Shown here piece by piece: positions 1 through 64,000 of a stretch of 64,000 bases of DNA. Source of the stretch: Acidobacteriota bacterium (GTDB lineage Bacteria > Acidobacteriota > Blastocatellia > Chloracidobacteriales > Chloracidobacteriaceae); contig JACQXX010000104.1 in NCBI GenBank assembly GCA_016208495.1, positions 1-64,000 on the forward strand, written 5' to 3'. Numbering within the stretch: the first letter of the stretch is position 1; every line of letters begins with the position of its first letter. Both the position numbers and the translations under genes were made by a program. Below the pieces are notes generated by a model. It worked only from the letters and a program-made list of their open reading frames with translations, ran no database searches and had not been told where the DNA came from.

Positions 1-134
1 CCCGCCGCCGCCGAAAACTCCAAACACTTCCGGACGAAGTGATTGCTTTTCTCACACCTGGAGTCAATTCTCAATCCAAGGCTTTGGCTTTGTAACTTTA
101 TGCAAATTTTATTACTTACAGCTTATCCTGGCGC
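1..134. other. Left-edge intergenic stretch
   Basis: No gene is visible. The edge starts with a short CCG-triplet run, followed by AT-richer sequence. It lies downstream of the minus-strand gene at 135-653, so it may hold that gene's 3' region. Confidence 0.5.
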
Positions 135-653
135 TTATGGGGTGCTTACCGGACCGCCACTCAAAATCTTTCCAGAACCTGGTTCAAACAACAGATATTG
201 AACTTTGAGAAAATCAGAATCGCTTACATTCACATTCCTGAACTTGAGTTCAATCCAGATAACCCAGGTTTGATCATCGGCAGAAAAAGCCAGTTCTTTG
301 GCTTCCCAGCGTGAGACATTGTCATTTTCAATGATTTTTACACCACGAATAGATCGCAACTTACTCTGGCAGGCACCGCGCACAAGCTCTTCAAGTTCAA
401 AAGGTTGCGAATCGTCGTGATATGAAGTCACGACGAAAAAGGTCGGTGCCGACCGCACAGCAGTATTCTTTGTTACCGGTAAGGAGCTGTTTTTTGGTTG
501 GGAATCAGCCGGAGTCGTTGGTATTCGCTGACGCCCGGATTGTCCCCAGGCAGGTGAACTCAGAGCCAAAATGATCAGCAAAATGGGCATCCATCGCGCC
601 CAGGACAGCCGATCATGCTGATGAGAGTGACTGGAAATCTCAGCACAGGACAT
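135..653 (-). CDS. Hypothetical exported protein
   Basis: This is a 172-residue protein of unknown function. About 20 hydrophilic residues precede a hydrophobic segment (ILLIILALSSPAWG, about residues 24-37) ending in AWG-Q, which looks like a signal peptide cleaved near residue 38. The start may therefore lie further in than the first ATG. The mature part is polar, with a Ser/Pro/Thr-rich stretch followed by a compact domain of about 100 residues containing several Trp residues. The neighbour proS is divergent and about 400 bp away. No family was recognised. The export signal is seen; any role would be guesswork. Confidence 0.6.
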   Translation of the reverse strand: MSCAEISSHSHQHDRLSWARWMPILLIILALSSPAWGQSGRQRIPTTPADSQPKNSSLPVTKNTAVRSAPTFFVVTSYHDDSQPFELEELVRGACQSKLRSIRGVKIIENDNVSRWEAKELAFSADDQTWVIWIELKFRNVNVSDSDFLKVQYLLFEPGSGKILSGGPVSTP

Positions 654-906
654 AGCATGGCCTCCTTTGAGAGGAAGTTTTGAAGGCTAGGAACGGGAAA
701 AGTCAGGATTGATTGAGGTTATTGAATTGTTTTGGGGATGAGGAATCCGCCAGCGCCTGTGATGCACAATGCCCGTCAGGGGTGGATTCTATTAAAAAAT
801 AAAGAGTTCAGGCTATCGCAAGACACATCTCCGTTGACAGGAAGACGGCTTCCGCCATACCCTACACGCTTTTTCAGAACCACACCGACATATAGCATGT
901 TGCAAG

Positions 907-1010
907 CCCGGAACCCGGAACCCGGAACCCGGAACCCGGAACCCGGAACCCGGAACCCGGAACCCGGAACCCGGAACCCGGAACCCGGAACCCGGAACCC
1001 GGAACCCGAA
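907..1010. repeat. Heptamer array (GGAACCC)n, about 15 units
   Basis: Almost perfect tandem copies of a 7-bp unit lie directly before proS. Seven is not a multiple of three, so 21 bp encode a repeating seven-residue peptide (NPEPGTR) in an open frame joined to proS. That makes the proS reading frame look about 100 codons too long. The same unit or its complement recurs at 14744, 31030, 41352 and 41482. Confidence 0.95.
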
Positions 1011-1043
1011 TCCTCAATTCACCTCAGGACACATCAAGACATT

Positions 1044-2780
1044 ATGCACTGGCACAATCTGTTTATTCCAACTTTGCGCGAAGCTCCAGCCGACGCTGAG
1101 GCTGTGAGTCATAAGCTTCTGGTACGCGCCGGGTTTATCCGGCAATTGACGGCAGGCGCCTATTCAATTCTGCCGCTTGCGCAGCGCACAATTTTGAAAA
1201 TCACTGATATTGTCCGCCACGAAATGAATGCCATCGGCGGTCAGGAATTTTATCTCCCGGCGCTCAATCCAGCTTCAATCTGGCGTGAATCAGGCCGGTG
1301 GGATGTGATGGGCGACAATATGTTTCGCCTCAAAGACCGTAAAGGCGCGGAACTGTGCCTGGGGATGACCCACGAAGAGGTCTTCACCTCGATTGCCCGT
1401 CACGAAGTGCGATCCTACAAAGAGCTTCCGCAAATCTGGTATCAGATCCAGACCAAATTCCGCGATGAACCCCGTCCAAAGTCTGGATTGCTGCGGGTGC
1501 GGCAGTTCACGATGAAAGATTCCTACTCCTTTGATATTGACCAGGCTGGGCTGGATCAATCGTTCGACCTGCACGACGCCGCTTATCGTCGGATTTACAG
1601 CCGGTGTGGGCTCAAATTTGCTGTTGTCGAAGCCAGCAGCGGTGCCATGGGCGGTAGCGCGTCGAGCGAATTTATGGTGGCTTCAGACGCAGGTGAAGAC
1701 TGGATTGCCAGTTGCCCGGAATGTGGCTATGCCGCCAACGTCGAAAAAGCAACCTCTAACCTGCCCGTGATTGAAGATGGCGAAGGGTTAGCAGCACCTG
1801 AGAAATTCCCAACGCCCAATGTGCGCACAATTGACGATCTGGCCAATTTTGAAGGTGGCGCGGCGGCTGACCGGCAGATTAAGACCTATGTCTGCATCCT
1901 GGATGAAAAGAACCTGGCGCTCCTGTTATTGCGCGGGGATCACGAATTGAATGAAACCAAGGTGCTCGATGCAACGGGTGCCATCCAATTTCGCCCGGCG
2001 CATCCAGAGGAAATCTTTAACGCACTGGGCGCGCATCCGGGCAGTCTCGGGGGTGTTGGCGTTATTAAATACCCGATTTATGCCGATGAATCATTGCGTG
2101 GACGCCGTGCGATGACCACCGGTGCCAACGAAGATGATTTCCACTTGCGCGGTGTCGAAATCGAACGCGATATCAAAGTCACCAAATGGGCATCACTGCG
2201 AACCGTCAAAGCTGGTGAAGGCTGCCCGAAATGCGCCGGAACGCTCGATGTCAACAAATCCATCGAAGTCGGCCATATCTTTAAGCTTGGAACCAAGTAC
2301 AGCGTCTCGATGGGCGCCAACGTGCTCAACCAGGAAGGTCACGAAGTTCCGATTGTGATGGGAAGCTACGGCATTGGCGTCGAACGGATTATGGCTGCCG
2401 CTGTCGAACTCTATCATGATAAGGACGGGATTTGCTGGCCGGTTTCAATTGCTCCTTTTGAAGTCGTAGTGACTCCGGTCAACTACGCCGACGAAGAAAT
2501 CTCCCGCGTCGCCAACCAGGTGTATGACGGCTTGAAAGCACAGGGCATTGACGTGCTGCTTGATCGCCGTGACGAACGCCCCGGCGTCAAATTCAAAGAT
2601 GCTGACTTGATTGGGATTCCCTATCGCGTGGTGGTCGGAGCGAAGAAGCTGAAAGACCAGAAGGTTGAATTCTTTACCCGCTCGACTCGCTCATCCGAAG
2701 ACATCGCCGTGGCCGACATCATCAACCACGTGGCAGGTGCGGTACGTGCTGAGCATGAACGGCTGAAGAAAGCAGAATGA
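1044..2780 (+). CDS. proS: Proline--tRNA ligase (bacterial type)
   Basis: ProRS charges tRNA-Pro with proline in the cytoplasm. I place the start at the ATG at 1044, giving [19 protein letters not shown] and 578 residues, the normal length for bacterial ProRS. The open frame continues upstream to 732, but that part is low-complexity peptide from the heptamer array. Class II motifs are visible: motif 2 around [20 protein letters not shown] and motif 3 around [10 protein letters not shown]. The roughly 180-residue insertion between them matches the bacterial editing (INS) domain, and an anticodon-binding domain ends the protein. There is no strong Shine-Dalgarno sequence. The gene appears monocistronic and ends just before a foldback of GGTTAGT heptamers. 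Confidence 0.96.
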
Positions 2781-2792
2781 AGAATTGAGAAA

Positions 2793-2859
2793 GTGGTTAG
2801 TGGTTAGTGGTTAGTGGTTAGTTCTTGGAATGTATTGATTTCTAACCACTAACCACTAA
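2793..2859. repeat. Facing GGTTAGT heptamer arrays (foldback)
   Basis: About four copies of GGTTAGT are followed, after about 20 bp, by the complementary TAACCAC units. The two arms can pair into a hairpin. It sits between the proS stop and the 3' end of the convergent tRNA gene, so it could serve as a transcription barrier. There is no T-run, so terminator function is inferred only. Confidence 0.75.
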
Positions 2860-2864
2860 TCGGA

Positions 2865-3240
2865 TGCGCCCAGCAGGACTCGAACCTGCGACCTACGGCT
2901 TCATACCACTATAGCTTTCGCTACCCCCGTTGGGTTTGTGGTCTGGACTGTATCTTCACCATTTCAGGTGCAACACGTGCAGTCTCTACGGAACCCCTGG
3001 AGTTTACTTTTTGAATTTCTGCAACCCCAAAAGCATTTACCCTGAGCAATTTAACCATTTTCAGGTTGAATGCCAGCCTTCAATGCTTCAAAAGAAGGTT
3101 TCCTCGGTATTACCAGCGATGAGTACTCATCGGGAAGGCTTCACCGATATAGTGCTGTGCATTGCTGCAATTTTGTTTCTTGCAGCAAGTCCAATTTTCG
3201 GTTAGAAGGCCGTTGCTCTATCCAACTGAGCTATGAGCGC
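2865..3240 (-). tRNA. tRNA-Arg(UCU), split by a group I intron
   Basis: The two exons are 3204-3240 (5', 37 nt) and 2865-2901 (3', 37 nt). Joined, they form a complete cloverleaf. Acceptor GCGCTCA pairs with TGGGCGC, the D-arm is GCTC/GAGC, the anticodon stem is ACGGC/GCCGT with loop CTTCTAA, and the T-arm is GCAGG-TTCGAGT-CCTGC. The loop gives anticodon UCU, which reads AGA/AGG arginine codons. The discriminator is A and CCA is not encoded. The 302-nt insertion lies after anticodon position 36. This tRNA is unusable without splicing unless another arginine tRNA gene covers these codons elsewhere in the genome. Confidence 0.93.
2902..3203 (-). ncRNA. Group I self-splicing intron in the tRNA-Arg anticodon loop
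   Basis: The 5' exon ends in U (the U of the anticodon) and the intron ends in G, as group I splicing requires. Near the 3' end (transcript strand) there is a P7-like pair, GACTGCA with the AAGATACAGTCC block. A small hairpin CACCTGAAATGGTG fits P8. These resemble the conserved core of bacterial tRNA introns. At 302 nt it is compact and carries no credible homing-endonuclease gene. Family knowledge: related introns occupy the anticodon loops of tRNA-Arg(CCU), tRNA-Ile(CAU) and tRNA-Leu in proteobacteria and cyanobacteria. The subgroup and full folding were not computed. Confidence 0.88.
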
Positions 3241-3334
3241 GCAAAGAACAATTTGAACGGAGCGCGACTATAGCAAAACCTGAGCTGGCGTTTCCAGACG
3301 TTTTTTCTCCAGCGACGCTCCCCATCAACGCGAA

Positions 3335-4102
3335 ATGTATCGTTATCATCATCTTACCATCGTTATTCCGATTCACAACGAAGCGGAACTCCTTCCCTCA
3401 GTGGTTGCTTCCTTCCCTGATTTTGTAGATCACGTGATTTTTGTGGATGACGCCAGCACCGATGACACCCCGGCGGTGCTCCGGCACATCGTTGATTCCC
3501 GATCAGGGCGGTTTACCGTTTTGAGACACCTGACCAACCAGGGTGTTGGCGCGGCAACCGTCACCGGCTATCGCCATGCGTTGACCAGTAAAGCTGATTT
3601 GATTGTGCTGATGGACGGGGACGGTCAGATGGATGGCCGGGACTTGCCGTTGATGCTTGATACTCTCATTGGCGGCCCATTTGATTTTGTCAAAGGGAAT
3701 CGCTTTGCGCATTCAAGCATTCAGCGCATGCCCTGGACGCGCTATGTGGGAAATTCCATCCTGAGCTGGCTTACCAGACTCGCCCTGGGCTGTAAACATC
3801 CGATTGACGCTCAATGCGGCTTTACGGTATTTCGAGCAACTGGCCTGCGGCAACTCGATCTACATCATTTATTTCCAAGATATGGGTTCCCCAACGACCT
3901 GCTGTTTGAAGTCGCTGCCAAAGGGTTGTATTTCACCAGCGTCCCGGTGCGGACCGTTTATGGCAACGAAATTTCCGGAATCAATCCATTTGTGGTGCTG
4001 CCAACCATTTTCGGGCTGATTGCCCGTGGCTACTGGCGTCGGCTGGGACGGCAAAGCAACAAACCCCGCACCCAGTGGAGTGAAACGCGAGCGAGTCAGT
4101 AG
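3335..4102 (+). CDS. Family 2 glycosyltransferase (DPM1-like)
   Basis: This is a GT-A fold glycosyltransferase of 255 residues, probably transferring a sugar from a nucleotide or to a polyprenyl-phosphate carrier at the cytoplasmic face of the membrane. Residues 8-20 read TIVIPIHNEAELL, the usual GT2 start. VDDASTDDT and the metal-binding DGDGQMD motif follow, and later NDLLFE. No long C-terminal membrane anchor is present, unlike some dolichol-phosphate-mannose synthases. The stop codon lies inside the AGTAGTC heptamer array, so the last few residues (RASQ) come from repeat sequence. The substrate cannot be told from sequence. Confidence 0.88.
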   Translation: MYRYHHLTIVIPIHNEAELLPSVVASFPDFVDHVIFVDDASTDDTPAVLRHIVDSRSGRFTVLRHLTNQGVGAATVTGYRHALTSKADLIVLMDGDGQMDGRDLPLMLDTLIGGPFDFVKGNRFAHSSIQRMPWTRYVGNSILSWLTRLALGCKHPIDAQCGFTVFRATGLRQLDLHHLFPRYGFPNDLLFEVAAKGLYFTSVPVRTVYGNEISGINPFVVLPTIFGLIARGYWRRLGRQSNKPRTQWSETRASQ

Positions 4103-4195
4103 TCAGTAGTCAGTAGTCAGTAGTCAGTAGTCAGTAGTCAGTAGTCAGTAGTCAGTAGTCAGTAGTCAGTAGTCAGTAGTCAGTAGTCAGTAGTC
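4095..4195. repeat. Heptamer array (GTCAGTA)n, about 14 units
   Basis: A near-perfect 7-bp tandem array begins inside the last codons of the preceding glycosyltransferase gene. A complementary array (GACTGAC units) lies about 105 bp downstream at 4301-4352, so the two can pair imperfectly. Confidence 0.95.
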
Positions 4196-4561
4196 GAGTG
4201 TTGGGATTTTGAAGCGCCTGTCAAGTGTATTTGGTTCTATTTGAATCATTTAGAAACAATTCTTTTCAAGAATTTGACGAATTCAACGATCCGGGTTTTG
4301 TCTACTGACGACTGACGACTGACTCATCAACGACTGACGACTGACGACTGACTTACAAGCGAAATTGCAAATTCCCATCGAAACAGGTAAAACTACGGCT
4401 GTCGCCATTCCTGCAATTCCCTCATCCATAACAGGATTTTCCCTTACGTTGCACTCGTCAAATACCAATACCAGTCATTTTTTCCTGATGACCGTTCTCT
4501 GACGGCACCCGATTGACCTGTGACTTAACCCGGAACCCACTCTTTCACCGAGGATCTGAGT
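4196..4561. repeat. Spacer with complementary GACTGAC heptamers (4301-4352)
   Basis: This holds about 105 bp of AT-rich unique sequence and then two blocks of GACTGAC heptamers. The remaining 200 bp before the aminotransferase gene shows nothing else I can support. No obvious promoter was identified. Confidence 0.7.
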
Positions 4562-5779
4562 ATGATTCAACCAGCAGCACGCACCCGAAATTACAACTAC
4601 GCCATCCGCAATATCGTCGTCGAAGCCAAGAAAGTCGAAGCTTCAGGCCGTCCGGTCACCTATCTCAACATTGGTGATCCGGTGATCTATGGGTTCCAAC
4701 CACCCCAATCACTGATGGACGCCATGGCCAAAGCCGTCCGTGACGGCAACAACGGCTATGCCCCGTCAAATGGAACAGTTGAAGCCCGCGAGGCCATTGC
4801 CGAAGATTCAGCGAAGTTTGGAATCCCGATTTCACCTGAAGATGTGATTGTGACGTCTGGGGCGTCTGAAGGCGCGGATTTGATTTTGAGTGCCTTGCTG
4901 GAAATGGGCGATGATGTGTTGACTCCCTGCCCAACCTATCCGCTGTATTCGGCGATTACTTCCAAGCTGGGTGCCAAAGAGAATTACTATCATCTGGACC
5001 CGAAAAACAACTGGTTGCCGAACCTGGATGAAATTCGCGGCCTGATTACTCCACGCACCCGTGCCATGGTGGTTATCAACCCCAATAATCCAACCGGAAC
5101 GGTGTATTCCAAAGAACTCCTCCAGGGGCTGCTCGATATTGCCGCCGAACACAACCTGGTGGTACTGGCCGATGACGTCTATCATCGGATGACCTATGGC
5201 CCGGCGGGTGCCCGACTGGCGGAACTGGCCCAGGGCATGGAAGTTCCGGTCATCACGCTCGAAAGCCTTTCGAAATCACACCTGGTGCCAGGCTGGCGCG
5301 TCGGCTGGATGACCTTTACCAACAAACCGGCAATGGCGGACCTGATCCCAGCCATTCGGAAAATGGCGGATGCCCGCCTGTGCAGCCCGCTTCCAACGCA
5401 GTGTGTGATTCCAGCCGCGCTTTCCGACCTCTCACACCTCAAAGAGACAATGGAAGCCATGAAATTGCGGGCTGACATCACGGTTGAGTCTATCAATGCG
5501 ATTCCTGGAATGAACTGCACCCGTCCAGAAGCAGCCTTTTATATTATGGCCCAAATGGAAAACCTGGCTGGTGCCACAGATGAAGAGTTTGTGCTGGCCT
5601 TGCTGCGCGAAACCGGAATCCTGTTTGTGTATGGGTCAGGGTTTGGCCTCAACCCGCAAGATGGCTATTTCCGCATCGTGTTTTTGCCTCAACCCGAAGT
5701 GCTGCGCGATGTCTATGCCCGGCTGGGTGAATTTGCCACCGCCTGGCCTCATCGTGCCCGGCAGGCAGCGCAGGGGTAG
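4562..5779 (+). CDS. Class I/II PLP aminotransferase (Ala/Asp type)
   Basis: This PLP-dependent aminotransferase has 405 residues and is cytoplasmic. The N-terminal IGDPVIYGF and the overall length fit the AlaA/AspC-like subgroup that makes alanine or aspartate from their 2-oxo acids. Visible PLP-site elements are SGASEGADL (phosphate-binding turn, about 99-107), NPNNPTG (174-180, substrate-side Asn), ADDVYH (203-208, pyridine-nitrogen Asp and Tyr), Lys238 in SLSKSH (Schiff base) and Arg246 in GWRVGW (carboxylate). GAGGATCTGAGT precedes the ATG and provides a Shine-Dalgarno-like GAGG. The gene stands alone between two repeat-filled spacers. Exact amino-acid specificity is uncertain. Confidence 0.9.
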   Translation: MIQPAARTRNYNYAIRNIVVEAKKVEASGRPVTYLNIGDPVIYGFQPPQSLMDAMAKAVRDGNNGYAPSNGTVEAREAIAEDSAKFGIPISPEDVIVTSGASEGADLILSALLEMGDDVLTPCPTYPLYSAITSKLGAKENYYHLDPKNNWLPNLDEIRGLITPRTRAMVVINPNNPTGTVYSKELLQGLLDIAAEHNLVVLADDVYHRMTYGPAGARLAELAQGMEVPVITLESLSKSHLVPGWRVGWMTFTNKPAMADLIPAIRKMADARLCSPLPTQCVIPAALSDLSHLKETMEAMKLRADITVESINAIPGMNCTRPEAAFYIMAQMENLAGATDEEFVLALLRETGILFVYGSGFGLNPQDGYFRIVFLPQPEVLRDVYARLGEFATAWPHRARQAAQG

Positions 5780-5898
5780 GAGTGAGTGAAGTAGTGAAGT
5801 AGTGAAGTAGTGAAGTAGCGAACTTACGAGCGAGTAGCGAACTTACGAGCGAGTAGCGAACTTACGAGCGAGTAGCGAGTAGCGAGTAGTGAGTAGTC
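5780..5898. repeat. Composite repeat: GTAGTGAA octamers, a 19-mer x3, GAGTAGC heptamers
   Basis: Four octamer copies are followed by three copies of the 19-mer GTAGCGAACTTACGAGCGA and then GAGTAGC/GAGTAGT heptamers. The complement of the 19-mer/heptamer part reappears at 5996-6048 across about 97 bp of AT-rich sequence, so a large foldback is possible. Confidence 0.9.
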
Positions 5899-5995
5899 AA
5901 TCAACTTTTGGTTGAAAATATGCTTTGAGCCGGTCAAGTTTTTACACGAAGAAACAAAACCTTTCTGAACTATCTGAACTGATTCAATTCTTTCT

Positions 5996-6048
5996 GACTA
6001 CTCGCCACTCGCTACTCACTACTCACTCGTAAGTTCGCTACTCGCTCT
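5996..6048. repeat. Complementary arm of the GAGTAGC/19-mer repeat
   Basis: ACTCGCTACTCACTACTC and CGTAAGTTCGCTACTCGCTC are the reverse complement of the 5820-5898 arm. The roughly 230 bp between this arm and sppA hold no gene I can support. The sppA promoter must lie here or further upstream. Confidence 0.88.
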
Positions 6049-6280
6049 TAAAAAGGTCAGGCACGGGTACGGGTTTCCAGGAAAGGTCAACCTAAACCGC
6101 AGTCCTGGACGTATGGGAAAATCCCGTCGCACACAACAATGCCAAACATAACCCACGTTCACTTGTTTTTTGGAAGCAATGGTTGACCCACTGAAAACAA
6201 CCATGGAACCAATTACAGGAACCAAGGCGAGTCTCCCCTCGCTTTCATAACTGACCTTTGGATAATGAGGAAGTTTCAAC

Positions 6281-8098
6281 ATGCGTGATTTTCTAAAGCA
6301 GGTATTTGCGAGTCTCACCGGGCTGGTGCTCTTTAGTCTGCTGGCTCTGGTGGTCGTGATTTTCTTGATCGGGAGTATCATCAGTAGCTCGGGCGGTAAA
6401 CCCGAGCCGAAAGTGGATGACAAAGCGGTTCTGGTCTTCAATCTTTCAACCAACATTTCGGATGCCGCCCCTGATGCTGATCCTATCAAAGCATTTCAGG
6501 ATGCGGCGTTTGGGAGCCGGACCAAAAGTATTTCGTTGAGTACGGTGCTCGACACTTTGGACAAGGCATCCAAAGACAAGCGCATTGTTGGACTGTACCT
6601 GTACGGCAACTTACAAGCCGAAGGATATGGCTCCGGGTTTGCCGCGCTCAAGGAAGTTCGGGAAGCCCTGGAACGCTTCCGGGCCGCCGGGAAAACCATT
6701 ACCTTCTATGACATGGGAATTGGCGAGCAAGAGTATTATCTGGCCTCGGTCGCCAATACCATCGCGCTCAACCCGTTTGGCGCCGTCGAAATGAACGGGT
6801 TTGCCTCACAGCCGATGTTTCTGGCCGATGCCTTCAAAAAGTATGGAATTGGCGTTCAAGTGACCCGGGTTGGAAAATACAAATCAGCGGTCGAGCCTTA
6901 TCTTTTAAATAAAATGAGCCCGGAAAATCGCGAGCAGCTTGAAAATCTGCTTGGCGATAACTGGAACGAATTCCTGACCGCCGTGGGCAAGAGCCGCAAT
7001 ATTCCAGTTGCCGATCTTCAGAAAATTGCGGATGAACAAGCGCTCCTGATCGGTGAACAGGCCAAACAACAAAAGCTGGTTGATAAGGTGGTGTATTTTG
7101 ACGAAATCGTCACCGACCTCAAGAAACTTACCAACACGCCTGACAAAGACACAACCTTCCGCCAAATCAGCCTGCCTGCCTATTCAAAGGTTTCACGTGA
7201 ATCACTGGGGATTGCCAAAGAATCAAAGAATCTGATTGCCGTGGTGTATGCCGAAGGTGAAATCGTTGATGGTACAGGCACTTCAGATCAGATTGGCGGT
7301 GACCGGCTGGCCAAACAACTGCGCGATTTGCGGCAGGATCCGGATGTCAAAGCCGTGGTGCTACGAGTCAACAGTCCCGGTGGAAGCGCCAGCGCCTCCG
7401 AAGTCATCCAGCGGGAAATCATCCTGACCAAAAAAGCCAAGCCGTTGATTGTGTCAATGGGCTCCTATGCAGCTTCCGGCGGGTACTGGATTTCGACCTA
7501 TGCCGATCATATCTTTGCCGAACCCAATACCATTACCGGCTCAATTGGCGTGTTTGGGTTGTTGATTAACGTTGGCCAGCTTGCGAACGACCATGGCGTG
7601 GCCTGGGATACCGTCAAAACTGGGAAATATGCCGATCTGGGCACGATTTCACGACCGAAAACAGACGAAGAACTGGCGCTCATTCAAAAAACCGTTGACC
7701 AGATTTATGACCAGTTTCTGGCCAAAGTCTCTGAATCACGCAAATTGCCCCGCGAAAAAGTCGCTGAAATTGCCCAGGGCCGGGTCTGGTCAGGCATTGA
7801 TGGCAAAGAGTTGGGCCTGGTGGATGAGCTTGGCGGCCTGCAGGACGCCATCAAGTTTGCCGCCAAGAAAGCCAACCTTGGCGACAACTGGAAAACGACT
7901 GAATATCCAAAACCAACTTCCACGGAAGAAAAAATTCGTGAGTTGCTGACTTCTGACGACCAGCCTGATCGGTTGGCGAAAACCACCGCGGTTGTGCGTG
8001 AATTTGGCCGATTACAGGAAGAATTGTCGGTTTTAAACTCAATGAATGACCCGGTGCATGTGTATGCACGATTGCCATTTTCAATTCGAATTGACTAA
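6281..8098 (+). CDS. sppA: Signal peptide peptidase SppA, 67K type
   Basis: SppA is a membrane-anchored serine/lysine protease that clears cleaved signal peptides in the periplasm. The protein has 605 residues, matching the long (E. coli-like) form with two tandem S49 domains. Residues 12-35 form the N-terminal membrane anchor. The catalytic pair is visible by comparison with the E. coli enzyme: general-base Lys201 in YKSAVEP (first domain) and nucleophile Ser399 in YAASGGYW (second domain). NSPGGSA (364-370) forms the oxyanion region. The start is supported by GAGGAAGTTTCAAC just upstream. A strong hairpin (8103-8130) follows the stop and may terminate transcription. Confidence 0.95.
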   Translation: MRDFLKQVFASLTGLVLFSLLALVVVIFLIGSIISSSGGKPEPKVDDKAVLVFNLSTNISDAAPDADPIKAFQDAAFGSRTKSISLSTVLDTLDKASKDKRIVGLYLYGNLQAEGYGSGFAALKEVREALERFRAAGKTITFYDMGIGEQEYYLASVANTIALNPFGAVEMNGFASQPMFLADAFKKYGIGVQVTRVGKYKSAVEPYLLNKMSPENREQLENLLGDNWNEFLTAVGKSRNIPVADLQKIADEQALLIGEQAKQQKLVDKVVYFDEIVTDLKKLTNTPDKDTTFRQISLPAYSKVSRESLGIAKESKNLIAVVYAEGEIVDGTGTSDQIGGDRLAKQLRDLRQDPDVKAVVLRVNSPGGSASASEVIQREIILTKKAKPLIVSMGSYAASGGYWISTYADHIFAEPNTITGSIGVFGLLINVGQLANDHGVAWDTVKTGKYADLGTISRPKTDEELALIQKTVDQIYDQFLAKVSESRKLPREKVAEIAQGRVWSGIDGKELGLVDELGGLQDAIKFAAKKANLGDNWKTTEYPKPTSTEEKIRELLTSDDQPDRLAKTTAVVREFGRLQEELSVLNSMNDPVHVYARLPFSIRID

Positions 8099-8102
8099 AT
8101 AT

Positions 8103-8130
8103 GGAGTGCGGCGGCTTGACGCCGCACTCC
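8103..8130. repeat. REP-like hairpin GGAGTGCGGCG-GCTTGA-CGCCGCACTCC
   Basis: An 11-bp perfect stem with a six-base loop lies between the sppA stop and the response-regulator start. A second member at 42246-42273 keeps the GGCTTGAC loop region and changes two stem pairs in a compensatory way, so the fold seems to be conserved. No T-run follows, which favours a REP-like element over a classical terminator. Confidence 0.8.
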
Positions 8131-8157
8131 AAACTATTCCTCTTTGTGGAACCCCCG

Positions 8158-9270
8158 ATGAATGAAGCTGAGCTTCTGACTGCTAAAATATTGATTGTTG
8201 ATGATATACAGGCCAACGTGTTGCTGTTTGAAGCCATGTTGAAGTCGGAAGGCTACAGCAATGTCTACGGCACGACCGATTCCCGCAAAGCGGCTGATTT
8301 GTACCGCCTGTACAAACCTGACCTGGTGCTGCTGGATCTGGATATGCCCTATCTGAACGGGTTTGATGTTATGGATCAATTGAAAGAAATTGAATCCGAG
8401 TCATACCTGCCGGTCCTGGTATTGACTGGCCTCTCTGATCAGAGTGTTCGGATTCGGGCGCTTGAGTTTGGGGCTCGTGACTTTTTGTGCAAACCATTTG
8501 AACACGTCGAGGCATTAACCCGGATTCGCAACCTGGTCGAGGTGCGGCTGCTGCACAACGCCGTTCGGGAGCAAAACCGGATATTGGAGGAAAAGGTCCG
8601 CGAACGCACTCGCAAACTCCGCGAAACTCAGCTCGATATTATTCGTCGGCTCGGGCGGGCGGCTGAATACCGTGACAACGAAACCGGGTTTCATGTGATC
8701 CGCATGAGCCACTTCAGCGCCTGTCTGGCCCGAACCGTGGGATTTACCGATGCCGAATGCGAAATCCTGCTCTATGCCAGCCCAATGCATGATGTTGGAA
8801 AGATTGGAATTCCAGACCACATCTTGTTGAAAAATGCCCCACTCACCTCTGAGGAGTGGACCATTATGAAAACCCACACGGTCATTGGATCAGACCTGCT
8901 GGCTGGACACGATTCAGAGTTAATGCAACTGGCATCGGAACTCGCCTTATGTCATCACGAAAAATGGGATGGGAGCGGGTATCCGCGAGGGTTAAAAGGT
9001 GAGGAAATTCCACTGATTGCCCGCATTGTGGCTTTATGCGACGTGTTTGACGCCCTCACATCAGCCCGACCGTATAAAAAAGCCTGGTCGATTGAGGAAA
9101 CCATGGCCTATATCGAAGGGGAAAGTGGAAAACACTTTGACCCCAATCTGGTTGGACTCTTTAAGCAGGTCTTGCCTGAAATCCTCGAAATCAGGGCACG
9201 CTATGCCGACCCGGTTGTTCCCAGGCTGACACACCACAGCCTGCACGAGCGCCCGACCAGAATTGAATAG
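8158..9270 (+). CDS. Response regulator with HD-GYP c-di-GMP phosphodiesterase domain
   Basis: This is a two-component output protein of 370 residues. Residues 9-125 form a receiver domain with acidic pair DD (15-16), phospho-acceptor Asp60 (LVLLDLDMP), a conserved Thr (VLTGLS) and Lys (CKPF). A helical linker (about 130-170) leads to an HD-GYP domain with MHDVGKIGIPD, a later HHEKWDGSGYP and DVFDALTSARPYK. Such domains hydrolyse cyclic di-GMP. The open frame extends to 8101, but that stretch is the hairpin repeat, so I use the ATG at 8158. No sensor kinase lies adjacent, so the partner is unknown. Confidence 0.93.
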   Translation: MNEAELLTAKILIVDDIQANVLLFEAMLKSEGYSNVYGTTDSRKAADLYRLYKPDLVLLDLDMPYLNGFDVMDQLKEIESESYLPVLVLTGLSDQSVRIRALEFGARDFLCKPFEHVEALTRIRNLVEVRLLHNAVREQNRILEEKVRERTRKLRETQLDIIRRLGRAAEYRDNETGFHVIRMSHFSACLARTVGFTDAECEILLYASPMHDVGKIGIPDHILLKNAPLTSEEWTIMKTHTVIGSDLLAGHDSELMQLASELALCHHEKWDGSGYPRGLKGEEIPLIARIVALCDVFDALTSARPYKKAWSIEETMAYIEGESGKHFDPNLVGLFKQVLPEILEIRARYADPVVPRLTHHSLHERPTRIE

Positions 9271-9342
9271 GTGCAGGTGGGGGTTGGGGTACGGTGTGGT
9301 TTCTTATTCAAAAAACTGTAACGGTGATGCCAGTTATGGCTC

Positions 9343-10722
9343 TCACGATTTGCTCCCTTCACCACTTACACTGAGCAGTCCTTTATCCAAAAGGACATCA
9401 ATCACAAAATAAATTACAAAATCACAGTACGGAACCTCGCCCTGCAGGTTGGCGATGGAAGATCCGTGTTTTATTCGCTCCCAAATGACCTGAGCTGCTT
9501 TTTCATGCATGGACTCAGTCCAGGTCAACGACGGAGTGCCTGGAATGTACTTCAAATGGGGATCTGGATGCTTCAACTTGAGCTGACGCAGTTCATCCTG
9601 CATGCGAACCGCTTCGAGCAACAGGTTAAATCCGGGTAAATGAATTGTTCCTTGAGGGGCGCCGGAATCAGGTGGGGCACCTTCCTGAAAGGTAAAGCTG
9701 CCGTGATATTCAGACTGAAAAAGCTGATAAAACGCCTCTTCCCCGTTGAGCACTCCACAGCGGGTATAGACCACCCTGCCATTCACCAGGTGAATGGTGG
9801 CGGCTGGCATTTCAATGTCATCCGATGAAGCCCACAGTCCTGAATGGGCAAAACCCACTTCAAGTGCGGTCACGCTCAAGACGCCGGTTTGACGGGATTG
9901 AATCAGCGTTTGAATGACCGTGGCCAGGTCGAAAAAGTTGAGATTTCCCTGTAACCGTTTATATGAATGGGTTTGCAGCTTTTTATAGGTGCTGTCGAGT
10001 TGGCGTGCCAGTGCCGTGCAGACAGCCAGAGCAAACTCTGGAACGGTTAAAATCAGAGTCCGGAAAACAGATTGGGTCAATTTCAACATCACGGCGCCTT
10101 CTGGAATCCGGGCGGCAGAGTGGTGGGTGGCCCCATCCAGTAAAATGGCCGAGGCACCCAAAACGTCCCCGCTTCCAAGATACGTCGCCAGATCCAGCTC
10201 GCCAGTTTCGTTGTTGTCACGCCAAACCTCGACCACACCCGATTTAATCACATACAGATATTCGCATGCCTGACCAACCCGAAACAGGTAGCTGCCTGCC
10301 GGGTAGATTTCAACCATACCGGCAGCCAGGATCATTGACAGGTGTTCGTGGCTTAAACCTCCGAAATAGCGTGAGTTTTGCAGAAAATCAATTTCTTCAG
10401 TTTCAGAAACAATGACCTGCACCCGCATCGCCGGGCCGCCAATTCCAAGTTCAATCAAATCATGGTTGGCCAGTTCGATTTGCCCATTCACGCGCTGGCC
10501 GTTGACAAAGGTGCCGTTCCGGCTGCCTAAATCATAGAGCACAAGGTGGTTTCCTTCGCGCCGGAACTCAGCGTGCTGACGGGAAGCGACCCGATCAGTG
10601 GCGGTGGCATCACCAATGCGAATGTCACTTTCCACACCACGACCAACATGGATGACTGGCAATGTATATTCTTCAACCTGACCTTCCCGACTCCCATTCA
10701 AATGGGTGAAGATGATTTTCAT
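9343..10722 (-). CDS. FHA - cyclic-nucleotide-binding - DUF4388 signalling protein
   Basis: This is a cytoplasmic regulatory protein of about 459 residues. Residues 1-100 are an FHA domain that reads phosphothreonine (VGRGVESDIRIGD, SRQHAEF, DLGSRNGTFVNG). Residues about 115-245 are a cNMP-binding-like domain (PAGSYLFRVGQACEYLYVIKSGVVEVW, in part). A C-terminal DUF4388 (PATAN) domain starts near LQGNLNFFDLATVIQ. No DNA-binding or catalytic domain is seen, so it probably scaffolds a phosphorylation-dependent response. The frame extends 21 codons upstream, but GAGGGGCAGC precedes the ATG at 10722 and the FHA domain starts there. Confidence 0.88.
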   Translation of the reverse strand: MKIIFTHLNGSREGQVEEYTLPVIHVGRGVESDIRIGDATATDRVASRQHAEFRREGNHLVLYDLGSRNGTFVNGQRVNGQIELANHDLIELGIGGPAMRVQVIVSETEEIDFLQNSRYFGGLSHEHLSMILAAGMVEIYPAGSYLFRVGQACEYLYVIKSGVVEVWRDNNETGELDLATYLGSGDVLGASAILLDGATHHSAARIPEGAVMLKLTQSVFRTLILTVPEFALAVCTALARQLDSTYKKLQTHSYKRLQGNLNFFDLATVIQTLIQSRQTGVLSVTALEVGFAHSGLWASSDDIEMPAATIHLVNGRVVYTRCGVLNGEEAFYQLFQSEYHGSFTFQEGAPPDSGAPQGTIHLPGFNLLLEAVRMQDELRQLKLKHPDPHLKYIPGTPSLTWTESMHEKAAQVIWERIKHGSSIANLQGEVPYCDFVIYFVIDVLLDKGLLSVSGEGSKS

Positions 10723-10785
10723 GCTGCCCCTCGCACAAATGATTGCCTGGTTCTTTCTTTTTGAAACTCCCCGCGCCAAAAACAC

Positions 10786-11287
10786 TGAAGAGGCTGAAGA
10801 GGTGAGTGGAACGCCATTTCAGGGGAGGTGCTGGATGAACTGCTGTTCAAGTGTATCAAATCTAATCCAAAAACAGCCGAGATTTTTTTGCCGCTTATCA
10901 CAGTACCAGGACAGAAATTATTTTACCCCTGATAAGAAAACCGCCTACTTTCTAATCACACCGGATTTCAATCAAACAACTCAGAATGAATTTTCACCAC
11001 ACTGTTGTAAAAAAATTTCCTGACTTTGAAAGAATTTCCCACCATATTTGAAAGAATAACTGCCTTTTCGTTGGTACAGACCATTAGGGTATCCAACCTC
11101 ATCATTTCTATTTTTCTGATATAACCCCTTATGAAAGAATACTTTAGTCGAGCAGATCATTAAATATCCGTAGAACTGTCTCGATTTTTCTGGAACTGGC
11201 ATATCAGTTGCACGTGTATATGACATATCTCTTCAACGCAACACCTCCAACTTCGAACTTGAAAGAATAATTATAAGGAAGGTTTTT
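10786..11287. other. AT-rich intergenic stretch with four TGAAAGAAT copies
   Basis: About 500 bp without a convincing gene. The motif TGAAAGAAT(A/T) occurs on the plus strand near 11026, 11048, 11131 and 11260, the last just before the small ORF at 11288. The open frames here show no recognisable coding features. The last copy sits about 15 bp before an AAGGAAGG ribosome-binding site. Confidence 0.5.
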
Positions 11288-11515
11288 ATGGCTAACGCAA
11301 TTGCATCACTGTTTTTACTGGCATTTATCGGCATTTGGGGCGTGATTGGTGTGGCATTTATCATTCGCGGCCTGTGGTTGAGTCTCGGGTTGGAATCGCC
11401 AACCTCGATTGACTGGTCACAGTTCAACATTGCGAAAAATCTCTTTGCGAATCCTCAGTATTTTGACGTCATCAGCGCGTTCAGCCGCGTCAGCGCCCGA
11501 TTGATGAGTTTTTAA
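11288..11515 (+). CDS. Small predicted membrane protein
   Basis: This 75-residue protein has one strongly hydrophobic segment (residues 5-30, LFLLAFIGIWGVIGVAFIIRGLW) and a short soluble tail. AAGGAAGG six bases before the ATG is the best ribosome-binding site in this region and is the main reason to call it real. No family was recognised. It stands alone upstream of the SRP RNA gene, and no function can be assigned. Confidence 0.55.
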   Translation: MANAIASLFLLAFIGIWGVIGVAFIIRGLWLSLGLESPTSIDWSQFNIAKNLFANPQYFDVISAFSRVSARLMSF

Positions 11516-11592
11516 TCTTGGGCTAAACGCTGGCAATAAAGTGGCAACTTGAAGTTCCGCACATAGTGACTAAAGGATGAAAAAACTTTTAG

Positions 11593-11622
11593 TTGACAGA
11601 AACCCCGGTTTCGACGTATAGT
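11593..11622 (+). promoter_or_regulatory. Sigma-70-type promoter of the SRP RNA gene
   Basis: TTGACA at 11593-11598 and TATAGT at 11617-11622 are separated by 18 bp. A GC-rich GTGCGCG discriminator follows, as in stable-RNA promoters. Transcription would start near 11629, about 30 nt before the conserved SRP RNA body. Confidence 0.8.
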
Positions 11623-11660
11623 GCGCGACTTGCTCATAACTTAATAGAGTGAGTACGTAT

Positions 11661-11766
11661 CAGGCCCTCAGGTCCTGCACGTTTGTAAGCTTGCGAACTC
11701 CGCCAGGGTCGGAAGACAGCAACGGTAGTAAGTCTTATGAAGTGTGTGGGGTAACTTGAGGGCCTG
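11661..11766 (+). ncRNA. ffs: 4.5S RNA, signal recognition particle RNA (small type)
   Basis: This is the RNA of the signal recognition particle, which binds Ffh and targets nascent membrane proteins. The apical core is recognisable: GTCGGAAGACAGCAACGG-like sequence with the GGAA tetraloop, flanked by GAACTCCGCCAG. The ends CAGGCCCTCAGG and TTGAGGGCCTG pair to close a single long hairpin of about 106 nt. A T-run (GGCCCTTTTT) follows directly and fits a terminator. It sits directly upstream of dnaX, a common arrangement. The exact 5' end is inferred from the closing stem; the primary transcript probably starts near 11629. Confidence 0.95.
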
Positions 11767-11911
11767 GCCCTTTTTCGGGGCACAATTTCCCTCCTTGTCA
11801 TTCCTCCCGTTGCAAATTCAGTTTCAAAATATCCCCAGTTGCAGTATTTTGCGGTGTTCAACATAACTCCACCACTCATCCTCGACACATTCACGCTGAG
11901 GCGCAGAATTT

Positions 11912-14008
11912 ATGTCCTATCAGGTCATTGCCCGCAAATGGCGGCCCCAGGCATTTGAAGAAGTTACCGGGCAGGAAGCCATCACCCGGACGCTCCGCAA
12001 TGCCATCACTGGGAATCGGTTGCACCATGCTTTTTTATTTGCCGGCCCACGTGGCGTCGGCAAAACCACCACCGCCCGCCTGCTGGCCAAAGCCCTCAAT
12101 TGCCAGTCTGGACCAACCGCCACCCCCTGTGGCCAGTGCCCATCCTGCCTGGAAGTCACCAACGGGAACTCGATTGACGTGCTTGAAATTGACGCCGCTT
12201 CCCACACCGGCGTTGACAATATTCGGGATGTCATTATCAGCACGGTGGCTAATCGGCCCGCCCGCGACCGATACAAGATCTTCATCATTGACGAAGTTCA
12301 CATGCTGTCAATCAGTGCCTTCAATGCGCTCCTCAAGACGCTTGAAGAACCGCCATCGCACGTGATCTTCATCATGGCCACCACCGAACTGCACAAAGTG
12401 CCCGAAACGATTCTTTCACGGTGCCAGCAGTTTGAATTTCGAACCATCAGCACTGAAAAAATTGCCGAACGCCTTCGCCTGATTGGTCAGGCTGAACACA
12501 TCACCATTTCCCAGGATGCCCTGTTGCGGATTGCTTCAGCGGGTCGCGGCAGCATGCGCGACGCCCAATCCGCGTTTGATCAGGTGATTGCCTTTACCGG
12601 GACGACGATTGAAGAAAAGGATGTGCTGGCTTCATTGGGGATGATTGGACCGCAGTTTGTCGGCCAGGTGATTGATGCCCTGGTGGCCCGCGACGGCAAA
12701 CACATGCTCACGCTGGTGGATGAACTGGTGCGCACCGGATATGACCTGCGGCAATTCTTGCACGAAGTCATGACCTATCTGCGGCATATGCTTGTCTTTC
12801 AAGCGGCAGGTGCTGACTCGGAACTCCTCCCGGTTTCTGAAAGTGAAGGCCGTCAGATCGAGCAGCATGCCCGCACTTTTTCAAGCGAAGATCTGGTCCG
12901 GTTTTTCACGCTCCTCACCGACGTTGAGCAATCCCTGCGCACCGCCCCTGAACCACGCTTTCAGTTGGAATTTGGGCTGGTCAAATTGACCCAACTGGCA
13001 CATCTCAAAAGCCTTGAAACACTCCTGGCCCAGCTTGAAAAACTGATTGGAACTGGGGGGATGCCGTCACCGGCACCATCCACGCCGCCAACACCAGCAT
13101 CTCCTTCTGGAAGTGGAGGGCGCGGCCCGGCAGCACCATCCGGCAGTCGCGGGAATCCGCCGCCAGCCCCATCGCGACCATTGCCACCGCCTCGACCACA
13201 GTTTTCTGGTACTTCAGCCATACCTGTTGCCCCGCCGCAGTTTTCCGCGGGGTCAACGCCACCGCCAGCACCGCCGCGTCCAACTTTTACGCCACCATCG
13301 CTTCCGCCCGAAATTACCAACCGGATCCCGGTGGCCCAAACGGCTCGACCCGCTTTGGCGCCAACCGTAGCTCCCGCCGCAATAGCGCCCAGCCCATCAG
13401 ATGAGCCCTCAACACCGAATCTGCCACCCTGGATGGATGATCTGACAGCCCCACCACCAGAACCGCCAGATGATTTTGACGAATCACCGACGTTGTTGCC
13501 CCCCCCAACACAAGCGAACTCAGGTGTCCGAGGTACTCAACCACCACCGGTGCGTCCTCCCCTTTCGCTGGTTGCCACACCTGATCAACCTGTATCCCGG
13601 CTTGATTTAAAAGCCGAAGGCGCCCTCGAAATCTTGCGTGATCGCCTGAGCGCGGAATTTGAAACATCCAAAAAACCGCTGCTGCTCATGACGCTCGATA
13701 AAATGGTGCGAGTTGAGTTGGATGGCACTGAAGTCGGTTTGATTTTGCCGCCAGATGCCGTTGAAGCCCACAAACAGCTTTCACTGCCGCCCAACCTGAT
13801 GGCCCTCCAGGATGCACTCCGGCGAATTACCGGCATGCCGTATCGTCCCCGGATTAAGTTCGAGAAAACTGCTGCCAGTCGTCCAACGGCCCTCTCAGAG
13901 TCAGATGTGACCGCTTCACGGTCGCGACATCAGGCAGAAAGCGATCCGGTCGTTCAGGCATTGCTCCAAACATTTCGCGGCGAACTGACACAGGTGAAGC
14001 CGGGCTGA
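11912..14008 (+). CDS. dnaX: DNA polymerase III subunits gamma/tau
   Basis: DnaX is the clamp-loader ATPase that loads the sliding clamp and links the core polymerases. The protein has 698 residues. Its start is the standard [21 protein letters not shown]. Walker A is [11 protein letters not shown] (about 46-56), followed by a four-cysteine zinc module (CQSG...CGQCPSC), Walker [11 protein letters not shown] and the AAA+ lid and collar regions to about residue 380. Residues about 390-560 are a long Pro-rich linker, and the tau-like C-terminal domain follows. I see no clear A-rich slippery sequence with a downstream stem, so a short gamma form by frameshifting is not supported. The dispersed repeat follows the stop. 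Confidence 0.96.
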
Positions 14009-14213
14009 AAATCAGGGCTGAAGACGTCGGGCTCAGGGCAATCGAAGGGATAAGGGATGAAGGCTGAGGGATGAAATAAAACCAATTCTTCAGCCCGATG
14101 TCTTCAGCCCTCAGCCCCAAGCCCTGAGCCCTGGTTTTCTCAGCCCCGAGCTTGCGAGTCTTCAACCCCAAGCCCTGAGCCCTGGTTTTCTCAGCCCGAT
14201 GTCTTCAGTTCTA
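14009..14213. repeat. Dispersed GGGCTGAAG/GGGATGA repeat, copy 1
   Basis: This copy carries the shared core GGCAATCGAAGGGATAAGGG, GGGATGAAATAAAACCA and ATTCTTCAGCCCGATGTC, flanked by GGGCTGAAGAC and its complement, so the whole unit can fold back. A duplicated tail (CCAAGCCCTGAGCCCTGG) follows. It sits right after dnaX. Related copies lie at 19707, 47897 and 48582. Confidence 0.85.
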
Positions 14214-14239
14214 ACTCTTTTTGAAAGGACTTCCCCCCA

Positions 14240-14737
14240 ATGCGAACCTGTTTGATTCGTCTCTTTCTCTTTTGTGGAGTGATGATTCTGGCATCCATAC
14301 CGACAATGGCTCAGGACACACCCAAAGCTGAAATTTTTGCCGGCTACTCAGCTGCTCGATTTGCCAATCGCGGTGATTATTTGAGTGGTTTTTCGGTTTC
14401 GATCAACGGAAATTTCACAAAATCAGTTGGTGTGGTGGCTGACTTTGGCACCTATTTTAAGAATAATGACCAGATCTATAACTTTATGGCTGGGCCACGG
14501 TTTTCTTACCGCACATCCTCGCGGGTGACGCCGTTTGCACAAATCCTGGCAGGAGTGGTCGCCCCAGAGCCAGCTTTCACCATGGCAATTGGCGGGGGCA
14601 TTGATATTAAACTCAATGAACACATTGCCTTTCGCGCAGTTCAGGCAGAGTACCTGTTCCTTCGCGGAGGGGAAAACGCCACCAATCACAATGCCCGCAT
14701 TTCAACCGGAATTGTCTTTCGCTTTGGAAAACTCTGA
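14240..14737 (+). CDS. Outer-membrane beta-barrel protein (OmpA-like N-terminal barrel)
   Basis: This 165-residue exported protein has residues 1-24 as a signal peptide (LIRLFLFCGVMILASIPTMA, cut before QD). The rest shows alternating hydrophobic/polar strands, starting KAEIFAGYSAARF and ending in an aromatic-rich final strand (ISTGIVFRFGKL), typical of eight-stranded barrels. GFSVSINGNFTKSVGVVADF is a typical strand pair. GAAAGGACTT precedes the ATG and supports the start. It is followed at once by a GGGTTCC heptamer array. It probably sits in the outer membrane; ligand and role are unknown. Confidence 0.8.
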   Translation: MRTCLIRLFLFCGVMILASIPTMAQDTPKAEIFAGYSAARFANRGDYLSGFSVSINGNFTKSVGVVADFGTYFKNNDQIYNFMAGPRFSYRTSSRVTPFAQILAGVVAPEPAFTMAIGGGIDIKLNEHIAFRAVQAEYLFLRGGENATNHNARISTGIVFRFGKL

Positions 14738-14743
14738 AAAACT

Positions 14744-14797
14744 GGGTTCCGGGTTCCGGGTTCCGGGTTCCGGGTTCCGGGTTCCGGGTTCCGGGTT
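14744..14797. repeat. Heptamer array (GGGTTCC)n, about 8 units
   Basis: This tandem 7-bp array begins seven bases after the stop of the barrel gene. Its unit is the complement of the array before proS (GGAACCC). It ends in TTTTCGAAATCTAG, sequence also found (as GTTTTCGAAATTTATG) beside the array near 54130. Confidence 0.93.
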
Positions 14798-14897
14798 TTC
14801 GAAATCTAGTGCCAAAGACCAAGTCTTCTGGCCTCAGCTTACAGCCATCAGCCAGCAAGAGTACAAATCCTGATAAATCAAAGCTTTCATCTTCATA

Positions 14898-17819
14898 ATG
14901 GCTTCACTTGCTTTACCTCAACCACAATCCGACCGCAAACAAATCACCCATCAAACCAGCCTGCTCTATGCGGCTCAATTAACTGGAACTGGTCTCAACT
15001 TTGCCACGACCTTCCTCCTTGCCCGATGGATGGGTGTTGATAATTTCAGTCTGTTTACCTTCTGTTCGGCTTCGATTCTCACCTTTGTCAGCCTGTTTTT
15101 TGAATTTGGAATGTTCTCGGCTGGCGCCCGACTCCTCGCGATCAGTAAGGACGAAACTGAAGAAAATGAAGTACTTGGCGCACTACTGATCCTTGGGTTG
15201 GGACTTGGACTGGCCATGGCGGTGTTTATCGGCGTAGCGGCCCCGTTTATTGATCAGATTTTTCGGGTACAGGTCCGGGGAATGCTCTGGGCGTGTTTGC
15301 CGCTGGTTTTGTTTATTCCGCTTCAATTTCTGCTCGAATCAGCCTGTCAGGGGAACAACCGCATTTCGTCCTTGGGGCTGTTTCGCATTGCACTCCCTGG
15401 GTTGACGTTTCTGGGAGCGGCTTTGGTGTTTGCTTTCTTTCAACTCACGCCCTTTGGAGCCCTTCTGGCAACCAATGCTGGGGCCGCCGCTGCCTGTTTG
15501 CTGGTCATTGCCTTTCTTCGCCCTTCGTTTCACAACCTGCAACCCCATTTGCATGCGATTTTGGATGAAACACGCCGGTTTGGGATTGATGTCTACCTTG
15601 GCCGGGTCACCGCAATTGCCTCACAACGAACCGACGGACTTTTAATTCCTTATTATATTGGCTATGCCCCGCTTGGGTTTTACACGATTGGCAAAAGCAT
15701 TGCCGATTCGTTGATTATCAATTTTTCGCGGGCACTGGCGGTGACCAGATTTCGGAGTTTTGCCCGGTCACACGAAGTCTCCAATGCGGTACTGGTTTGG
15801 AATTTTCTGCTGTTACTTATTGCTGGAACTGGTTTGATCCTGGTTGCGCCATTTCTGCTCAATCGCTTTTTACCGCAATATATCCAAAGTGCAGATTTGC
15901 TGGTTCCGTTTGTCGTGGGGAGCATTCTCGGGGGCTTGTTGCAGCCATACAATCTCTTTCTGGCAGCCCACGGACGTGGCGGCGAACTCCGCAATATTTC
16001 CATGTTTGTCGGGGTGTTTTACCTCGTAGCCCTGGTACTCGTCATTCCGTGGTTTGGGCTGTCTGGCGCAGCCTGGGTGATTGCGGCAGTCGCTGGACTC
16101 AACTTTATTTTGCACCGCCAGCATTATCTCGATCTGCAACGCGAGCGCATCACCACTGGCGAGATTCCACTCCGGGTCGTGGTGATCAACCTGTCGGGAG
16201 ATACCCGGCATGCCAGAGCCTGGGCGGAATCACTGACCCCCAACGTTGAATTGAGACTGATTGATAAAGCCAAACTCCGGGAGGATTCAAAACTCAACTG
16301 GATTCGGCGGTTGCGCCAAACGCCGTGTGACCTGTTTGCGATTTACTGTGACCGGCTTGAATGGCAAACCTTGCGCATCCCGATGCTTCTGTTTGGGTTA
16401 CTGGCTGGCGCTCGAACCTGTTTGATCGTTGATTCCGCCGGAAAAGAATTGCGCCGCTCGGCCCTGGCCGTTGCCTTATGGGAAATTCCACACCTGGCAC
16501 TTGAGGTGTGTGGTGGCGCCTTTCTGATTGGGATCTCGTGGGCATTGACTCGCTATCTCGAACTTGAATGCCGGATGGCCCAATCCAAAACTTCCCCCAA
16601 TTCCCCATCAAATACTCCTCATTCTCCGGCCTCGATCCCCAAATCGCTGCTTTTTATCCGGACAACGCCCACAAGCGGGGCCCAAACCGGTGGCGCCACC
16701 AGCCATATTTCGGGGTTTACCCAGGGGGCAACATCGCTTGGAGTGAAAGTTCGATTCCTTTCCAATGACAGCATTTCGGGAGTGCATCCAGAGGTCACGC
16801 CGGTAAAAATTCTCTGGCCCTCTGGATTCTTTTCGGCTCATCGCGTCTTGTTTGAACTGTGGAACAACCTGGTCTTTACCATTCGGTCCATTGACGAAGT
16901 CAAAAGCGACCCGCCGGACTTTCTTTACCAACGCTATAGCCGGTTTAACTGGTCAGGGGTTGTTCTGTCACTCTCGACGGGGATTCCATTGCTACTTGAG
17001 TACAACGGATCTGAAGTCTGGATTGGCAAATATTGGGATGACGTCCAGTTGCTCTGGCTGCTCGAAGCCTTTGAAATGTTGAATTTACAGGCAGCATCCA
17101 CCGTGTTTGTCGTCTCTGAAGTCGAACGCCAGAACCTGCTTGAGCGCCAAATCCCTGACAGCAAAATCCTGGTTAATCCGAATGGTGTCAATCCGGATGT
17201 TTTTCACTCAAACTGTGGAGGGTCAGCCGTTCGGCAGCAACTTGGGCTTGAGAAGCAGGTTGTGGTTGGATTTGTCGGAACCTTTGGCCCGTGGCATGGA
17301 GTCGAAGTCATTGCCAAAGCGGCAACGCTCTTGCCGTCAGATTCTCCATTGCACTTTGTGATGATTGGCGAAGGTGCCCTCAAGAGCACGGTTGAAGAAC
17401 AGGTCCAGAAAACCGGGGTTTCCCATCGCTTTACATTTACCGGACGCATTGGCCACAACAAAGTGGCGGCCTATCTCGACGCCTGTGACATTCTCGTGTC
17501 GCCACAGGTTCAGCGGGAAGATGGTGGCGAGTTTTTTGGCTCCCCAACCAAACTTTTTGAATATATGGCCATGGAAAAAGGCGTGATTGCCAGTCGGGTG
17601 GGTCAAATTGGCCAGATCCTCGAACACGAGAAAACAGCCCTTCTGGTCCCTCCCGGAGATGCCCAGGCTCTGGCTGACGCCTGTGAGCGCCTGGCTCGGA
17701 ACCCCCAATTTTGCCATGAGTTAGGTCGTGCCGCCCGCCAGGTGGTTTCTGGAACTTATACCTGGAAACATAATGCTCAACGGGTCCTGGATCGCGCCGC
17801 CATCATTTGCCAATACTAA
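14898..17819 (+). CDS. Fusion: polysaccharide flippase (Wzx-like) + GT4 glycosyltransferase
   Basis: This 973-residue protein has two parts normally encoded separately. Residues about 15-415 contain some 12 hydrophobic helices and look like an MOP-superfamily O-antigen/polysaccharide flippase. Residues about 420-560 form an unassigned soluble linker domain with one hydrophobic patch. Residues about 580-973 are a GT-B family 4 glycosyltransferase: the N-lobe opens with SLLFIRTTPTSGAQTGGATS, and the C-lobe has GFVGTFGPWHGV and the E-x7-E-like region GGEFFGSPTKLFEYMAMEKG near residue 875. The frame is unbroken and no internal start stands out. It plausibly couples addition of a sugar to export of a lipid-linked glycan. 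The joint role is inferred. Confidence 0.9.
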   Translation: MASLALPQPQSDRKQITHQTSLLYAAQLTGTGLNFATTFLLARWMGVDNFSLFTFCSASILTFVSLFFEFGMFSAGARLLAISKDETEENEVLGALLILGLGLGLAMAVFIGVAAPFIDQIFRVQVRGMLWACLPLVLFIPLQFLLESACQGNNRISSLGLFRIALPGLTFLGAALVFAFFQLTPFGALLATNAGAAAACLLVIAFLRPSFHNLQPHLHAILDETRRFGIDVYLGRVTAIASQRTDGLLIPYYIGYAPLGFYTIGKSIADSLIINFSRALAVTRFRSFARSHEVSNAVLVWNFLLLLIAGTGLILVAPFLLNRFLPQYIQSADLLVPFVVGSILGGLLQPYNLFLAAHGRGGELRNISMFVGVFYLVALVLVIPWFGLSGAAWVIAAVAGLNFILHRQHYLDLQRERITTGEIPLRVVVINLSGDTRHARAWAESLTPNVELRLIDKAKLREDSKLNWIRRLRQTPCDLFAIYCDRLEWQTLRIPMLLFGLLAGARTCLIVDSAGKELRRSALAVALWEIPHLALEVCGGAFLIGISWALTRYLELECRMAQSKTSPNSPSNTPHSPASIPKSLLFIRTTPTSGAQTGGATSHISGFTQGATSLGVKVRFLSNDSISGVHPEVTPVKILWPSGFFSAHRVLFELWNNLVFTIRSIDEVKSDPPDFLYQRYSRFNWSGVVLSLSTGIPLLLEYNGSEVWIGKYWDDVQLLWLLEAFEMLNLQAASTVFVVSEVERQNLLERQIPDSKILVNPNGVNPDVFHSNCGGSAVRQQLGLEKQVVVGFVGTFGPWHGVEVIAKAATLLPSDSPLHFVMIGEGALKSTVEEQVQKTGVSHRFTFTGRIGHNKVAAYLDACDILVSPQVQREDGGEFFGSPTKLFEYMAMEKGVIASRVGQIGQILEHEKTALLVPPGDAQALADACERLARNPQFCHELGRAARQVVSGTYTWKHNAQRVLDRAAIICQY

Positions 17820-18318
17820 AAAAAATGCGACAAAGCGAATTCCAGAGCGGAATTCATTTTGTCGCGAAACGATCCAAACAAGAAACGTTGACCAGAGAAA
17901 TCAGCCTGTTTTTCAGACGCAAGGTGAGGCAATCATCGAAAGCCAGCGATCCAGCCCATCTGAACCAAAGTCAATCTCATCTCTGAATGTCAGCTCAAGC
18001 GGAGCTATCGTAACGAAAAGAAAAATGAACATGTTGGCGATTTATCCCGTCTGGTGATATAGACGTGACCTGAATTGTTTTCTTCCGTAATTCCAATCTG
18101 AAATTCAGCATTGTTTGCTTACGCCAGTCAGTCGTCAGTCGTTTACTCCGATTATTTGATTGAATTACTTGACTGTTTTCGAAGACACGCGTTTCATTCC
18201 AAATTGATATTCTTTGCTTTTTCGGCAACCAAACCCCAGTCATCCAACCAGACCATATTCTACCCATCCAGCCACCTTGTTGTCGGCGGGACCAATTTTT
18301 CCAGCAGGAGGTTAAGCG
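17820..18318. other. Intergenic stretch with a strong hairpin at its start
   Basis: About 500 bp without a convincing gene. Apart from the hairpin at 17827-17865 I see an AT-rich region with the heptamer-like CAGTCAGTCGTCAGTCG near 18125. Open frames on both strands have no recognisable features. CAGCAGGAGGTTAAGCG at 18301-18317 is the ribosome-binding site of the next gene. Confidence 0.5.
17827..17865. terminator. Hairpin after the flippase-GT gene
   Basis: Arms GCGACAAAGCGAATTCC and GGAATTCATTTTGTCGC pair at 15 of 17 positions around AGAGC, starting eight bases after the stop codon. A-runs on the left side would give a U-run on the opposite strand, so it may act bidirectionally. Function is inferred. 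Confidence 0.65.
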
Positions 18319-18792
18319 ATGCGCCGGAATAGAATTTTGTCCCACTTATGTCTTCAATATCTGCCAGTGGTTGGCAGTCTCCTGGTCATCGCGACACTGT
18401 TCTCAACGGTTCAGGCTCAAAATCGCGCGGCACGCCATGGCCAGATCCATATCGAATGGAAGGATCAGCACACCAAACAACCAATTGAAAAAGGGAGGGT
18501 TGAAATTTGTCCGCTGTCAGAAGGGCCGGGGATTATCCTCGAAACTGACTCCAAAGGTCGGGCATCGCATATCAGACTGCCGGAAGGTGGGTATGTCGTG
18601 TTTCTGTTTCGGGATGGATATGCGCCGGTTGAGATAACGGATGTCGTGGTTGAAGATCATTATCCGGTCCGGGTCTATGTGAAATCACTGAATGCCGAAG
18701 AAGCTCCCTACAAGCGAAAACTCATCCGCTATCAACGCTCTCAAGTCCAAACCGACAGCAGCGAAATCCGAACTATTATGCGCAGCCAGTGA
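18319..18792 (+). CDS. Exported protein with carboxypeptidase-regulatory-like fold
   Basis: This 157-residue exported protein has residues 1-34 as a signal peptide (LPVVGSLLVIATLFSTVQAQ). The mature part GQIHIEWKDQHTKQPIEKGRVEI, then DSKGRASHIRLPEGGYVVFLF, resembles a small transthyretin-like beta-sandwich of the carboxypeptidase regulatory type, with its usual 'D-x-x-G-x' and 'P-x-G-x-Y' features. AGGAGG eight bases upstream is a perfect ribosome-binding site. No enzymatic domain is attached. It likely acts as a binding module in the periplasm or on the surface; no partner is visible. Confidence 0.7.
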   Translation: MRRNRILSHLCLQYLPVVGSLLVIATLFSTVQAQNRAARHGQIHIEWKDQHTKQPIEKGRVEICPLSEGPGIILETDSKGRASHIRLPEGGYVVFLFRDGYAPVEITDVVVEDHYPVRVYVKSLNAEEAPYKRKLIRYQRSQVQTDSSEIRTIMRSQ

Positions 18793-18905
18793 AGAATGAA
18801 GAATGAAGAATAAAGAATTGAGAATAAAGAATTGAGAGTAAAGAAGTTTCAGCCGCTCAAATTCTTCATTTTTCATTCTCAATTTCTCATCCCTCAGCCC
18901 CAAAT
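18793..18905. repeat. AATGAAG heptamers and partial GGGATGA repeat
   Basis: GAAGAATGAAGAATGAAGAAT and degenerate copies are followed, about 40 bp on, by the complement (ATTCTTCATTTTTCATTCTC) and by CTCATCCCTCAGCCCC. This is another facing pair of heptamer arrays, placed between two convergent genes. Confidence 0.8.
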
Positions 18906-18907
18906 CA

Positions 18908-19183
18908 TCACCGGTTCAGTGCATTCTTGAGCCGGGTATTGACAGCAAATCGAACTGATTTCCGCTCTGGGAGTTGCATTGGCCGTTTGGTTTGGGGATT
19001 AATTGTCCGGCGTGGTTTGTAGGTAATCAACTTGAAACTGCCCAGTGCCGGCAGCGTCACATCTTTTCCAGTGCGTAACCCCTCAGCAATACCACTTAAA
19101 ATAGCATTGAGTGCCTTCTCGGCTGATGCCTTTGAAATTTCAGCATCTTTTGCAATTAATTCAACCAGTTCAGCTTTATTCAT
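18908..19183 (-). CDS. HU-family DNA-binding protein
   Basis: This 91-residue nucleoid protein binds and bends DNA as a dimer. The N-terminus MNKAELVELIAKDAEISKASAEKAL is typical of HU/IHF helices 1-2. The beta-arm region has the conserved GSFKLI-YKPRRTINPQT-K, including the intercalating Pro of RxNPQT. The C-terminal helix ends KNALNR. Length and motifs fit HU better than IHF. GAAACTGGTC precedes the start without a perfect Shine-Dalgarno sequence. It is monocistronic and divergent from the zinc-ribbon gene at 19242. Confidence 0.93.
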   Translation of the reverse strand: MNKAELVELIAKDAEISKASAEKALNAILSGIAEGLRTGKDVTLPALGSFKLITYKPRRTINPQTKRPMQLPERKSVRFAVNTRLKNALNR

Positions 19184-19241
19184 GGAATGACCAGTTTCCT
19201 TTCTGCGTGCTCACTTTTGGCACGGGTTTTGAGCTATTCGG

Positions 19242-19703
19242 ATGACAAATTTTTGCCCTAAATGTGGAACTCAGCAAGCCCCAACGAACCTGCTCTGTTT
19301 TAAGTGTGGGGCCTTGCTTCCAACGTCCCGACCACAGCAGCCACACTCGCCGCCCCAGGCAGGTCTCAATCCATACATCGTTCCACCACCAGACCAGTTA
19401 ACACCTGGGTATCCACCGCCATTCCCACAGACCGTCAACAAATCACGGGCGATGACTTCCATGATTTTTGGCTTGTTGTCGGTTCCGCTTCTCGTTTTGT
19501 GGGGACTGGGTGTTCCGTTTGCTATTATCGCGGTAATCCTTGGAAGAATGGAATTAAACGCCATTCGACGTGGCGAACTTCCACAGGAAACAAAATCCAT
19601 TGCGATGGTTGGCTTTGTGAGCGGATTGGTAACCCTGATTCTGCTTGGAATTATCATCCTGCTGGTTATGACCTGCTTTGGGTTACTGATTTTTTCCTAT
19701 TAG
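19242..19703 (+). CDS. Zinc-ribbon membrane protein with DUF4190-like domain
   Basis: This 153-residue protein starts with a zinc ribbon (CPKC at residues 5-8 and CFKC about 15 later). A Pro-rich linker (about 28-65) leads to two hydrophobic helices (about 72-100 and 122-150) resembling DUF4190, with the usual IFGLLSV and ILGRMELNAIRRGE segment between them. The topology would put the ribbon in the cytoplasm. The function of such small sensors or assembly factors is not established. Confidence 0.75.
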   Translation: MTNFCPKCGTQQAPTNLLCFKCGALLPTSRPQQPHSPPQAGLNPYIVPPPDQLTPGYPPPFPQTVNKSRAMTSMIFGLLSVPLLVLWGLGVPFAIIAVILGRMELNAIRRGELPQETKSIAMVGFVSGLVTLILLGIIILLVMTCFGLLIFSY

Positions 19704-19846
19704 TCAGAAGTCGGGCTGAGAAAACCAGGGCTCAGGGCTTGGGGCTGAGGGCAATCGAAGGGATGAGGGATGAAGGATGAGGGATGAAATAAGACCAGTT
19801 CTTCAACCCAATGTCTTCAGCCCCAAGCCCTGGTCTTTTCAGCCCT
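19704..19846. repeat. Dispersed GGGCTGAAG/GGGATGA repeat, copy 2
   Basis: It contains GAGGGCAATCGAAGGGATGA, GAGGGATGAAATAAGACCAG and TTCTTCAACCCAATGTCTTC, matching copy 1 over about 75 bp. GGGCTGAGAAAACCAGGGCT and AGCCCTGGTCTTTTCAGCCC at the two ends pair with each other. It lies between two convergent genes. Confidence 0.85.
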
Positions 19847-21215
19847 AAATCATATACCCCAGATCCACCAGTTGCTGTTTCAGAATGTCGAGTTCTTCCT
19901 TGCTGAGGGAACTCGACGACCGTTGGTTGATCCGAACACCAGGATCAACCTGGGCCAGTTCCGCCACCAGGTGGTTTACAACTTCGGGATTGGCTTCGGC
20001 AACGTTAGTTTGTTCAAACGGGTCCCGCCGCAAGTCATAGAGTTCGACAAATGATTCCCGTTTGAGAATGTCGCGCATGCCTTCGAGTCGCACTTCATCT
20101 TTGAGCGGCCATTGCATTTTGGTTCGAATGCGCTCGGCAAAGCGGTTGATCTCGCTTTCGGTGCAGTCATTGAGAATCAACTTCCACTCACGGGTTCTGA
20201 CACCGCGCAAAAAGGGCCGGTCGGCTTCAAAATCATAGGTAAAGCAACAAAAACAGGCTGGTTTTTCGGCCAGAACCTCTCCTCGCATCAGTGGCCAAAG
20301 ACTGCGGCCATCCACCATTTCAAAACCTGGGTCATAGGGTTCGGTGATTCCGAGCAAATTGAGGATTGTCGGCACGATGTCTATCGTTCGAACCGGGGCC
20401 TCAACCGTGACTTCCCCTTTGAGCGACCGGGGATGGTGAAAAATCAAGGGAACGCGAATCACTTCGTCCAGCCCACCATTCACGGCACCGTGCATGGGAA
20501 CTCGCCGGTTGAGTCCTTCACCGTGATCGGCGGTCAAAACAATCAAGGTGTCTTCACGCTGACCGGTCTGGTCGAGCATGGCCAGCAAATCCCCAATCTG
20601 GGTGTCAACGCGATTGGCATTTTCAATGTAGGTTCGCCTGACCTGGGTCCAGTCATCTGAATCCCAGGCACTGGCCAGTTGCGTGTCAAAGGCTTCAGGG
20701 GTAATGCCATAGGGCCAGTGGACGTTGAACGTGTGAAAAAACAGATACCACGGGGCTTTTTGTCTGGTGATGAACTTGATGGTTTGGTGTTGGAGGTCAG
20801 CCGCAAACACTGATTTTTCATACCCGCGTCGCAGGCCAGTGTGTTTGCTTTCAAACATTGCCCCTTCGCCAAGGGCCCGACCCGAATTTTGAAGCGTGAA
20901 AAATTTGTGTTTTTTGAGCCGTTCGGCCAGCGGGAGCGCCCGCGCACTCATCGGCGTTTCAAACTGATGAAAGACGCGGTGCTTCGGCCAGTACATTCCG
21001 GTAAACATGGCGGCGTGCGATGGGGTCGTCAACGGACAGGAAGAAACACAATTTGAGAACCGCACACCTTCTGCGGCCAGCCGATCAATGTTGGGCGTGT
21101 GGACCAGCGGTGCCAGCTCGCCCAAAAACGAGCGGTTTGATTCGGCACTGATACAGTCGTGCCGGAGCGTGTCGAGACTGATTAAAATGACATTGCGTGG
21201 AAAAAGGTTAGCCAT
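19845..21215 (-). CDS. Sulfatase-fold hydrolase with a Thr at the formylglycine position
   Basis: This alkaline-phosphatase-superfamily protein has 456 residues and no signal peptide, so it is probably cytoplasmic. The metal-binding start ILISLDTLRHD, HTPNIDRLAAEG, LTADHGEGLNRR and the C-terminal FELYDLRRDPFEQTN are classic for sulfatases. The nucleophile motif normally reads C/S-x-P-S-R; here it is T63-T-P-S-H67, so the Cys or Ser converted to formylglycine is absent. The protein may instead be a phospho-ester or phosphonate hydrolase using Thr, or a divergent enzyme. A long REP-like hairpin (21243-21314) lies upstream of its start. No partner gene is adjacent. Confidence 0.85.
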   Translation of the reverse strand: MANLFPRNVILISLDTLRHDCISAESNRSFLGELAPLVHTPNIDRLAAEGVRFSNCVSSCPLTTPSHAAMFTGMYWPKHRVFHQFETPMSARALPLAERLKKHKFFTLQNSGRALGEGAMFESKHTGLRRGYEKSVFAADLQHQTIKFITRQKAPWYLFFHTFNVHWPYGITPEAFDTQLASAWDSDDWTQVRRTYIENANRVDTQIGDLLAMLDQTGQREDTLIVLTADHGEGLNRRVPMHGAVNGGLDEVIRVPLIFHHPRSLKGEVTVEAPVRTIDIVPTILNLLGITEPYDPGFEMVDGRSLWPLMRGEVLAEKPACFCCFTYDFEADRPFLRGVRTREWKLILNDCTESEINRFAERIRTKMQWPLKDEVRLEGMRDILKRESFVELYDLRRDPFEQTNVAEANPEVVNHLVAELAQVDPGVRINQRSSSSLSKEELDILKQQLVDLGYMI

Positions 21216-21242
21216 GAAACAACTTTGAAATGAATAGGGCTT

Positions 21243-21314
21243 GTCAGTACCACCCGCGTCAGCAGGTGGGGTTAGAATTAACCAGACCCACCCACTGACG
21301 CGGGTGGTACTGAC
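21243..21314. repeat. REP-like palindrome, 20-bp perfect arms
   Basis: GTCAGTACCACCCGCGTCAG (21243-21262) and CTGACGCGGGTGGTACTGAC (21295-21314) are perfect reverse complements. GGTGGG/CCCACC add inner pairs. Such GTACCACCCGCGTCAG elements look like REP sequences. Only one copy is in this window. Confidence 0.85.
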
Positions 21315-21364
21315 TTATCGGTTCCTCTGATTCGTCTCCAACACAAAATCCAGTGGAAGCAGGA

Positions 21365-21976
21365 TTATTCGGTTATGAGAAATGGTGGTTGAGACGCGCT
21401 AAACTCAACTCCTTGATACAGTTCAGATACATCAAGCGGGCAGTTCACTGATTTCAAGTCAACCGTGGCTGACAAGTCATTCACTTCGTGAAACATCCAG
21501 AAGGCTGAATTTGCTTGCTTTACATACTGCGACACGTGTGGTCGGTGTTGGGCAATCAGCAGATATTCACAAAAACTCGGAATTGATTTGTACAGTGTGA
21601 ATTTATCTCCCCGGTCAAAGGCTTCGGTTGAAGGGGAAAGAATTTCGACAATTAATGCCGGGTTAACCAGCGTTTTGACACCACCAATTTCCACAAATTC
21701 AGGGGTTTCACATAACGCCGTGAGATCAGGATAGCGATAGGGAGGTAACTCAGGGACTTTCACGCGTAGATTTGAACTATACACAACACAGGAACGACCA
21801 CGGAGCCTCTGCTTTAACTCGGCAATCAAGTTTCCTAAGATCAATTCATGTTCAGGTGAAACGCCAGCCATGGCATACACTTCACCGTTCCAAAACTCAT
21901 AGCGCTCTTCTGAATTTCGCTCCAATGCATAATATTCTTCCAGCGTGTACCGACGGTTTTTGACTTCAGTTGACAT
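21365..21976 (-). CDS. Uma2-family (DUF820) nuclease-fold protein
   Basis: This 203-residue protein has a PD-(D/E)xK-type fold. The N-terminal RRYTLEEYYALERNSEERYEFWNGEVYAMAG and central YRYPDLTALCE, then VNPALIVEILSPSTEAFDRG and DKFTLYKSIPSFCEYLLI, are the family's typical segments. Asp (PDL) and Glu (VEIL) are the expected active-site acids. The family is widely expanded in cyanobacteria and some other phyla; its role is not established. No transposase or repeat pair surrounds it. Confidence 0.88.
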   Translation of the reverse strand: MSTEVKNRRYTLEEYYALERNSEERYEFWNGEVYAMAGVSPEHELILGNLIAELKQRLRGRSCVVYSSNLRVKVPELPPYRYPDLTALCETPEFVEIGGVKTLVNPALIVEILSPSTEAFDRGDKFTLYKSIPSFCEYLLIAQHRPHVSQYVKQANSAFWMFHEVNDLSATVDLKSVNCPLDVSELYQGVEFSASQPPFLITE

Positions 21977-22000
21977 CCCTTCCCCCTCCTCAATCCGTGG

Positions 22001-22636
22001 CTACAGTGAAGGATGCTGAATGAAATACCGGGCCGTATAGCGCCCGGCCCGAAGCTCTTCCAGGAATTCGATTTCATCGCGGATTGGTTGTTCAAACTCG
22101 GTCACACACCGCCCAATCTGGCCTAAATTCAAAGCATCACTGCCACCAATCACTTTCAGCCGCATCATGTCGGCAAACCGGCAGGCTTGCTGGTTATTCA
22201 AGTCCGGCGTACGTCCGTTCAGACCTTCAATGGCAAAGACTCCCGGCAACGTGGTCAATTTTTCACCAATGCTTGGGCGGTCAGGGTCAAACGGATGGGC
22301 CGGAATACAAATTCCACCGTGAAACCGCACATATTCGACGGCTTCCATGGCAATCCACTTCCCAGGCCGCTCAAAAACCTGAGCATCCAGTTCCGTCAAT
22401 CCATAAATGAGCATCTCGCCCAGATCGGTATTGATCTCCAATCCTCGAAGGATCAGCAGGGGCAAGCCTTCGGCAAATTCGACGCAGACTTCGGAGGCAG
22501 CATAAGAATTTCGCTCGGTGACCCCAATGCCGGCCAGTCCAAGATCAAGCGCATAATCAATCAAATCTTCCGGTGCAACCAGTGAGTTGCCCGACATGAC
22601 AGTGGAAACGTGTAAATCGAAGAGCATCATAATCAT
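22001..22636 (-). CDS. PHP-domain phosphoesterase-like protein
   Basis: This 211-residue protein has a short PHP-type barrel. FDLHVSTVMSGNS (6-18) is the first metal motif, normally DLHxHT, but the second His is Ser here. GLEINTD (Glu ligand), PAHPFDPDRP and GGSDALNLG follow; the last normally reads SDAH, and the His is missing. The metal site therefore looks partly depleted, and activity is uncertain. It may act on small phosphates or be a regulatory remnant. The gene lies next to suhB in the same direction, separated by a GGGTTCA heptamer run that starts right at its ATG. Confidence 0.78.
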   Translation of the reverse strand: MIMMLFDLHVSTVMSGNSLVAPEDLIDYALDLGLAGIGVTERNSYAASEVCVEFAEGLPLLILRGLEINTDLGEMLIYGLTELDAQVFERPGKWIAMEAVEYVRFHGGICIPAHPFDPDRPSIGEKLTTLPGVFAIEGLNGRTPDLNNQQACRFADMMRLKVIGGSDALNLGQIGRCVTEFEQPIRDEIEFLEELRAGRYTARYFIQHPSL

Positions 22637-22638
22637 TG

Positions 22639-22682
22639 AGGGTTCAAGGTTCAGAGTTCAGGGTTCAGGGTTCAGGGTTTTC
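22639..22682. repeat. GGGTTCA heptamers between suhB and the PHP gene
   Basis: GGTTCAAGGTTCAGAGTTCA and three GGGTTCA copies lie upstream of the PHP gene start and downstream of suhB. The flank GGTTTTCAGATTTATGTCC recurs as GGTTTTCAAATTTATGTCC beside the array at 30898. Confidence 0.85.
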
Positions 22683-22686
22683 AGAT

Positions 22687-23457
22687 TTATGTCCTTTTCT
22701 GAACAAGAACCGCGCTCATTTCCTGGTGAATCAAGCCGTTACTGGCCAAAACTTCGGGGACGTACCAGTCAAAAGTGCCGTGATCAAAGCGGGTTACGGT
22801 GCCTCCGGCTTCAGTCACAATCAAACCACCAGCGGCCATATCCCACGGCGCCAGGTTCAATTCCCAAAATCCATCAAACCGGCCCGCCGCAACATAACAC
22901 AAATCCAGCGCGGCTGAACCATCGCGCCTGACGGCCTGGGCCGCACCCAGAAACTGACTGAAGTGGTCCAGGTTGATTTTGGGCGACGTGCGCACATTGT
23001 AGGGAAAGCCGGTGCAGAGCAATGCCTGATCAAGACGCGCAACGGTTGATACCCGGATGGCGCGTTCATTGAGCGTTGCTCCCTGACCGCGTTCCGCTGC
23101 AAAGAGTTCATCACGGACTGGATCATAAACCACGCCCAGCAACACGTGGCTTTCATGCTGGAGCGCAATCGAAACACTATAAAACGGGTACCCGTGGGCA
23201 TAATTCGTCGTGCCGTCCAACGGATCAATGATCCACCGATAGGGTGAAGTCTGCTCAAATAAACCACTTTCCTCGGCCAGTACCTGATGTTTTGGATAGT
23301 GATTGGCAATCTGGTCACGAATAAACTTTTCCGAAAGCAGATCAACCTCAGTCACCAGGTCAATCTGTCCTTTATGGCGGACTTCAAAATCACGTCCGAC
23401 GTGTTCGCGCAGTATTTTTCCGGCATCTTTGGCCAGTTGTTTTGCAAATGAAAGCAT
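22687..23457 (-). CDS. suhB: Inositol monophosphatase family protein
   Basis: This is a cytoplasmic, Mg-dependent and Li-sensitive phosphatase of 256 residues. The family's metal sites are all present: EESGLF (Glu), IDPLDGTTNYAHGYPF (motif A) and WDMAAGGLIVTEAGG (motif B). It would convert inositol-1-phosphate to inositol, which fits the presence of ino1 at 42477. It could also serve as a SuhB-like factor in rRNA antitermination. AAAGGA upstream of the ATG at 23457 supports the start. The spacer before it carries GGGGCTT heptamers and a small inverted repeat. Confidence 0.92.
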   Translation of the reverse strand: MLSFAKQLAKDAGKILREHVGRDFEVRHKGQIDLVTEVDLLSEKFIRDQIANHYPKHQVLAEESGLFEQTSPYRWIIDPLDGTTNYAHGYPFYSVSIALQHESHVLLGVVYDPVRDELFAAERGQGATLNERAIRVSTVARLDQALLCTGFPYNVRTSPKINLDHFSQFLGAAQAVRRDGSAALDLCYVAAGRFDGFWELNLAPWDMAAGGLIVTEAGGTVTRFDHGTFDWYVPEVLASNGLIHQEMSAVLVQKRT

Positions 23458-23468
23458 GGAGAAATCCT

Positions 23469-23579
23469 TTGTTGGGGCTTGGGGCTTGGGGCTTGGAAGG
23501 TATTGATTCCTAAATACAAGTCCCCATCAAAAAGGGATGAACCAAAATTCCATCCCCCATTTAAGGACTTGTACCAAGC
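23469..23579. repeat. GGGGCTT heptamers plus ACAAGTCC/GGACTTGT inverted repeat
   Basis: Three to four GGGGCTT units (23475-23500) are followed by an inverted pair, ACAAGTCCCCATC ... GATG/CATCCC ... GGACTTGT (23516-23574), spanning about 60 bp. This is a small foldback in the spacer between two co-directional minus-strand genes. Confidence 0.7.
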
Positions 23580-23587
23580 ACCAGTCA

Positions 23588-25414
23588 CTAATCGCCTGCC
23601 AGAAAATCCAATGTATTGGCCGGCAAGCCCTTTTCTTTGAGATATTTCTGCTCCATTTCCTCGATTCGGAAACGGTCCAGTCCGCTGTTTTCCAGAAAGT
23701 CGTCTCGCAACTGACGGTCTCGGGATTCGATGATGCGTGGGAGCAACTCCTGAAGGTATAACCCTTCTTCACGCAAAGCAATCAACACTGACGCAAACAA
23801 TTCATCCGGAATGGGCTCTTGAATCAAACCATCCTGTTCTAATTGACGATTGACGGTATTGCGCAAAAAAGCCTGTTCGTTTTTATCGAGCGGTGCCTTA
23901 TGGATTGAGCGCACAATCTGTCGCACATGGGCTTCAATGGCCCGCCGCAGCCGAAAATGATGATTGATGGCCCCAACACTATCAATCACGGCTTTGGGGG
24001 TGGTTTCTCCGTTCACCAGTTCATTTACACCGTGCTGGATAGCCAGTAACCGCTGCCGGCCATAGGTATTGAGATAGCGATTGCGCATCAGAGGCTCAAA
24101 AAACAACTGGTGGAATAACCCTTTCTGGATGTTCTCAAAAATCAGGCAGTTCCGGGCAAGGGTAAACAATCGCTCTTCGGTCAGGTCATAGTCGTCAATA
24201 AACGCCACGCTATTGAGAACCGCGCTCACCAAATCAAACCGGTCAAAGTGGCCAATGATGGTATGAAACGCCTCGATGGCAGCTTCATTTCCGCTCTGCT
24301 TCTGCCAGGATTCAAGGTCCTGGTTGAGTTCGTCAAGCGCCTTTTCAAAGAGCAAGGATCGGTTTTCGACAGCTTGCTGCTTAAACTCCATCAGCTTGAC
24401 ATAGAGTTCGGTAACCGGCTCAGGAGCCCCGTCAATAAACAGGCTTTGCAAGAGGCGACGAACTTCCGCCACATAACCCGGTTCGGCAGCGGCTGGTTCT
24501 TCCCGTCGTTGAAGACTCTTATCCAGACGATCAAAAATCTGGGTTGGAAGATGACGGCGCGTTGCCAATGCCCGTAACCGGTTAAGTCGCGGTAACGCGC
24601 TCTTTTCAGAGATGTTATGCGTGTAATAGGTCACCAGGGTCTCTTCGTATTGGCTGATGATGTCCTGATTTTCCGCCATATCGCTGAGCACACAAATTTC
24701 CAGGCGCTCCTGCTGTTCCCAACTGATTCCGTTTTCCTGAGCGAGCTGATCGAGGCGACTCCGGTCCAGCGTCTTGATTGGTTTGCCGGTTCGCTGCATA
24801 TCGCGAAAGACCTGAGCATAGTGTTCGGCCCGCCGGTCCGTCAGACGCATTAAAAAAAGCGTCCATTTGGGAATTCCAAGTTCCTGATAAAGTTCACGGG
24901 CCAGTTTGGCACCAGTTTTATCTTGTGACAGATCATAGCGTTTCAGGAATTTCCCAACCAACCGCAGGATCACTTCCTGTGCGCTTCGCACACCGCCCTG
25001 AATATCACCAGCAATAAAGAAAAAATAATTGGTGAGGGCATGGCCTTCGCGAAAGAGCCGTTCATAGGTCTCGGTCGCATCGGTTTCAGTGGTAAAAGAC
25101 AGGTGCTCCTCCGTATCGCCATAGCGAACGCCGTAAATCACCAGGCGATTGCGAACATCACGCTTCAAAATGTCCTTCACCGGGCGATCAATTGCATACA
25201 TATAAGGACACATTGATCCGCCTGTCCCAAAATGAAGGAGTCGGTCGCCATAAAGCCGAATTTCATTCCCACCTGAAAAAAAGCGGTCAAACGACTCGGC
25301 TGAATCGGTTTTTTCCTCATAAAAAAACCTGACGCTGAGATTGCTTCCGACAATCGTCGTGTAGAACTCGTAGTGCTCGCCCACTTGTCCATGCAGACAG
25401 ATATCTTGAATCAC
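23588..25414 (-). CDS. Unrecognised 608-residue cytoplasmic protein
   Basis: This large soluble protein has no signal peptide or membrane helix. Residues about 1-200 look mixed alpha/beta: MIQDICLHGQVGEHYEFYTTI, GTGGSMCPYMYAID, then DIQGGVRSAQEVILRLVGKFLKRYDL. The rest is strongly helical with many charged residues, including a repeated EE-x-L-x-x-L-L-x-x pattern near the C-terminus. No catalytic motif is obvious. The base composition matches that of the neighbours, so it is unlikely to be recent transfer. It is co-directional with suhB, about 130 bp apart, so an operon is possible. I do not assign a function. Confidence 0.8.
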   Translation of the reverse strand: MIQDICLHGQVGEHYEFYTTIVGSNLSVRFFYEEKTDSAESFDRFFSGGNEIRLYGDRLLHFGTGGSMCPYMYAIDRPVKDILKRDVRNRLVIYGVRYGDTEEHLSFTTETDATETYERLFREGHALTNYFFFIAGDIQGGVRSAQEVILRLVGKFLKRYDLSQDKTGAKLARELYQELGIPKWTLFLMRLTDRRAEHYAQVFRDMQRTGKPIKTLDRSRLDQLAQENGISWEQQERLEICVLSDMAENQDIISQYEETLVTYYTHNISEKSALPRLNRLRALATRRHLPTQIFDRLDKSLQRREEPAAAEPGYVAEVRRLLQSLFIDGAPEPVTELYVKLMEFKQQAVENRSLLFEKALDELNQDLESWQKQSGNEAAIEAFHTIIGHFDRFDLVSAVLNSVAFIDDYDLTEERLFTLARNCLIFENIQKGLFHQLFFEPLMRNRYLNTYGRQRLLAIQHGVNELVNGETTPKAVIDSVGAINHHFRLRRAIEAHVRQIVRSIHKAPLDKNEQAFLRNTVNRQLEQDGLIQEPIPDELFASVLIALREEGLYLQELLPRIIESRDRQLRDDFLENSGLDRFRIEEMEQKYLKEKGLPANTLDFLAGD

Positions 25415-25431
25415 GACCGCACCCCTTAAGA

Positions 25432-25547
25432 CGAATGAAGAATGAAGAATGAAGAATTGAGAATGCAGAATGTAGAATGAAAAAGGCAGAATTGGAATGA
25501 AGAAAGTGGCTGGTGGTTAGTGATTAGTGGCTAGTGGTTAGTGATTA
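25432..25547. repeat. AATGAAG and GTGGTTA/GTGATTA heptamer arrays
   Basis: GAATGAAGAATGAAGAATTG and later GGTTAGTGATTAGTGGCTAG runs lead straight into the MITE-like element at 25548. The complementary heptamers reappear on its far side (CTAACCACTTTCTTCATTCT). Confidence 0.85.
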
Positions 25548-25764
25548 GTGGTTAGTGATGCCAGTTAAGGGTTGAAGCCGTTTTGGTTCTCAGCCCACGA
25601 AGTAGGCGCCGGCTTGTAGCCCAGGGCGAGTCTTCGAGCCCTGGGAATGACCCGCATCCGGTGGTGGCGCGTCCAAAGCGACGCTGACCACCGGCTCACC
25701 TTACTCCATCCCAACGGGGATGAAAACTAAAAAACTTCAACCCTTAACTGGCATCACTAACCAC
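25548..25764. mobile_element. MITE-like element with 30-bp perfect terminal inverted repeats
   Basis: Left arm GTGGTTAGTGATGCCAGTTA then AGGGTTGAAG (25548-25577) is the perfect reverse complement of 25735-25764. The 157 bp between hold three further hairpins: CCCAGGGC/GCCCTGGG (25620-25645), CCGGTGGT/ACCACCGG (25658-25694) and CATCCC-AAC-GGGGATG (25707-25722). There is no coding capacity. It sits between two minus-strand genes. A shortened end (GTGATGCCAGTTA) also occurs near 9325. Confidence 0.82.
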
Positions 25765-25769
25765 TTTCT

Positions 25770-26450
25770 TCATTCTTTTGGCTTCTCCGGTTCAGTTTTT
25801 TCTGGCTTGTCTTTGCTGACGAGGGTCAGGGCAATATTGCGGCGCTCGTTCTTTTGCACGTCAATGTCTTTGGAGGTCGGGCGGTACCCGTCAGCCGAAG
25901 CCGTCACCCGGTACAGGGCATTGCGGCCCGGTAACCGGAAAGAAAATTCACCGGCGGTGTTGGTCATATATTCACCGACCTTGCCGGCGGTTGATTTTCC
26001 ATCGGCCCCAATGCGCTCGATGACAACTTTGGCCAGCGCCAGTGAAAGCCCCTGTTTAGTAAAGACAGCGCCGCGAATTACCGACACGGCCCGTTCGGCT
26101 AATAACGAAATCGGATCTTTGATCGTGATCGGTTCGGCTTCCGCCAGGACAATCATCGTGTTCAGGCGGCGTGATTCAAACCCCGCCGCCTGGACCGCAA
26201 TCAGGTAGGTACCAGAACGCAGCCCGGTAAACCGAAATTTTCCGTCTGCTCCCGTGGATACTTCGACCTCTTTGCCCGTCCCATTGTTTCGGGCCACAAC
26301 TGTCGCGTCTGCAATCGGCTTATCTGTCTCTTTGGAAATCACTTTGCCGGAAATTTCGCCTTTGGCCTGACGTGCCAGCAGCGATGGGGAAGATACATAC
26401 AACGTGACCAGGGACATCCCGGCACTGGATAAAAACTGTCTTCGGTTCAT
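25770..26450 (-). CDS. Exported protein with two carboxypeptidase-regulatory-like domains
   Basis: This 226-residue protein has a Tat-like signal (MNRRQFLSSAGMSLVTLYVSS, in part), cleaved near residue 27. Two successive beta-sandwich repeats follow: GKVISKETDKPIADATVVARNN with FRFTGLRSGTYLI, and GAVFTKQGLSLALAKVVIERIG with FSFRLPGRNALYRV. These are CarboxypepD_reg/DUF4480-like modules. The C-terminus is a Lys/Glu/Pro tail. Its ATG overlaps the stop of the broken kinase gene by ATGA, so it was co-transcribed with that gene. It lies in an apparently decaying locus but is itself intact. Confidence 0.82.
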   Translation of the reverse strand: MNRRQFLSSAGMSLVTLYVSSPSLLARQAKGEISGKVISKETDKPIADATVVARNNGTGKEVEVSTGADGKFRFTGLRSGTYLIAVQAAGFESRRLNTMIVLAEAEPITIKDPISLLAERAVSVIRGAVFTKQGLSLALAKVVIERIGADGKSTAGKVGEYMTNTAGEFSFRLPGRNALYRVTASADGYRPTSKDIDVQKNERRNIALTLVSKDKPEKTEPEKPKE

Positions 26451-27083
26451 AAAATTTTTGGGTGGGTGAGTGTTTTCGCTGTTTCCAGCGGATCAGTATG
26501 TTGCGGCGATGGTTCACCAGTATTCAACTGGCGAGTGACGCTACCGGTTAAGGGCACAATCGAAGCAATTGTTTCAGTTTCCACCTCAACCAGATCAGCT
26601 TCGCCGGCTTCACTCGTCAGCATCATGGTTGCCTGGGACGGCGGCGCCGCTGCTTTGAGATCCACAGCCTCCGCCAGTTCACGAGCCAGATCTTCAGCGG
26701 TTGGACGGGCCTGCGGATCTTTTGCCAGAGCTGAAAAGACTAATGTCTCAACGGCTTCTGGGATTTCAGGAAGTGCCCGTCTTAGCGAAGCCGGCATTTC
26801 ACGAAGATGGGCCAGGATAATCGAGATGACTTCCCCGCCGGTTGTCCGAAAAGGAACATCACCGGAAAGCATCTGGTAGGCGACCACGCCCACATTATAG
26901 ACATCCGTTTTTCCATCATAGGGTTTATCGGCAAAGCGTTCCGGCGCCATATAAGTCGGCGTTCCAATGATTTTTCCAGCTTCAGTCAGACTGTGCATCT
27001 CGACTTGATCAGTGGCCTCTCCCATCAATTTGGCAATTCCGAAATCAACCACTTTGACCACTTCGCCATGATCAGTCTGGTTT
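26447..27083 (-). pseudogene. Ser/Thr protein kinase, C-terminal fragment (after the IS)
   Basis: This is the second half of a Hanks-type kinase. It begins within the IS end and reads GEVVKVVDFGIAKL (DFG metal-binding motif), GTPTYMAPERF (APE), DVYNVGVVAYQMLSGDVPF and DPQARPTAEDLA, followed by about 60 residues without a domain. The catalytic loop HRDIKPDN lies in the other fragment at 28831-29207. Between them sits a tnpB element of about 1.75 kb. Each half alone lacks essential residues, so kinase activity is lost. The open frame runs to 27142, but the first residues belong to the element. Confidence 0.88.
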
Positions 27084-27102
27084 GAACCTCCCCGCTCTAC
27101 CG

Positions 27103-28692
27103 CTACGCGGTTGAGGACGGGGATTCTTCCTGTTCCGGACAACCGCTTCCGTTCCTGCTCGAAGCAGACGGCTCTAAGTTGCCTTTTCCAGGTCTCGCGC
27201 GAGACGCTCTTCCGGTCGGTGGCGGACCGGTTTGGAAACCCAGTTCCCGCTGTCGCGTCTGTGACACGTCCACCAGTTCTGGGCCGACCGCGCCTGGTCT
27301 TGAATTTGGTTTCAAGCCGGACGCCAAGGTTCGATGGCGATGGATACCGGATCGTGCCTCATTCAGATTCACGACCCATTTTCCGTCGGTCCAGAAGGTA
27401 TAAAGTGCGAGATAGGCCGAAAATTGATCTCTCGGAGCAGTGAACCCGCAGGTGTCGCACCAGTGGGTTCGCTCCGAGAGGGTCTTTTTCTTTCGATTCC
27501 CGCACAAACAGGTTTGAGAGAGCGCAGTTTGGGCCGTGTTGATCAGCCGTGTGCCACCCCCGAGCGTTTCGGCTGTGCGGGTTAAAATGCCTTCGAAGGC
27601 TGATGGCGCGTGATGCTGGATTGATCGTCCAAACTGCTTTTGCCAGCCACGGTAGCTGACTTTTTCGGTGTGAATTTGATTGCCGAGCCGGACAATTCGG
27701 TTTGCCAACCGTCCGTGGAGACTCTTTCGCTGGGCAGTTTTGCGGCGTTCCAGATCCTTGAGTTGCTGTTTCGTCCGCCGATATCTGGAGGATTGTTTCC
27801 ACTGCTTCCGGCCCTTTTTGACCGTCCCGTTTGGCTGGTAGTTGTGTGGATTGGTCGCCCTCTGACTTCGGTCCAGTCGTCGCTGGAGTCTCCGAATTTC
27901 AGCCTGTCGGCGGTCGAGTTCCTGGCTGAGTGGGATTTGAAAGCTGTCGGTGGTGGTCGAAACCGCAATCAGTGACGGTCCAAAATCAAGTCCCACTCGC
28001 TCTCCATTCTGAGTGGTGTGTTTTTCAGGATCACGGTAGGGTTTGCCTTCCAGAATCATCTGTACAAACCATCGTGACCGCCCATTGATCACTCGCTTGA
28101 CAATCCGGGCGTATTTGACCCGGTGTTTGAGAGCGTGGACGTGGTACGGATTGGTCTCATCCGCCTTGAACTCAAATGTCAGTTTTCCAACACACACCGT
28201 TCCGGTCCCCATCACCACCCGGATTCCAGTGTCGTTGGCGTTGGTCTCAAACGACTGGAAGTCATCCCGCCGCTTGAACCGCACCCGCTTCGCTTTTCCA
28301 ACCATCACTTTTTCAATCGCTCTCCAGGCCCGTTTCGCCACTTGCTGCACAATTCGCGAATTCGTCAACCTGACAAAATGTCCTTCAACCAATCGTTGCG
28401 CCACCTTTTGCGCCTCGCCGACCGACAGTCCATATTTCTTCCGCACTTCGGCAAAGGCGGCTTTGCGTTCCTCAGACCCTTTCGGCAGTTTCCGCGCCGC
28501 TTCCCATTCCGGAGATTTCCGCGCCCGCTTCAACCGCCTCACTAACTCCCCCAACGTCGCGTTATACACTTGCCGATAGGCATTCAACATCTTCTCCAAT
28601 TGGCCGAAGCCCGCCGAATTTGTCTCCACTTCAAACGTGGCGACAAAGGATGGAGTTGAGGGTTGATGGAGTTTATCCGCTTTTTTTCTCAT
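27103..28692 (-). CDS. tnpB: TnpB RNA-guided nuclease
   Basis: This 529-residue transposon nuclease is related to the ancestors of Cas12. All catalytic acids are visible: Asp236 (GLDFG, RuvC-I), Glu343 (HTEKVS, RuvC-II) and Asp422 (PRDQFSAY, RuvC-III). A zinc ribbon (C395, C397, C412, C415) lies between the last two. The enzyme therefore looks intact. About 90 residues beyond RuvC-III are low-complexity and end QEESPSS, as seen where tnpB overlaps its guide-RNA scaffold. A natural guide would read out of the right end into the kinase gene. A promoter-like pair before the ATG suggests a leaderless transcript. Confidence 0.93.
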   Translation of the reverse strand: MRKKADKLHQPSTPSFVATFEVETNSAGFGQLEKMLNAYRQVYNATLGELVRRLKRARKSPEWEAARKLPKGSEERKAAFAEVRKKYGLSVGEAQKVAQRLVEGHFVRLTNSRIVQQVAKRAWRAIEKVMVGKAKRVRFKRRDDFQSFETNANDTGIRVVMGTGTVCVGKLTFEFKADETNPYHVHALKHRVKYARIVKRVINGRSRWFVQMILEGKPYRDPEKHTTQNGERVGLDFGPSLIAVSTTTDSFQIPLSQELDRRQAEIRRLQRRLDRSQRATNPHNYQPNGTVKKGRKQWKQSSRYRRTKQQLKDLERRKTAQRKSLHGRLANRIVRLGNQIHTEKVSYRGWQKQFGRSIQHHAPSAFEGILTRTAETLGGGTRLINTAQTALSQTCLCGNRKKKTLSERTHWCDTCGFTAPRDQFSAYLALYTFWTDGKWVVNLNEARSGIHRHRTLASGLKPNSRPGAVGPELVDVSQTRQRELGFQTGPPPTGRASRARPGKGNLEPSASSRNGSGCPEQEESPSSTA

Positions 28693-28698
28693 AGTTTA

Positions 28699-28728
28699 AC
28701 TATACTGCAAATCTACCGTTTTCGGCAA
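28699..28728 (-). promoter_or_regulatory. Putative tnpB promoter
   Basis: On the minus strand TTGCCG and TATAGT are 18 bp apart, and the -10 box ends six bases before the tnpB ATG. This fits a leaderless mRNA. No ribosome-binding site is visible. Confidence 0.45.
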
Positions 28729-28830
28729 GATTTATTACTTTGTTCAGGGTCGCTCAAGCTGATTTTTTCAGCGGTTGCGATTCATCCCCGCCCTACCGCT
28801 TCGCGGTTGAGGACAGGGCTTTCTCGCATT

Positions 28831-29207
28831 TTTTCTGGTAAAAAAATATTGTCCGGCTTGATATCACGGTGAATGAAACCTGAGACATGGGCTTTGGCTA
28901 GTGCCTGGCATACCGGCACCAAAATTTGGGCACATCGGAGCAGCGAACAGCGGCCAAAAAGCTTGAGTTCCTGGGTCAACGAGCGTCCAACCAGTAATTC
29001 CATCGCCAGATAGGCGATCCCGGTTTCAGAAATTCCAGAATCCAGCACTGTGACTGCATTGGGATGATTGACCCGGCAACTGGAAATACCTTCGCGAAAG
29101 AATTGGTTGAGACTTTCAGTACGGCGTCCGGGTGCCATTTTCAAAGCGAACCAATCTCCCGCGAGTCCGGACCCAAAAGTCATGTGATTGATTGTGAATG
29201 GTTTCAA
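28831..29207 (-). pseudogene. Ser/Thr protein kinase, N-terminal fragment (before the IS)
   Basis: This fragment reads FALKM (resembling the ATP-binding VAIK), REGISSCRVNHPNAVTVLDSG (in part) and the catalytic loop FIHRDIKPDNIFLPEK, where the IS begins. The frame continues into IS sequence and stops at 28782. The glycine-rich loop expected about 15 residues before the VAIK Lys is absent, because upstream sequence belongs to a propeller gene read in another frame. The kinase therefore appears to have lost its front end by a deletion, besides being split. The FALKM match may be partly coincidental. Confidence 0.78.
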
Positions 29208-30252
29208 GCAAGCTCAACACCACATTGTTGGGCAACCCGGCACGATCAATGTCAAAAACCGTCCAGGTATTTTTTTCAAATCGCGCCACGCCTCCGCCAT
29301 AAGTGCCAACCCAGACCGCTGGAGTTCCATCCTGGCTCACGGTTTCAGTCAAACTCAGCACAATGTTGTTTGGCAGTCCCGATGAGGTATTCCAGCCGGT
29401 CCACTGGCCATTTTCAAACCGGGAAAGTCCTCCGCCATACGTTCCAGCCCAAAGTGCTTTGGTTCCGTCAGCGGCTCTGGTTTCAAGCAGGCAAAACACA
29501 ACGTCGTGGATCAAGCCCGTGCTGGTGTCAAATCGGGTCCACACACCGTTTTCCAATCGAAACAGGCCCTTCCCTTGCGTGCCAACCCACAGCGTTGAAC
29601 TTCCAGTCGAATTTTTTGATTCGAGCAGACACAAGGTTCCGCGCCCGGCCAGATCCTTGTCAGGTGTGTCAAAAGGGTTCCACCGACCATTTTCAAAAAC
29701 CGACACCCCACCACGGGTTGCCACCAGGATGGTTCGTTGACTCCCAGGTAAAGTCGCTTCGATCAAGCATTTCACCTGGTTGTGCGGCAATCCGGCTGGC
29801 TTGCCGTAGGTCGTCCAGACGCCATCCTTGAGTTGCAGCACACCACCACCATCGGTGCCAAACCAGACACTGCCATCACTGGCTGTCAGCAATGCCCGCA
29901 CAAAATTTGATTCCAGCCGGTTGGGCATATTGAAGACCGTCCACACCCGGCCATTAAAAACAGCGGCACCATCCTGTGTCCCAATCCAGAGATAGCCTTT
30001 CTGGTCAAAGGCCATGCATTGGACGGAATTTTGCGGAAGTCCGGTTTTATCAGTGCAGGTATGGAAAAAAGGTCGGCCACCTGGAAGTGGAAAGGTGGGA
30101 TTCACCAGGTCAGCAGTACACACTCTGACGGCACTTGCCAGAGCAAGACACAAAATTCCGAGCCGGATGCCAGACAGTGCGAACGAGTGCATGGCCTGAA
30201 AGAAAGAAAAAGTCAGGATTTTCGGGAAAAGATAGGCAAACTTTGGGGACAA
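29116..30252 (-). CDS. Exported beta-propeller (two-component regulator propeller repeats), probably truncated
   Basis: The 378-residue ORF probably starts at MHSFALSGIRLGIL (about residue 21, near 30192), which begins a signal peptide. The body has six or seven repeats of the reg_prop type: GLPQNSVQCMAFDQKGYLWIG, VWFGTDGGGVLQL, LWVGTQGKGLFRLENG, LWAGTYGGGLSRFENG, VWVGTYGGGVARFE. Proteins of this family usually continue into a Y_Y_Y domain and a histidine kinase or GGDEF output. Here the frame stops after FENGTRTPY, overlapping kinase coding sequence in another frame. I read this as a deletion joint at TTCGCTTTGAAAATGG, not a natural end. Confidence 0.72.
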   Translation of the reverse strand: MSPKFAYLFPKILTFSFFQAMHSFALSGIRLGILCLALASAVRVCTADLVNPTFPLPGGRPFFHTCTDKTGLPQNSVQCMAFDQKGYLWIGTQDGAAVFNGRVWTVFNMPNRLESNFVRALLTASDGSVWFGTDGGGVLQLKDGVWTTYGKPAGLPHNQVKCLIEATLPGSQRTILVATRGGVSVFENGRWNPFDTPDKDLAGRGTLCLLESKNSTGSSTLWVGTQGKGLFRLENGVWTRFDTSTGLIHDVVFCLLETRAADGTKALWAGTYGGGLSRFENGQWTGWNTSSGLPNNIVLSLTETVSQDGTPAVWVGTYGGGVARFEKNTWTVFDIDRAGLPNNVVLSLLETIHNQSHDFWVRTRGRLVRFENGTRTPY

Positions 30253-30276
30253 CTCGGATGAACTGTACCCAACAGA

Positions 30277-30813
30277 TCACAGAAACTTCGAGGCGCTTTT
30301 GAAGGTTGATCCAAGGAAGTCGCTCACGGAATGGGTCATCGCTCCGATCCACAAACCAGCCACCGTCAATACCAGAATGCGTTTATCAAACGATTGAATC
30401 AGTTTCAGCATGCGGAACAATGATTCCTGCACCACTTTCACTCCCTGATCGGTGGTTGGAGGCATTCCAAGTAACCAGATATTTTGGATAAACAGGGCGA
30501 TAGCCAGAATGGCGGTCATCACGGCCAGGAAATAGAAGATTCGAAAGAACGTCGAAAATAAAATTCCGTGCGACAGCCGCGACCGGTGACCACACATCCG
30601 CTGGTAAGGAATCCAGATCCAGCGAAAAATCCCCCACCGAAAATACTGGACGCTTCGCGTATCAAGGTCCGGCCCAAACATCAAGCCGCTAAATAACATC
30701 GTTCCGGTTCCAAGCAGCGTCAGTCCCGGATTTCGGGTCAACAGGAAAAAAGCCACCGCCGTGGGAATGGCCAAAATGTAGGTGATTAAATCGTGCGTTT
30801 TTCCAGAAGGCAT
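30277..30813 (-). CDS. DUF2227-type membrane protein (putative metal-binding)
   Basis: This 178-residue membrane protein starts MPSGKTHDLIT, followed by GPDLDT and CGHRSRLSHG. This His/Asp pattern is typical of the DUF2227 family of metal-binding, membrane-embedded phosphoesterase-like proteins. Three or four hydrophobic helices are seen (about 11-28, 33-48, 90-115 and 145-160), and it ends in SDFLGSTFKSASKFL. It is separated from miaA by heptamer arrays and from the propeller gene by about 25 bp, so a shared transcript is possible. Confidence 0.75.
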   Translation of the reverse strand: MPSGKTHDLITYILAIPTAVAFFLLTRNPGLTLLGTGTMLFSGLMFGPDLDTRSVQYFRWGIFRWIWIPYQRMCGHRSRLSHGILFSTFFRIFYFLAVMTAILAIALFIQNIWLLGMPPTTDQGVKVVQESLFRMLKLIQSFDKRILVLTVAGLWIGAMTHSVSDFLGSTFKSASKFL

Positions 30814-30819
30814 AAGGAA

Positions 30820-30961
30820 TTATGAATTATGAATTATGAATTATGAGCCAGGAAATGAAATAGCATCATTCCATCATTTTGTCACCCTGTCATCATTTCG
30901 GGTTCAGGGTTCAGGGTTCAGGGTTCAGGGTTCAGGGTTCAGGGTTCAGGGTTCAGGGTTT
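30820..30961. repeat. AATTATG x3 and GGGTTCA x8 heptamer arrays
   Basis: AATTATG units (30822-30846) and GGGTTCA units (30898-30961) lie in one spacer. The flank TTTTCAAATTTATGTCC matches that beside the array at 22670. Three CCCGGAA-type units follow at 31027-31042, overlapping the miaA stop. Confidence 0.92.
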
Positions 30962-31023
30962 TCAAATTTATGTCCCTTCGGTCCTTTTCGTCCTGTTTGT
31001 CTTTTGTGCCCCTGGTTGTCTTC

Positions 31024-31986
31024 CTAAACCCGGAACCCGGAACCCTCAAGATATGAAATCACCGCCTGTTGAATTTCAGGTTCGGCGCCAAAACCGTGAA
31101 ACCAGATGGCACCTGGCTCGCGCCGCCACCAGGTTATCTGGCGTTTGGCATAGTGACGGGTATCGGTTTTCATCTGTTCAATGGCTGACTCATAGGTGCG
31201 CTCTCCGCGTAGAAATTCAATTACCCGCCGGTATCCATGGGCACCAAAAGCTTTGGCATCGTGTGGTACACCGACCGCCAGCAGATTTTTGATTTCTGCC
31301 AGTAAGCCGCTTTGTTCCATCACATCCACCCGCCGATTGATTTTGTCATAGAGCACTTCACGTGGCGGATCGAGCACAATAATTCGCATTCGAGCCGCAA
31401 ATTCAGGTGGTTCTGGGAGATTTGGCTGTTGCTCGGAAAGACGCTTCCCGTTTTGAAAGAAAAATTCGAGTGCTCTGGTGACCCGCGACCAGTCGCGCGG
31501 TGCCAGCCGGCTGGCGGAAACCGGATCGAGCCGCCTTAACATCCGGTGCAGATGCTCTGGCCCGCGTCGAGTCAGAATGGATTTGAGACGCTCACGCAGG
31601 GTCAAGTCAGTGGCTGCTTCCTCGGAAAATAACCTTCCGCGCAACGCATTGAGGTAAAACCCGGTGCCGCCGACAAAGATTGGCAGTTGATGGCGAGCTT
31701 CGATTTCAGCCAGACACCTGGCGGCATCCACGGCATAGCGGCCTGCAGTGTAGTTTTCCGTCGGCTCAACAATATCAATGAGATGGTGCGGGATGCCCTG
31801 TTGTTCTTCGAGTGGGACTTTGGCTGTGGCGACATACAGCCCACGGTAGACCTGAACTGAATCCAGGTTGATGATTTCACCGCCAAAATGCCGGGCAATC
31901 GCAATTCCAAGGTCACTTTTCCCGGAACAGGTTGGCCCAACAATCACAGGAATGAGTTGATGTTGAGAAGGTTTAGTTGAATCCAT
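31024..31986 (-). CDS. miaA: tRNA dimethylallyltransferase
   Basis: MiaA adds an isopentenyl group to adenosine 37 of tRNAs that read codons starting with U. The protein has 320 residues. The P-loop is GPTCSGKSDLG (residues 17-27), followed by LDSVQVYRGLYVATAKV, HHLIDI and VGGTGFYLNALRG, all family signatures, and a C-terminal QITWWRRE. The last residues (GSGFRV) are encoded by GGGTTCC heptamers, so the true C-terminus has probably been replaced or trimmed by repeat sequence. The catalytic part is complete. Confidence 0.95.
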   Translation of the reverse strand: MDSTKPSQHQLIPVIVGPTCSGKSDLGIAIARHFGGEIINLDSVQVYRGLYVATAKVPLEEQQGIPHHLIDIVEPTENYTAGRYAVDAARCLAEIEARHQLPIFVGGTGFYLNALRGRLFSEEAATDLTLRERLKSILTRRGPEHLHRMLRRLDPVSASRLAPRDWSRVTRALEFFFQNGKRLSEQQPNLPEPPEFAARMRIIVLDPPREVLYDKINRRVDVMEQSGLLAEIKNLLAVGVPHDAKAFGAHGYRRVIEFLRGERTYESAIEQMKTDTRHYAKRQITWWRREPGAIWFHGFGAEPEIQQAVISYLEGSGFRV

Positions 31987-31989
31987 GGT

Positions 31990-32030
31990 GGTGGAGCAAA
32001 GTAAGAGCGAGTAGTGAGTAGCGAGTAGTC
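31990..32030. repeat. GAGTAGC heptamers (left arm)
   Basis: GAGCGAGTAGTGAGTAGCGA and related units lie just upstream of miaA. The complementary arm is at 32131-32168, with about 100 bp of AT-rich sequence between. The layout is the same as at 5820-6048 and 46204-46388. Confidence 0.85.
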
Positions 32031-32130
32031 AGAATAAGTAGCCAGCGGTCCGAGATGCTTTACTATTCAGAAAGTTTCCTGAGTCATTTTAGAGGAGTCA
32101 AAAGGTTAAAACGGGATTTCAAACTGTGAA

Positions 32131-32168
32131 GGATTCACTACTCGCTACTTGCTACTCGCTACTCGCTT
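32131..32168. repeat. GCTACTC heptamers (right arm)
   Basis: This is the complement of the 31990 array, followed by the leader of the TauE/SafE gene. The pair separates divergent genes, so their promoters must lie within or beside the arms. Confidence 0.85.
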
Positions 32169-32272
32169 TTCCTTCGCTTCTTTTTGCGCGCAATTGAAAG
32201 TTCTTGTATGATGCCGCTCCCATCTCTCGCCAATTTGACTCCGAACTTTAGCGAAAAAGGAACTGAAATCAA

Positions 32273-33028
32273 TTGGATAAATATTTTTTCTTCTTTGTCC
32301 TGGTCGGATTTGTCGCCCAGATGATTGATGGTGCCCTTGGAATGGGGTACGGCGTCATTTCGACGATTTCCCTCCTTGGGTTTGGTGTTTCACCTGCCGC
32401 TGCCAGCGCAGGGGTTCACGCCGCCAAAATCTTCACGGGCGCGGCATCGGGCGTTGCTCATTTAAAAATGGGCAATGTGGACCGGGTTTTGTTGCGCCGA
32501 TTGATGATTCCAGGCGCCATTGGTGGCATCATCGGAGCACTGGTTTTGACTCAAACGCCGGAAAAATACGTCAAGCCGTTTGTTTCCATTTATTTGGCTA
32601 TCCTGGGAATTGTAATTTTCTACAAAGCATTTCACAAAGTAACCGAACGTGAAGTTACAACCCACATCGCACCGCTGGCATTAACTGGCGGCTTTCTGGA
32701 TTCGGCAGGTGGCGGATGGGGACCGATTGTCACATCAACCCTGATGGCACGCGGCCATAACCCACGTGTCACCATCGGGTCGGTCAATCTGGCCGAGTTT
32801 TTTGTCTGTATCGCCCAATTGCTGGCGATTCTCATTTTTATGGGTCAGGGAGACTGGCATAAAGTCAGCGCCACGGTCTCGATTGTGGCCGGCTTGATCG
32901 TCGGCGGCGTGCTGGCGGCGCCGCTAGCGGCCTATGTGTGCCGACATATTCCAGCCCACGCCCTTCGAATTATGGTCGGGGCGCTGATTATCCTGCTCAG
33001 CGCCCGCACGATTTATCTTTCACTATAA
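32273..33028 (+). CDS. TauE/SafE (TSUP) family permease
   Basis: This inner-membrane transporter has 251 residues and about eight hydrophobic helices. The family typically exports sulfite, sulfonates or organic anions. The repeat-type halves both start with a G-rich helix: FVAQMIDGALGMGYGVIS (12-29) and GGFLDSAGGGWGPIVTSTLM (in the second half). This GxGG-GxG pattern is characteristic. The start codon is TTG at 32273 with AAAAAGG 10 bases upstream; no better start is available. Ten bases separate it from lysS, so it may be co-transcribed with lysS. The substrate is unknown. Confidence 0.9.
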   Translation: MDKYFFFFVLVGFVAQMIDGALGMGYGVISTISLLGFGVSPAAASAGVHAAKIFTGAASGVAHLKMGNVDRVLLRRLMIPGAIGGIIGALVLTQTPEKYVKPFVSIYLAILGIVIFYKAFHKVTEREVTTHIAPLALTGGFLDSAGGGWGPIVTSTLMARGHNPRVTIGSVNLAEFFVCIAQLLAILIFMGQGDWHKVSATVSIVAGLIVGGVLAAPLAAYVCRHIPAHALRIMVGALIILLSARTIYLSL

Positions 33029-33037
33029 CCACACCCT

Positions 33038-34552
33038 ATGAGTGAACACGAAAACGAACTGATTGCCCAACGGCAAAAGAACTTAACCGAACTGGTCGAG
33101 CTTGGGATTGAAGCTTATCCGCACCGGTTTGACCGAACCCACACTGTTTCAGAAGCCGTGACTGAATTTGGCTCGCAAACGGCTGAAGAACTGGTTGCCG
33201 CACGTCCAATCGTAAAACTGGCCGGACGCATCCACGCCATCAATCGGATGGGAAAAGCCGCCTTTGTGCGCTTTACCGATGGGAAATCAATGATTCAGGC
33301 GTATTTGCGCCGCAATGAAATTGGTGAATCGCTGTGGGAACTCTTTCTCCGACTTGATCTTGGTGACGTGATTGGGGTCTCCGGATTTGTCTTTCGCACC
33401 AAAACCGGCGAACTCTCGGTTCACGCCGAAGACTTGAAATTCCTGGTCAAAGCGCTGACGCCGCCGCCTGACAAATTCCACGGCTTGCAAAACAAAGAGC
33501 TTCGCTACCGGCAACGGTATGCCGATTTGATCGCTAACCACGACGTGCGAACCGTGTTTGAAAAACGGGCACAGATTGTCCGTGAAACCCGCGCTTATTT
33601 TGACCAGCACGGATATATCGAAGTCGAAACACCGATGCTCAGTCCGCTGGCCACCGGGGCCGCCGCCCGGCCATTTGTCACCCATCACAACGCGCTCGAC
33701 ATCCCACTCTTTGCCCGGATTGCGCCGGAACTCTATCTCAAGCGATTAACCGTGGGCGGATTTGAAAAGGTGTATGAACTGAATCGGAACTTCCGGAACG
33801 AAGGACTTTCGATCAAGCACAACCCGGAATTCACCATGCTTGAGTTTTATCAGGCATATAGCAGTTATGAGGACCTGATCGAATTGACCGAAGAGTTGAT
33901 TACCGGACTGGTTGAGAAAGTATGTGGAATACTGACAATTCCCTATGGTGACTACGAGTTGAATTTCAGCCGCCCCTGGGCACGTTTCACGATGGCCGAA
34001 GCTATCCAACAGCATTTGCCAGAGACTGTTGCCGGGCACGCGCTCGATACACTCGATGACCTTATCGAAGTCGCCAAAGCCGTTCACTGTGAACTCAAAC
34101 TGGCAGAAGGCTATGGGAAATGCCTGGGGATTTTGTTTGAACACGTGGCCGAGCCGCATTTGATCCAGCCGACCTTTATCACACGGTTCCCAACGGATCT
34201 GAGTCCGCTCTCCAAGCAATCACCTGACAACAAAGAGTTTGTGGATCGCTTTGAACTCTTTATTGCCCGGATGGAATGCGCCAATGGCTTTTCGGAACTC
34301 AATGACCCGGCTGAACAACGGCGGCGGTTTGAAGATCAGGTCAAAGCTCGCGAACGTGGCGATGACGAGGCCATGGTGCTTGATGAAGATTACATCCGGG
34401 CGCTGAGCTACGGTCTGCCTCCAACGGCGGGCGAAGGCATTGGAATTGACCGAATCGTGATGATTTTGACCAATCAACGATCAATTCGGGACGTCATCCT
34501 CTTTCCACATATGCGACCCGAAGCCAAACATCTGCATGAAGATAGCGAATAA
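33038..34552 (+). CDS. lysS: Lysine--tRNA ligase, class II
   Basis: LysRS has 504 residues, the normal bacterial length. An OB-fold anticodon-binding domain ([21 protein letters not shown], in part) is followed by the class II core: [15 protein letters not shown] (motif 1 region), [20 protein letters not shown] (motif 2) and [12 protein letters not shown] (motif 3). No N-terminal extension is present. It lies directly behind the TauE/SafE gene and is followed by AATGAAG heptamers. Confidence 0.97.
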
Positions 34553-34598
34553 AGAATGAAGAATTGAGAATGAAGAATGAAGAAACCAAAGAGTGATT
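34553..34598. repeat. AATGAAG heptamers (left arm)
   Basis: GAATGAAGAATTGAGAATGA-type units start at the lysS stop. The complementary arm lies at 34876-34913, enclosing the inverted-repeat element at 34611-34830. Confidence 0.82.
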
Positions 34599-34610
34599 AG
34601 TACCTGATGC

Positions 34611-34830
34611 TTAGGGAGCGTTAAAAAACAACTTCCCGGTTTTCATTTGGGTCGCAGCCATTTTCTTTTGAGTTCGGTGGCACTTTCCCTGACAAAAGCT
34701 CAGACCCCATTGAAGTCTTTGGATTTCTTTTTCGTGTTTTTCGTGTATTTCGTGGTTTCCTGTTCTGAAATTGGATCTCTCCGGGTGACTTTCGAGAAAA
34801 ACGGGAAGTTGTATTTTTACAGTCTCTTAG
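34611..34830. mobile_element. MITE-like element with imperfect 34-bp inverted ends
   Basis: TTAAAAAACAACTTCCCGGT (left) and ACGGGAAGTTGTATTTTTAC (right) belong to imperfect inverted ends of about 34 bp around 150 bp of non-coding sequence. ACAACTTCCCG is perfectly matched. The centre contains TTTTTCGTG in three near-tandem copies (9-bp unit). Confidence 0.6.
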
Positions 34831-34875
34831 TGCTTGGGGATCAATACCTACCAGGAACCAAGGACCAAAAATTTC

Positions 34876-34913
34876 TTCATTCTCAATTCTTCATTCTCAA
34901 TTCTTCATTCTTA
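34876..34913. repeat. CTTCATT heptamers (right arm)
   Basis: TTCTTCATTCTCAATTCTTC units complement the 34553 array. They end at the stop codon region of the ubiA-family gene. Confidence 0.82.
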
Positions 34914-35783
34914 CCGGTAGATCAGTACATCACTGGCTATGGTGACGAACAAAATCACGCTCACCATGGCGTTGGTTGTAAAAAAGGCAGCGTTCATCCG
35001 CGAGAGGTCGGTTGGTTTGACCAGATTGTGCTGGTAGATCAACAAACAGGCCGTCAGGACGAGGCCGATCACGCCCAACCAGTGCAAATGAGCCAGCAAA
35101 AATACAGAAATTAAGACACCAAACATTGCGGTATGCAGGATCCGGGCAAACAGTAAGGCACCAGCCACTCCAAGCCGTTTGGGAATTGAAAACAGTGCTG
35201 GATGCTCGCGGTCAAATTCATAATCCTGGCAGGCATACATCACATCAAATCCAGCCGTCCAGAGCAGCACCGCCAGCGAAAGCAGGACCGGCAACACATC
35301 AAAATGGCCGGTAACGGCAATCCAGGCGCCGGTTGGAGCAATTGAAAGCCCCCATCCTAAAACCAAATGGGACAACGAAGTAAACCGCTTCGTGTAGGAA
35401 TAAACCAGCACTGACCCCAATGCCACTGGTGAGAGCAACAAGGTCAGGCGATTGAGCGAAGCGGCAGCCAGAAAAAAAACCAGGGATGCCACCACCGTAA
35501 ACAACAGCACAAAATTTGGAGTCACCAACCCTGCCGGAAGCGCCCGCATGGCAGTTCGCGGATTGTCAGCATCAAATTTCTGGTCCACGAACCGATTGAA
35601 TGCCATTGCCGCACTTCGGGCGCCAACCATAGCAACGGTAATCCAGAAAATTTTGTTGAACGAAGGAACACCATGTGCCGCCAGAAATGCCCCCAAAAAG
35701 GCAAACGGCAAGGCAAACAGGGTGTGTTCGATCTTGATCATCTCGCAGGTAATCTTCAGATTACGCCAGAGCACAGCAACCAT
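34911..35783 (-). CDS. UbiA-family prenyltransferase (likely menaquinone pathway)
   Basis: This membrane enzyme of 290 residues has about eight helices. It attaches a polyprenyl chain to an aromatic acid in quinone synthesis. Both Asp-rich metal motifs are present: [17 protein letters not shown] (about 59-75) and [13 protein letters not shown] (about 181-193). The [18 protein letters not shown] start is typical of the subgroup annotated as UbiA-like/MqnP in futalosine-pathway organisms. No other quinone gene is adjacent, so ubiquinone versus menaquinone is inferred from the subgroup only. GGGTTCA heptamers sit directly before its start. Confidence 0.88.
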
Positions 35784-35794
35784 AAAAAATCCTC

Positions 35795-35942
35795 GGGGTT
35801 CAGGGTTCAGGGTTCAGGGTTTACAGAATTCTTTCGAACCTAAAAACAGATCACTAAAACAGAAGAAGAATGTAAAGTAATTTAGAGAAATACACTTAGT
35901 GGACTACTGACTACTGACTACTGACTACTGACTACTGACTGG
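35795..35942. repeat. GGGTTCA and GACTACT heptamers around a short spacer
   Basis: GGGTTCAGGGTTCAGGGTTC (35798-35819) and GACTACT units (35903-35940) lie between divergent genes. The GACTACT units are the complement of the AGTAGTC family at 4095. Confidence 0.88.
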
Positions 35943-35978
35943 TATCACTAAATTGATCGGAACATCTATTCTTTCAAA

Positions 35979-36830
35979 ATGCAGAAGAAATCGGCAATAG
36001 CAAACACCATCACAACCACCAGTTCCAACAAAGAGTTTGACTTTAAACAGGAAGCCATCAAGCAATGGACCCACGATCCATGCGGGCTGCTTGGGGCCAA
36101 AGGCTTTGAGATTGGGACCGGTGAATTTTATGAACGGGTTGACCACAATCGCTATGTTGAATATGCCCCGTGGATGAAATCAGTGATGCCGTTTGCTGAC
36201 TTCCAGGGCCGAAAGGTCCTTGAAATCGGATTTGGGATGGGAACGGACCTGTTTCAATTTGCCAGGGGTGGTGCCGAGGTTTACGGCGTGGACCTCTCTC
36301 CAGAACATCTGCGAATTGCGAGCGAACGTTTTGCGTTTTTTGGACTTCCAGCCAATTTGCAACTGGCGGATGCCGAAAATCTTCCGTTTCCAGATGCTTC
36401 ATTTGACGCAGTGTACTCATTTGGTGTCATCCACCACATTCCCAACATTGAGCAGGCGGTGCGTGAAATTTATCGGGTGCTGCGGCCTGGAGGACAGGCC
36501 ATCATTTCGGTCTATCACAAAAACTCAGCTTTTTATTATTTCTGCGTCTTAGGCGGCTATCTGGTGCATTTTCGATTTCTGAACGAATCGTTTCAGGCAA
36601 ACCTCTCGCGCATCGAATACCGCGAACACAGCGATGCTTGCCCGCTGGTCAAACTTCTCTCCAGAAACGAGTTGCGGAATTTGTTCAGTCAATTCCCCGA
36701 AGTCGGTATTGAATGCCATCATCTGGCCGCCACTCATTTTGGGTCATTGCAACGGCTGGTCCCGGAAAGCCTGGTGCGACGTGTTGAAAACAAACTTGGC
36801 TGGTATCTGGTGGCGAAGGCGACCCGGTAG
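35979..36830 (+). CDS. Class I SAM-dependent methyltransferase
   Basis: This 283-residue protein has motif I VLEIGFGMGTDLFQFARGG (about 75-93), an acidic post-motif (VYGVDLSPEHL), AENLPFPDASFDAVYSFGVI (motif II) and VLRPGGQAIIS (motif III), as in UbiE/type 11 methyltransferases. A 60-residue N-terminal extension and a C-terminal lid domain suggest a specific substrate I cannot identify. There is no good ribosome-binding site at the ATG. It converges with the BamB-like gene; a hairpin separates them. Confidence 0.88.
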   Translation: MQKKSAIANTITTTSSNKEFDFKQEAIKQWTHDPCGLLGAKGFEIGTGEFYERVDHNRYVEYAPWMKSVMPFADFQGRKVLEIGFGMGTDLFQFARGGAEVYGVDLSPEHLRIASERFAFFGLPANLQLADAENLPFPDASFDAVYSFGVIHHIPNIEQAVREIYRVLRPGGQAIISVYHKNSAFYYFCVLGGYLVHFRFLNESFQANLSRIEYREHSDACPLVKLLSRNELRNLFSQFPEVGIECHHLAATHFGSLQRLVPESLVRRVENKLGWYLVAKATR

Positions 36831-36838
36831 AACGAGAC

Positions 36839-36862
36839 GGGGCGGACACGTTGGTTCGCCCC
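36839..36862. terminator. Hairpin between convergent genes
   Basis: GGGGCGGAC and GTTCGCCCC pair at eight of nine positions around a six-base loop, nine bases after the methyltransferase stop. It resembles common GGGGCGAAC...GTTCGCCCC intergenic palindromes; a related hairpin is at 47826. It may stop transcription from both sides. Confidence 0.65.
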
Positions 36863-38106
36863 TACTTCTTTTCTTCTTCAGGTAACAGGAGTCGTGCCGC
36901 CAGCGTTCCACGTTCGCTGGGAATGACCAGCACCTCTCCGGTGATCTGAATACCTGCCAGAATGTGGTTTTCATTCAAAAACAGGCGGGCCGTCACATCG
37001 CCGCTTTTGGGTTCCAGCAGGGTTACTTCGTTGCTATCAAAGGCCGCAATGGCAACGATATCTTCTCCCAATGCAATTGGTTCAAAGATTAACCTTCCAT
37101 CCATCAACTGCCGCCAGGTCATTGATCCATTTTTGGTCTGCAATGAATACAGGTAGTTATCAAATGACGGCACAAGCAACTGGTTGCCTTTGACCAGCGG
37201 CGCCGCCAGCACCGACGCCCCCGCCCGACGTTCCCAAATCAGAGTGCCTGTCGTTCGCAGCACCGCCCGAACCCGCCCATCGGCGGAACCGAAATACACC
37301 TGACGTTCATCACACGCCGGTTTGCCGATTTTTCCTTTTCCTTGAAATTTCCAGAGTTGTTCACCGGTTTCGAGTTTTAAGGCATAGAGCGTATTGTCAT
37401 CGCCACCCAACAAAAGCTGGTCATGATCAATCAGAAACCGTCCTTGAGCGGCAAACTCCCATTTGGAACTACCATCCGTCCGTTGAAGAGCGTGAAGCTT
37501 TCCATCGCTCATCGTTGTGTAGAGCGTGTCCCCAGCTTCAATCAAGGCAGATCGAAACGTATGCGGAAAGGTTTTGGTCCAGCGCGTTAACCCGGTGGTC
37601 GTATCAAGCGCCCGGAGCACGCCTTCCTTTCCAGTTTCAGTCTGGCGTTCGGTCGCGATATAAAGCTCTGATTTTCCGGCACTTAACGGTGCCGTAAATT
37701 CCCCGCCCTGCGGTGTTTCCCACAGCAAACTGCCATTTTCCAAACTGAGCGCCACCACGCGCCCGCCCTGGAGCGGCATACACACCAGCCGATTGACTAC
37801 CAGAACTGGCAGCCGGGTGACATCAGGTGAGAAGTATTCCCAGGCTTTGGACAGTTCACGGACCTCAACATCATCCCGGTTGATCAACAGATTCTGGGTG
37901 CGGCGCGAACGAGCAAACTGCTCATCGGTTTCACGGTCTTTATTGCGTCCACGGCCTTTTCCTTGTTTTTGGGCTTCAACCGATACAGCCGCCGCCAACG
38001 TCAGGAGGAACACACATACCAGCACCAGGAAACGGAGCGAAAGACCGGAAGACAAGGAGACAAGGGGACAAGGGGAAGAAAGAAGGGGTTCGGGGTTGTG
38101 ATTCAT
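36862..38106 (-). CDS. Exported PQQ-like beta-propeller (BamB-like)
   Basis: This 414-residue exported protein has a hydrophobic signal segment at about residues 24-44 (LRFLVLVCVFLLTLAAAVSVEA); a basic stretch follows. The propeller blades show the tryptophan-docking pattern of PQQ-like repeats: NGSLLWETPQGG, TTGLTRWTKTF, DGSSKWEF, TGEQLWKF, TGTLIWERRAG, NGSMTWRQL. No PQQ-enzyme catalytic residues are seen, so a structural or assembly role is more likely. The first 15 residues are encoded by GACAAGG-type repeat sequence, so the true start may lie downstream. Confidence 0.87.
   Translation of the reverse strand: MNHNPEPLLSSPCPLVSLSSGLSLRFLVLVCVFLLTLAAAVSVEAQKQGKGRGRNKDRETDEQFARSRRTQNLLINRDDVEVRELSKAWEYFSPDVTRLPVLVVNRLVCMPLQGGRVVALSLENGSLLWETPQGGEFTAPLSAGKSELYIATERQTETGKEGVLRALDTTTGLTRWTKTFPHTFRSALIEAGDTLYTTMSDGKLHALQRTDGSSKWEFAAQGRFLIDHDQLLLGGDDNTLYALKLETGEQLWKFQGKGKIGKPACDERQVYFGSADGRVRAVLRTTGTLIWERRAGASVLAAPLVKGNQLLVPSFDNYLYSLQTKNGSMTWRQLMDGRLIFEPIALGEDIVAIAAFDSNEVTLLEPKSGDVTARLFLNENHILAGIQITGEVLVIPSERGTLAARLLLPEEEKK
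38050..38096. repeat. GACAAGG octamer-like repeat in the 5' end of the propeller gene
   Basis: GACAAGGAGACAAGGGGACA and related units are translated into the first residues of the BamB-like protein. Confidence 0.65.
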
Positions 38107-38198
38107 TCCAATTAGGTGATTTTAAACGCCAGTGTGAGAGCAGTCGGAAAACCCTGGCTCTGCTTTGGTTTTGAGATAGGGACTTCAAGGCAATGCGG

Positions 38199-38498
38199 TT
38201 ACTGAATGCTTCCAAAAAGAGTTGGAATATCCCGCATCCCGTGCACTATGCGGACAATTTCAATGCCATTGTCAATCGCACGATAGAAAATCAGGTAATT
38301 TCCTACTGGGAACCGACGCAATCCAGGGGCAAGCTCCTGACAGGATTGCCCAATGTTTGCATTAGCTGCCAGCATATCGAATTTCTCGGTGAGGGTGTCA
38401 ATCAGCCCGTCTGCGGCGACAAGATTGCTACTTGCAATAAACAACCAGATCTCATCGAGGTCCGCAAGGGCAAGCGGTTTCAGAGTGATGGTTGCCAT
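38199..38498 (-). CDS. parE: ParE/RelE-type toxin
   Basis: This is a 99-residue toxin of the RelE/ParE superfamily. The family's features are present: LADLDEIWLFIA at the start, GLRRFPVGNYLIFYRAIDNGIEIVRIVHGMRDI in the C-terminal strands (in part). ParE toxins inhibit DNA gyrase. The start follows the stop of the antitoxin gene by two bases, the usual antitoxin-first order with translational coupling. It has both halves of the fold and looks intact. Confidence 0.9.
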   Translation of the reverse strand: MATITLKPLALADLDEIWLFIASSNLVAADGLIDTLTEKFDMLAANANIGQSCQELAPGLRRFPVGNYLIFYRAIDNGIEIVRIVHGMRDIPTLFGSIQ

Positions 38499-38500
38499 CC

Positions 38501-38764
38501 TTATGATACCTTGCCTTCTGGTTGAGCCAGCCGTTCGCGACCTCGCCGCTTGATGTCTTCAGCGTCAAATGGTACGGATGGTCCGCTCTCCAGTCCTTTT
38601 TGAATCTCGCGGCGGAGTTCCTCCATCCGCATTTCGCGCAGGCGGTCCTGTTCTTCCAGAAGCCGCAAGGCTTCGCGCATCACTTCGCTGGCGGAATTGT
38701 ACAGGCCAGACTCCACTTTGCGTTTAACCAACTCTTCAAGTTGTGGTGTCAAAGAGATGTTCAT
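38501..38764 (-). CDS. parD: ParD-type antitoxin
   Basis: This 87-residue antitoxin opens with a ribbon-helix-helix DNA-binding domain (MNISLTPQLEELVKRKVESG, then YNSASEVMREALRLLEE), followed by a disordered tail that would wrap around ParE. It likely represses the parDE operon. GAGGACGTT before the ATG supplies the ribosome-binding site. An inverted-repeat element lies about 85 bp upstream. Confidence 0.9.
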   Translation of the reverse strand: MNISLTPQLEELVKRKVESGLYNSASEVMREALRLLEEQDRLREMRMEELRREIQKGLESGPSVPFDAEDIKRRGRERLAQPEGKVS

Positions 38765-38849
38765 AACGTCCTCAAAATACGTTCCTTGATTTGTGTGTTG
38801 TTCGTGAAAGAGGTTTTACACTAACACAAAATAACAAAGATTGTCCTTC

Positions 38850-39241
38850 TGTAAATTCTTCCGTGATGGGTTTCTTTGGAACAAGCTGGAAATTCAGGTT
38901 CAGCCTGCGAAGCCTAGATTTTGTGCAAACAGCCCCCTCTCTCAAAATCCTGTTTGTAAAATTGTTTTTCCAGTTTTCCGCCCTTTTGGGTCCTTCACAA
39001 ACCTCGGTTCAGGTTCAGTGGTCGAAATTCAGGTTCTGAATTTGAACCAGGTGGTTGAAGTTGTTGAGCCTCAAGAGACAAAACCGGAAAAATAACTTAA
39101 ATGGCTGGATTTTAATGAGCAAGCCAGGCTTCATTCTGTCATCTTGGTGACCCATCCTGTTTGCACAAAATCTAGGCTTCGCAGGCTGAACCCCTGGAGT
39201 TCCAACCCATTTCGAAAGAATCCATCACGGAAAATTTACAG
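38850..39241. mobile_element. MITE-like element with about 85-bp inverted ends
   Basis: The ends 38850-38932 and 39157-39241 are imperfect inverted repeats. The inner 36 bp (38897-38932 versus 39157-39192, containing CAGCCTGCGAAGCCTAGATT) are perfect. About 224 bp lie between and hold no credible gene. It separates parDE from the SUMF1-domain gene. No target-site duplication could be established. Confidence 0.82.
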
Positions 39242-39302
39242 CAGGAAAAATTTCGGGACCGCGCAAAAAACGCGCGGTCAAGAGTGCATAAATCAAAGTG
39301 CA

Positions 39303-40385
39303 TCAAGGATTGAGAGTTCTCACCGCAACCACCCGAAAACCGCTGTTCCTGCCGACGAACTCTGGGTTGTTCCTGTAGCGGAACGCCGACCGGCAGAAGT
39401 CGGCACCGTCGAACCAAGAACCGCCACGCATCACGCGGAATCGTTGATCGGACCCCGATTCCCGTGCACTCCCATCGTCCGGTACTCCAGCATAAGTGTC
39501 CTGATACCAATCCTGACACCATTCCCAGACATTTCCGTGCATGTCGTGAAGCCCCCAGGCATTCGCTGGAAAACTTCCGACCGGTGTGGTTTTTTGACGA
39601 TACTCACCTTTCGGCGCATTCCCATAAGGGTAATGCCCATCATAGTTTACCTGATCGGTTGTGATGGGTTCCCCAAACGAAAACGGGGTCGTTGTCCCAG
39701 CCCGGCAGGCATATTCCCATTCCGCCTCGCTCGGCAACCGATAGATGTAATTATCTTTTTTGGCATTCAGCTTTTTCAGGAATTCCTGGCAGTCATTCCA
39801 GGATACTTGCTCGACCGGCAAAGTGTCGCCTTTAAAAGATGAAGGATTATTTCCCATCACCTCCTGCCATTGTGCCTGAGTTACCTGAAATTTCCCTAAA
39901 TAAAAAGGTTGGCTGAAAGTAACTCGATGCTGGGGTTGTTCACGAGTAAACCATTCCCGTTCTGCTTTTGGGTTGTATCGCTTTGCATCGGCAAAGGCAG
40001 CTTCAACATCGGCATTGGTCGAGCCCATCAAAAAACTCCCGGTTGGAATCAGCACAAATTCCATATCAATGCTGTTTGTAAAAGTTGGATTGAGAAGTAA
40101 CTGAGGTGGTGAAGGCAAAACCACAGGCACTGGTGACGGAGATTGAATCAGGTCAGGCGTTTTATTCTGTGAATTCCCTGCCAGTTTGGCCTCGATACGT
40201 TCATATTCGTTTTCGTAGCCCTCGATAAGTTCTTTGATGTCTTTGATTTTTGTCCGCAGTTCAAATTTTCTGTCTGTATCCGCCGTAATTCCAAGCTCCC
40301 GCTCATAGTCGTGCAACTTTTGAACCTGTACCGTCAGCAGGTTCTCCAAATCTTTCAATCGTTGTTGAAGATGGGGAGCTGGCAT
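39303..40385 (-). CDS. Coiled coil - SUMF1/FGE-domain protein
   Basis: This 360-residue soluble protein begins with a charged helical region (about 5-70, RLKDLENLLTVQVQKLHDYE), probably a coiled coil. A linker of about 30 residues precedes a formylglycine-generating-enzyme-like fold with IPTGSFLMGS, RLPSEAEWEYACRAGT, MHGNVWEWCQDWY and MRGGSWFDGADFCRSAFR. The paired cysteines that true FGE uses are not evident, so it is more likely a binding or conflict-system-type SUMF1 domain. The sulfatase-fold gene at 19845 lacks the Cys that FGE would act on, so no link between them is implied. Confidence 0.85.
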   Translation of the reverse strand: MPAPHLQQRLKDLENLLTVQVQKLHDYERELGITADTDRKFELRTKIKDIKELIEGYENEYERIEAKLAGNSQNKTPDLIQSPSPVPVVLPSPPQLLLNPTFTNSIDMEFVLIPTGSFLMGSTNADVEAAFADAKRYNPKAEREWFTREQPQHRVTFSQPFYLGKFQVTQAQWQEVMGNNPSSFKGDTLPVEQVSWNDCQEFLKKLNAKKDNYIYRLPSEAEWEYACRAGTTTPFSFGEPITTDQVNYDGHYPYGNAPKGEYRQKTTPVGSFPANAWGLHDMHGNVWEWCQDWYQDTYAGVPDDGSARESGSDQRFRVMRGGSWFDGADFCRSAFRYRNNPEFVGRNSGFRVVAVRTLNP

Positions 40386-40543
40386 AGGAAGTTGATTCTA
40401 TTGACTCTGGTTGAGGATGAAATACAAGACGGAACTGACTGATGAAGGGCAAGCAACAGGCGAATGTTGGTAAACGAGCCTCACTATAAAACACCTTGGG
40501 AATGATGACAACTACTGTGAAAATTTAGATTTAACAGAACCGC

Positions 40544-41347
40544 CTAAAGGCGGGACTCTGAACTGAGACCAAACAACCGTTTAAAATTGGCGGTGGTGAT
40601 GCGGCCAATTTCTTCAATGGTTGTCTGGTGGAGTTCGGCCAGTTGGCGGGCGACTTCGATCACGTAGGATGGTTCGTTGCGCTTCCCGCGATATGGAACC
40701 GGCGCCAGATACGGGCAGTCGGTTTCAATCAGGATGGACTCAAGTGGGAGCGATGTGGCGATGTCGCGCAACGGTTGGGCATTTTTAAAGGTCAGGTTCC
40801 CGGAAAACGAAATCAGAAACCCCAGTTCCAACCCGGCTTTGGCAAGTTCAGGTGAACCACTGAAGCAATGGAAAATCCCAGCCCGGTTATCTCGATCACT
40901 CCAATGCTCGCGAAGTAGCTCTATCGTGTCCTCATCCGCATCGCGGATGTGCAACAAAATCGGGAGGTTCCGCTCGCGGGCGCGTTCCATTTGCCGGACA
41001 AACACGGCTCGCTGCACGTCGCGTGGCGAATGGTCATAGTAGTAATCCAGCCCGATTTCGCCCCACGCCAGCACTTTGGGATGCTCGCACATCTGGCGGA
41101 GGCGGGCTTCGAGTTCATCATCGTAGAGCCGGGCATCGTGCGGATGCACCCCAACCGCAGCGTAAATGTGCGGATGGGCATCAGCCAGCGCCAGCCCTTT
41201 TTCGAGCGATCCTTGCTCTAAATCGCCGTTGCAGATTTCAAGGATCAACTCAATCCCAACCTCAGCCGCACGAGCCAGGATGGCGGTGCGGTCTTCATCA
41301 TAGATTTGCCCGTCAATGTGGGCGTGTGAGTCAATAAACATAAACAC
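40544..41347 (-). CDS. TatD-family metal-dependent hydrolase, copy 1 (intact)
   Basis: This TIM-barrel DNase-like enzyme has 267 residues. The metal motifs are complete: DSHAHID (His pair), GEIGLDYYYDHS (Glu), LHIRDADEDT, HCFSGS and the C-terminal ETDCPYLAPVP (Asp). Members hydrolyse DNA ends or other phosphoesters and have been linked to repair and quality control. GGGTTCG heptamers come within about five bases of the start, so there is no ordinary Shine-Dalgarno site; a second Met at residue 3 may be the real start. It follows a broken paralogue. Confidence 0.93.
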   Translation of the reverse strand: MFMFIDSHAHIDGQIYDEDRTAILARAAEVGIELILEICNGDLEQGSLEKGLALADAHPHIYAAVGVHPHDARLYDDELEARLRQMCEHPKVLAWGEIGLDYYYDHSPRDVQRAVFVRQMERARERNLPILLHIRDADEDTIELLREHWSDRDNRAGIFHCFSGSPELAKAGLELGFLISFSGNLTFKNAQPLRDIATSLPLESILIETDCPYLAPVPYRGKRNEPSYVIEVARQLAELHQTTIEEIGRITTANFKRLFGLSSESRL

Positions 41348-41351
41348 TTGA

Positions 41352-41417
41352 GGGTTCGGGGTTCGGGGTTCGGGGTTCGGGGTTCAGGGTTCAGGGTTCG
41401 GGGTTCAGGGTTCAGGG
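41352..41417. repeat. Heptamer array (GGGTTCG/GGGTTCA)n
   Basis: About nine units lie immediately upstream of tatD copy 1. The complementary array 41482-41577 lies 65 bp away, so the two arms can fold on each other. Confidence 0.93.
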
Positions 41418-41424
41418 AAAACAA

Positions 41425-41470
41425 CGAAAAAGATGAAAAGGACAAAAAGGACAAAAAGGACAAAAGAGAC
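41425..41470. repeat. GACAAAAAG 9-bp repeat
   Basis: GATGAAAAGGACAAAAAGGA and two more units fill the gap between the two heptamer arrays. The complement of this sequence is translated as the CPFCPFCPF tail of the broken tatD. Confidence 0.85.
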
Positions 41471-41481
41471 TTACATTCGAA

Positions 41482-41577
41482 AACCCGGAACCCGGAACCC
41501 GGAACCCGGAACCCGGAACCCGGAACCCGGAACCCGGAACCCGGAACCCGGAACCCGGAACCCGGAACCCGGAACCC
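41482..41577. repeat. Heptamer array (ACCCGGA)n, about 14 units
   Basis: It begins where tatD copy 2 loses homology to its family and is read through in that gene's frame as a repeating VPGSGFR peptide. Confidence 0.95.
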
Positions 41578-41581
41578 TCTG

Positions 41582-42182
41582 ACCGATTGAGCGGTACCAG
41601 TTTCACAAGCTTTTGCAGGTGCTGGCCGCGTCGTTCGTCACAAATCCAACCTGTGATGCCAATGTGTAAATCGAGGTCCAGGTAAGCTTTTAATTCTGCT
41701 TCCGTGCCCGTAAAGCAGTGAACCACTCCGGCGGTGAACTGGTCACGATACGGCTTCAGAATGTGGACGAAGGCGGCATGGGCGTCGCGTTCGTGCAAAA
41801 ACAAAGGTTTTTTGACTTCGGAGGCAAGCTGAATCTGGGCTTCAAACCAGCGGTTCTGGTCCGGGCGTGGTGAAAAGTCACGGTTGTAATCCAGACCGCA
41901 TTCCCCAATCGCCACGACCTCAGGTGATTCGGCCATTTTTCGCAACGTCTCAATCGTTTCCTCGGTGCAGTGGCGAGCATCGTGTGGATGAACTCCTGCC
42001 GTGGAAAATAAGATATGCGGGTGATGCTGTACTAGACGAAGCGCCTCACGGCTGCCCTTAACGCTGGTTCCGGTCAAGATCAGAGTCGTTACACCAGCTT
42101 CCTGGGCGCGTTTTAAAACCAGTTCCCGATCAGACTCAAATGAGCGATGGGTTAAATTGATTCCAATATCAATCAGTTTCAT
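41582..42182 (-). pseudogene. TatD-family hydrolase, copy 2, C-terminus replaced by heptamer repeat
   Basis: About 200 residues match the family: DIGINLTHRSFESD, STAGVHPHDARH, GECGLDYNRDFSP, FLHERDAHAAF and HCFTGTE. After KLVPLNR the expected LIETDxPYL segment and the last C-terminal helices are absent. The frame instead runs through the ACCCGGA array, giving (VPGSGFR)n, and through the GACAAAAAG repeat, stopping at 41412. The metal-binding Asp of ETDxPYL is therefore lost and the enzyme is probably inactive. The tail would add about 56 odd residues. An assembly artefact in a repeat cannot be excluded. Confidence 0.82.
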
Positions 42183-42225
42183 TGCAAATCTTCCTTTTTT
42201 CAGGAGTTGACCTCAGAAATGTGCT

Positions 42226-42273
42226 CAACGTCAAGCCGCTGAATTCCAAAGCGATGTCAAGCCATCGCACTCC
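42226..42273. repeat. REP-like hairpin, second copy
   Basis: On the minus strand GGAGTGCGATGGCTTGACAT then CGC matches the element at 8103-8130; the pairs GC/GC there are AT/AT here, so pairing is kept. A partial copy (CGGCTTGACG) lies beside it at 42229-42238. Confidence 0.8.
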
Positions 42274-42476
42274 AAAGGGTTAAGCTTTTGCCTTGCACTC
42301 GCAGGTCCAGTGCTTATATCTTTGCACCCCCAAAAATTCGAGAAGAGACGAGATTCAGACTGATTCCCTGCAACCAAACGCTGAAAAACCTGCCGCGATA
42401 TGATAAACACCGCAAACAATCATTCCTCTTGTCATTTTTCTTTCTGGAATCGCTGAATTTGCTTAGAAGGAGCAGT

Positions 42477-43814
42477 ATGACCGATATACAAACCAAAAAA
42501 AGTAGCCAGGCTGTGAATATTCCCGCCGCAACGGGGAAGCTTGGCGTGTTGCTGGTTGGATTGGGCGCCGTGAGTACGACGTTCATCGCTGGCGTTGAAG
42601 CCATCCGACGTGGGACGGCCCAGCCAATTGGATCACTGACCCAAATGGCATCTATCCGCCTTGGAAAACGAACCGAAGGGCGCAACCCTCGCATTAAAGA
42701 CTTTGTTCCCCTGGCCGAACTTGATGATCTGGTGTTTGGGGCCTGGGATATTTTTGAAGACTCCGCCTATGATGCCGCTGTTCATGCCGGCGTTTTGGAA
42801 CGGACCCAACTTGATCAATTGAAACCGGCTCTGGAAGCCATCAACCCTATGCCAGCCGTGTTTGACCAGCATTATGTGAAACGGCTGAACGGAACCAACA
42901 TCAAACAGGGCGCCAACAAGCTTGACCTGGCCCAGCAGTTGATCGCCGATATCGAAGACTTTCGCCAGAAAAACGATTGTTCCCGTCTGGTTCTGGTCTG
43001 GTGTGCCTCAACCGAGGTGTTCCTCCAACCGGACCCGGTCCACGACACAATTGCCAGTTTTGAACAGGCAATGAAAGACAATCACCCGGCAATTGCCCCG
43101 TCAATGATCTATGCCTATGCCGCACTCAAGTGCAAAGTGCCATTTGCCAACGGGGCGCCAAACCTGACGGTTGACCTGCCAGCGATTCAGCAACTTGCGG
43201 CTGAAAACCTGGTGCCGATTTGCGGCAAGGACTTCAAAACCGGTCAGACCTTTATGAAGACCCTGCTGGCACCGGGCCTGAAATCACGGATGCTGGGCCT
43301 GCACGGCTGGTATTCGACCAACATCCTGGGCAACCGCGACGGCGAAGTTCTCGATGATCCGGAATCATTCAAAACCAAGGAAGAATCCAAACTGTCGGTG
43401 CTGGAATATATTCTGCAGCCGGAACTCTATCCGGAATTGTACAAGGATTTTTCACACGTGGTGCGGATTAACTATTACCCGCCTCGCGGTGATAACAAAG
43501 AAGGCTGGGATAACATTGATATCTTCGGCTGGCTCGGCTACCCGATGCAGATCAAAATCAATTTTCTGTGCCGGGATTCGATTCTGGCGGCACCGATTGT
43601 TCTGGATCTGGCTTTGTTCCTTGACCTTGCCCAACGTGTTGGAATGAAAGGAATTCAGGAATGGCTGAGTTTCTATTTCAAGAGCCCGATGACAGCACCG
43701 GGTCTCTATCCTGAGCATGATATTTTCATTCAATTGATGAAGCTCAAGAACACCCTCCGTGACCTGCGCGGTGAAGAACTCATCACGCACTTAGGGAAAG
43801 AATACTACGATTAG
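42477..43814 (+). CDS. ino1: Inositol-3-phosphate synthase
   Basis: This enzyme converts glucose-6-phosphate to L-myo-inositol-1-phosphate using NAD as a recycled cofactor. The protein has 445 residues with the NAD-binding start LGVLLVGLGAVSTTFIAGVE and the family segments GAWDIFEDSAYDAA, NGAPNLTVDLPA, KDFKTGQTFMKT and NILGNRDGEVLDDPESFKTK (in part). I chose the ATG at 42477, preceded by AGAAGGAG; the frame extends to 42288 but that part is unsupported. A 14-bp-stem hairpin follows. Together with an inositol monophosphatase (22687) this would supply free inositol, for lipids or osmolytes. Confidence 0.94.
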   Translation: MTDIQTKKSSQAVNIPAATGKLGVLLVGLGAVSTTFIAGVEAIRRGTAQPIGSLTQMASIRLGKRTEGRNPRIKDFVPLAELDDLVFGAWDIFEDSAYDAAVHAGVLERTQLDQLKPALEAINPMPAVFDQHYVKRLNGTNIKQGANKLDLAQQLIADIEDFRQKNDCSRLVLVWCASTEVFLQPDPVHDTIASFEQAMKDNHPAIAPSMIYAYAALKCKVPFANGAPNLTVDLPAIQQLAAENLVPICGKDFKTGQTFMKTLLAPGLKSRMLGLHGWYSTNILGNRDGEVLDDPESFKTKEESKLSVLEYILQPELYPELYKDFSHVVRINYYPPRGDNKEGWDNIDIFGWLGYPMQIKINFLCRDSILAAPIVLDLALFLDLAQRVGMKGIQEWLSFYFKSPMTAPGLYPEHDIFIQLMKLKNTLRDLRGEELITHLGKEYYD

Positions 43815-43833
43815 GGCTTAGGGCTTGGGGCTT

Positions 43834-43872
43834 GGGGTAACAACAACAGATTTGGTCGGTTGTTGTTACCCC
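43834..43872. terminator. Hairpin after ino1
   Basis: GGGGTAACAACAAC and GTTGTTGTTACCCC form a perfect 14-bp stem around an 11-base loop. It lacks a U-run but is placed as a terminator would be. GGGCTTG heptamers precede it (43813-43833). Confidence 0.7.
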
Positions 43873-43970
43873 TTGCGCCTCTCTGATTCTTTTCCTTCTC
43901 CCTCACTCCACTTTGAAATCATCCTTTTGGATTCAGAAAAGACGACGTGATTGATAGGACTGTCTTTCCC

Positions 43971-43999
43971 TGAACCCTGAACCCTGAACCCTGAACCTT
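43971..43999. repeat. GAACCCT heptamers
   Basis: CCTGAACCCTGAACCCTGAA and one more unit lie about 20 bp before the phosphorylase start. They are the complement of GGGTTCA. Confidence 0.85.
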
Positions 44000-44017
44000 A
44001 AAGTCCCACCCCTAAAG

Positions 44018-45337
44018 ATGAGAACTCCAGTCGAAATCAACCAGCTCAAACGCGACGGCCACACGTTGTCTTCGGACGACATCCTCAATCTTATCAATGC
44101 TTACACCCGCGATGAGGTGCCCGATTATCAACTCGCGGCGTTTCTGATGGCAGTGTGTTGCCGTGGGATGGTCACCGAGGAAATCCAGGCGCTGACCAAT
44201 GCCATGCTTCATTCAGGTGTGGTGCTTGATTTTTCGGATATTCCGGGAATCAAAGTTGATAAACACAGCACTGGTGGTGTGGGGGATAAAACGTCACTGG
44301 TACTGGCACCGCTTGTGGCTGCGGCTGGAATTCCCGTTCCAATGATTAGCGGTCGTGGACTTGGCCATAGCGGCGGGACACTGGACAAACTGGAATCCAT
44401 CCCAGGTTTTCAAACCGGGCTGTCGTTGACTGAATTCCGCCGCCTGCTCTCAACCATCGGCGTTGGGTTGATTGGACAAACGCTGGAAATCGCCCCGGCT
44501 GATCGCAAGCTCTACGCGTTACGTGGCGCCACCGGGACGGTTGAATCCATCCCGCTCATTACCGGCAGCATTATGAGCAAAAAGCTCGCCGAAGGAATTG
44601 ATGCCCTGGTGCTAGACGTCAAATGCGGCAACGGTGCCTTTATGAAAACAACCGAACGGGCGCTGGAACTGGCCCGCTCGCTGATTGCCACTGGCGAAGG
44701 AATGGGAAAACGGGTGACAGCGCTGGTGACTGATATGAATCAACCACTCGGTTGGTCGGTCGGCAATGCCCTCGAAGTCATCGAAGCCCAGGAAATGCTG
44801 CGTGGTAACCTCGTTGGACGGTTTGCCCAACTGACCCTGGAACTGGCGGCTCATATGATTCAACTGGGGAGTGATACCCCCTACTTGAAACAGGCCCGCG
44901 ACCAGGCAGTTGAACTCATTACCTCCGGCAAAGCCATGGAAAAATGGCAGCAGATTATTGAAGCCCAGGGCGGTGATCCGCGCGTGACCGAAGACGAAAC
45001 ACGATTGCCCCAGGCAGCCCATCAAAAAATTATTCGAGCTGAAAAAAGCGGCATCCTCACTGCAATTGAAACCGAAGCTGTCGGGTGGGCCTCACTTCTG
45101 CTCGGAGCTGGGCGGTTACAACTCAGTTCACCGATTGACCCGGCAGTCGGTATTCGCATTCACGTCGAACGTGGCGCTGAAATGAAAGCCGGTGATCCAC
45201 TCTGCACGCTGTATTACAATGACAGCACCAAACTGGCGCTGGCGGAAGAACGCCTCAAAACAGTCTTTACCATTGTTCCTGGCGCTGATGAATTTCATCG
45301 TACAACCCTGGCTCCAGAATGGTTTGTCGTTCAGTAA
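44018..45337 (+). CDS. Pyrimidine-nucleoside (thymidine) phosphorylase
   Basis: This 439-residue salvage enzyme splits thymidine or uridine with phosphate. The phosphate and nucleoside-site motifs are visible: DKHSTGGVGDKTSLVLAPL (84-102), SGRGLGHSGGTLDKLESI (in the following segment), ATGTVESIPLITGSIMSKKLAEG (in part), DVKCGNGAFMKT and the C-terminal biotinyl-like fold VDPAVGIRIHVERGAEMKAGDPL-like region. The length fits PyNP/DeoA; the two cannot be told apart here. It is monocistronic with heptamers in front. Confidence 0.93.
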   Translation: MRTPVEINQLKRDGHTLSSDDILNLINAYTRDEVPDYQLAAFLMAVCCRGMVTEEIQALTNAMLHSGVVLDFSDIPGIKVDKHSTGGVGDKTSLVLAPLVAAAGIPVPMISGRGLGHSGGTLDKLESIPGFQTGLSLTEFRRLLSTIGVGLIGQTLEIAPADRKLYALRGATGTVESIPLITGSIMSKKLAEGIDALVLDVKCGNGAFMKTTERALELARSLIATGEGMGKRVTALVTDMNQPLGWSVGNALEVIEAQEMLRGNLVGRFAQLTLELAAHMIQLGSDTPYLKQARDQAVELITSGKAMEKWQQIIEAQGGDPRVTEDETRLPQAAHQKIIRAEKSGILTAIETEAVGWASLLLGAGRLQLSSPIDPAVGIRIHVERGAEMKAGDPLCTLYYNDSTKLALAEERLKTVFTIVPGADEFHRTTLAPEWFVVQ

Positions 45338-45364
45338 GGGGGCGAGTGCACTGATTTAGGTGCA

Positions 45365-45465
45365 GCACTCACCACGAACAAGGTGACAGGTGACAAACTG
45401 GCATAAATGACAAGGTGACAGGGTAACAAGGTGACAAAAAGGCAAAAAGACAACTTCGGCTGGAG
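45365..45465. repeat. GGTGACA octamer-like repeats
   Basis: AAGGTGACAGGTGACAAACT, then AAGGTGACAGGGTAACAAGG and GTGACAAAAAGG, form a degenerate array that runs into the start of the next lipoprotein gene. Confidence 0.7.
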
Positions 45466-46207
45466 ACATTCGAGTTTTGTGCGTTGGCGATGGCGGGTAG
45501 TCTTACTGCTGATGGTCACTTTGACAGGGTTGAGTTCGGTAGGATGTGGAATTCAAGAGCGGATAAATCAAGATCGGGCTGAAACCATTCTCAAAAAGGG
45601 AAAGGTCTATCAAGTTTTAGCTCAGCAGGAGCCAGAGACGTACCAGAAGATTGTTACTGAAGCCACCGACTCAATTTCCAAGGATGAACCTGAAGAAGCC
45701 CTGGCCAGCCGTCTGAGACCGCTGGTGATGTCCGTTCTCCCCAAGTACTTTTCCCGTTGCTCTGATAAAGCTCTGGTCAATTACCTGCAAATCACCATCA
45801 AAGAGCTGGAGCACGTCTTAGCCAAAGACCCGGATGCCGCCTTTGCCTTGATGTTCCCTACCCCAGAGAACACAACCGTCAATCTCACTCGAAACATTGA
45901 CCGCACGATTCTTGAGTCTGAACAGGAAGCCCTGGCTCAGGTCATTCAAAGCGGAAACCAATCAGACGCAATTCCAATCAACCGGGAACGGGCCCAAGAG
46001 AATCTCATCCCGATTGTCCGTCGGCTCCAGGAAAAACATGGACCGGATACAGTTGACCTGCTTGAAAATCCAACCGCACCTGGAGTTGATAAAGCTCGCG
46101 TCTGCCGAATATTGATTGACCTGTACCGTGAAATTCTTTCGCTTCCGCAGGAAAACTCGGCTGAAATCTCCCGCATGATGTTGTCTGAAGCCTTTGTAAG
46201 CGAGTAG
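45431..46207 (+). CDS. Putative lipoprotein, unknown function
   Basis: This protein has up to 258 residues. A hydrophobic segment VVLLLMVTLTGLSSVGCG ends in a lipobox (SVGC), so it should be anchored in a membrane after about residue 38. The mature part is helical and acidic. The first residues are encoded by the repeat array and the GTG start at 45431 is uncertain; a later start is likely. The stop and following GAGTAGC heptamers overlap slightly. A small hairpin follows. No family was recognised. Confidence 0.72.
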   Translation: MTKRQKDNFGWRHSSFVRWRWRVVLLLMVTLTGLSSVGCGIQERINQDRAETILKKGKVYQVLAQQEPETYQKIVTEATDSISKDEPEEALASRLRPLVMSVLPKYFSRCSDKALVNYLQITIKELEHVLAKDPDAAFALMFPTPENTTVNLTRNIDRTILESEQEALAQVIQSGNQSDAIPINRERAQENLIPIVRRLQEKHGPDTVDLLENPTAPGVDKARVCRILIDLYREILSLPQENSAEISRMMLSEAFVSE

Positions 46208-46242
46208 CGAACCGAGTAGCGAGTAGCGAGTAGTGAATCCAA
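46204..46242. repeat. GAGTAGC heptamers (left arm)
   Basis: These units run from the lipoprotein stop. The complementary arm is at 46321-46388, with about 80 bp between. Confidence 0.88.
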
Positions 46243-46297
46243 ATTTACTGGTATTCAGTTTATCCCGTACTCATTGAAGCTGTTATAAAATTAACAG

Positions 46298-46322
46298 ACC
46301 AACCTTTGGTGTGGTTGGTTTT
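46298..46322 (+). terminator. Small hairpin with T-run
   Basis: ACCAACC pairs with GGTTGGT around TTTGGTGT and is followed by TTT. It lies inside the foldback between the two GAGTAGC arms and could terminate the lipoprotein transcript. Confidence 0.55.
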
Positions 46323-46388
46323 ACTACTCGCTACTCGCTACTCGCTCCAGTTCGCTCCAATTCGCTACTTGCTACTCGCTACTCGCTC
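46321..46388. repeat. GCTACTC heptamers (right arm)
   Basis: About nine degenerate units, complementary to the 46204 array, end at the stop of the convergent lipoprotein gene at 46395. Confidence 0.88.
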
Positions 46389-46394
46389 TTCAAT

Positions 46395-46946
46395 CTATTT
46401 CTTCTCCGGTGCCAGGTAAGCTGTCCACCGCCATTGATTGTCTTCCCCAAATTCAAAAACCGCCCACAGTTCATATTTGCACGGTTTTTTTCCGCCGCAG
46501 GGGTTGAGATTCTTGATAATTCGGCTGGGACGCTTGCTTGTGGGATGGGTATAGGGTTTGTCTTCAAGCGCCACCGTTTTTTGAAGCTCGCCCCAATCTT
46601 CATCATCTTCAAAATCTTCCAGAAATTCATCAGGCGCGATGGTGCCGCCCACATATTCAAATGACTTGACCATCATATTTTTGAGGGTGGTGACATTCTG
46701 TTTTTTGACCGCAGCTCGGAAAGAAGCCAAAAAGGGTTTCCAGGCTTTCTCCGGATCAGTTGCCGCTTTTTGATCATCAGTCACGATACCAGGTGAGGCC
46801 GGAGCGTCCGGAGCTTTCACCTCGGCCACTGGTTTCACCGGTGGAATATCTTTCGCAGGCTCAGTCGCACTCTGGCTGGCACGACAGGCCGCGCTTGAAA
46901 TCAAAATCACACAGAAAAAACTCACAATCGCAGATCGAACAATCAC
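46395..46946 (-). CDS. Putative lipoprotein, unknown function
   Basis: This 183-residue protein starts with a short hydrophobic segment (SAIVSFFCVILISSAAC) whose Cys21 fits a lipobox. A Pro/Ala-rich linker (about 30-60) leads to a compact domain with conserved-looking WKPFLASFRAAVKKQNVTTLK and a C-terminal WAVFEFGEDNQWRWTAYL. This overall layout resembles small NTF2-like or SnoaL-like folds, but I cannot confirm it. ATG start at 46946; no strong ribosome-binding site. Confidence 0.72.
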   Translation of the reverse strand: MIVRSAIVSFFCVILISSAACRASQSATEPAKDIPPVKPVAEVKAPDAPASPGIVTDDQKAATDPEKAWKPFLASFRAAVKKQNVTTLKNMMVKSFEYVGGTIAPDEFLEDFEDDEDWGELQKTVALEDKPYTHPTSKRPSRIIKNLNPCGGKKPCKYELWAVFEFGEDNQWRWTAYLAPEKK

Positions 46947-47050
46947 AGTAAAAAATCCTTTCTTTTCATAGTTTTATAGTAGTCCTGCCATTTTGCGATG
47001 AAATTCCTCTTTTCGTACTACGGCGAGGTTTGGGGTTTTTAGCCTGCCGT

Positions 47051-47734
47051 TCAGTTTCTGGGTTCAAAACCACCTGGATAACGGGTAAGGCACGCCGCAA
47101 TCTCAGCCCAGCGTTGATACGGTCGGAATCCAAGCCCCTCTTTTGTCAATGTTTCGGCCAGCCAGCCACGGGCAAACCGCAGATTGGCGGGAACACATTT
47201 TGCCGGTGATAGATCAGGTGGTCCATTGCCAGCAAATGCCACAATGTCATAGCGAGCAAGCGCATCTTGAACAACAGCCGTTTTATCAATCCCATCAGCG
47301 GTGGAGAGAAAGGGCGAATCCGTCGGAAGCTCAAGCACGAGCCCCCGCCCTGGTTCAAAAAAGCCGGGATTGGCATGCACTGTCAGCGATACTCCGGCTC
47401 GATCCAATAAATACTTGATGTACCAGAGACATCCGGCTGAGGCAACAACAATGTCCCACCCGGCCTGTCGAAGCTGGGCAACCGCTTCAGCCAGATCGGG
47501 GTCAGGCTTCATGGCACAGGCAATCTCGTGGAGTCGGGCTTCGTCGCAGGTAATGTGTGCGAAAAAACCACGCATGGCTTCAAAGTGAGTAATCTGGCCG
47601 GCAAAATATTGCTCCCAGTAGTTCGGTGTATCGCTACTCACGCAGGCCGGATAGATCAGTTCATAAAAGTCATGGTCAGTGATGGTTCCGTCAAAATCAG
47701 TTACCAGGACACGACTGGGTTGAGGATAGGGCAT
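47051..47734 (-). CDS. HAD-superfamily phosphatase (MtnX/SerB-like)
   Basis: This 227-residue enzyme has motif I DFDGTITDHD (13-22), motif II VVASAGC (Ser) and a Lys in DGIDKTAVV. The usual motif IV GDGxxD reads GNGPPDLSPA, with the first Asp replaced by Asn. That resembles 2-hydroxy-3-keto-5-methylthiopentenyl-phosphatase-like (MtnX-type) proteins. The substrate remains unknown. GGGTTCA heptamers lie just before its start. Confidence 0.85.
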   Translation of the reverse strand: MPYPQPSRVLVTDFDGTITDHDFYELIYPACVSSDTPNYWEQYFAGQITHFEAMRGFFAHITCDEARLHEIACAMKPDPDLAEAVAQLRQAGWDIVVASAGCLWYIKYLLDRAGVSLTVHANPGFFEPGRGLVLELPTDSPFLSTADGIDKTAVVQDALARYDIVAFAGNGPPDLSPAKCVPANLRFARGWLAETLTKEGLGFRPYQRWAEIAACLTRYPGGFEPRN

Positions 47735-47825
47735 AAGGGTTCAGGGTTCAGGGTCATGATTGATTTCAATGAAAACTGTCTTCAAGCTGTTGATGAATGA
47801 AACTTGATTCCCACAACACAAAAGT

Positions 47826-47850
47826 GGGCGAACATTCCCTCTGTTCGCCC
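47826..47850. terminator. Hairpin GGGCGAAC/GTTCGCCC
   Basis: A perfect 8-bp stem encloses a nine-base loop, related in sequence to the hairpin at 36839. It lies in the spacer upstream of the HAD gene and downstream of the TPR lipoprotein gene. Confidence 0.6.
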
Positions 47851-47896
47851 AAGCATACTGCCTGTTTTTTGGTGAAGAGTGCCTTGAGACTACTTT

Positions 47897-48036
47897 GAAA
47901 GTCGGGCTGAAGAAGTCGGGCTGAAGAAGACGGGTTGCAGAATTGGTTTTATTTCATCCCTCATCCCTTCGATTGCCCCGAGCTGGCGAGTCTTTCTGCC
48001 CCAAGCTCTCAGCCCTGGATTTTTCAGCCCCGGTTT
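47897..48036. repeat. Dispersed GGGCTGAAG/GGGATGA repeat, copy 3 (inverted)
   Basis: It contains TTTATTTCATCCCTCATCCC and TTCGATTGCCCCGAGCTGGC then GAGTCTTTC, the complement of copies 1 and 2. The ends GGGCTGAAGAAGTCGGGCTG and TTTCAGCCCC pair. It ends at the stop codon of the next gene. Confidence 0.85.
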
Positions 48037-48551
48037 TACGTCGTCGGGATTGGCCGATTCATTTGCTTGTAAATCGCTTCAATCTGGCCTTTGTTTTCTT
48101 CAGCTTCCTTGTTGGTTGGGTCGAGTGCCAGCACTTCACGATACATCTTCAATGCTGCCCGATATTTGACCCTGGCTGGCAATGGGCTCTTAAACATTAA
48201 TTCGTTGCCATACTCCAGTTTGGCTTTTACCAACTCGGCTTTGAGTTTGGCATCACCGGGTTTGGCTTCATACTGTTTTTCCAGTTTCTGGATACTGTCC
48301 GGCATGGGAGGAAGCTCGGGCAGGGGTTCGTTGGCCTGCGCCGAAGGTGCTGACGTCGCGGGTTGGCCAGATTGTGGTTGTGAACCATATCCGCCAGAAG
48401 CTGGTTGTGGCGGCGCCGAAGCACCGGAAACTGGTTTGGGGGCTTCGGCACAAGCTCCAACAAGGAGCACCCCAGCCAGCAGACCAGTGGCAAGACCGGT
48501 TTTGAGAATCGTTTCTTTGGTGGATGAATTTCGTGGTGTAACAAATAACAT
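48036..48551 (-). CDS. Putative lipoprotein with one or two TPR-like helices
   Basis: This 171-residue protein has a hydrophobic segment LATGLLAGVLLVGAC with a lipobox Cys. A Pro/Ser/Gln-rich linker (about 40-80) is followed by helices reading YGNELMFKSPLPARVKYRAALKMYREVLALDP (in part) and NKEAEENKGQIEAIYKQM, which look like a tetratricopeptide motif. It may hold a protein partner at the membrane. It lies between copies 3 and 4 of the dispersed repeat. Confidence 0.75.
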   Translation of the reverse strand: MLFVTPRNSSTKETILKTGLATGLLAGVLLVGACAEAPKPVSGASAPPQPASGGYGSQPQSGQPATSAPSAQANEPLPELPPMPDSIQKLEKQYEAKPGDAKLKAELVKAKLEYGNELMFKSPLPARVKYRAALKMYREVLALDPTNKEAEENKGQIEAIYKQMNRPIPTT

Positions 48552-48581
48552 ACTGCTTCAAAATTCCTTTGATAAATGATG

Positions 48582-48747
48582 TGGGGCTGAAGACAGCGGG
48601 CTAAGGGTTGAGGGCTGAGGGCTGAAGACATTGGGTTGAAGAACTGGTTTTATTTCATCCCTCATCCTTCATCCTTCATCCCTCATCCCTTCGGTTGCCC
48701 TCAGCCCTGTTTTTTTCAGCCCGATGTCTTCAGCCCTCAGTTCTAAG
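48582..48747. repeat. Dispersed GGGCTGAAG/GGGATGA repeat, copy 4 (inverted)
   Basis: It contains GGTTGAAGAACTGGTTTTAT, CATCCCTCATCCTTCATCCT and CCCTTCGGTTGCCCTCAGCC. This is the same order as copy 3. The ends GGGCTGAAGAC and GTCTTCAGCCC pair perfectly. Confidence 0.87.
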
Positions 48748-50863
48748 ATTTAAACAGTTTATTCAGGAAGCCGCCTTCATTCTTGTTCGATCTAATCTGA
48801 TCGAGTCCGCGAATGGCGGTTTGTTGAGTTGAGTCAAGTTTGAGGGCTTCTTCAAATTCACGTTCGGCCTGCTTTGGCATGCCTGCCCGCATGTACAACT
48901 GGCCTAAACTTGCCCGACAGACGGCATTAAACGGGTCGAGTTCAACTGCTTTGCGCAAAATGGGTTCGGCTTCTTTTAATGTCTTTTGCTGGGTGGACAA
49001 ACAATTTCCAAGCAACAGGTAATACCGCCCCTGGCTTGGTTCAAGCCGAATCGCCTCCCGCATCAAGTGAGCCGCGACCACATATTCTTTGGAAATGTAC
49101 CGGTTCCGGGCTTCCAGGTACATATTTTCCGCCCGTTGCGCGCGTTGCGTCGAAGTTTCTTCTGTCGGCTTGACTGCCGCTGGTGGCGAGTAGGGAGTAT
49201 CAACTAAAGCACCGACTCCGCCTGGGGTTGCCAACGGCGGAACCGCCGGGTTTTCAGGTGTGTGGTTGCGCAGCGATTCATAACAGGTGGTGATGCGCGA
49301 GAAAATTTGCTCGATATCTTGCAGAACTTCTCGCGACAGCGTTCGATGACGATCTGGATGAAACTCTTTGGCAAACCGATGGTAGGCATCCCGAATGTCG
49401 TCCCGCGTGGATTGACGTGTAACCCCAAGCGCCTCATAGGGATCATTGCTTTTCAAACGCTCTCTCAACTTATTGAGCATTTCAACGACGGCGCCTTCAT
49501 TGGCGGCTGGAGCCGCCGGCTTCGGCACTGGTGAACTCACCGGCGTTTCTACTGGGCGAGACTCGGCCCTTGGAGGAGCGCTCTCAAAAGACGGCAATGG
49601 CGTCAAAACCGGTGGAGTTGGAATGGACGCTGGTGGTCTTGGCAACGTCGCCGATACCGCCGCTGGTGGCGACACAAACGGTGACGACGCTTGCTGGCCA
49701 GATGGTGGTACTAAAAATTGCGGCAACGGGGCTGAAGCCTGGGGTGGCGGGAGCGGTGCCGAGTACTGAGGCATGGGAGGCGGAGGTGGTAATGGCGCTG
49801 ACTTGGACGACGTCGGCGTTTTGAGCATTTCGTAACAACTCGTGATGCGAGTAAATAGAAATTCCACTTCCTGGCGAACCTCGCGCGGCGCGCCCTGGAA
49901 CCGATCCGGATGCAGATCTTTGGCCAGCCGATAGTAGGCATCCCGAAGTTCATCCTGGGTCGAATGCCACGTGACTCCCAAAATGATATAGGGATCATTG
50001 GTCACCAGGCGATCCCGCAACTTCGCAATCTGTTCCAGAACGGCAGGATCATTGCTGGCGCTGGGTGCTTCGGCTTCGGTAACGACTGGCTGCGCCTGGG
50101 CTGCCTGGGCATAGAGCGATTTGGGGATTGAAATTCGACCGGTTTTCTTATTGATTTTGGGGGCTCCAAGACGTTCCAACACCCCAGATGAGAGCAACCC
50201 ATAGGTGGCCCGCAAGACAGCATCGGGTGGCGCCCCAGCCACGAGCAAAAGCTGCAGCACGTTCATGGGCTCTTTGACGGCATCAATAATCTGACGCTCA
50301 ATTGGTTTGAGCGAAAGCGTTTGTAACCGTAACAACGGACTGGTACTTGGCCCAATTAACCGGTTTAAATCGCCAAGTCCGCGCTGAACCAACTGAAAGT
50401 CTTTGATTCGCCGGACGCCCTCCAAAATAATGCTGGCGGTTGACAAATCAAGCCGTAAATCAGCCGGGACAACATTGTCTTGAGGTGTAAATTCATAGGT
50501 GCCCGCCGGCCACTCAAACACGGAATAGACAATGTCCAGGATTTGAAATGTGACATTCATCAGTAAGTCACGATCTGAGAGAATGCCCAACTCAACCAGT
50601 ATTTGACCAAAGCGTTTCCCAGGACGCATCACAGCCGAAGCTCGATCAAAATCGGCCTGAGAAAGCGTTCCATGGCGCATCATGGTCTCGCCGATGCGAT
50701 CTTCCTTGGCATCGCTTGAAGCAAAAATGATGGCGCCAAGCTCAAAATAAATAGCCTTTTGCCGCCCACGATAACTGAGTTTCAGTTCTCCACTCTCGCG
50801 GTTGACATATAGCCGGCGCAGCACATCCGGGAGACAATCTTGTGCTAACTCACCTGTACTCAT
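48743..50863 (-). CDS. DUF4388 - J domain - J domain - TPR protein
   Basis: This 706-residue cytoplasmic protein opens with a DUF4388 (PATAN) domain (about 1-150). Two J domains follow: DPYIILGVTWHSTQDELRDA with LHPDRF (about 288-345) and DPYEALGVTRQSTRDDIRDA with FHPDRH (about 471-530). Both carry the HPD motif needed to stimulate Hsp70 ATPase. A Pro/Ala-rich linker separates them. About four TPR-like helices (585-700) end the protein. J domains would recruit DnaK to a client held by TPR or DUF4388. The combination is unusual. ACTCACCTGTACTCAT is the minus-strand start region. Confidence 0.9.
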   Translation of the reverse strand: MSTGELAQDCLPDVLRRLYVNRESGELKLSYRGRQKAIYFELGAIIFASSDAKEDRIGETMMRHGTLSQADFDRASAVMRPGKRFGQILVELGILSDRDLLMNVTFQILDIVYSVFEWPAGTYEFTPQDNVVPADLRLDLSTASIILEGVRRIKDFQLVQRGLGDLNRLIGPSTSPLLRLQTLSLKPIERQIIDAVKEPMNVLQLLLVAGAPPDAVLRATYGLLSSGVLERLGAPKINKKTGRISIPKSLYAQAAQAQPVVTEAEAPSASNDPAVLEQIAKLRDRLVTNDPYIILGVTWHSTQDELRDAYYRLAKDLHPDRFQGAPREVRQEVEFLFTRITSCYEMLKTPTSSKSAPLPPPPPMPQYSAPLPPPQASAPLPQFLVPPSGQQASSPFVSPPAAVSATLPRPPASIPTPPVLTPLPSFESAPPRAESRPVETPVSSPVPKPAAPAANEGAVVEMLNKLRERLKSNDPYEALGVTRQSTRDDIRDAYHRFAKEFHPDRHRTLSREVLQDIEQIFSRITTCYESLRNHTPENPAVPPLATPGGVGALVDTPYSPPAAVKPTEETSTQRAQRAENMYLEARNRYISKEYVVAAHLMREAIRLEPSQGRYYLLLGNCLSTQQKTLKEAEPILRKAVELDPFNAVCRASLGQLYMRAGMPKQAEREFEEALKLDSTQQTAIRGLDQIRSNKNEGGFLNKLFKS

Positions 50864-51329
50864 TTGGGTATATTCCTCTCCACTCTAAAAGTCTTTGCGC
50901 TCAGTAACTTAAAAACAACTGACCTGCCCCCGCTGCAAGTCAGATACATCCCCAGACCTTCGCTTCTGGTCAGAGATGGTTGTCCCAAAGACTGAATGAA
51001 CACTCAGGATTGAAGGCACCATTCATGGTGATGCACAACCCTCTGCCGGTGAAAACAACTGAGTGGCAACCAGTCACTGGAACGGCACGATGGGTTTATA
51101 TTGAAAGAGTGACGACTGAGGCAATTGAAGTGATCTGCAAGAGAGTCTGACGAGAAAGATAGCAGGAACTGGACAGGGAAAAAAGGACCAACTGCTGACT
51201 TTTTTCACCAGGAGTCCTCCCTTTCGAAATTCATTTCCTTCACGGGTAACTCCTTCGATCTAAAAGCGAAACAGCCGTCTGGAACCGGGTTCCAGCGGCT
51301 GTTTGAGGTAAGATCACCCAAGGCATGGC
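50864..51329. other. Intergenic stretch upstream of the DUF4388-J protein
   Basis: About 465 bp without a convincing gene. It separates two co-directional minus-strand genes. A strong palindrome (51269-51304) sits at its right end. I see no array of 7-bp repeats here. Confidence 0.5.
51269..51304 (-). terminator. Rho-independent-type hairpin
   Basis: AAACAGCCG pairs with CGGCTGTTT, with a further CTGGAACC/GGTTCCAG stem inside. On the minus strand the hairpin is followed by TTTCGCTTTT, downstream of the 281-residue gene. This is the best terminator in the window. Confidence 0.75.
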
Positions 51330-52175
51330 TCATTGATGAACCCGCATCTGGGGTTGTGGGCGGGCCGGGCTGTTATTGATGTTTTCAATCGTATTGAGCG
51401 TGGTCATAATCGGGTTGGTTTCTTCAAGAATCTGCTTGGTGGTTTCGATATTGGCCAGCAGGGTTTCAAAGGTCGAATCCAGGGTGGTGATGCTTTCCAT
51501 CGTGTTCATGGTGACCACCTGATCGTTGACCAGTGAGAAGAAATTTTCGATTGATTTTAGTTGTTCTTCAACATGCCTGACGCTTCGCTCAATATCATCA
51601 AAGGTGGCCAGGCGACGATTGAGCAATTCCAGATTTTTTTCCATCAGCATCCGGGTTGGACCATCGGCCCGGGCCATATCGCGCTGGGTTTGCATAATCT
51701 GGTTCAGAATGGATTGTCGGTTGACGGAACGCAGGTGATATTTGCGGCGACGATACATGTCCAGAAAATCCACAAACGATTCCCACATCGAATCGAGGCA
51801 GTTAATTGAGAGGGGGATTTCCTTGAGACCAGTGAATTTTTTGTAGTTGTCGTAAATCTTTGATTTCATCCAGCGGAGGTATTCAACCGCTTCACGTTCG
51901 CGTGGATCAAACGACTTGATGCGTTCTTCACGTTCCCGGCGCCGCAACTCCAAATTGCGGTGGGCTTCGCGTCGTTCGACCAGTCGGCGGTAGAAATTGC
52001 TGGTTGGCACCAACGCCAGATATGCGACCTCGGCTGAAAGACCCGCCGCCAGTGGCAGCCAGCTTTCCCCTTGTGAAGCGGCGGTAAAGGCCGCCGCTGC
52101 GGCAAAACCCACCATGGCCCAGATATTTAAAGGCTCAGTTACGGCTTCTTTTAAATAATGCATTTTTGAAATCAT
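51330..52175 (-). CDS. Membrane-anchored coiled-coil protein, unknown
   Basis: This 281-residue protein has two hydrophobic helices near the N-terminus (about 18-32 and 38-58: WAMVGFAAAAAFTAAS and WLPLAAGLSAEVAYLALV). The rest is long, charged and helical (RREAHRNLELRRREREERIK) with heptad character to about residue 240. The final 30 residues are Pro/Asn-rich. Such proteins often organise envelope or cytoskeletal structures. No family was recognised; the start at MISK may alternatively be at Met5. Confidence 0.75.
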   Translation of the reverse strand: MISKMHYLKEAVTEPLNIWAMVGFAAAAAFTAASQGESWLPLAAGLSAEVAYLALVPTSNFYRRLVERREAHRNLELRRREREERIKSFDPREREAVEYLRWMKSKIYDNYKKFTGLKEIPLSINCLDSMWESFVDFLDMYRRRKYHLRSVNRQSILNQIMQTQRDMARADGPTRMLMEKNLELLNRRLATFDDIERSVRHVEEQLKSIENFFSLVNDQVVTMNTMESITTLDSTFETLLANIETTKQILEETNPIMTTLNTIENINNSPARPQPQMRVHQ

Positions 52176-52628
52176 AGCCCAACGCCAGCCGTACGGGGTG
52201 AGACAACTTACAATGTTAAGTTATCTGATACGTGATCAAGACTTTTTCGAAATTGAACGGCAAGTGTTAATCTAACGCACCCTCTGATGAACGACAAGGG
52301 CCGAGACCCTGAAAAATCAGTCCAATTTCAAACAAACACCCCCCTACTTGTGTTCCAGCGCCGGGAATCCTCCTTTGGATGGTTGGTCAGGTGGCTTGTA
52401 CAGCCTTGAAAATCAGCCGCGCTCTACGCGTAATGGCTTTTTCCGGTTGCAATTAACTCAGGTTTTCAACTGATGTGAATCAAGCGCCGCCGCCACTTGT
52501 CTTTTCTTTCGGAAACTATTTGACACCAGACCGCCTGGCAGCCAGTATGGGCACCAACTCCCCAGACGCTGAGTCGAGCACTTGTCCCCCACTGTAACGT
52601 CCATTCCTGCTTCGTGGAGTCGTCAACC
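52176..52628. other. Divergent intergenic region
   Basis: About 450 bp between divergent genes. It should hold both promoters. I see no clear -35/-10 pair of good quality and no array of 7-bp repeats. Confidence 0.5.
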
Positions 52629-54041
52629 GTGAAAAAATATGACTTAATCGTGATCGGATCCGGACCAGCAGGTGAAAAAGCTGCGGCCCGGGCAGCGTAT
52701 TTCGGTTTTCAGGTCGCAGTAATTGAAAAAGCGCCCCGTGTTGGCGGAGCTGGTATTTTAACCGGCACCCTCCCGTCCAAAACACTCAAGGAAACCGCGC
52801 TCTATTTTTCCGGAAAACTTGATAAGGGTCTCTATGGTGTTGACCGCCAGTTCTCACGTGAAACCTCAATCGGAGATTTCATGTTCCGCAAAGACTTTGT
52901 CACCACCAGTGAAAGCAACCAGATGCACAACAATTTGCTCCGGCATAAAATTGATGTGTATTTTGGTCTCGGTCAGTTTCACGATTCCAAGACGGTCGGG
53001 GTCCAGAAACCTGATGGCGACGAAGAAGTTCTCACGGCTGACTATATTCTGGTTTCGACTGGTTCATATCCGTATCATCCTCCAAACATTCCCTTTGACG
53101 GCAAGCGCGTACACGACTCAGACACGATTTTGAACCTGGACCGATTTCCCCACACGCTGGCTGTGATCGGGGCCGGAGTGATTGGTTGTGAATACGCCAC
53201 CATTTTCTCAACCATTGGGACCAAGGTTTTCCTGGTCAACTCAACCGATGCGATTCTTCCGTTCCTGGACAAGGCAATTTCCCAGGCGCTGGTTGATAAA
53301 ATGAACAAAGATGGGGTGGAAATCCTCTTCAACACCTCATTTGACCAGATTGAAGTTTCGGCTGATGAATCCCAACCCATCCGCATCCCGCTCAAATCAG
53401 GTCGCACGCTTGAGGTAGATATGTTCCTGTATGCGGCTGGCCGGTGCGGCAACATTCGCGGACTCCACTGTGATCGAGCTGGAATTACCCTTGGCCCGCG
53501 TGAAACTATCCTGGTTGACACCGACTATCGAACCAATGTTCCCCATATTTTTGCGGTTGGGGATGTGATCGGGTTTCCGGCGCTGGCCAGCATCAGCATG
53601 GACCAGGGCCGCATTGCCGTCAGCAATATGTTCAATGTCGGCGACGTCAAACAATTTGCCAAAGTCTACCCCTTTGCCATCTATACCGTCCCTGAAGTCT
53701 CAATGGTCGGACTCACCGAGGAAGCCGCCCAGAAAGAAGGGCTCGATTTCTGCACCGGACAGGCACGTTATGGCGATATGCCGCGCGGCAAGATTATGGG
53801 CACCGAAGACGGCTTGCTGAAAATCCTGTTCACTCGCGAAGACCTGATTGTCCGCGGGGTGCATATTATGGGCAATATTGCCTCAGAACTTATTCACTAT
53901 GGACTGACGCTGGTACAGGATCAAAAAACGCTCCATGACGTGATTGCAACCATCTTTAACTTCCCGACACTCCACGACTTATACAAATATGCCTGCTATG
54001 ATGGGTTGGGAAATCTGGCTGGTCGCAAATTGAAGGATTAA
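52629..54041 (+). CDS. sthA: Soluble (Si-specific) NAD(P)+ transhydrogenase
   Basis: This FAD-dependent pyridine-nucleotide oxidoreductase has about 470 residues. It equilibrates NADPH and NAD+ in the cytoplasm. The FAD site is YDLIVIGSGPAGEKAAARAA, the NAD site IGAGVIGCEYATIFSTIG, and the second FAD motif IFAVGDVIGFPALASISMDQG. The redox-active CxxxxC of lipoamide dehydrogenases is replaced by GTLPSKTLKE, which distinguishes SthA. The C-terminal dimerisation domain is present. GGAG nine bases before GTG 52629 favours this start over GTG 52614. Confidence 0.93.
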   Translation: MKKYDLIVIGSGPAGEKAAARAAYFGFQVAVIEKAPRVGGAGILTGTLPSKTLKETALYFSGKLDKGLYGVDRQFSRETSIGDFMFRKDFVTTSESNQMHNNLLRHKIDVYFGLGQFHDSKTVGVQKPDGDEEVLTADYILVSTGSYPYHPPNIPFDGKRVHDSDTILNLDRFPHTLAVIGAGVIGCEYATIFSTIGTKVFLVNSTDAILPFLDKAISQALVDKMNKDGVEILFNTSFDQIEVSADESQPIRIPLKSGRTLEVDMFLYAAGRCGNIRGLHCDRAGITLGPRETILVDTDYRTNVPHIFAVGDVIGFPALASISMDQGRIAVSNMFNVGDVKQFAKVYPFAIYTVPEVSMVGLTEEAAQKEGLDFCTGQARYGDMPRGKIMGTEDGLLKILFTREDLIVRGVHIMGNIASELIHYGLTLVQDQKTLHDVIATIFNFPTLHDLYKYACYDGLGNLAGRKLKD

Positions 54042-54055
54042 GTTTGGGTTCCGGG

Positions 54056-54215
54056 TCCTTTAAGGGATGAGGGATGAAGGATGAGGGATGAAAAAAATCA
54101 CCCTGTCATCTTGTCAGAGTTCCGGGTTTTCGAAATTTATGTCCTTTTTGTCTCTTTTGTCTTTTTCCCAAACCCCAAACCCCAAACCCCAAACCCCGAA
54201 CCCCGAACCCTGAAC
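54056..54215. repeat. GGGATGA and AAACCCC heptamer arrays
   Basis: GGGATGAGGGATGAAGGATG units (54063-54091) are followed by a TTTTTGTCTC/TTTTGTC run and by AAACCCC units (54170-54200) that pass into GAACCCC. They lie between sthA and rlmD, occupying much of the rlmD leader. Confidence 0.9.
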
Positions 54216-54227
54216 CCGAGATTTCCC

Positions 54228-55541
54228 ATGGCTTCCCGAAAACGCTTTCCACCGCGTCATACTAAAAAACAACCAGCATCGGCTGCCGGCTCAACCACCA
54301 TACCTCAGTTGACCCGAATCGAACTCGTCACTATTGAAAAACTGATCTATGGCGGCGATGGACTGGCCCGGCTGGCTGATGGACGAACCCTGTTTGTCCC
54401 TGGAGTAGTTGGCGGTGAGAAAGTCGAAGTCGAAATCACGGAATTGCGCCGCACATTTGCGCGAGGACGGCTCATTCGGGTCATTGAACCCTCTCCAGAC
54501 CGCATCGAGCCCCTTTGCCCACACTATGGCCACTGCGGAGGATGTCATCTCCAGCATCTTTCATATCCAGCACAAATCGCAGCCAAATCAGAATTTATTC
54601 GTGAAGCCCTTCAACGAATCGGCGGATTTTCCTGGCCGCAGCCAATCCCAATACAGACTGGCCCCGAATGGCATTACCGCAACCGGACCCAGTTCAAACT
54701 TCACTTCAACCCACACACCAAACAGTCCGAGGCTGGCTTTTTTGCCGCCCATTCCCACCGCATTGAGCCGATCACCGAATGCCGTGTCCTGGATCCGTCG
54801 TTAAATCAGGCGTTACGACGTCTGACGAATCTTCCTTCGACTCATATCTCAGCAACGCCAGTCGTGACATTAGATCTGGCAACTGATGCAGTGGGGCAAG
54901 ACCCACCCGAGTCACCTTCAATCTCAGCCTCATTGCCATTTGTCGGGCTCTCCACCAGACCCATTGTGCGCCAGGTAGCCGGTTTTCAGTATCGGTTTGA
55001 CACCGAATGTTTTTTTCAGGTCAATTCATTTTTGCTCGACACACTGGTGAAGGAAGTTCTTTCGAACCTCACTGATTCGTCTGGCACTGAGGCGATTGCC
55101 GTGGACCTGTATGCCGGGGTGGGTTTGCTGACGTTGCCGCTGGCTCACCAATTTCGAACTGTTTTCGCGGCTGAAGCAGCAGCGCATACAGCCCACTTTG
55201 CCGAAATCAACCTCGGTGCCAATCAGATTTCCAACGTGACTTTCCAGCGCCTATCAACTGAAGAATGGCTAATCGAACACCTTGATCTGGTTGATCAGGT
55301 GGCCTTTGCCGTGGTGGACCCACCCCGCGCCGGACTGAGCCCCGAAGTTGTAGACGGCTTGATCAATCTGCGCCCGCACCGTCTGGTCTATGTTTCCTGT
55401 GATCCCTCCACTTTAGCCCGTGATGTGCGTCGGTTGCGCACGGGTGGATTTGTGGTCGAAACCATCACGGGAATCGATTTTTTCCCCCAAACCTACCATA
55501 TTGAAACCGTTGTCCAGATGCGCTGGGAAGGCTTCAACTAA
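54228..55541 (+). CDS. rlmD: 23S rRNA (uracil-C5)-methyltransferase, RlmD/RumA type
   Basis: This SAM-dependent enzyme has about 437 residues. An N-terminal TRAM-like RNA-binding domain (IEKLIYGGDGLARLADGRTL in part) precedes the [4Fe-4S] Cys cluster PLCPHYGHCGGC. SAM motifs follow (DLYAGVGLLTLPLA), then the catalytic segment VSCDPSTLARDVRRL with its nucleophilic Cys, and a final FFPQTYHIETVVQM. I place the start at ATG 54228; the frame extends to 54081, but that part is repeat sequence. The target uridine (U1939 in E. coli) is inferred from the family. Confidence 0.92.
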   Translation: MASRKRFPPRHTKKQPASAAGSTTIPQLTRIELVTIEKLIYGGDGLARLADGRTLFVPGVVGGEKVEVEITELRRTFARGRLIRVIEPSPDRIEPLCPHYGHCGGCHLQHLSYPAQIAAKSEFIREALQRIGGFSWPQPIPIQTGPEWHYRNRTQFKLHFNPHTKQSEAGFFAAHSHRIEPITECRVLDPSLNQALRRLTNLPSTHISATPVVTLDLATDAVGQDPPESPSISASLPFVGLSTRPIVRQVAGFQYRFDTECFFQVNSFLLDTLVKEVLSNLTDSSGTEAIAVDLYAGVGLLTLPLAHQFRTVFAAEAAAHTAHFAEINLGANQISNVTFQRLSTEEWLIEHLDLVDQVAFAVVDPPRAGLSPEVVDGLINLRPHRLVYVSCDPSTLARDVRRLRTGGFVVETITGIDFFPQTYHIETVVQMRWEGFN

Positions 55542-55634
55542 AACTTCAAATAGAAATCCATAAAACTAACTAAATAAATAAGTTATCAAGATGAATTTAA
55601 ACTGTATCTTGTGACTTTTTTCCAGCCTTTGCGC

Positions 55635-55664
55635 TTGACACAGTGTTTTTCAGTAACGTAATAT
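55635..55664 (+). promoter_or_regulatory. Promoter of the mraZ operon
   Basis: TTGACA at 55635-55640 and TAATAT at 55659-55664 are 18 bp apart. Transcription should start about seven bases later, inside the decamer repeats. Confidence 0.78.
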
Positions 55665-55669
55665 TCGAT

Positions 55670-55699
55670 TTGGTGGAAAAAAGTGGCCAAAAGTCGCTT
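55670..55699 (+). promoter_or_regulatory. Three 10-bp MraZ-box-like repeats
   Basis: TTGGTGGAAA, AAAGTGGCCA and AAAGTCGCTT repeat the pattern AAAGTGG-NNN with exact 10-bp spacing. MraZ is known in mollicutes and other bacteria to bind tandem GTGG boxes near its own promoter. Placed at the expected transcription start, they would let MraZ repress the cluster. Inference from pattern and position. Confidence 0.68.
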
Positions 55700-55948
55700 T
55701 TTTTAGCGTTTTGCCTATCAAAACCTCAAGTTACACGTTAAGCCCTTCACATTCGATATCCCGAACATTTGCCGTGACCAGTGACACCACTCTCTATCGG
55801 CGCAAGTCCTTTTGTTACTATAAATTGGGCTGTTTTCAGAAGTAGCATGATTTGGACCGGCACTGGAGACCAGAAGTGAATGAGGATTGGCAGGTATAAC
55901 CATCGCCACAGCAACGATGTTTTACGGTGGGCATAGCGAGGGACGGAC

Positions 55949-56389
55949 ATGCTGCGAGGGAATCATACAGCCCGCATTGATGACAAAGGGCGGTTAAAGA
56001 TCCCAACTCCCTTCCGGCGACTGCTTGAAGACCGGTATGGTCTGCTCCTCTATATCACCAGCCTGACTGGTGAATGTGCCCGCATTTATCCGATGCCTGA
56101 ATGGGTGGCGATTGAAACCCGACTCCTGGCGCTTCCGGTGATGGATCCGGCACGCCGCAAGTTTCTGGATCGAACCAACTATTATGGCCAGGAAGCAGAA
56201 ATGGACACCCAGGGACGTGTTCTGATTCCGTACCAGTTGCGGTCCAAAGCCGAAATGCTCGGTGACGTCGCGGTTCTGGGGTATCTGAATTACCTTGAGG
56301 TCTGGAGTCTTGAACGATTTGAAGCCCGACTGGCAGCCGATCCATTTACCGATGATGACGCCGCCGCTCTGGCCAGACTCGGAATTTAG
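55949..56389 (+). CDS. mraZ: Transcriptional regulator MraZ
   Basis: MraZ has 146 residues and two SpoVT-AbrB-like half-domains, DDKGRLKIPTPFRRLL and DTQGRVLIPYQLRSKAE (each about 45 residues), that build a ring-shaped oligomer. It regulates the dcw cluster that begins with itself. ATG follows GAGGGACGGAC. The three decamers 250 bp upstream are its likely binding sites. Nineteen bases separate it from rsmH. Confidence 0.95.
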   Translation: MLRGNHTARIDDKGRLKIPTPFRRLLEDRYGLLLYITSLTGECARIYPMPEWVAIETRLLALPVMDPARRKFLDRTNYYGQEAEMDTQGRVLIPYQLRSKAEMLGDVAVLGYLNYLEVWSLERFEARLAADPFTDDDAAALARLGI

Positions 56390-56407
56390 CCAACATGTTG
56401 AACGGCA

Positions 56408-57415
56408 ATGATATTTGAGAAATCAGCTCCTTTGATACAACACCTGCCTGTTATGGTGGATGAGATCCTGACGTTGCTGGAGCCTGAACGCGGCGGGTGG
56501 ATCGTGGATGGAACGCTTGGTTTGGGCGGCCACACCGAAGCCGTTCTCAAGCATTCGGAAACAACTCGCGTTCTGGCAATTGATCGTGATACCGAAGCAC
56601 TGGCACTGGCCCACGAACGGCTTGCCCCGTTTGCTGACCGCGTCGTCTTCGTTCACGGGGACTTTCGCGATCTGCGCCACATCCTGGCGCACCACCATCT
56701 CACGCAGGTTTTTGCCATTTTGGTTGACCTTGGGGTTTCATCCTGGCAACTCGGCCAGGCCCATCGAGGGTTTAGTTTTCAACTCAATGGCCCGCTTGAT
56801 ATGCGTATGGACCAAACCCGATCTGTCACAGCAGCGGAGCTGGTCAATACTCTTTCGGCTGAGGAACTTGCCAACCTGATCTTTGAATATGGTGAAGAGC
56901 CGGCTTCGCGGCGGATTGCCCGCCGCATCGTCAATGAACGGGTTAAACACCCGATTGAAACCACCGAGCAACTGGCTGAACTGGTCCGACGGGCGGTTCC
57001 CTTTTCACCCAAACAGTTTCGAATTGACCCAGCCACTCGCACGTTTCAAGCCTTGCGGATTGCGGTGAACCGTGAACTGGAACACCTGGACCAGTTTGTT
57101 ACCGATGCGATTGATCATTTGCTCCCAGACGGCAAACTGGCAGTCATCACATTTCATTCGCTGGAAGACCGCTTAATTAAGCACGCCTTCCGGATTGAAG
57201 CTGGGATGGAAAATCCGATCACTGACCGACGCGCCATCTGGTTAACCCCACACCACGAACGAACCGTTCCCCCAAAACGTGTTTCGCTGGTGACCAAAAA
57301 ACCAGTTGTGGCGTCAGAAGCTGAAATTGACCGGAACCCACGTGCCCGGAGCGCCAAATTACGAATATGCCAGCGGGTTGCTCCGTCTGATCCCGATGCC
57401 TTGAGCCCAACCTGA
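56408..57415 (+). CDS. rsmH: 16S rRNA (cytosine1402-N4)-methyltransferase
   Basis: RsmH (MraW) methylates C1402 of 16S rRNA at N4. The protein has 335 residues. HLPVMVDEILTLL is the typical start, followed by DGTLGLGGHTEAVL (SAM motif), VDLGVSSWQLG and FHSLEDRLIK. The 3' end KLRICQRV is the usual close of the family. Its stop TGA overlaps the next ORF's ATG (ATGA). ATG start at 56408 lies 19 bases after mraZ. Confidence 0.96.
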   Translation: MIFEKSAPLIQHLPVMVDEILTLLEPERGGWIVDGTLGLGGHTEAVLKHSETTRVLAIDRDTEALALAHERLAPFADRVVFVHGDFRDLRHILAHHHLTQVFAILVDLGVSSWQLGQAHRGFSFQLNGPLDMRMDQTRSVTAAELVNTLSAEELANLIFEYGEEPASRRIARRIVNERVKHPIETTEQLAELVRRAVPFSPKQFRIDPATRTFQALRIAVNRELEHLDQFVTDAIDHLLPDGKLAVITFHSLEDRLIKHAFRIEAGMENPITDRRAIWLTPHHERTVPPKRVSLVTKKPVVASEAEIDRNPRARSAKLRICQRVAPSDPDALSPT

Positions 57416-57867
57416 TGTCATCCTCCTTATCCCAGGCTCGGGGACGACAAGGATCACATTCGTTTGGCCGAATCTTGTTTAGAATCAAGCAGGGACACTT
57501 CATTGACCATGAAAGGAACCTGAAACCGCGTATGCAACGCTATCGCCTGCAGTCTTCAATCCAAAACACCTGCCCCAAACGTGCGCTTGACCGCACCTGG
57601 TTCCGACAGTGGGGACTCACCATCATCCTCGGGACCTCGGTTGCCTGTGGGTTTGTCTATGTGTCGTGGCAACACGTCAGAGCAGTTGAAATTGGATATG
57701 AAACCGAACAGATCAAACAACAAATCCAGCACCTTGACCAGGAACAGCGCAAACTTGAACTTGAACGGCAACGACTTTTGTCACCCAGCGTGCTTGAAAA
57801 CCGCGCCCGCCGACAAGGAATGGGGCTGCCCCAGGCCAATCAGACCATTGTCATCGAACACCGCTAG
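57415..57867 (+). CDS. ftsL: Cell-division protein FtsL-like
   Basis: This small bitopic protein has up to 150 residues. A single membrane helix (about residues 67-85, WGLTIILGTSVACGFVYVSW) is followed by a coiled coil (RAVEIGYETEQIKQQIQHLD) and a short tail with the usual ARRQGMGLPQANQ motif. This is the FtsL/DivIC layout in the expected position between rsmH and ftsI. The frame opens at the ATGA overlap; Met at 57532 (MQRYRLQS) is an alternative and gives a more typical length of 111. FtsL recruits the division synthase. Confidence 0.85.
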   Translation: MSSSLSQARGRQGSHSFGRILFRIKQGHFIDHERNLKPRMQRYRLQSSIQNTCPKRALDRTWFRQWGLTIILGTSVACGFVYVSWQHVRAVEIGYETEQIKQQIQHLDQEQRKLELERQRLLSPSVLENRARRQGMGLPQANQTIVIEHR

Positions 57868-57947
57868 CCGTCCTGAACAAAAAGACGGAATGATTGAATC
57901 CAGCCTGGTTTCTAGCATCGGCAACGACTTGAACTACCTGAGTGAGC

Positions 57948-60101
57948 ATGGCACTTCGCGAGACGATTAAACAAAAAACAACTCGGAAAAAACTGGTGGC
58001 GGTCACACCACCCCAGTTGTTGCCACCAGTCCGACTGAGCGTGATTGCCGTGGTGTTGCTGGTCTGGATGAGTTTGATCATTGGGAGACTGGTCAAGTAC
58101 CAGATCCATGAACATCAGATCATGTGCGAACGAGCCGAACAACAGCAACAACGCGTGGTTGAGACCACTCCCCGGCGCGGCACCATCACGGATCGAAATG
58201 GCTATCAACTGGCCACCAGTACCGAGGTTTCATCGGTGTATGTCTCACCGGGCCAGGTTCCCAAGCCAGCCCCTCACGTTGACGAACTCGCCAAAATCCT
58301 CGACATGCCACGCGAAACCGTGTTGCAGCGGCTGACATCATCAAAAGTTTTCGTGCCGCTCAAACGCAAAATCACCGATGATCAGGCCAAAGCGCTTACT
58401 CAGCTTGATATTCCAGGCATTCAATTTGTCACGGAAACTAAACGCAGCTATCCACAAGGCGAGCTGGCATCAACCGTGCTCGGCTATGTGAACTTTGAGG
58501 AGCAAGGCGTGGCGGGCGTCGAAGGAGAATTCGACAAACACTTGAGGGGGACCGCCGGAAAAGTCCTGGTTGAATCCGATGCCAAAGGACGTCCGTTTCA
58601 TCGCAACCAGCAAACGAGTGAAGTTGGTCAGAGCCTGACCCTGACCGTGGATCAACGCATCCAGTACAAAACCGAACAAATCCTGAAGGAAACGGTGGCC
58701 TCAACTCGTGCCAAGAGTGTGATGGCGGTGGTGATGGATCCAACCACCGGCGACATTCTGGCACTCGCCACAACCCCAACCTTTGATCCAAATACCCGGG
58801 CCGAAAATGAAGAAGACCTCCGGGCTCGTCGCAATCGGGTTGCCGAAGAAGCCTATGAACCGGGATCAATTTTTAAAATCGTGACCTACTCCGCCGCGCT
58901 TGAAGAAAAACTCCTGCGGCCATCCGATGGGATCAACTGTCAGGGCGGATCAATCACCATTGCCGGTCATACCGTGCGCGATGGCGGAGGCTATGGGATG
59001 CTCACGGCGACGGAGGCCATCAGCGTTTCAAGCAACGTGGCGGCCATCAAAACCGGACGCCAGCTTGGAAAAGAGCGTCTCTTGAAATATGTTGAGCGGT
59101 TTGGGTTTGGACAGTCCACCAACGCTGGCTTTCCAGCCGAGTCAGCCGGATCCATTGGTGGCGTCAACCGATGGTCGGATTTGTCATATGCATCGCTTCC
59201 GATGGGCTATGAAATACAGGTCACGCCACTGCAACTGGCTGGTGCCATTGGGGCTCTGGCCAATGATGGCGTTTGGGTTCAGCCCCATATCGTCCGCAAT
59301 ATCCTCTCAACCACCGGCGATGTGATCTTTGACACCGAACCAAAAACCCGTCGGGTGGTCAGTGTGAAAACCGCGCAGGACATGCGGACGATGTTGCGCA
59401 ACGTCGTGGAGCGCGGCACGGCCAAGAAAGCCAAACTGAACGGCTATTCGGCAGGCGGGAAAACTGGAACCGCGAAAAAATTTGACCACAAAATCGGACG
59501 CTATTCCGAAGTCAAATACTTTGCTTCATTCATCGGACTGGCACCGGTTGAAAAGCCCAAAGTGGTGATTGCCGTGGTGGTGGATGAGCCTCCCTTCGGT
59601 GCTCACCATGGCGGTGATGCGGCAGCACCCGTTTTTAAACGGATTGCGGAAATGGCCCTCCCAATTTTGGGAGCCAAACCAGATGTCCCGTTTGACCCGC
59701 AGGACGCACTCCTGGCTGCCAACCAAAATCTACCGGATGAACCCGATCCATTTGATTTACCAGGAAAACAAATTGCGGCACCGGCATCAGGTATCGAAGC
59801 TCCACCAGCCGATGTCGTGCTTACCAGCACCACTCAGTCCAAACCGGCCTCCCATCCGTCATCGGCAGCCGCCTCAATAGTCCGCAACCACACTCCGCTG
59901 GTGACGGTCAATGCCCCAAGCCGAGGCATTCGCATGCCGGATTTGACGGGCCAGGGCCTTCGGACAGCGGTCACAACCTGCTCGAAACTCGGGATTCGGA
60001 TTCAGTCTTCCGGATTTGGGGTCATCAGAGAACAACTCCCTGCCCCAGGCGAACTGGTGTCGCCGGGAAGTACCTGTCAAGTCCGATTAAGTTCGTCTTG
60101 A
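57948..60101 (+). CDS. ftsI: Division-specific penicillin-binding protein with PASTA domain
   Basis: FtsI is a septal transpeptidase, about 717 residues, with a short cytoplasmic tail, a membrane helix (about 25-47) and the dimerisation domain (RRGTITDRNG). The transpeptidase motifs are all visible: SxxK EPGSIFK (Ser near residue 307-309), SSN in SVSSNVAA and KTG in GGKTGTAKK (about 505). A Pro/Ala-rich linker leads to one PASTA domain (RMPDLTGQGLRTAV). PASTA in FtsI occurs in several non-proteobacterial phyla. The start may be GTG 57942 or ATG 57948. ftsL ends 80 bases before it. Confidence 0.93.
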   Translation: MALRETIKQKTTRKKLVAVTPPQLLPPVRLSVIAVVLLVWMSLIIGRLVKYQIHEHQIMCERAEQQQQRVVETTPRRGTITDRNGYQLATSTEVSSVYVSPGQVPKPAPHVDELAKILDMPRETVLQRLTSSKVFVPLKRKITDDQAKALTQLDIPGIQFVTETKRSYPQGELASTVLGYVNFEEQGVAGVEGEFDKHLRGTAGKVLVESDAKGRPFHRNQQTSEVGQSLTLTVDQRIQYKTEQILKETVASTRAKSVMAVVMDPTTGDILALATTPTFDPNTRAENEEDLRARRNRVAEEAYEPGSIFKIVTYSAALEEKLLRPSDGINCQGGSITIAGHTVRDGGGYGMLTATEAISVSSNVAAIKTGRQLGKERLLKYVERFGFGQSTNAGFPAESAGSIGGVNRWSDLSYASLPMGYEIQVTPLQLAGAIGALANDGVWVQPHIVRNILSTTGDVIFDTEPKTRRVVSVKTAQDMRTMLRNVVERGTAKKAKLNGYSAGGKTGTAKKFDHKIGRYSEVKYFASFIGLAPVEKPKVVIAVVVDEPPFGAHHGGDAAAPVFKRIAEMALPILGAKPDVPFDPQDALLAANQNLPDEPDPFDLPGKQIAAPASGIEAPPADVVLTSTTQSKPASHPSSAAASIVRNHTPLVTVNAPSRGIRMPDLTGQGLRTAVTTCSKLGIRIQSSGFGVIREQLPAPGELVSPGSTCQVRLSSS

Positions 60102-60163
60102 CCACGGACGGAATACCACACCAGCAACGAGTGCACGCCATTTTTCACAGGACAAGGGTTATT

Positions 60164-61693
60164 ATGGTACAGGCTCAAGACATTGCACGTTTGATCGGAG
60201 GGCATTTCAGCGGCCCCGCCGGTGACGTTTGTGCCATTCACCACCATGCTGCGTCCTGCCAGCCCAAGAGCCTGTTTGTCGCTATCCAGGGGGCCCGATC
60301 AGACGGTCATCAATTTATCCCTCAGGCCCTGAGCCAGGGAGCACTTGGTGTTATCTCAGAACGTCCCTGCCCTGCCGATTTCAATCACATCTGGATTCAA
60401 GTACCGGACGCCCGGCTGGCCATTGCCCAGGCTGCCGCTGCCATCCATGGATACCCAAGCCACAGCCTCAATCTGGTTGGAATCACCGGAACCAACGGCA
60501 AAACGACAACTGCCTATTTGCTCAATGCGATATTCCAGTCGGCATTTGGCCTTTCAGCCATGATGGGCACGGTGGAATACCGGATTGGAAATCACACTGA
60601 AACAGCCCATCACACCACGCCGGAAGCCTCTGAAATTCAATATTTTCTGCGCCGGGCCGTTGATGCGGGGTGCAAATATGCCGTCATGGAAGTCTCATCG
60701 CACGCCATTGATTTGCACCGGGCGGCAGCACTGAACTTTGCAGTAGCTGTTTTTTCAAACCTGACCCAGGACCATCTTGATTACCACAAAACCATGGAGG
60801 CGTACTTTGATGTCAAGCGCCGTCTTTTTGACGGACGCCTGTGCCCGATTCCACCAGTCGTGGTGCTGAATCGGGATGATCCGTATGGCGAACGACTGTA
60901 CCAGGAGCTACCAAACCAGACTCGGAAGGTGAGCTATGGAATTCGCTCAGGTGATCAGGATAACCGGCAGATGGATATCTGGATTGATCGCGTTCAAACC
61001 AATCTTTCCGGCCTGTCACTCACGGTCCATTGGCCTCACAAAATCCTTGAGATCAAATCGCCAATGGTCGGTAAACCGCATGCCTACAATATTTTGGCAT
61101 CAGTTGCGACCGCCACGGCCTGTTCAATCCCGGCGGAACATATTGTGACCGGCATTTCACAAACACAGGTTCCGGGGCGGTTTGAGCGGGTTGATGGTGG
61201 AAGCCAGGGGTTTGCCGTCGTGGTTGATTATGCCCATACCCCAGATGCCGTCCAGAATGCACTGGGTGCGGCGCGAGAACTGGTGGCTCAAACCGGTGGC
61301 CGGGTGATCACGCTTTTTGGGTGCGGAGGTGACCGGGATCGCACCAAACGCCCGCTGATGGCTGAAGCTGCCGCCCAGTACAGCGACATTATCGTGGCCA
61401 CCTCGGACAATCCGCGCTCTGAATCTCCGGAACAGATTCTGGATGACGCCGAAATTGGATTACTCAAAGTGGGCAAGCCCTATCACCGCATCACTGACCG
61501 CCGCCAGGCAATTACGTTTGCGATTCAGCAGGCTCAACCAGGTGATATTGTGGTGTTAGCTGGTAAAGGACACGAACCCTATCAAATTCTTGCAGATCGA
61601 ACGATTCACTTTGACGACCGCGAAGAGGCCCGTCAGGTATTGCGGAATCTGCTTGACCCACCCCACCAGGAGGCTGCCTGTGTTCATTCCTGA
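60164..61693 (+). CDS. murE: UDP-MurNAc-tripeptide synthetase (meso-DAP-adding)
   Basis: MurE adds the third peptide residue in peptidoglycan precursor synthesis. It has about 509 residues: MVQAQDIARLIGGHFSGPAG start, ATP-binding GITGTNGKTTTAY, and the Mur C-terminal domain. The amino-acid-specificity motif is DNPR (in SDNPRSESPEQI), which marks meso-diaminopimelate rather than lysine as substrate. The frame opens at a TTG at 60098 overlapping the ftsI stop, but AAGGG before the ATG at 60164 and the family's start favour the latter. The last 14 bases overlap murF. Confidence 0.95.
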   Translation: MVQAQDIARLIGGHFSGPAGDVCAIHHHAASCQPKSLFVAIQGARSDGHQFIPQALSQGALGVISERPCPADFNHIWIQVPDARLAIAQAAAAIHGYPSHSLNLVGITGTNGKTTTAYLLNAIFQSAFGLSAMMGTVEYRIGNHTETAHHTTPEASEIQYFLRRAVDAGCKYAVMEVSSHAIDLHRAAALNFAVAVFSNLTQDHLDYHKTMEAYFDVKRRLFDGRLCPIPPVVVLNRDDPYGERLYQELPNQTRKVSYGIRSGDQDNRQMDIWIDRVQTNLSGLSLTVHWPHKILEIKSPMVGKPHAYNILASVATATACSIPAEHIVTGISQTQVPGRFERVDGGSQGFAVVVDYAHTPDAVQNALGAARELVAQTGGRVITLFGCGGDRDRTKRPLMAEAAAQYSDIIVATSDNPRSESPEQILDDAEIGLLKVGKPYHRITDRRQAITFAIQQAQPGDIVVLAGKGHEPYQILADRTIHFDDREEARQVLRNLLDPPHQEAACVHS

Positions 61694-63143
61694 AATTGGC
61701 CACCTGGCGGGCGCGAAAAACCTGACGGAACTGATCCATGAAGTCGCTGAAATTTCCCCGGTCGGGTTTGCCATTGACTCGCGAAGCATTCAACCCGACG
61801 AACTCTTTTTTGCCATTCAGGGCACGGTGTTTGACGGCCATGCCTTTGTGAAAGCAGCTTTTGAGCGCGGCGCCTGCGCCGCCATTCTTTCAACCAGTAT
61901 CAAAGACTTGACGGATGCCGAACGCCAGCGCTGCTTGATGGTTGATGACACCCTGCTGGCACTCCAACAACTGGCCCACCGGCTGTTGATCGAGTGGGGA
62001 CGTCCAGTCATTGGTGTTACAGGGAGTGTTGGCAAAACCACCGCCAAGGAACTCACGGCCCGCACAGTTTCAACCTGTGGTCGGGTTCACGCGTCGGTGG
62101 GGAACCTGAACAACACATTTGGACTTCCACTGACGGCACTCAAGATGATTTCGAATCACCATAAAATGGATGATTTCGACTTTGCAGTCTTTGAGATGGG
62201 TATGAGCTTTCCCGGCGAAATCACCCAACTGACCAAAATTGCCCCGCCGCATATCAGTGTGGTGCTCAATGTGGCGCCGGTGCATCTGGAAAATTTTGAC
62301 AGCATTGACGGAATTGCCGCAGCCAAAGCCGAAATCATTCACGGCATGATCGAAGGCGGAACGGCGATTCTCAATGTTGATGATCCTCGGGTTTGCCAGA
62401 TGGCTGAAATAGCACGGGCCAAAAATGGTAAGGTGGTGTTTTTTGGTCGTGGGAAAGAAGCCAATGTCCGCGCCATTGATGTCACACCGCAAGGGTTGCT
62501 TGGAACAGATTTTACGCTGGTGACTCCGAAAGGCACGATTCCAGTTCACCTGCCATTGCCGGGTGAGCATTTTGTCCACAATGCACTGGCCGCCGCTGCC
62601 GTGGCCCTGGAATGCGGGGGCTACCTGGACAGCATTGCCGCCGCGCTGGAACAAGGAAAACCGGCCCCACATCGCGGTGAAGTTCTCCATTTTGAAGCTG
62701 GCTTTACGGTGGTGGATGATTCCTATAACTCCAACCCTCAGGCACTCAACGGGATGATGAAACTTCTGGCTGCCGTGCCCGATGCCCGCCGCACCGTACT
62801 GGTCGCCGGAGAGATGCTTGAACTTGGACCAACCGGGGCGCAAATGCATGCGGAATGCGGAAAAGCCGCCGCCGAACATGGAATCGGACTCCTGGTTGGG
62901 ATTCGTGGGCTGGCGGAACATTTTTTGACCGGGGCACACACTGCTGGTTTGCCCCATTCACAAACTTATTTTGCATCTGATGCCACCCAGGCTGGTGAAT
63001 GGCTTACCCAAGTCATCCGTCCTGGAGATGTGGTGTTGGTGAAAGGATCTCGTGGCGTTCGAACGGAACTGGTCATTGAAACGCTCAAACAACGCTATTC
63101 GGTTTGTCCGACGGCACCACCTCAAACCGGGTTATACAGATAA
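61680..63143 (+). CDS. murF: UDP-MurNAc-tripeptide:D-Ala-D-Ala ligase
   Basis: MurF adds D-Ala-D-Ala to the UDP-MurNAc-tripeptide. I use GTG 61680 (VFIPEIGHLAGAKNLTEL), which has AGGAGG at 61668-61673; the frame runs back to 61590 without support. The protein has about 487 residues. Visible are IDSRSIQPDELFFAIQG, the P-loop TGSVGKTTAKELT, NLNNTFGLPLTAL, EMGMSFPGEI, VDDSYNSNPQAL and LVKGSRGVRTELV. It overlaps murE by 14 bases, so the two are translationally coupled. Confidence 0.95.
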   Translation: MFIPEIGHLAGAKNLTELIHEVAEISPVGFAIDSRSIQPDELFFAIQGTVFDGHAFVKAAFERGACAAILSTSIKDLTDAERQRCLMVDDTLLALQQLAHRLLIEWGRPVIGVTGSVGKTTAKELTARTVSTCGRVHASVGNLNNTFGLPLTALKMISNHHKMDDFDFAVFEMGMSFPGEITQLTKIAPPHISVVLNVAPVHLENFDSIDGIAAAKAEIIHGMIEGGTAILNVDDPRVCQMAEIARAKNGKVVFFGRGKEANVRAIDVTPQGLLGTDFTLVTPKGTIPVHLPLPGEHFVHNALAAAAVALECGGYLDSIAAALEQGKPAPHRGEVLHFEAGFTVVDDSYNSNPQALNGMMKLLAAVPDARRTVLVAGEMLELGPTGAQMHAECGKAAAEHGIGLLVGIRGLAEHFLTGAHTAGLPHSQTYFASDATQAGEWLTQVIRPGDVVLVKGSRGVRTELVIETLKQRYSVCPTAPPQTGLYR

Positions 63144-63223
63144 AGCAGGTGTCGGACTGAGGAGGTTTCCCAACGTGATGCTGCTTGATTCCTGGTATTC
63201 GAAACGCTAAAGGCTGGTTTTTT

Positions 63224-64000
63224 GTGCTCTATTACCTGCTCTACCACGTTTTACGAGAACTTCATCCCAGCTTTGGCGCGCTTCGCGTGTTTGGCGAAGT
63301 TTCGTTCCGGGCTGCGCTGGCGGCGATTACAGCGCTGATCATTAGCCTGGCATTTGGTCCGCTGATGATCGAAAAGCTGCGCATCTTAAAATTTGGACAG
63401 GAAATCCGTGAAGAAGGCATGACCACTCACCGCATCAAGCGCGGAACGCCCACGATGGGTGGCATTCTCATCATCACGGCGGTCGCCGGCGCCACACTGC
63501 TCTGGGCAAATCTCAGTAACCTCTATGTCTGGGTGGTTTTGTTTGCGCTTCTTTCCCACGGGGCAATTGGCTTTGTGGATGATTTTTTGAAAATTAAGAA
63601 GAAGCACAACCTTGGGCTTCAGGGACGCTACAAGCTGATCGGTCAGTTTGGGTCTGAAGTGATCATTGGATTGGTGCTGCTGGTTGGGGCGCATTACTCA
63701 ACCCAACTCAGCGTGCCATTTTTCAAGGATTTTCGCCCGGAACTCGGCTGGGCGCTGTATCTGGCGTTTATGATCATCGTGATGACCGGCAGTTCCAACG
63801 CGGTGAACCTGACCGATGGACTCGACGGCCTGGCGATCAGTACCACATTTGTGGTGGCTTCGGCGCTGGCTGGACTGACCTTTGTCACTGGGTACACCGA
63901 CGCTGCGAAGTACCTCGGACTGACAGCAAATCCAGAAGCCTGGGAAATTACCATCTTTTGTGCCGCGCTGGCCGGTGCCAGCCTTGGGTTTTTGTGGTTC
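63224..64000 (+). CDS. mraY: Phospho-MurNAc-pentapeptide transferase MraY (cut by window end)
   Basis: MraY attaches phospho-MurNAc-pentapeptide to undecaprenyl phosphate, forming lipid I in the inner membrane. About 259 residues are visible, and the last 100 or so lie beyond the window. The GTG at 63224 gives VLYYLLYHVLRELHPSFGAL with AAAGG upstream. Family motifs include GTPTMGG, FVDDFLKIKKKHNLGL (Asp pair, polyprenyl-phosphate site) and NAVNLTDGLDGLA (Mg-binding Asp). Murein genes follow the standard dcw order. The 80 bases after murF contain no gene. Confidence 0.95.
   Translation, partial: MLYYLLYHVLRELHPSFGALRVFGEVSFRAALAAITALIISLAFGPLMIEKLRILKFGQEIREEGMTTHRIKRGTPTMGGILIITAVAGATLLWANLSNLYVWVVLFALLSHGAIGFVDDFLKIKKKHNLGLQGRYKLIGQFGSEVIIGLVLLVGAHYSTQLSVPFFKDFRPELGWALYLAFMIIVMTGSSNAVNLTDGLDGLAISTTFVVASALAGLTFVTGYTDAAKYLGLTANPEAWEITIFCAALAGASLGFLWF

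Follow-up and report, generated by a model that had tools for sequence, protein, structure and literature searches.

The group I intron in the tRNA-Ile(CAU) gene of Azoarcus is a small intron of the anticodon loop with a P3-P9 core, and the introns of cyanobacterial tRNA-Leu(UAA) and tRNA-fMet genes are likewise small, reside in the anticodon loop and possess such a core. Arginine tRNAs also serve as hosts, and introns in the anticodon loop of tRNA-Arg(CCU) occur in Agrobacterium and in Bartonella, where the intron BbgpI splices in vivo as well as in vitro (PMC7717549). An interruption of tRNA-Arg-TCT by a putative group I intron was reported for Ca. Thiomargarita nelsonii (PMC4853749) and for Beggiatoa BOGUAY (MacGregor 2013, as cited in PMC4853749); neither structure nor subgroup of the Thiomargarita/Beggiatoa intron was given by the authors of the former study (PMC4853749). 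A literature search for group I introns in tRNA genes of Acidobacteria yielded none bearing on the intron described here, which is not proof of absence.

In the present study a stretch of 64,000 nucleotides from a genome of Acidobacteriota, hereafter the window, was analysed, and we conclude with high confidence that the one tRNA-Arg(UCU) gene found is interrupted by a group I intron, probably an active ribozyme, on whose splicing the decoding of AGA would depend. The window intron is new to the known class of tRNA group I introns, its UCU host having previously been reported as putative. Host, insertion site (36/37), guide GGA and clade are shared with the Thiomargarita/Beggiatoa introns (L124, a named T. 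nelsonii contig among the 36/37 introns compared, and its relatives), whose bearers are Gammaproteobacteria, unlike the window's Acidobacteriota. The view expressed in the preliminary description that UCU is not a common host can thus be kept only in a milder form, given these reports (PMC4853749) and the frequency of UCU introns in Blastocatellia. The gammaproteobacterial CCU introns examined have site 36/37 in common with the window intron, but the CCU introns differ in anticodon (CCU), guide (GGG) and clade, and the Azoarcus and cyanobacterial introns differ in hosts and sites. The Leu and fMet types are also present in the source genome, where tRNA-Leu(UAA) (L075, contig C70) carries a 244-nt group I intron and tRNA-fMet (L002, contig C107) one of 996 nt coding for a LAGLIDADG_2 protein.

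The tRNA-Arg(UCU) gene is located on the minus strand at 3240-2865, and its anticodon loop is interrupted by 302 nt (3203-2902). ARAGORN run without introns found 0 tRNAs across the window, which means that the usual tRNA search misses this gene, and with introns allowed it reported exactly one, tRNA-Arg(tct) c[2865,3240], in which an intron of 302 nt follows nucleotide 37 and the spliced tRNA has 74 nt. This intron-aware scan, suggested beforehand, reproduced the removal of 302 nt (2902-3203) leaving a 74-nt tRNA that the preliminary description had proposed, and the host call together with the rules for terminal U and G agreed with its placement of the intron in tRNA-Arg(UCU) after position 36; the location on the minus strand was absent from it. 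With the exon junction at ^, the spliced sequence reads GCGCTCATAGCTCAGTTGGATAGAGCAACGGCCTTCT^AAGCCGTAGGTCGCAGGTTCGAGTCCTGCTGGGCGCA. The sequence by itself leaves the boundary open within two bases, as AA stands at both junctions. Under the group I rules (U at the exon end, G at the intron end) it is resolved as CUUCU^AACC...UAUG^AAGCC, where ^ marks the splice sites, and this U and G place the insertion between tRNA positions 36 and 37. The intron ends in ...GTGGTATG and hence in the terminal guanosine of group I introns. A sister genus has an uninterrupted tRNA-Arg(UCU) (L047), and the stems of the spliced tRNA depart from it at just two base pairs, both compensated, of which one belongs to the anticodon stem and the other to the T stem. 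The interrupted gene is not a chance pattern, since in another genus the same intron interrupts the same gene, which likewise adjoins proS and has identical exons, and the intron fold lies 4.1 standard deviations below shuffles (z -4.1). Just upstream of the gene, one sigma-70-like promoter match was noticed, with 0.6 expected by chance. Exons at other loci were found by a script demanding cloverleaf pairing, a U before the intron and a G at its end, because intron placement by ARAGORN was often wrong there.

All parts of the interrupted gene are given here on the minus strand. The 5' exon (3204-3240, 37 nt) ends in the anticodon UCU (positions 34-36), the intron of 302 nt occupies 2902-3203 between tRNA positions 36 and 37, and the 3' exon (2865-2901, 37 nt) does not encode CCA. 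Near the start of the intron the internal guide sequence GGA (3190-3192), recognised from sequence and from its covariation with the host anticodon, pairs with UCU to form P1 with a U36.G wobble at the 5' splice site, as is typical of group I introns. It is followed by the P2 hairpin (3162-3188; 3188-3180 with 3170-3162), seen in compensatory changes against L045. The 5' strand of P3, CAGCAC (3152-3157), pairs with GUGUUG (2976-2971; 3' strand 2971-2976), that of P4, UCGGUG (3142-3147), with UACCGA (3109-3104; 3' strand 3104-3109), and that of P6 (3101-3103) with UCC (2992-2990; 3' strand 2990-2992). P7, the guanosine-binding site, is formed by GACUG (2980-2984) and CAGUC (2950-2946; 3' strand 2946-2950) and encloses the P8 hairpin CACC UGAAAU GGUG (2957-2970). 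The P9 domain (2902-2945), delimited by fold and sequence, ends in the terminal (omega) G at 2902. The R-like segment reads GTAGAGACTGCACG and the S-like segment GAAGATACAGTCC. The L6 extension (2999-3096), about 95 nt long, is almost absent in the sister genus that has the intron (G001) and contains no ORF. L6 is the site of homing-endonuclease genes in the 34/35 relatives, and no ORF of 70 codons, as would be looked for in a mobile intron with a homing endonuclease, was found on the sense strand of the 302-nt intron; an ORF on the plus strand (2930-3205) is antisense to the intron and was taken as chance.

The 302-nt insert is, by its sequence, a group I intron with predicted splicing activity, as the preliminary description had proposed: P3-P8 and P4-P6 domains with the P7 pseudoknot are present, as are the guide GGA, P2, P3, P4, P6, R- and S-like segments, P8 and P9. 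With regard to subgroup, a small core, P2 and a P9 with side hairpins were seen, and no P7.1. In an alignment of eight homologues (A1), from which the structure model itself was partly drawn, 98.8% of cells in the P3-P8 and P7 structure are paired, and 15 of the 33 core pairs are changed on both sides. None of 500 shuffles reached the observed values, and when the structure was slid, pairing amounted to 32-44%. P7 covaries between window intron (GACUG/CAGUC) and its counterpart in relatives, and all core helices pair in the window copy; the P7/P8-like core noted earlier near the 3' splice site is consequently real by the covariation test. The comparison with Rfam that had been recommended as a check turned out otherwise, as RF00028 gave no match to the window intron at gathering, at E<=1 or even at E<=10. 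The model misses this intron subfamily, and it is for this reason, not because the core is absent, that the check fails: the 34/35 relatives remained without match as well, and related Lys, CAU and fMet introns scored 28-49 bits, below the cut-off of 50. A match to RF00028 is a detection aid and not a defining feature of group I introns, and the subfamily of the window intron escapes it. Matches to miRNA families at 2793-2863 were rejected as chance matches to a repeat hairpin, and a weak tmRNA match reflects the tRNA-like 3' end.

In the transcript the intron would fold so that P1 forms between the guide GGA and the anticodon UCU, and a guanosine held in P7 would attack after U36. The freed U36 would then attack after the terminal G at 2902, with P10, formed by A37-A38 and the UU before the guide, aligning the exons, and the joined tRNA would decode AGA and help with AGG. 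Catalysis, splicing in the cell and any need for a protein helper are what we infer from this architecture.

The link between guide and anticodon was found to hold across introns at the same site. At 36/37, all 13 distinct introns with anticodon UCU have guide GGA and all 26 with anticodon CCU have guide GGG. Introns at 34/35 of Arg(UCU), Leu(UAA) and Lys(UUU) have guide GAG and those at 35/36 of Asn(GUU) have GCA; in CAU tRNAs interrupted at 33/34 the expected triplet occurs in only half. This covariation indicates how such introns stay bound to a single anticodon.

Within the family of the source organism, another genus (G001) bears an interrupted tRNA-Arg(UCU) beside proS, with the downstream gene also shared. 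Its exons are identical to those of the window over the 73 bases compared, and its intron of 214 nt, 78% identical over 212 aligned positions, is devoid of most of the L6 extension and retains pairing in P2, P3 and P9 through paired changes. An intron equal to that of G001 was found in Blastocatellia bacterium SSF51 (L139), by which the family is placed in Blastocatellia (Acidobacteriota). An insertion processed by proteins, or an artefact of assembly, is an exceedingly improbable alternative to a ribozyme, as the insert has the core of a group I intron, including conserved R-like and S-like segments, and recurs in this independently assembled genome of another genus; no support for such an origin was found. 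A third genus of the family (g4) possesses an intact, intronless tRNA-Arg(UCU) and so displays the empty site. Among 396 Acidobacteriota genomes the 36/37 pattern was detected in two; named genome contigs contained it in 40 stretches, most of them from Gammaproteobacteria, Thiomargarita, Parabeggiatoa and Thioploca included, and its hosts, where resolvable, are all Arg(UCU) or Arg(CCU). Of 162 genomes belonging to the class, 61 were matched by a search with the core model; the hosts that could be resolved were Arg(UCU) and Leu(UAA), both at 34/35, Lys(CUU) at 35/36 and CAU tRNAs at 33/34. The Arg(UCU) introns at the second site, frequent in Blastocatellia (L046-L102), have tRNA and clade in common with the window intron, but are inserted two bases earlier and have guide GAG, and in several of them L6 harbours an endonuclease gene of the PDDEXK_5 or LAGLIDADG type; a PDB sequence search with the endonuclease of L054 gave no match.

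The source genome is a draft of 8.4 Mb in 177 contigs, 99.16% complete, in which 45 tRNAs were found. Arginine anticodons other than UCU are ACG, CCG, TCG and CCT. A search of the genome with the spliced 74-mer recovered only the two halves of the interrupted gene and weaker paralogues, and no second tRNA-Arg(UCU). Since this gene is the only tRNA-Arg(UCU) found in 8.4 Mb, AGA decoding, as had been predicted beforehand, very probably depends on splicing of the intron, and the only AGA-reading tRNA found in the organism apparently must be made by RNA splicing; 45 AGA codons occur in the 38 window ORFs of at least 200 codons. As the genome is a draft, a second copy might lie hidden in an assembly gap. 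On this rests the alternative that the intron is a degenerate relic which does not splice, AGA being read by such an undetected tRNA, and the 95 additional nucleotides in L6, which could weaken folding, as well as the missing RF00028 match would suit it. We regard it as very unlikely, for the exons are 100% identical between genera while the introns differ by 22% with pairs kept, every core helix pairs in the window copy, and no other copy was found in the sister genome G001 either. Many tandem arrays of 7-base units, resembling the short tandem repeats of cyanobacteria, are dispersed across the window (907-1008, 2792-2822, 4094-4195, 41482-41577 and others); one extends into the listed proS ORF at its start, and immediately downstream of the tRNA-Arg(UCU) gene another (2792-2859) makes up an inverted repeat.

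In a tree of 61 introns the bacterial UCU introns of both sites, 36/37 and 34/35, fall on one side of a branch with support 100/100, and the CCU, Lys, Leu and CAU introns on the other. With phage introns added, the branch is retained at 98/99 and includes a tRNA-Lys(UUU) intron of a huge phage on a long branch. The window intron belongs, with good support, to a separate clade, in which it is joined by UCU introns at 36/37 from Gammaproteobacteria of the Beggiatoa/Thiomargarita type and by those at 34/35 from other Blastocatellia; this clade is a little-described lineage of introns in arginine tRNAs with relatives in sulphur bacteria. The preliminary description had envisaged a lateral move from tRNA-Arg(CCU), for which the shared site speaks, as does the small change required, namely anticodon position 34 and one guide base. 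We consider this origin very improbable, because the UCU clade is separate from all CCU introns in both trees and the genome's own tRNA-Arg(CCU) is intact; the window intron, with its UCU anticodon, shares neither anticodon nor descent with the CCU family. AU tests did not discriminate between arrangements within the UCU clade, with p 0.37 for all 36/37 UCU introns as one clade and p 0.22 for a grouping of the source-family pair with the 34/35 type. For the source family, a gain followed by vertical inheritance and an ancient presence with loss in g4 both fit. The UCU lineage probably spread horizontally between phyla, and its inheritance in the source family now appears vertical, the intron there having no homing endonuclease gene. 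As the lineage occurs in two phyla and occupies, in one tRNA, two sites that differ by two bases, its routes of spread are testable.

One such route, possible yet doubtful in our view, is that phage-borne tRNA genes serve as reservoir and vehicle of anticodon-loop group I introns and carried the UCU lineage between Acidobacteriota and Gammaproteobacteria. It is suggested by the tRNA-Lys(UUU) gene of a 484-kb uncultured phage (L274, LR756508.1), whose 193-nt intron resembles the window intron in its core and joins its clade, though on a long branch. A review of 2014 stated that phage introns were present only in protein-coding genes (PMC3984707). In the viral contigs surveyed here (L153-L232), anticodon-loop group I introns were frequent in tRNA genes, and 66 of 80 loci could be resolved: Leu(UAA) 45, Arg(UCU) 8, Asn(GUU) 4, Lys(UUU) 3, CAU 3, Arg(CCU) 2 and Ser(UGA) 1. 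A 139-kb phage contig with a terminase match (IMGVR_UViG_3300025087_000037, L148 5640-5990) bears a tRNA-Arg(UCU) gene whose group I intron, 220 nt long and inserted at 36/37, falls outside the bacterial UCU clade and nearer to CCU and other phage introns. In a Microcoleus phage (OR578706.1, L273 2843-3128) an annotated tRNA-Arg of 286 nt contains a 213-nt group I intron, and its host reads as Arg(CCU) with site 36/37.
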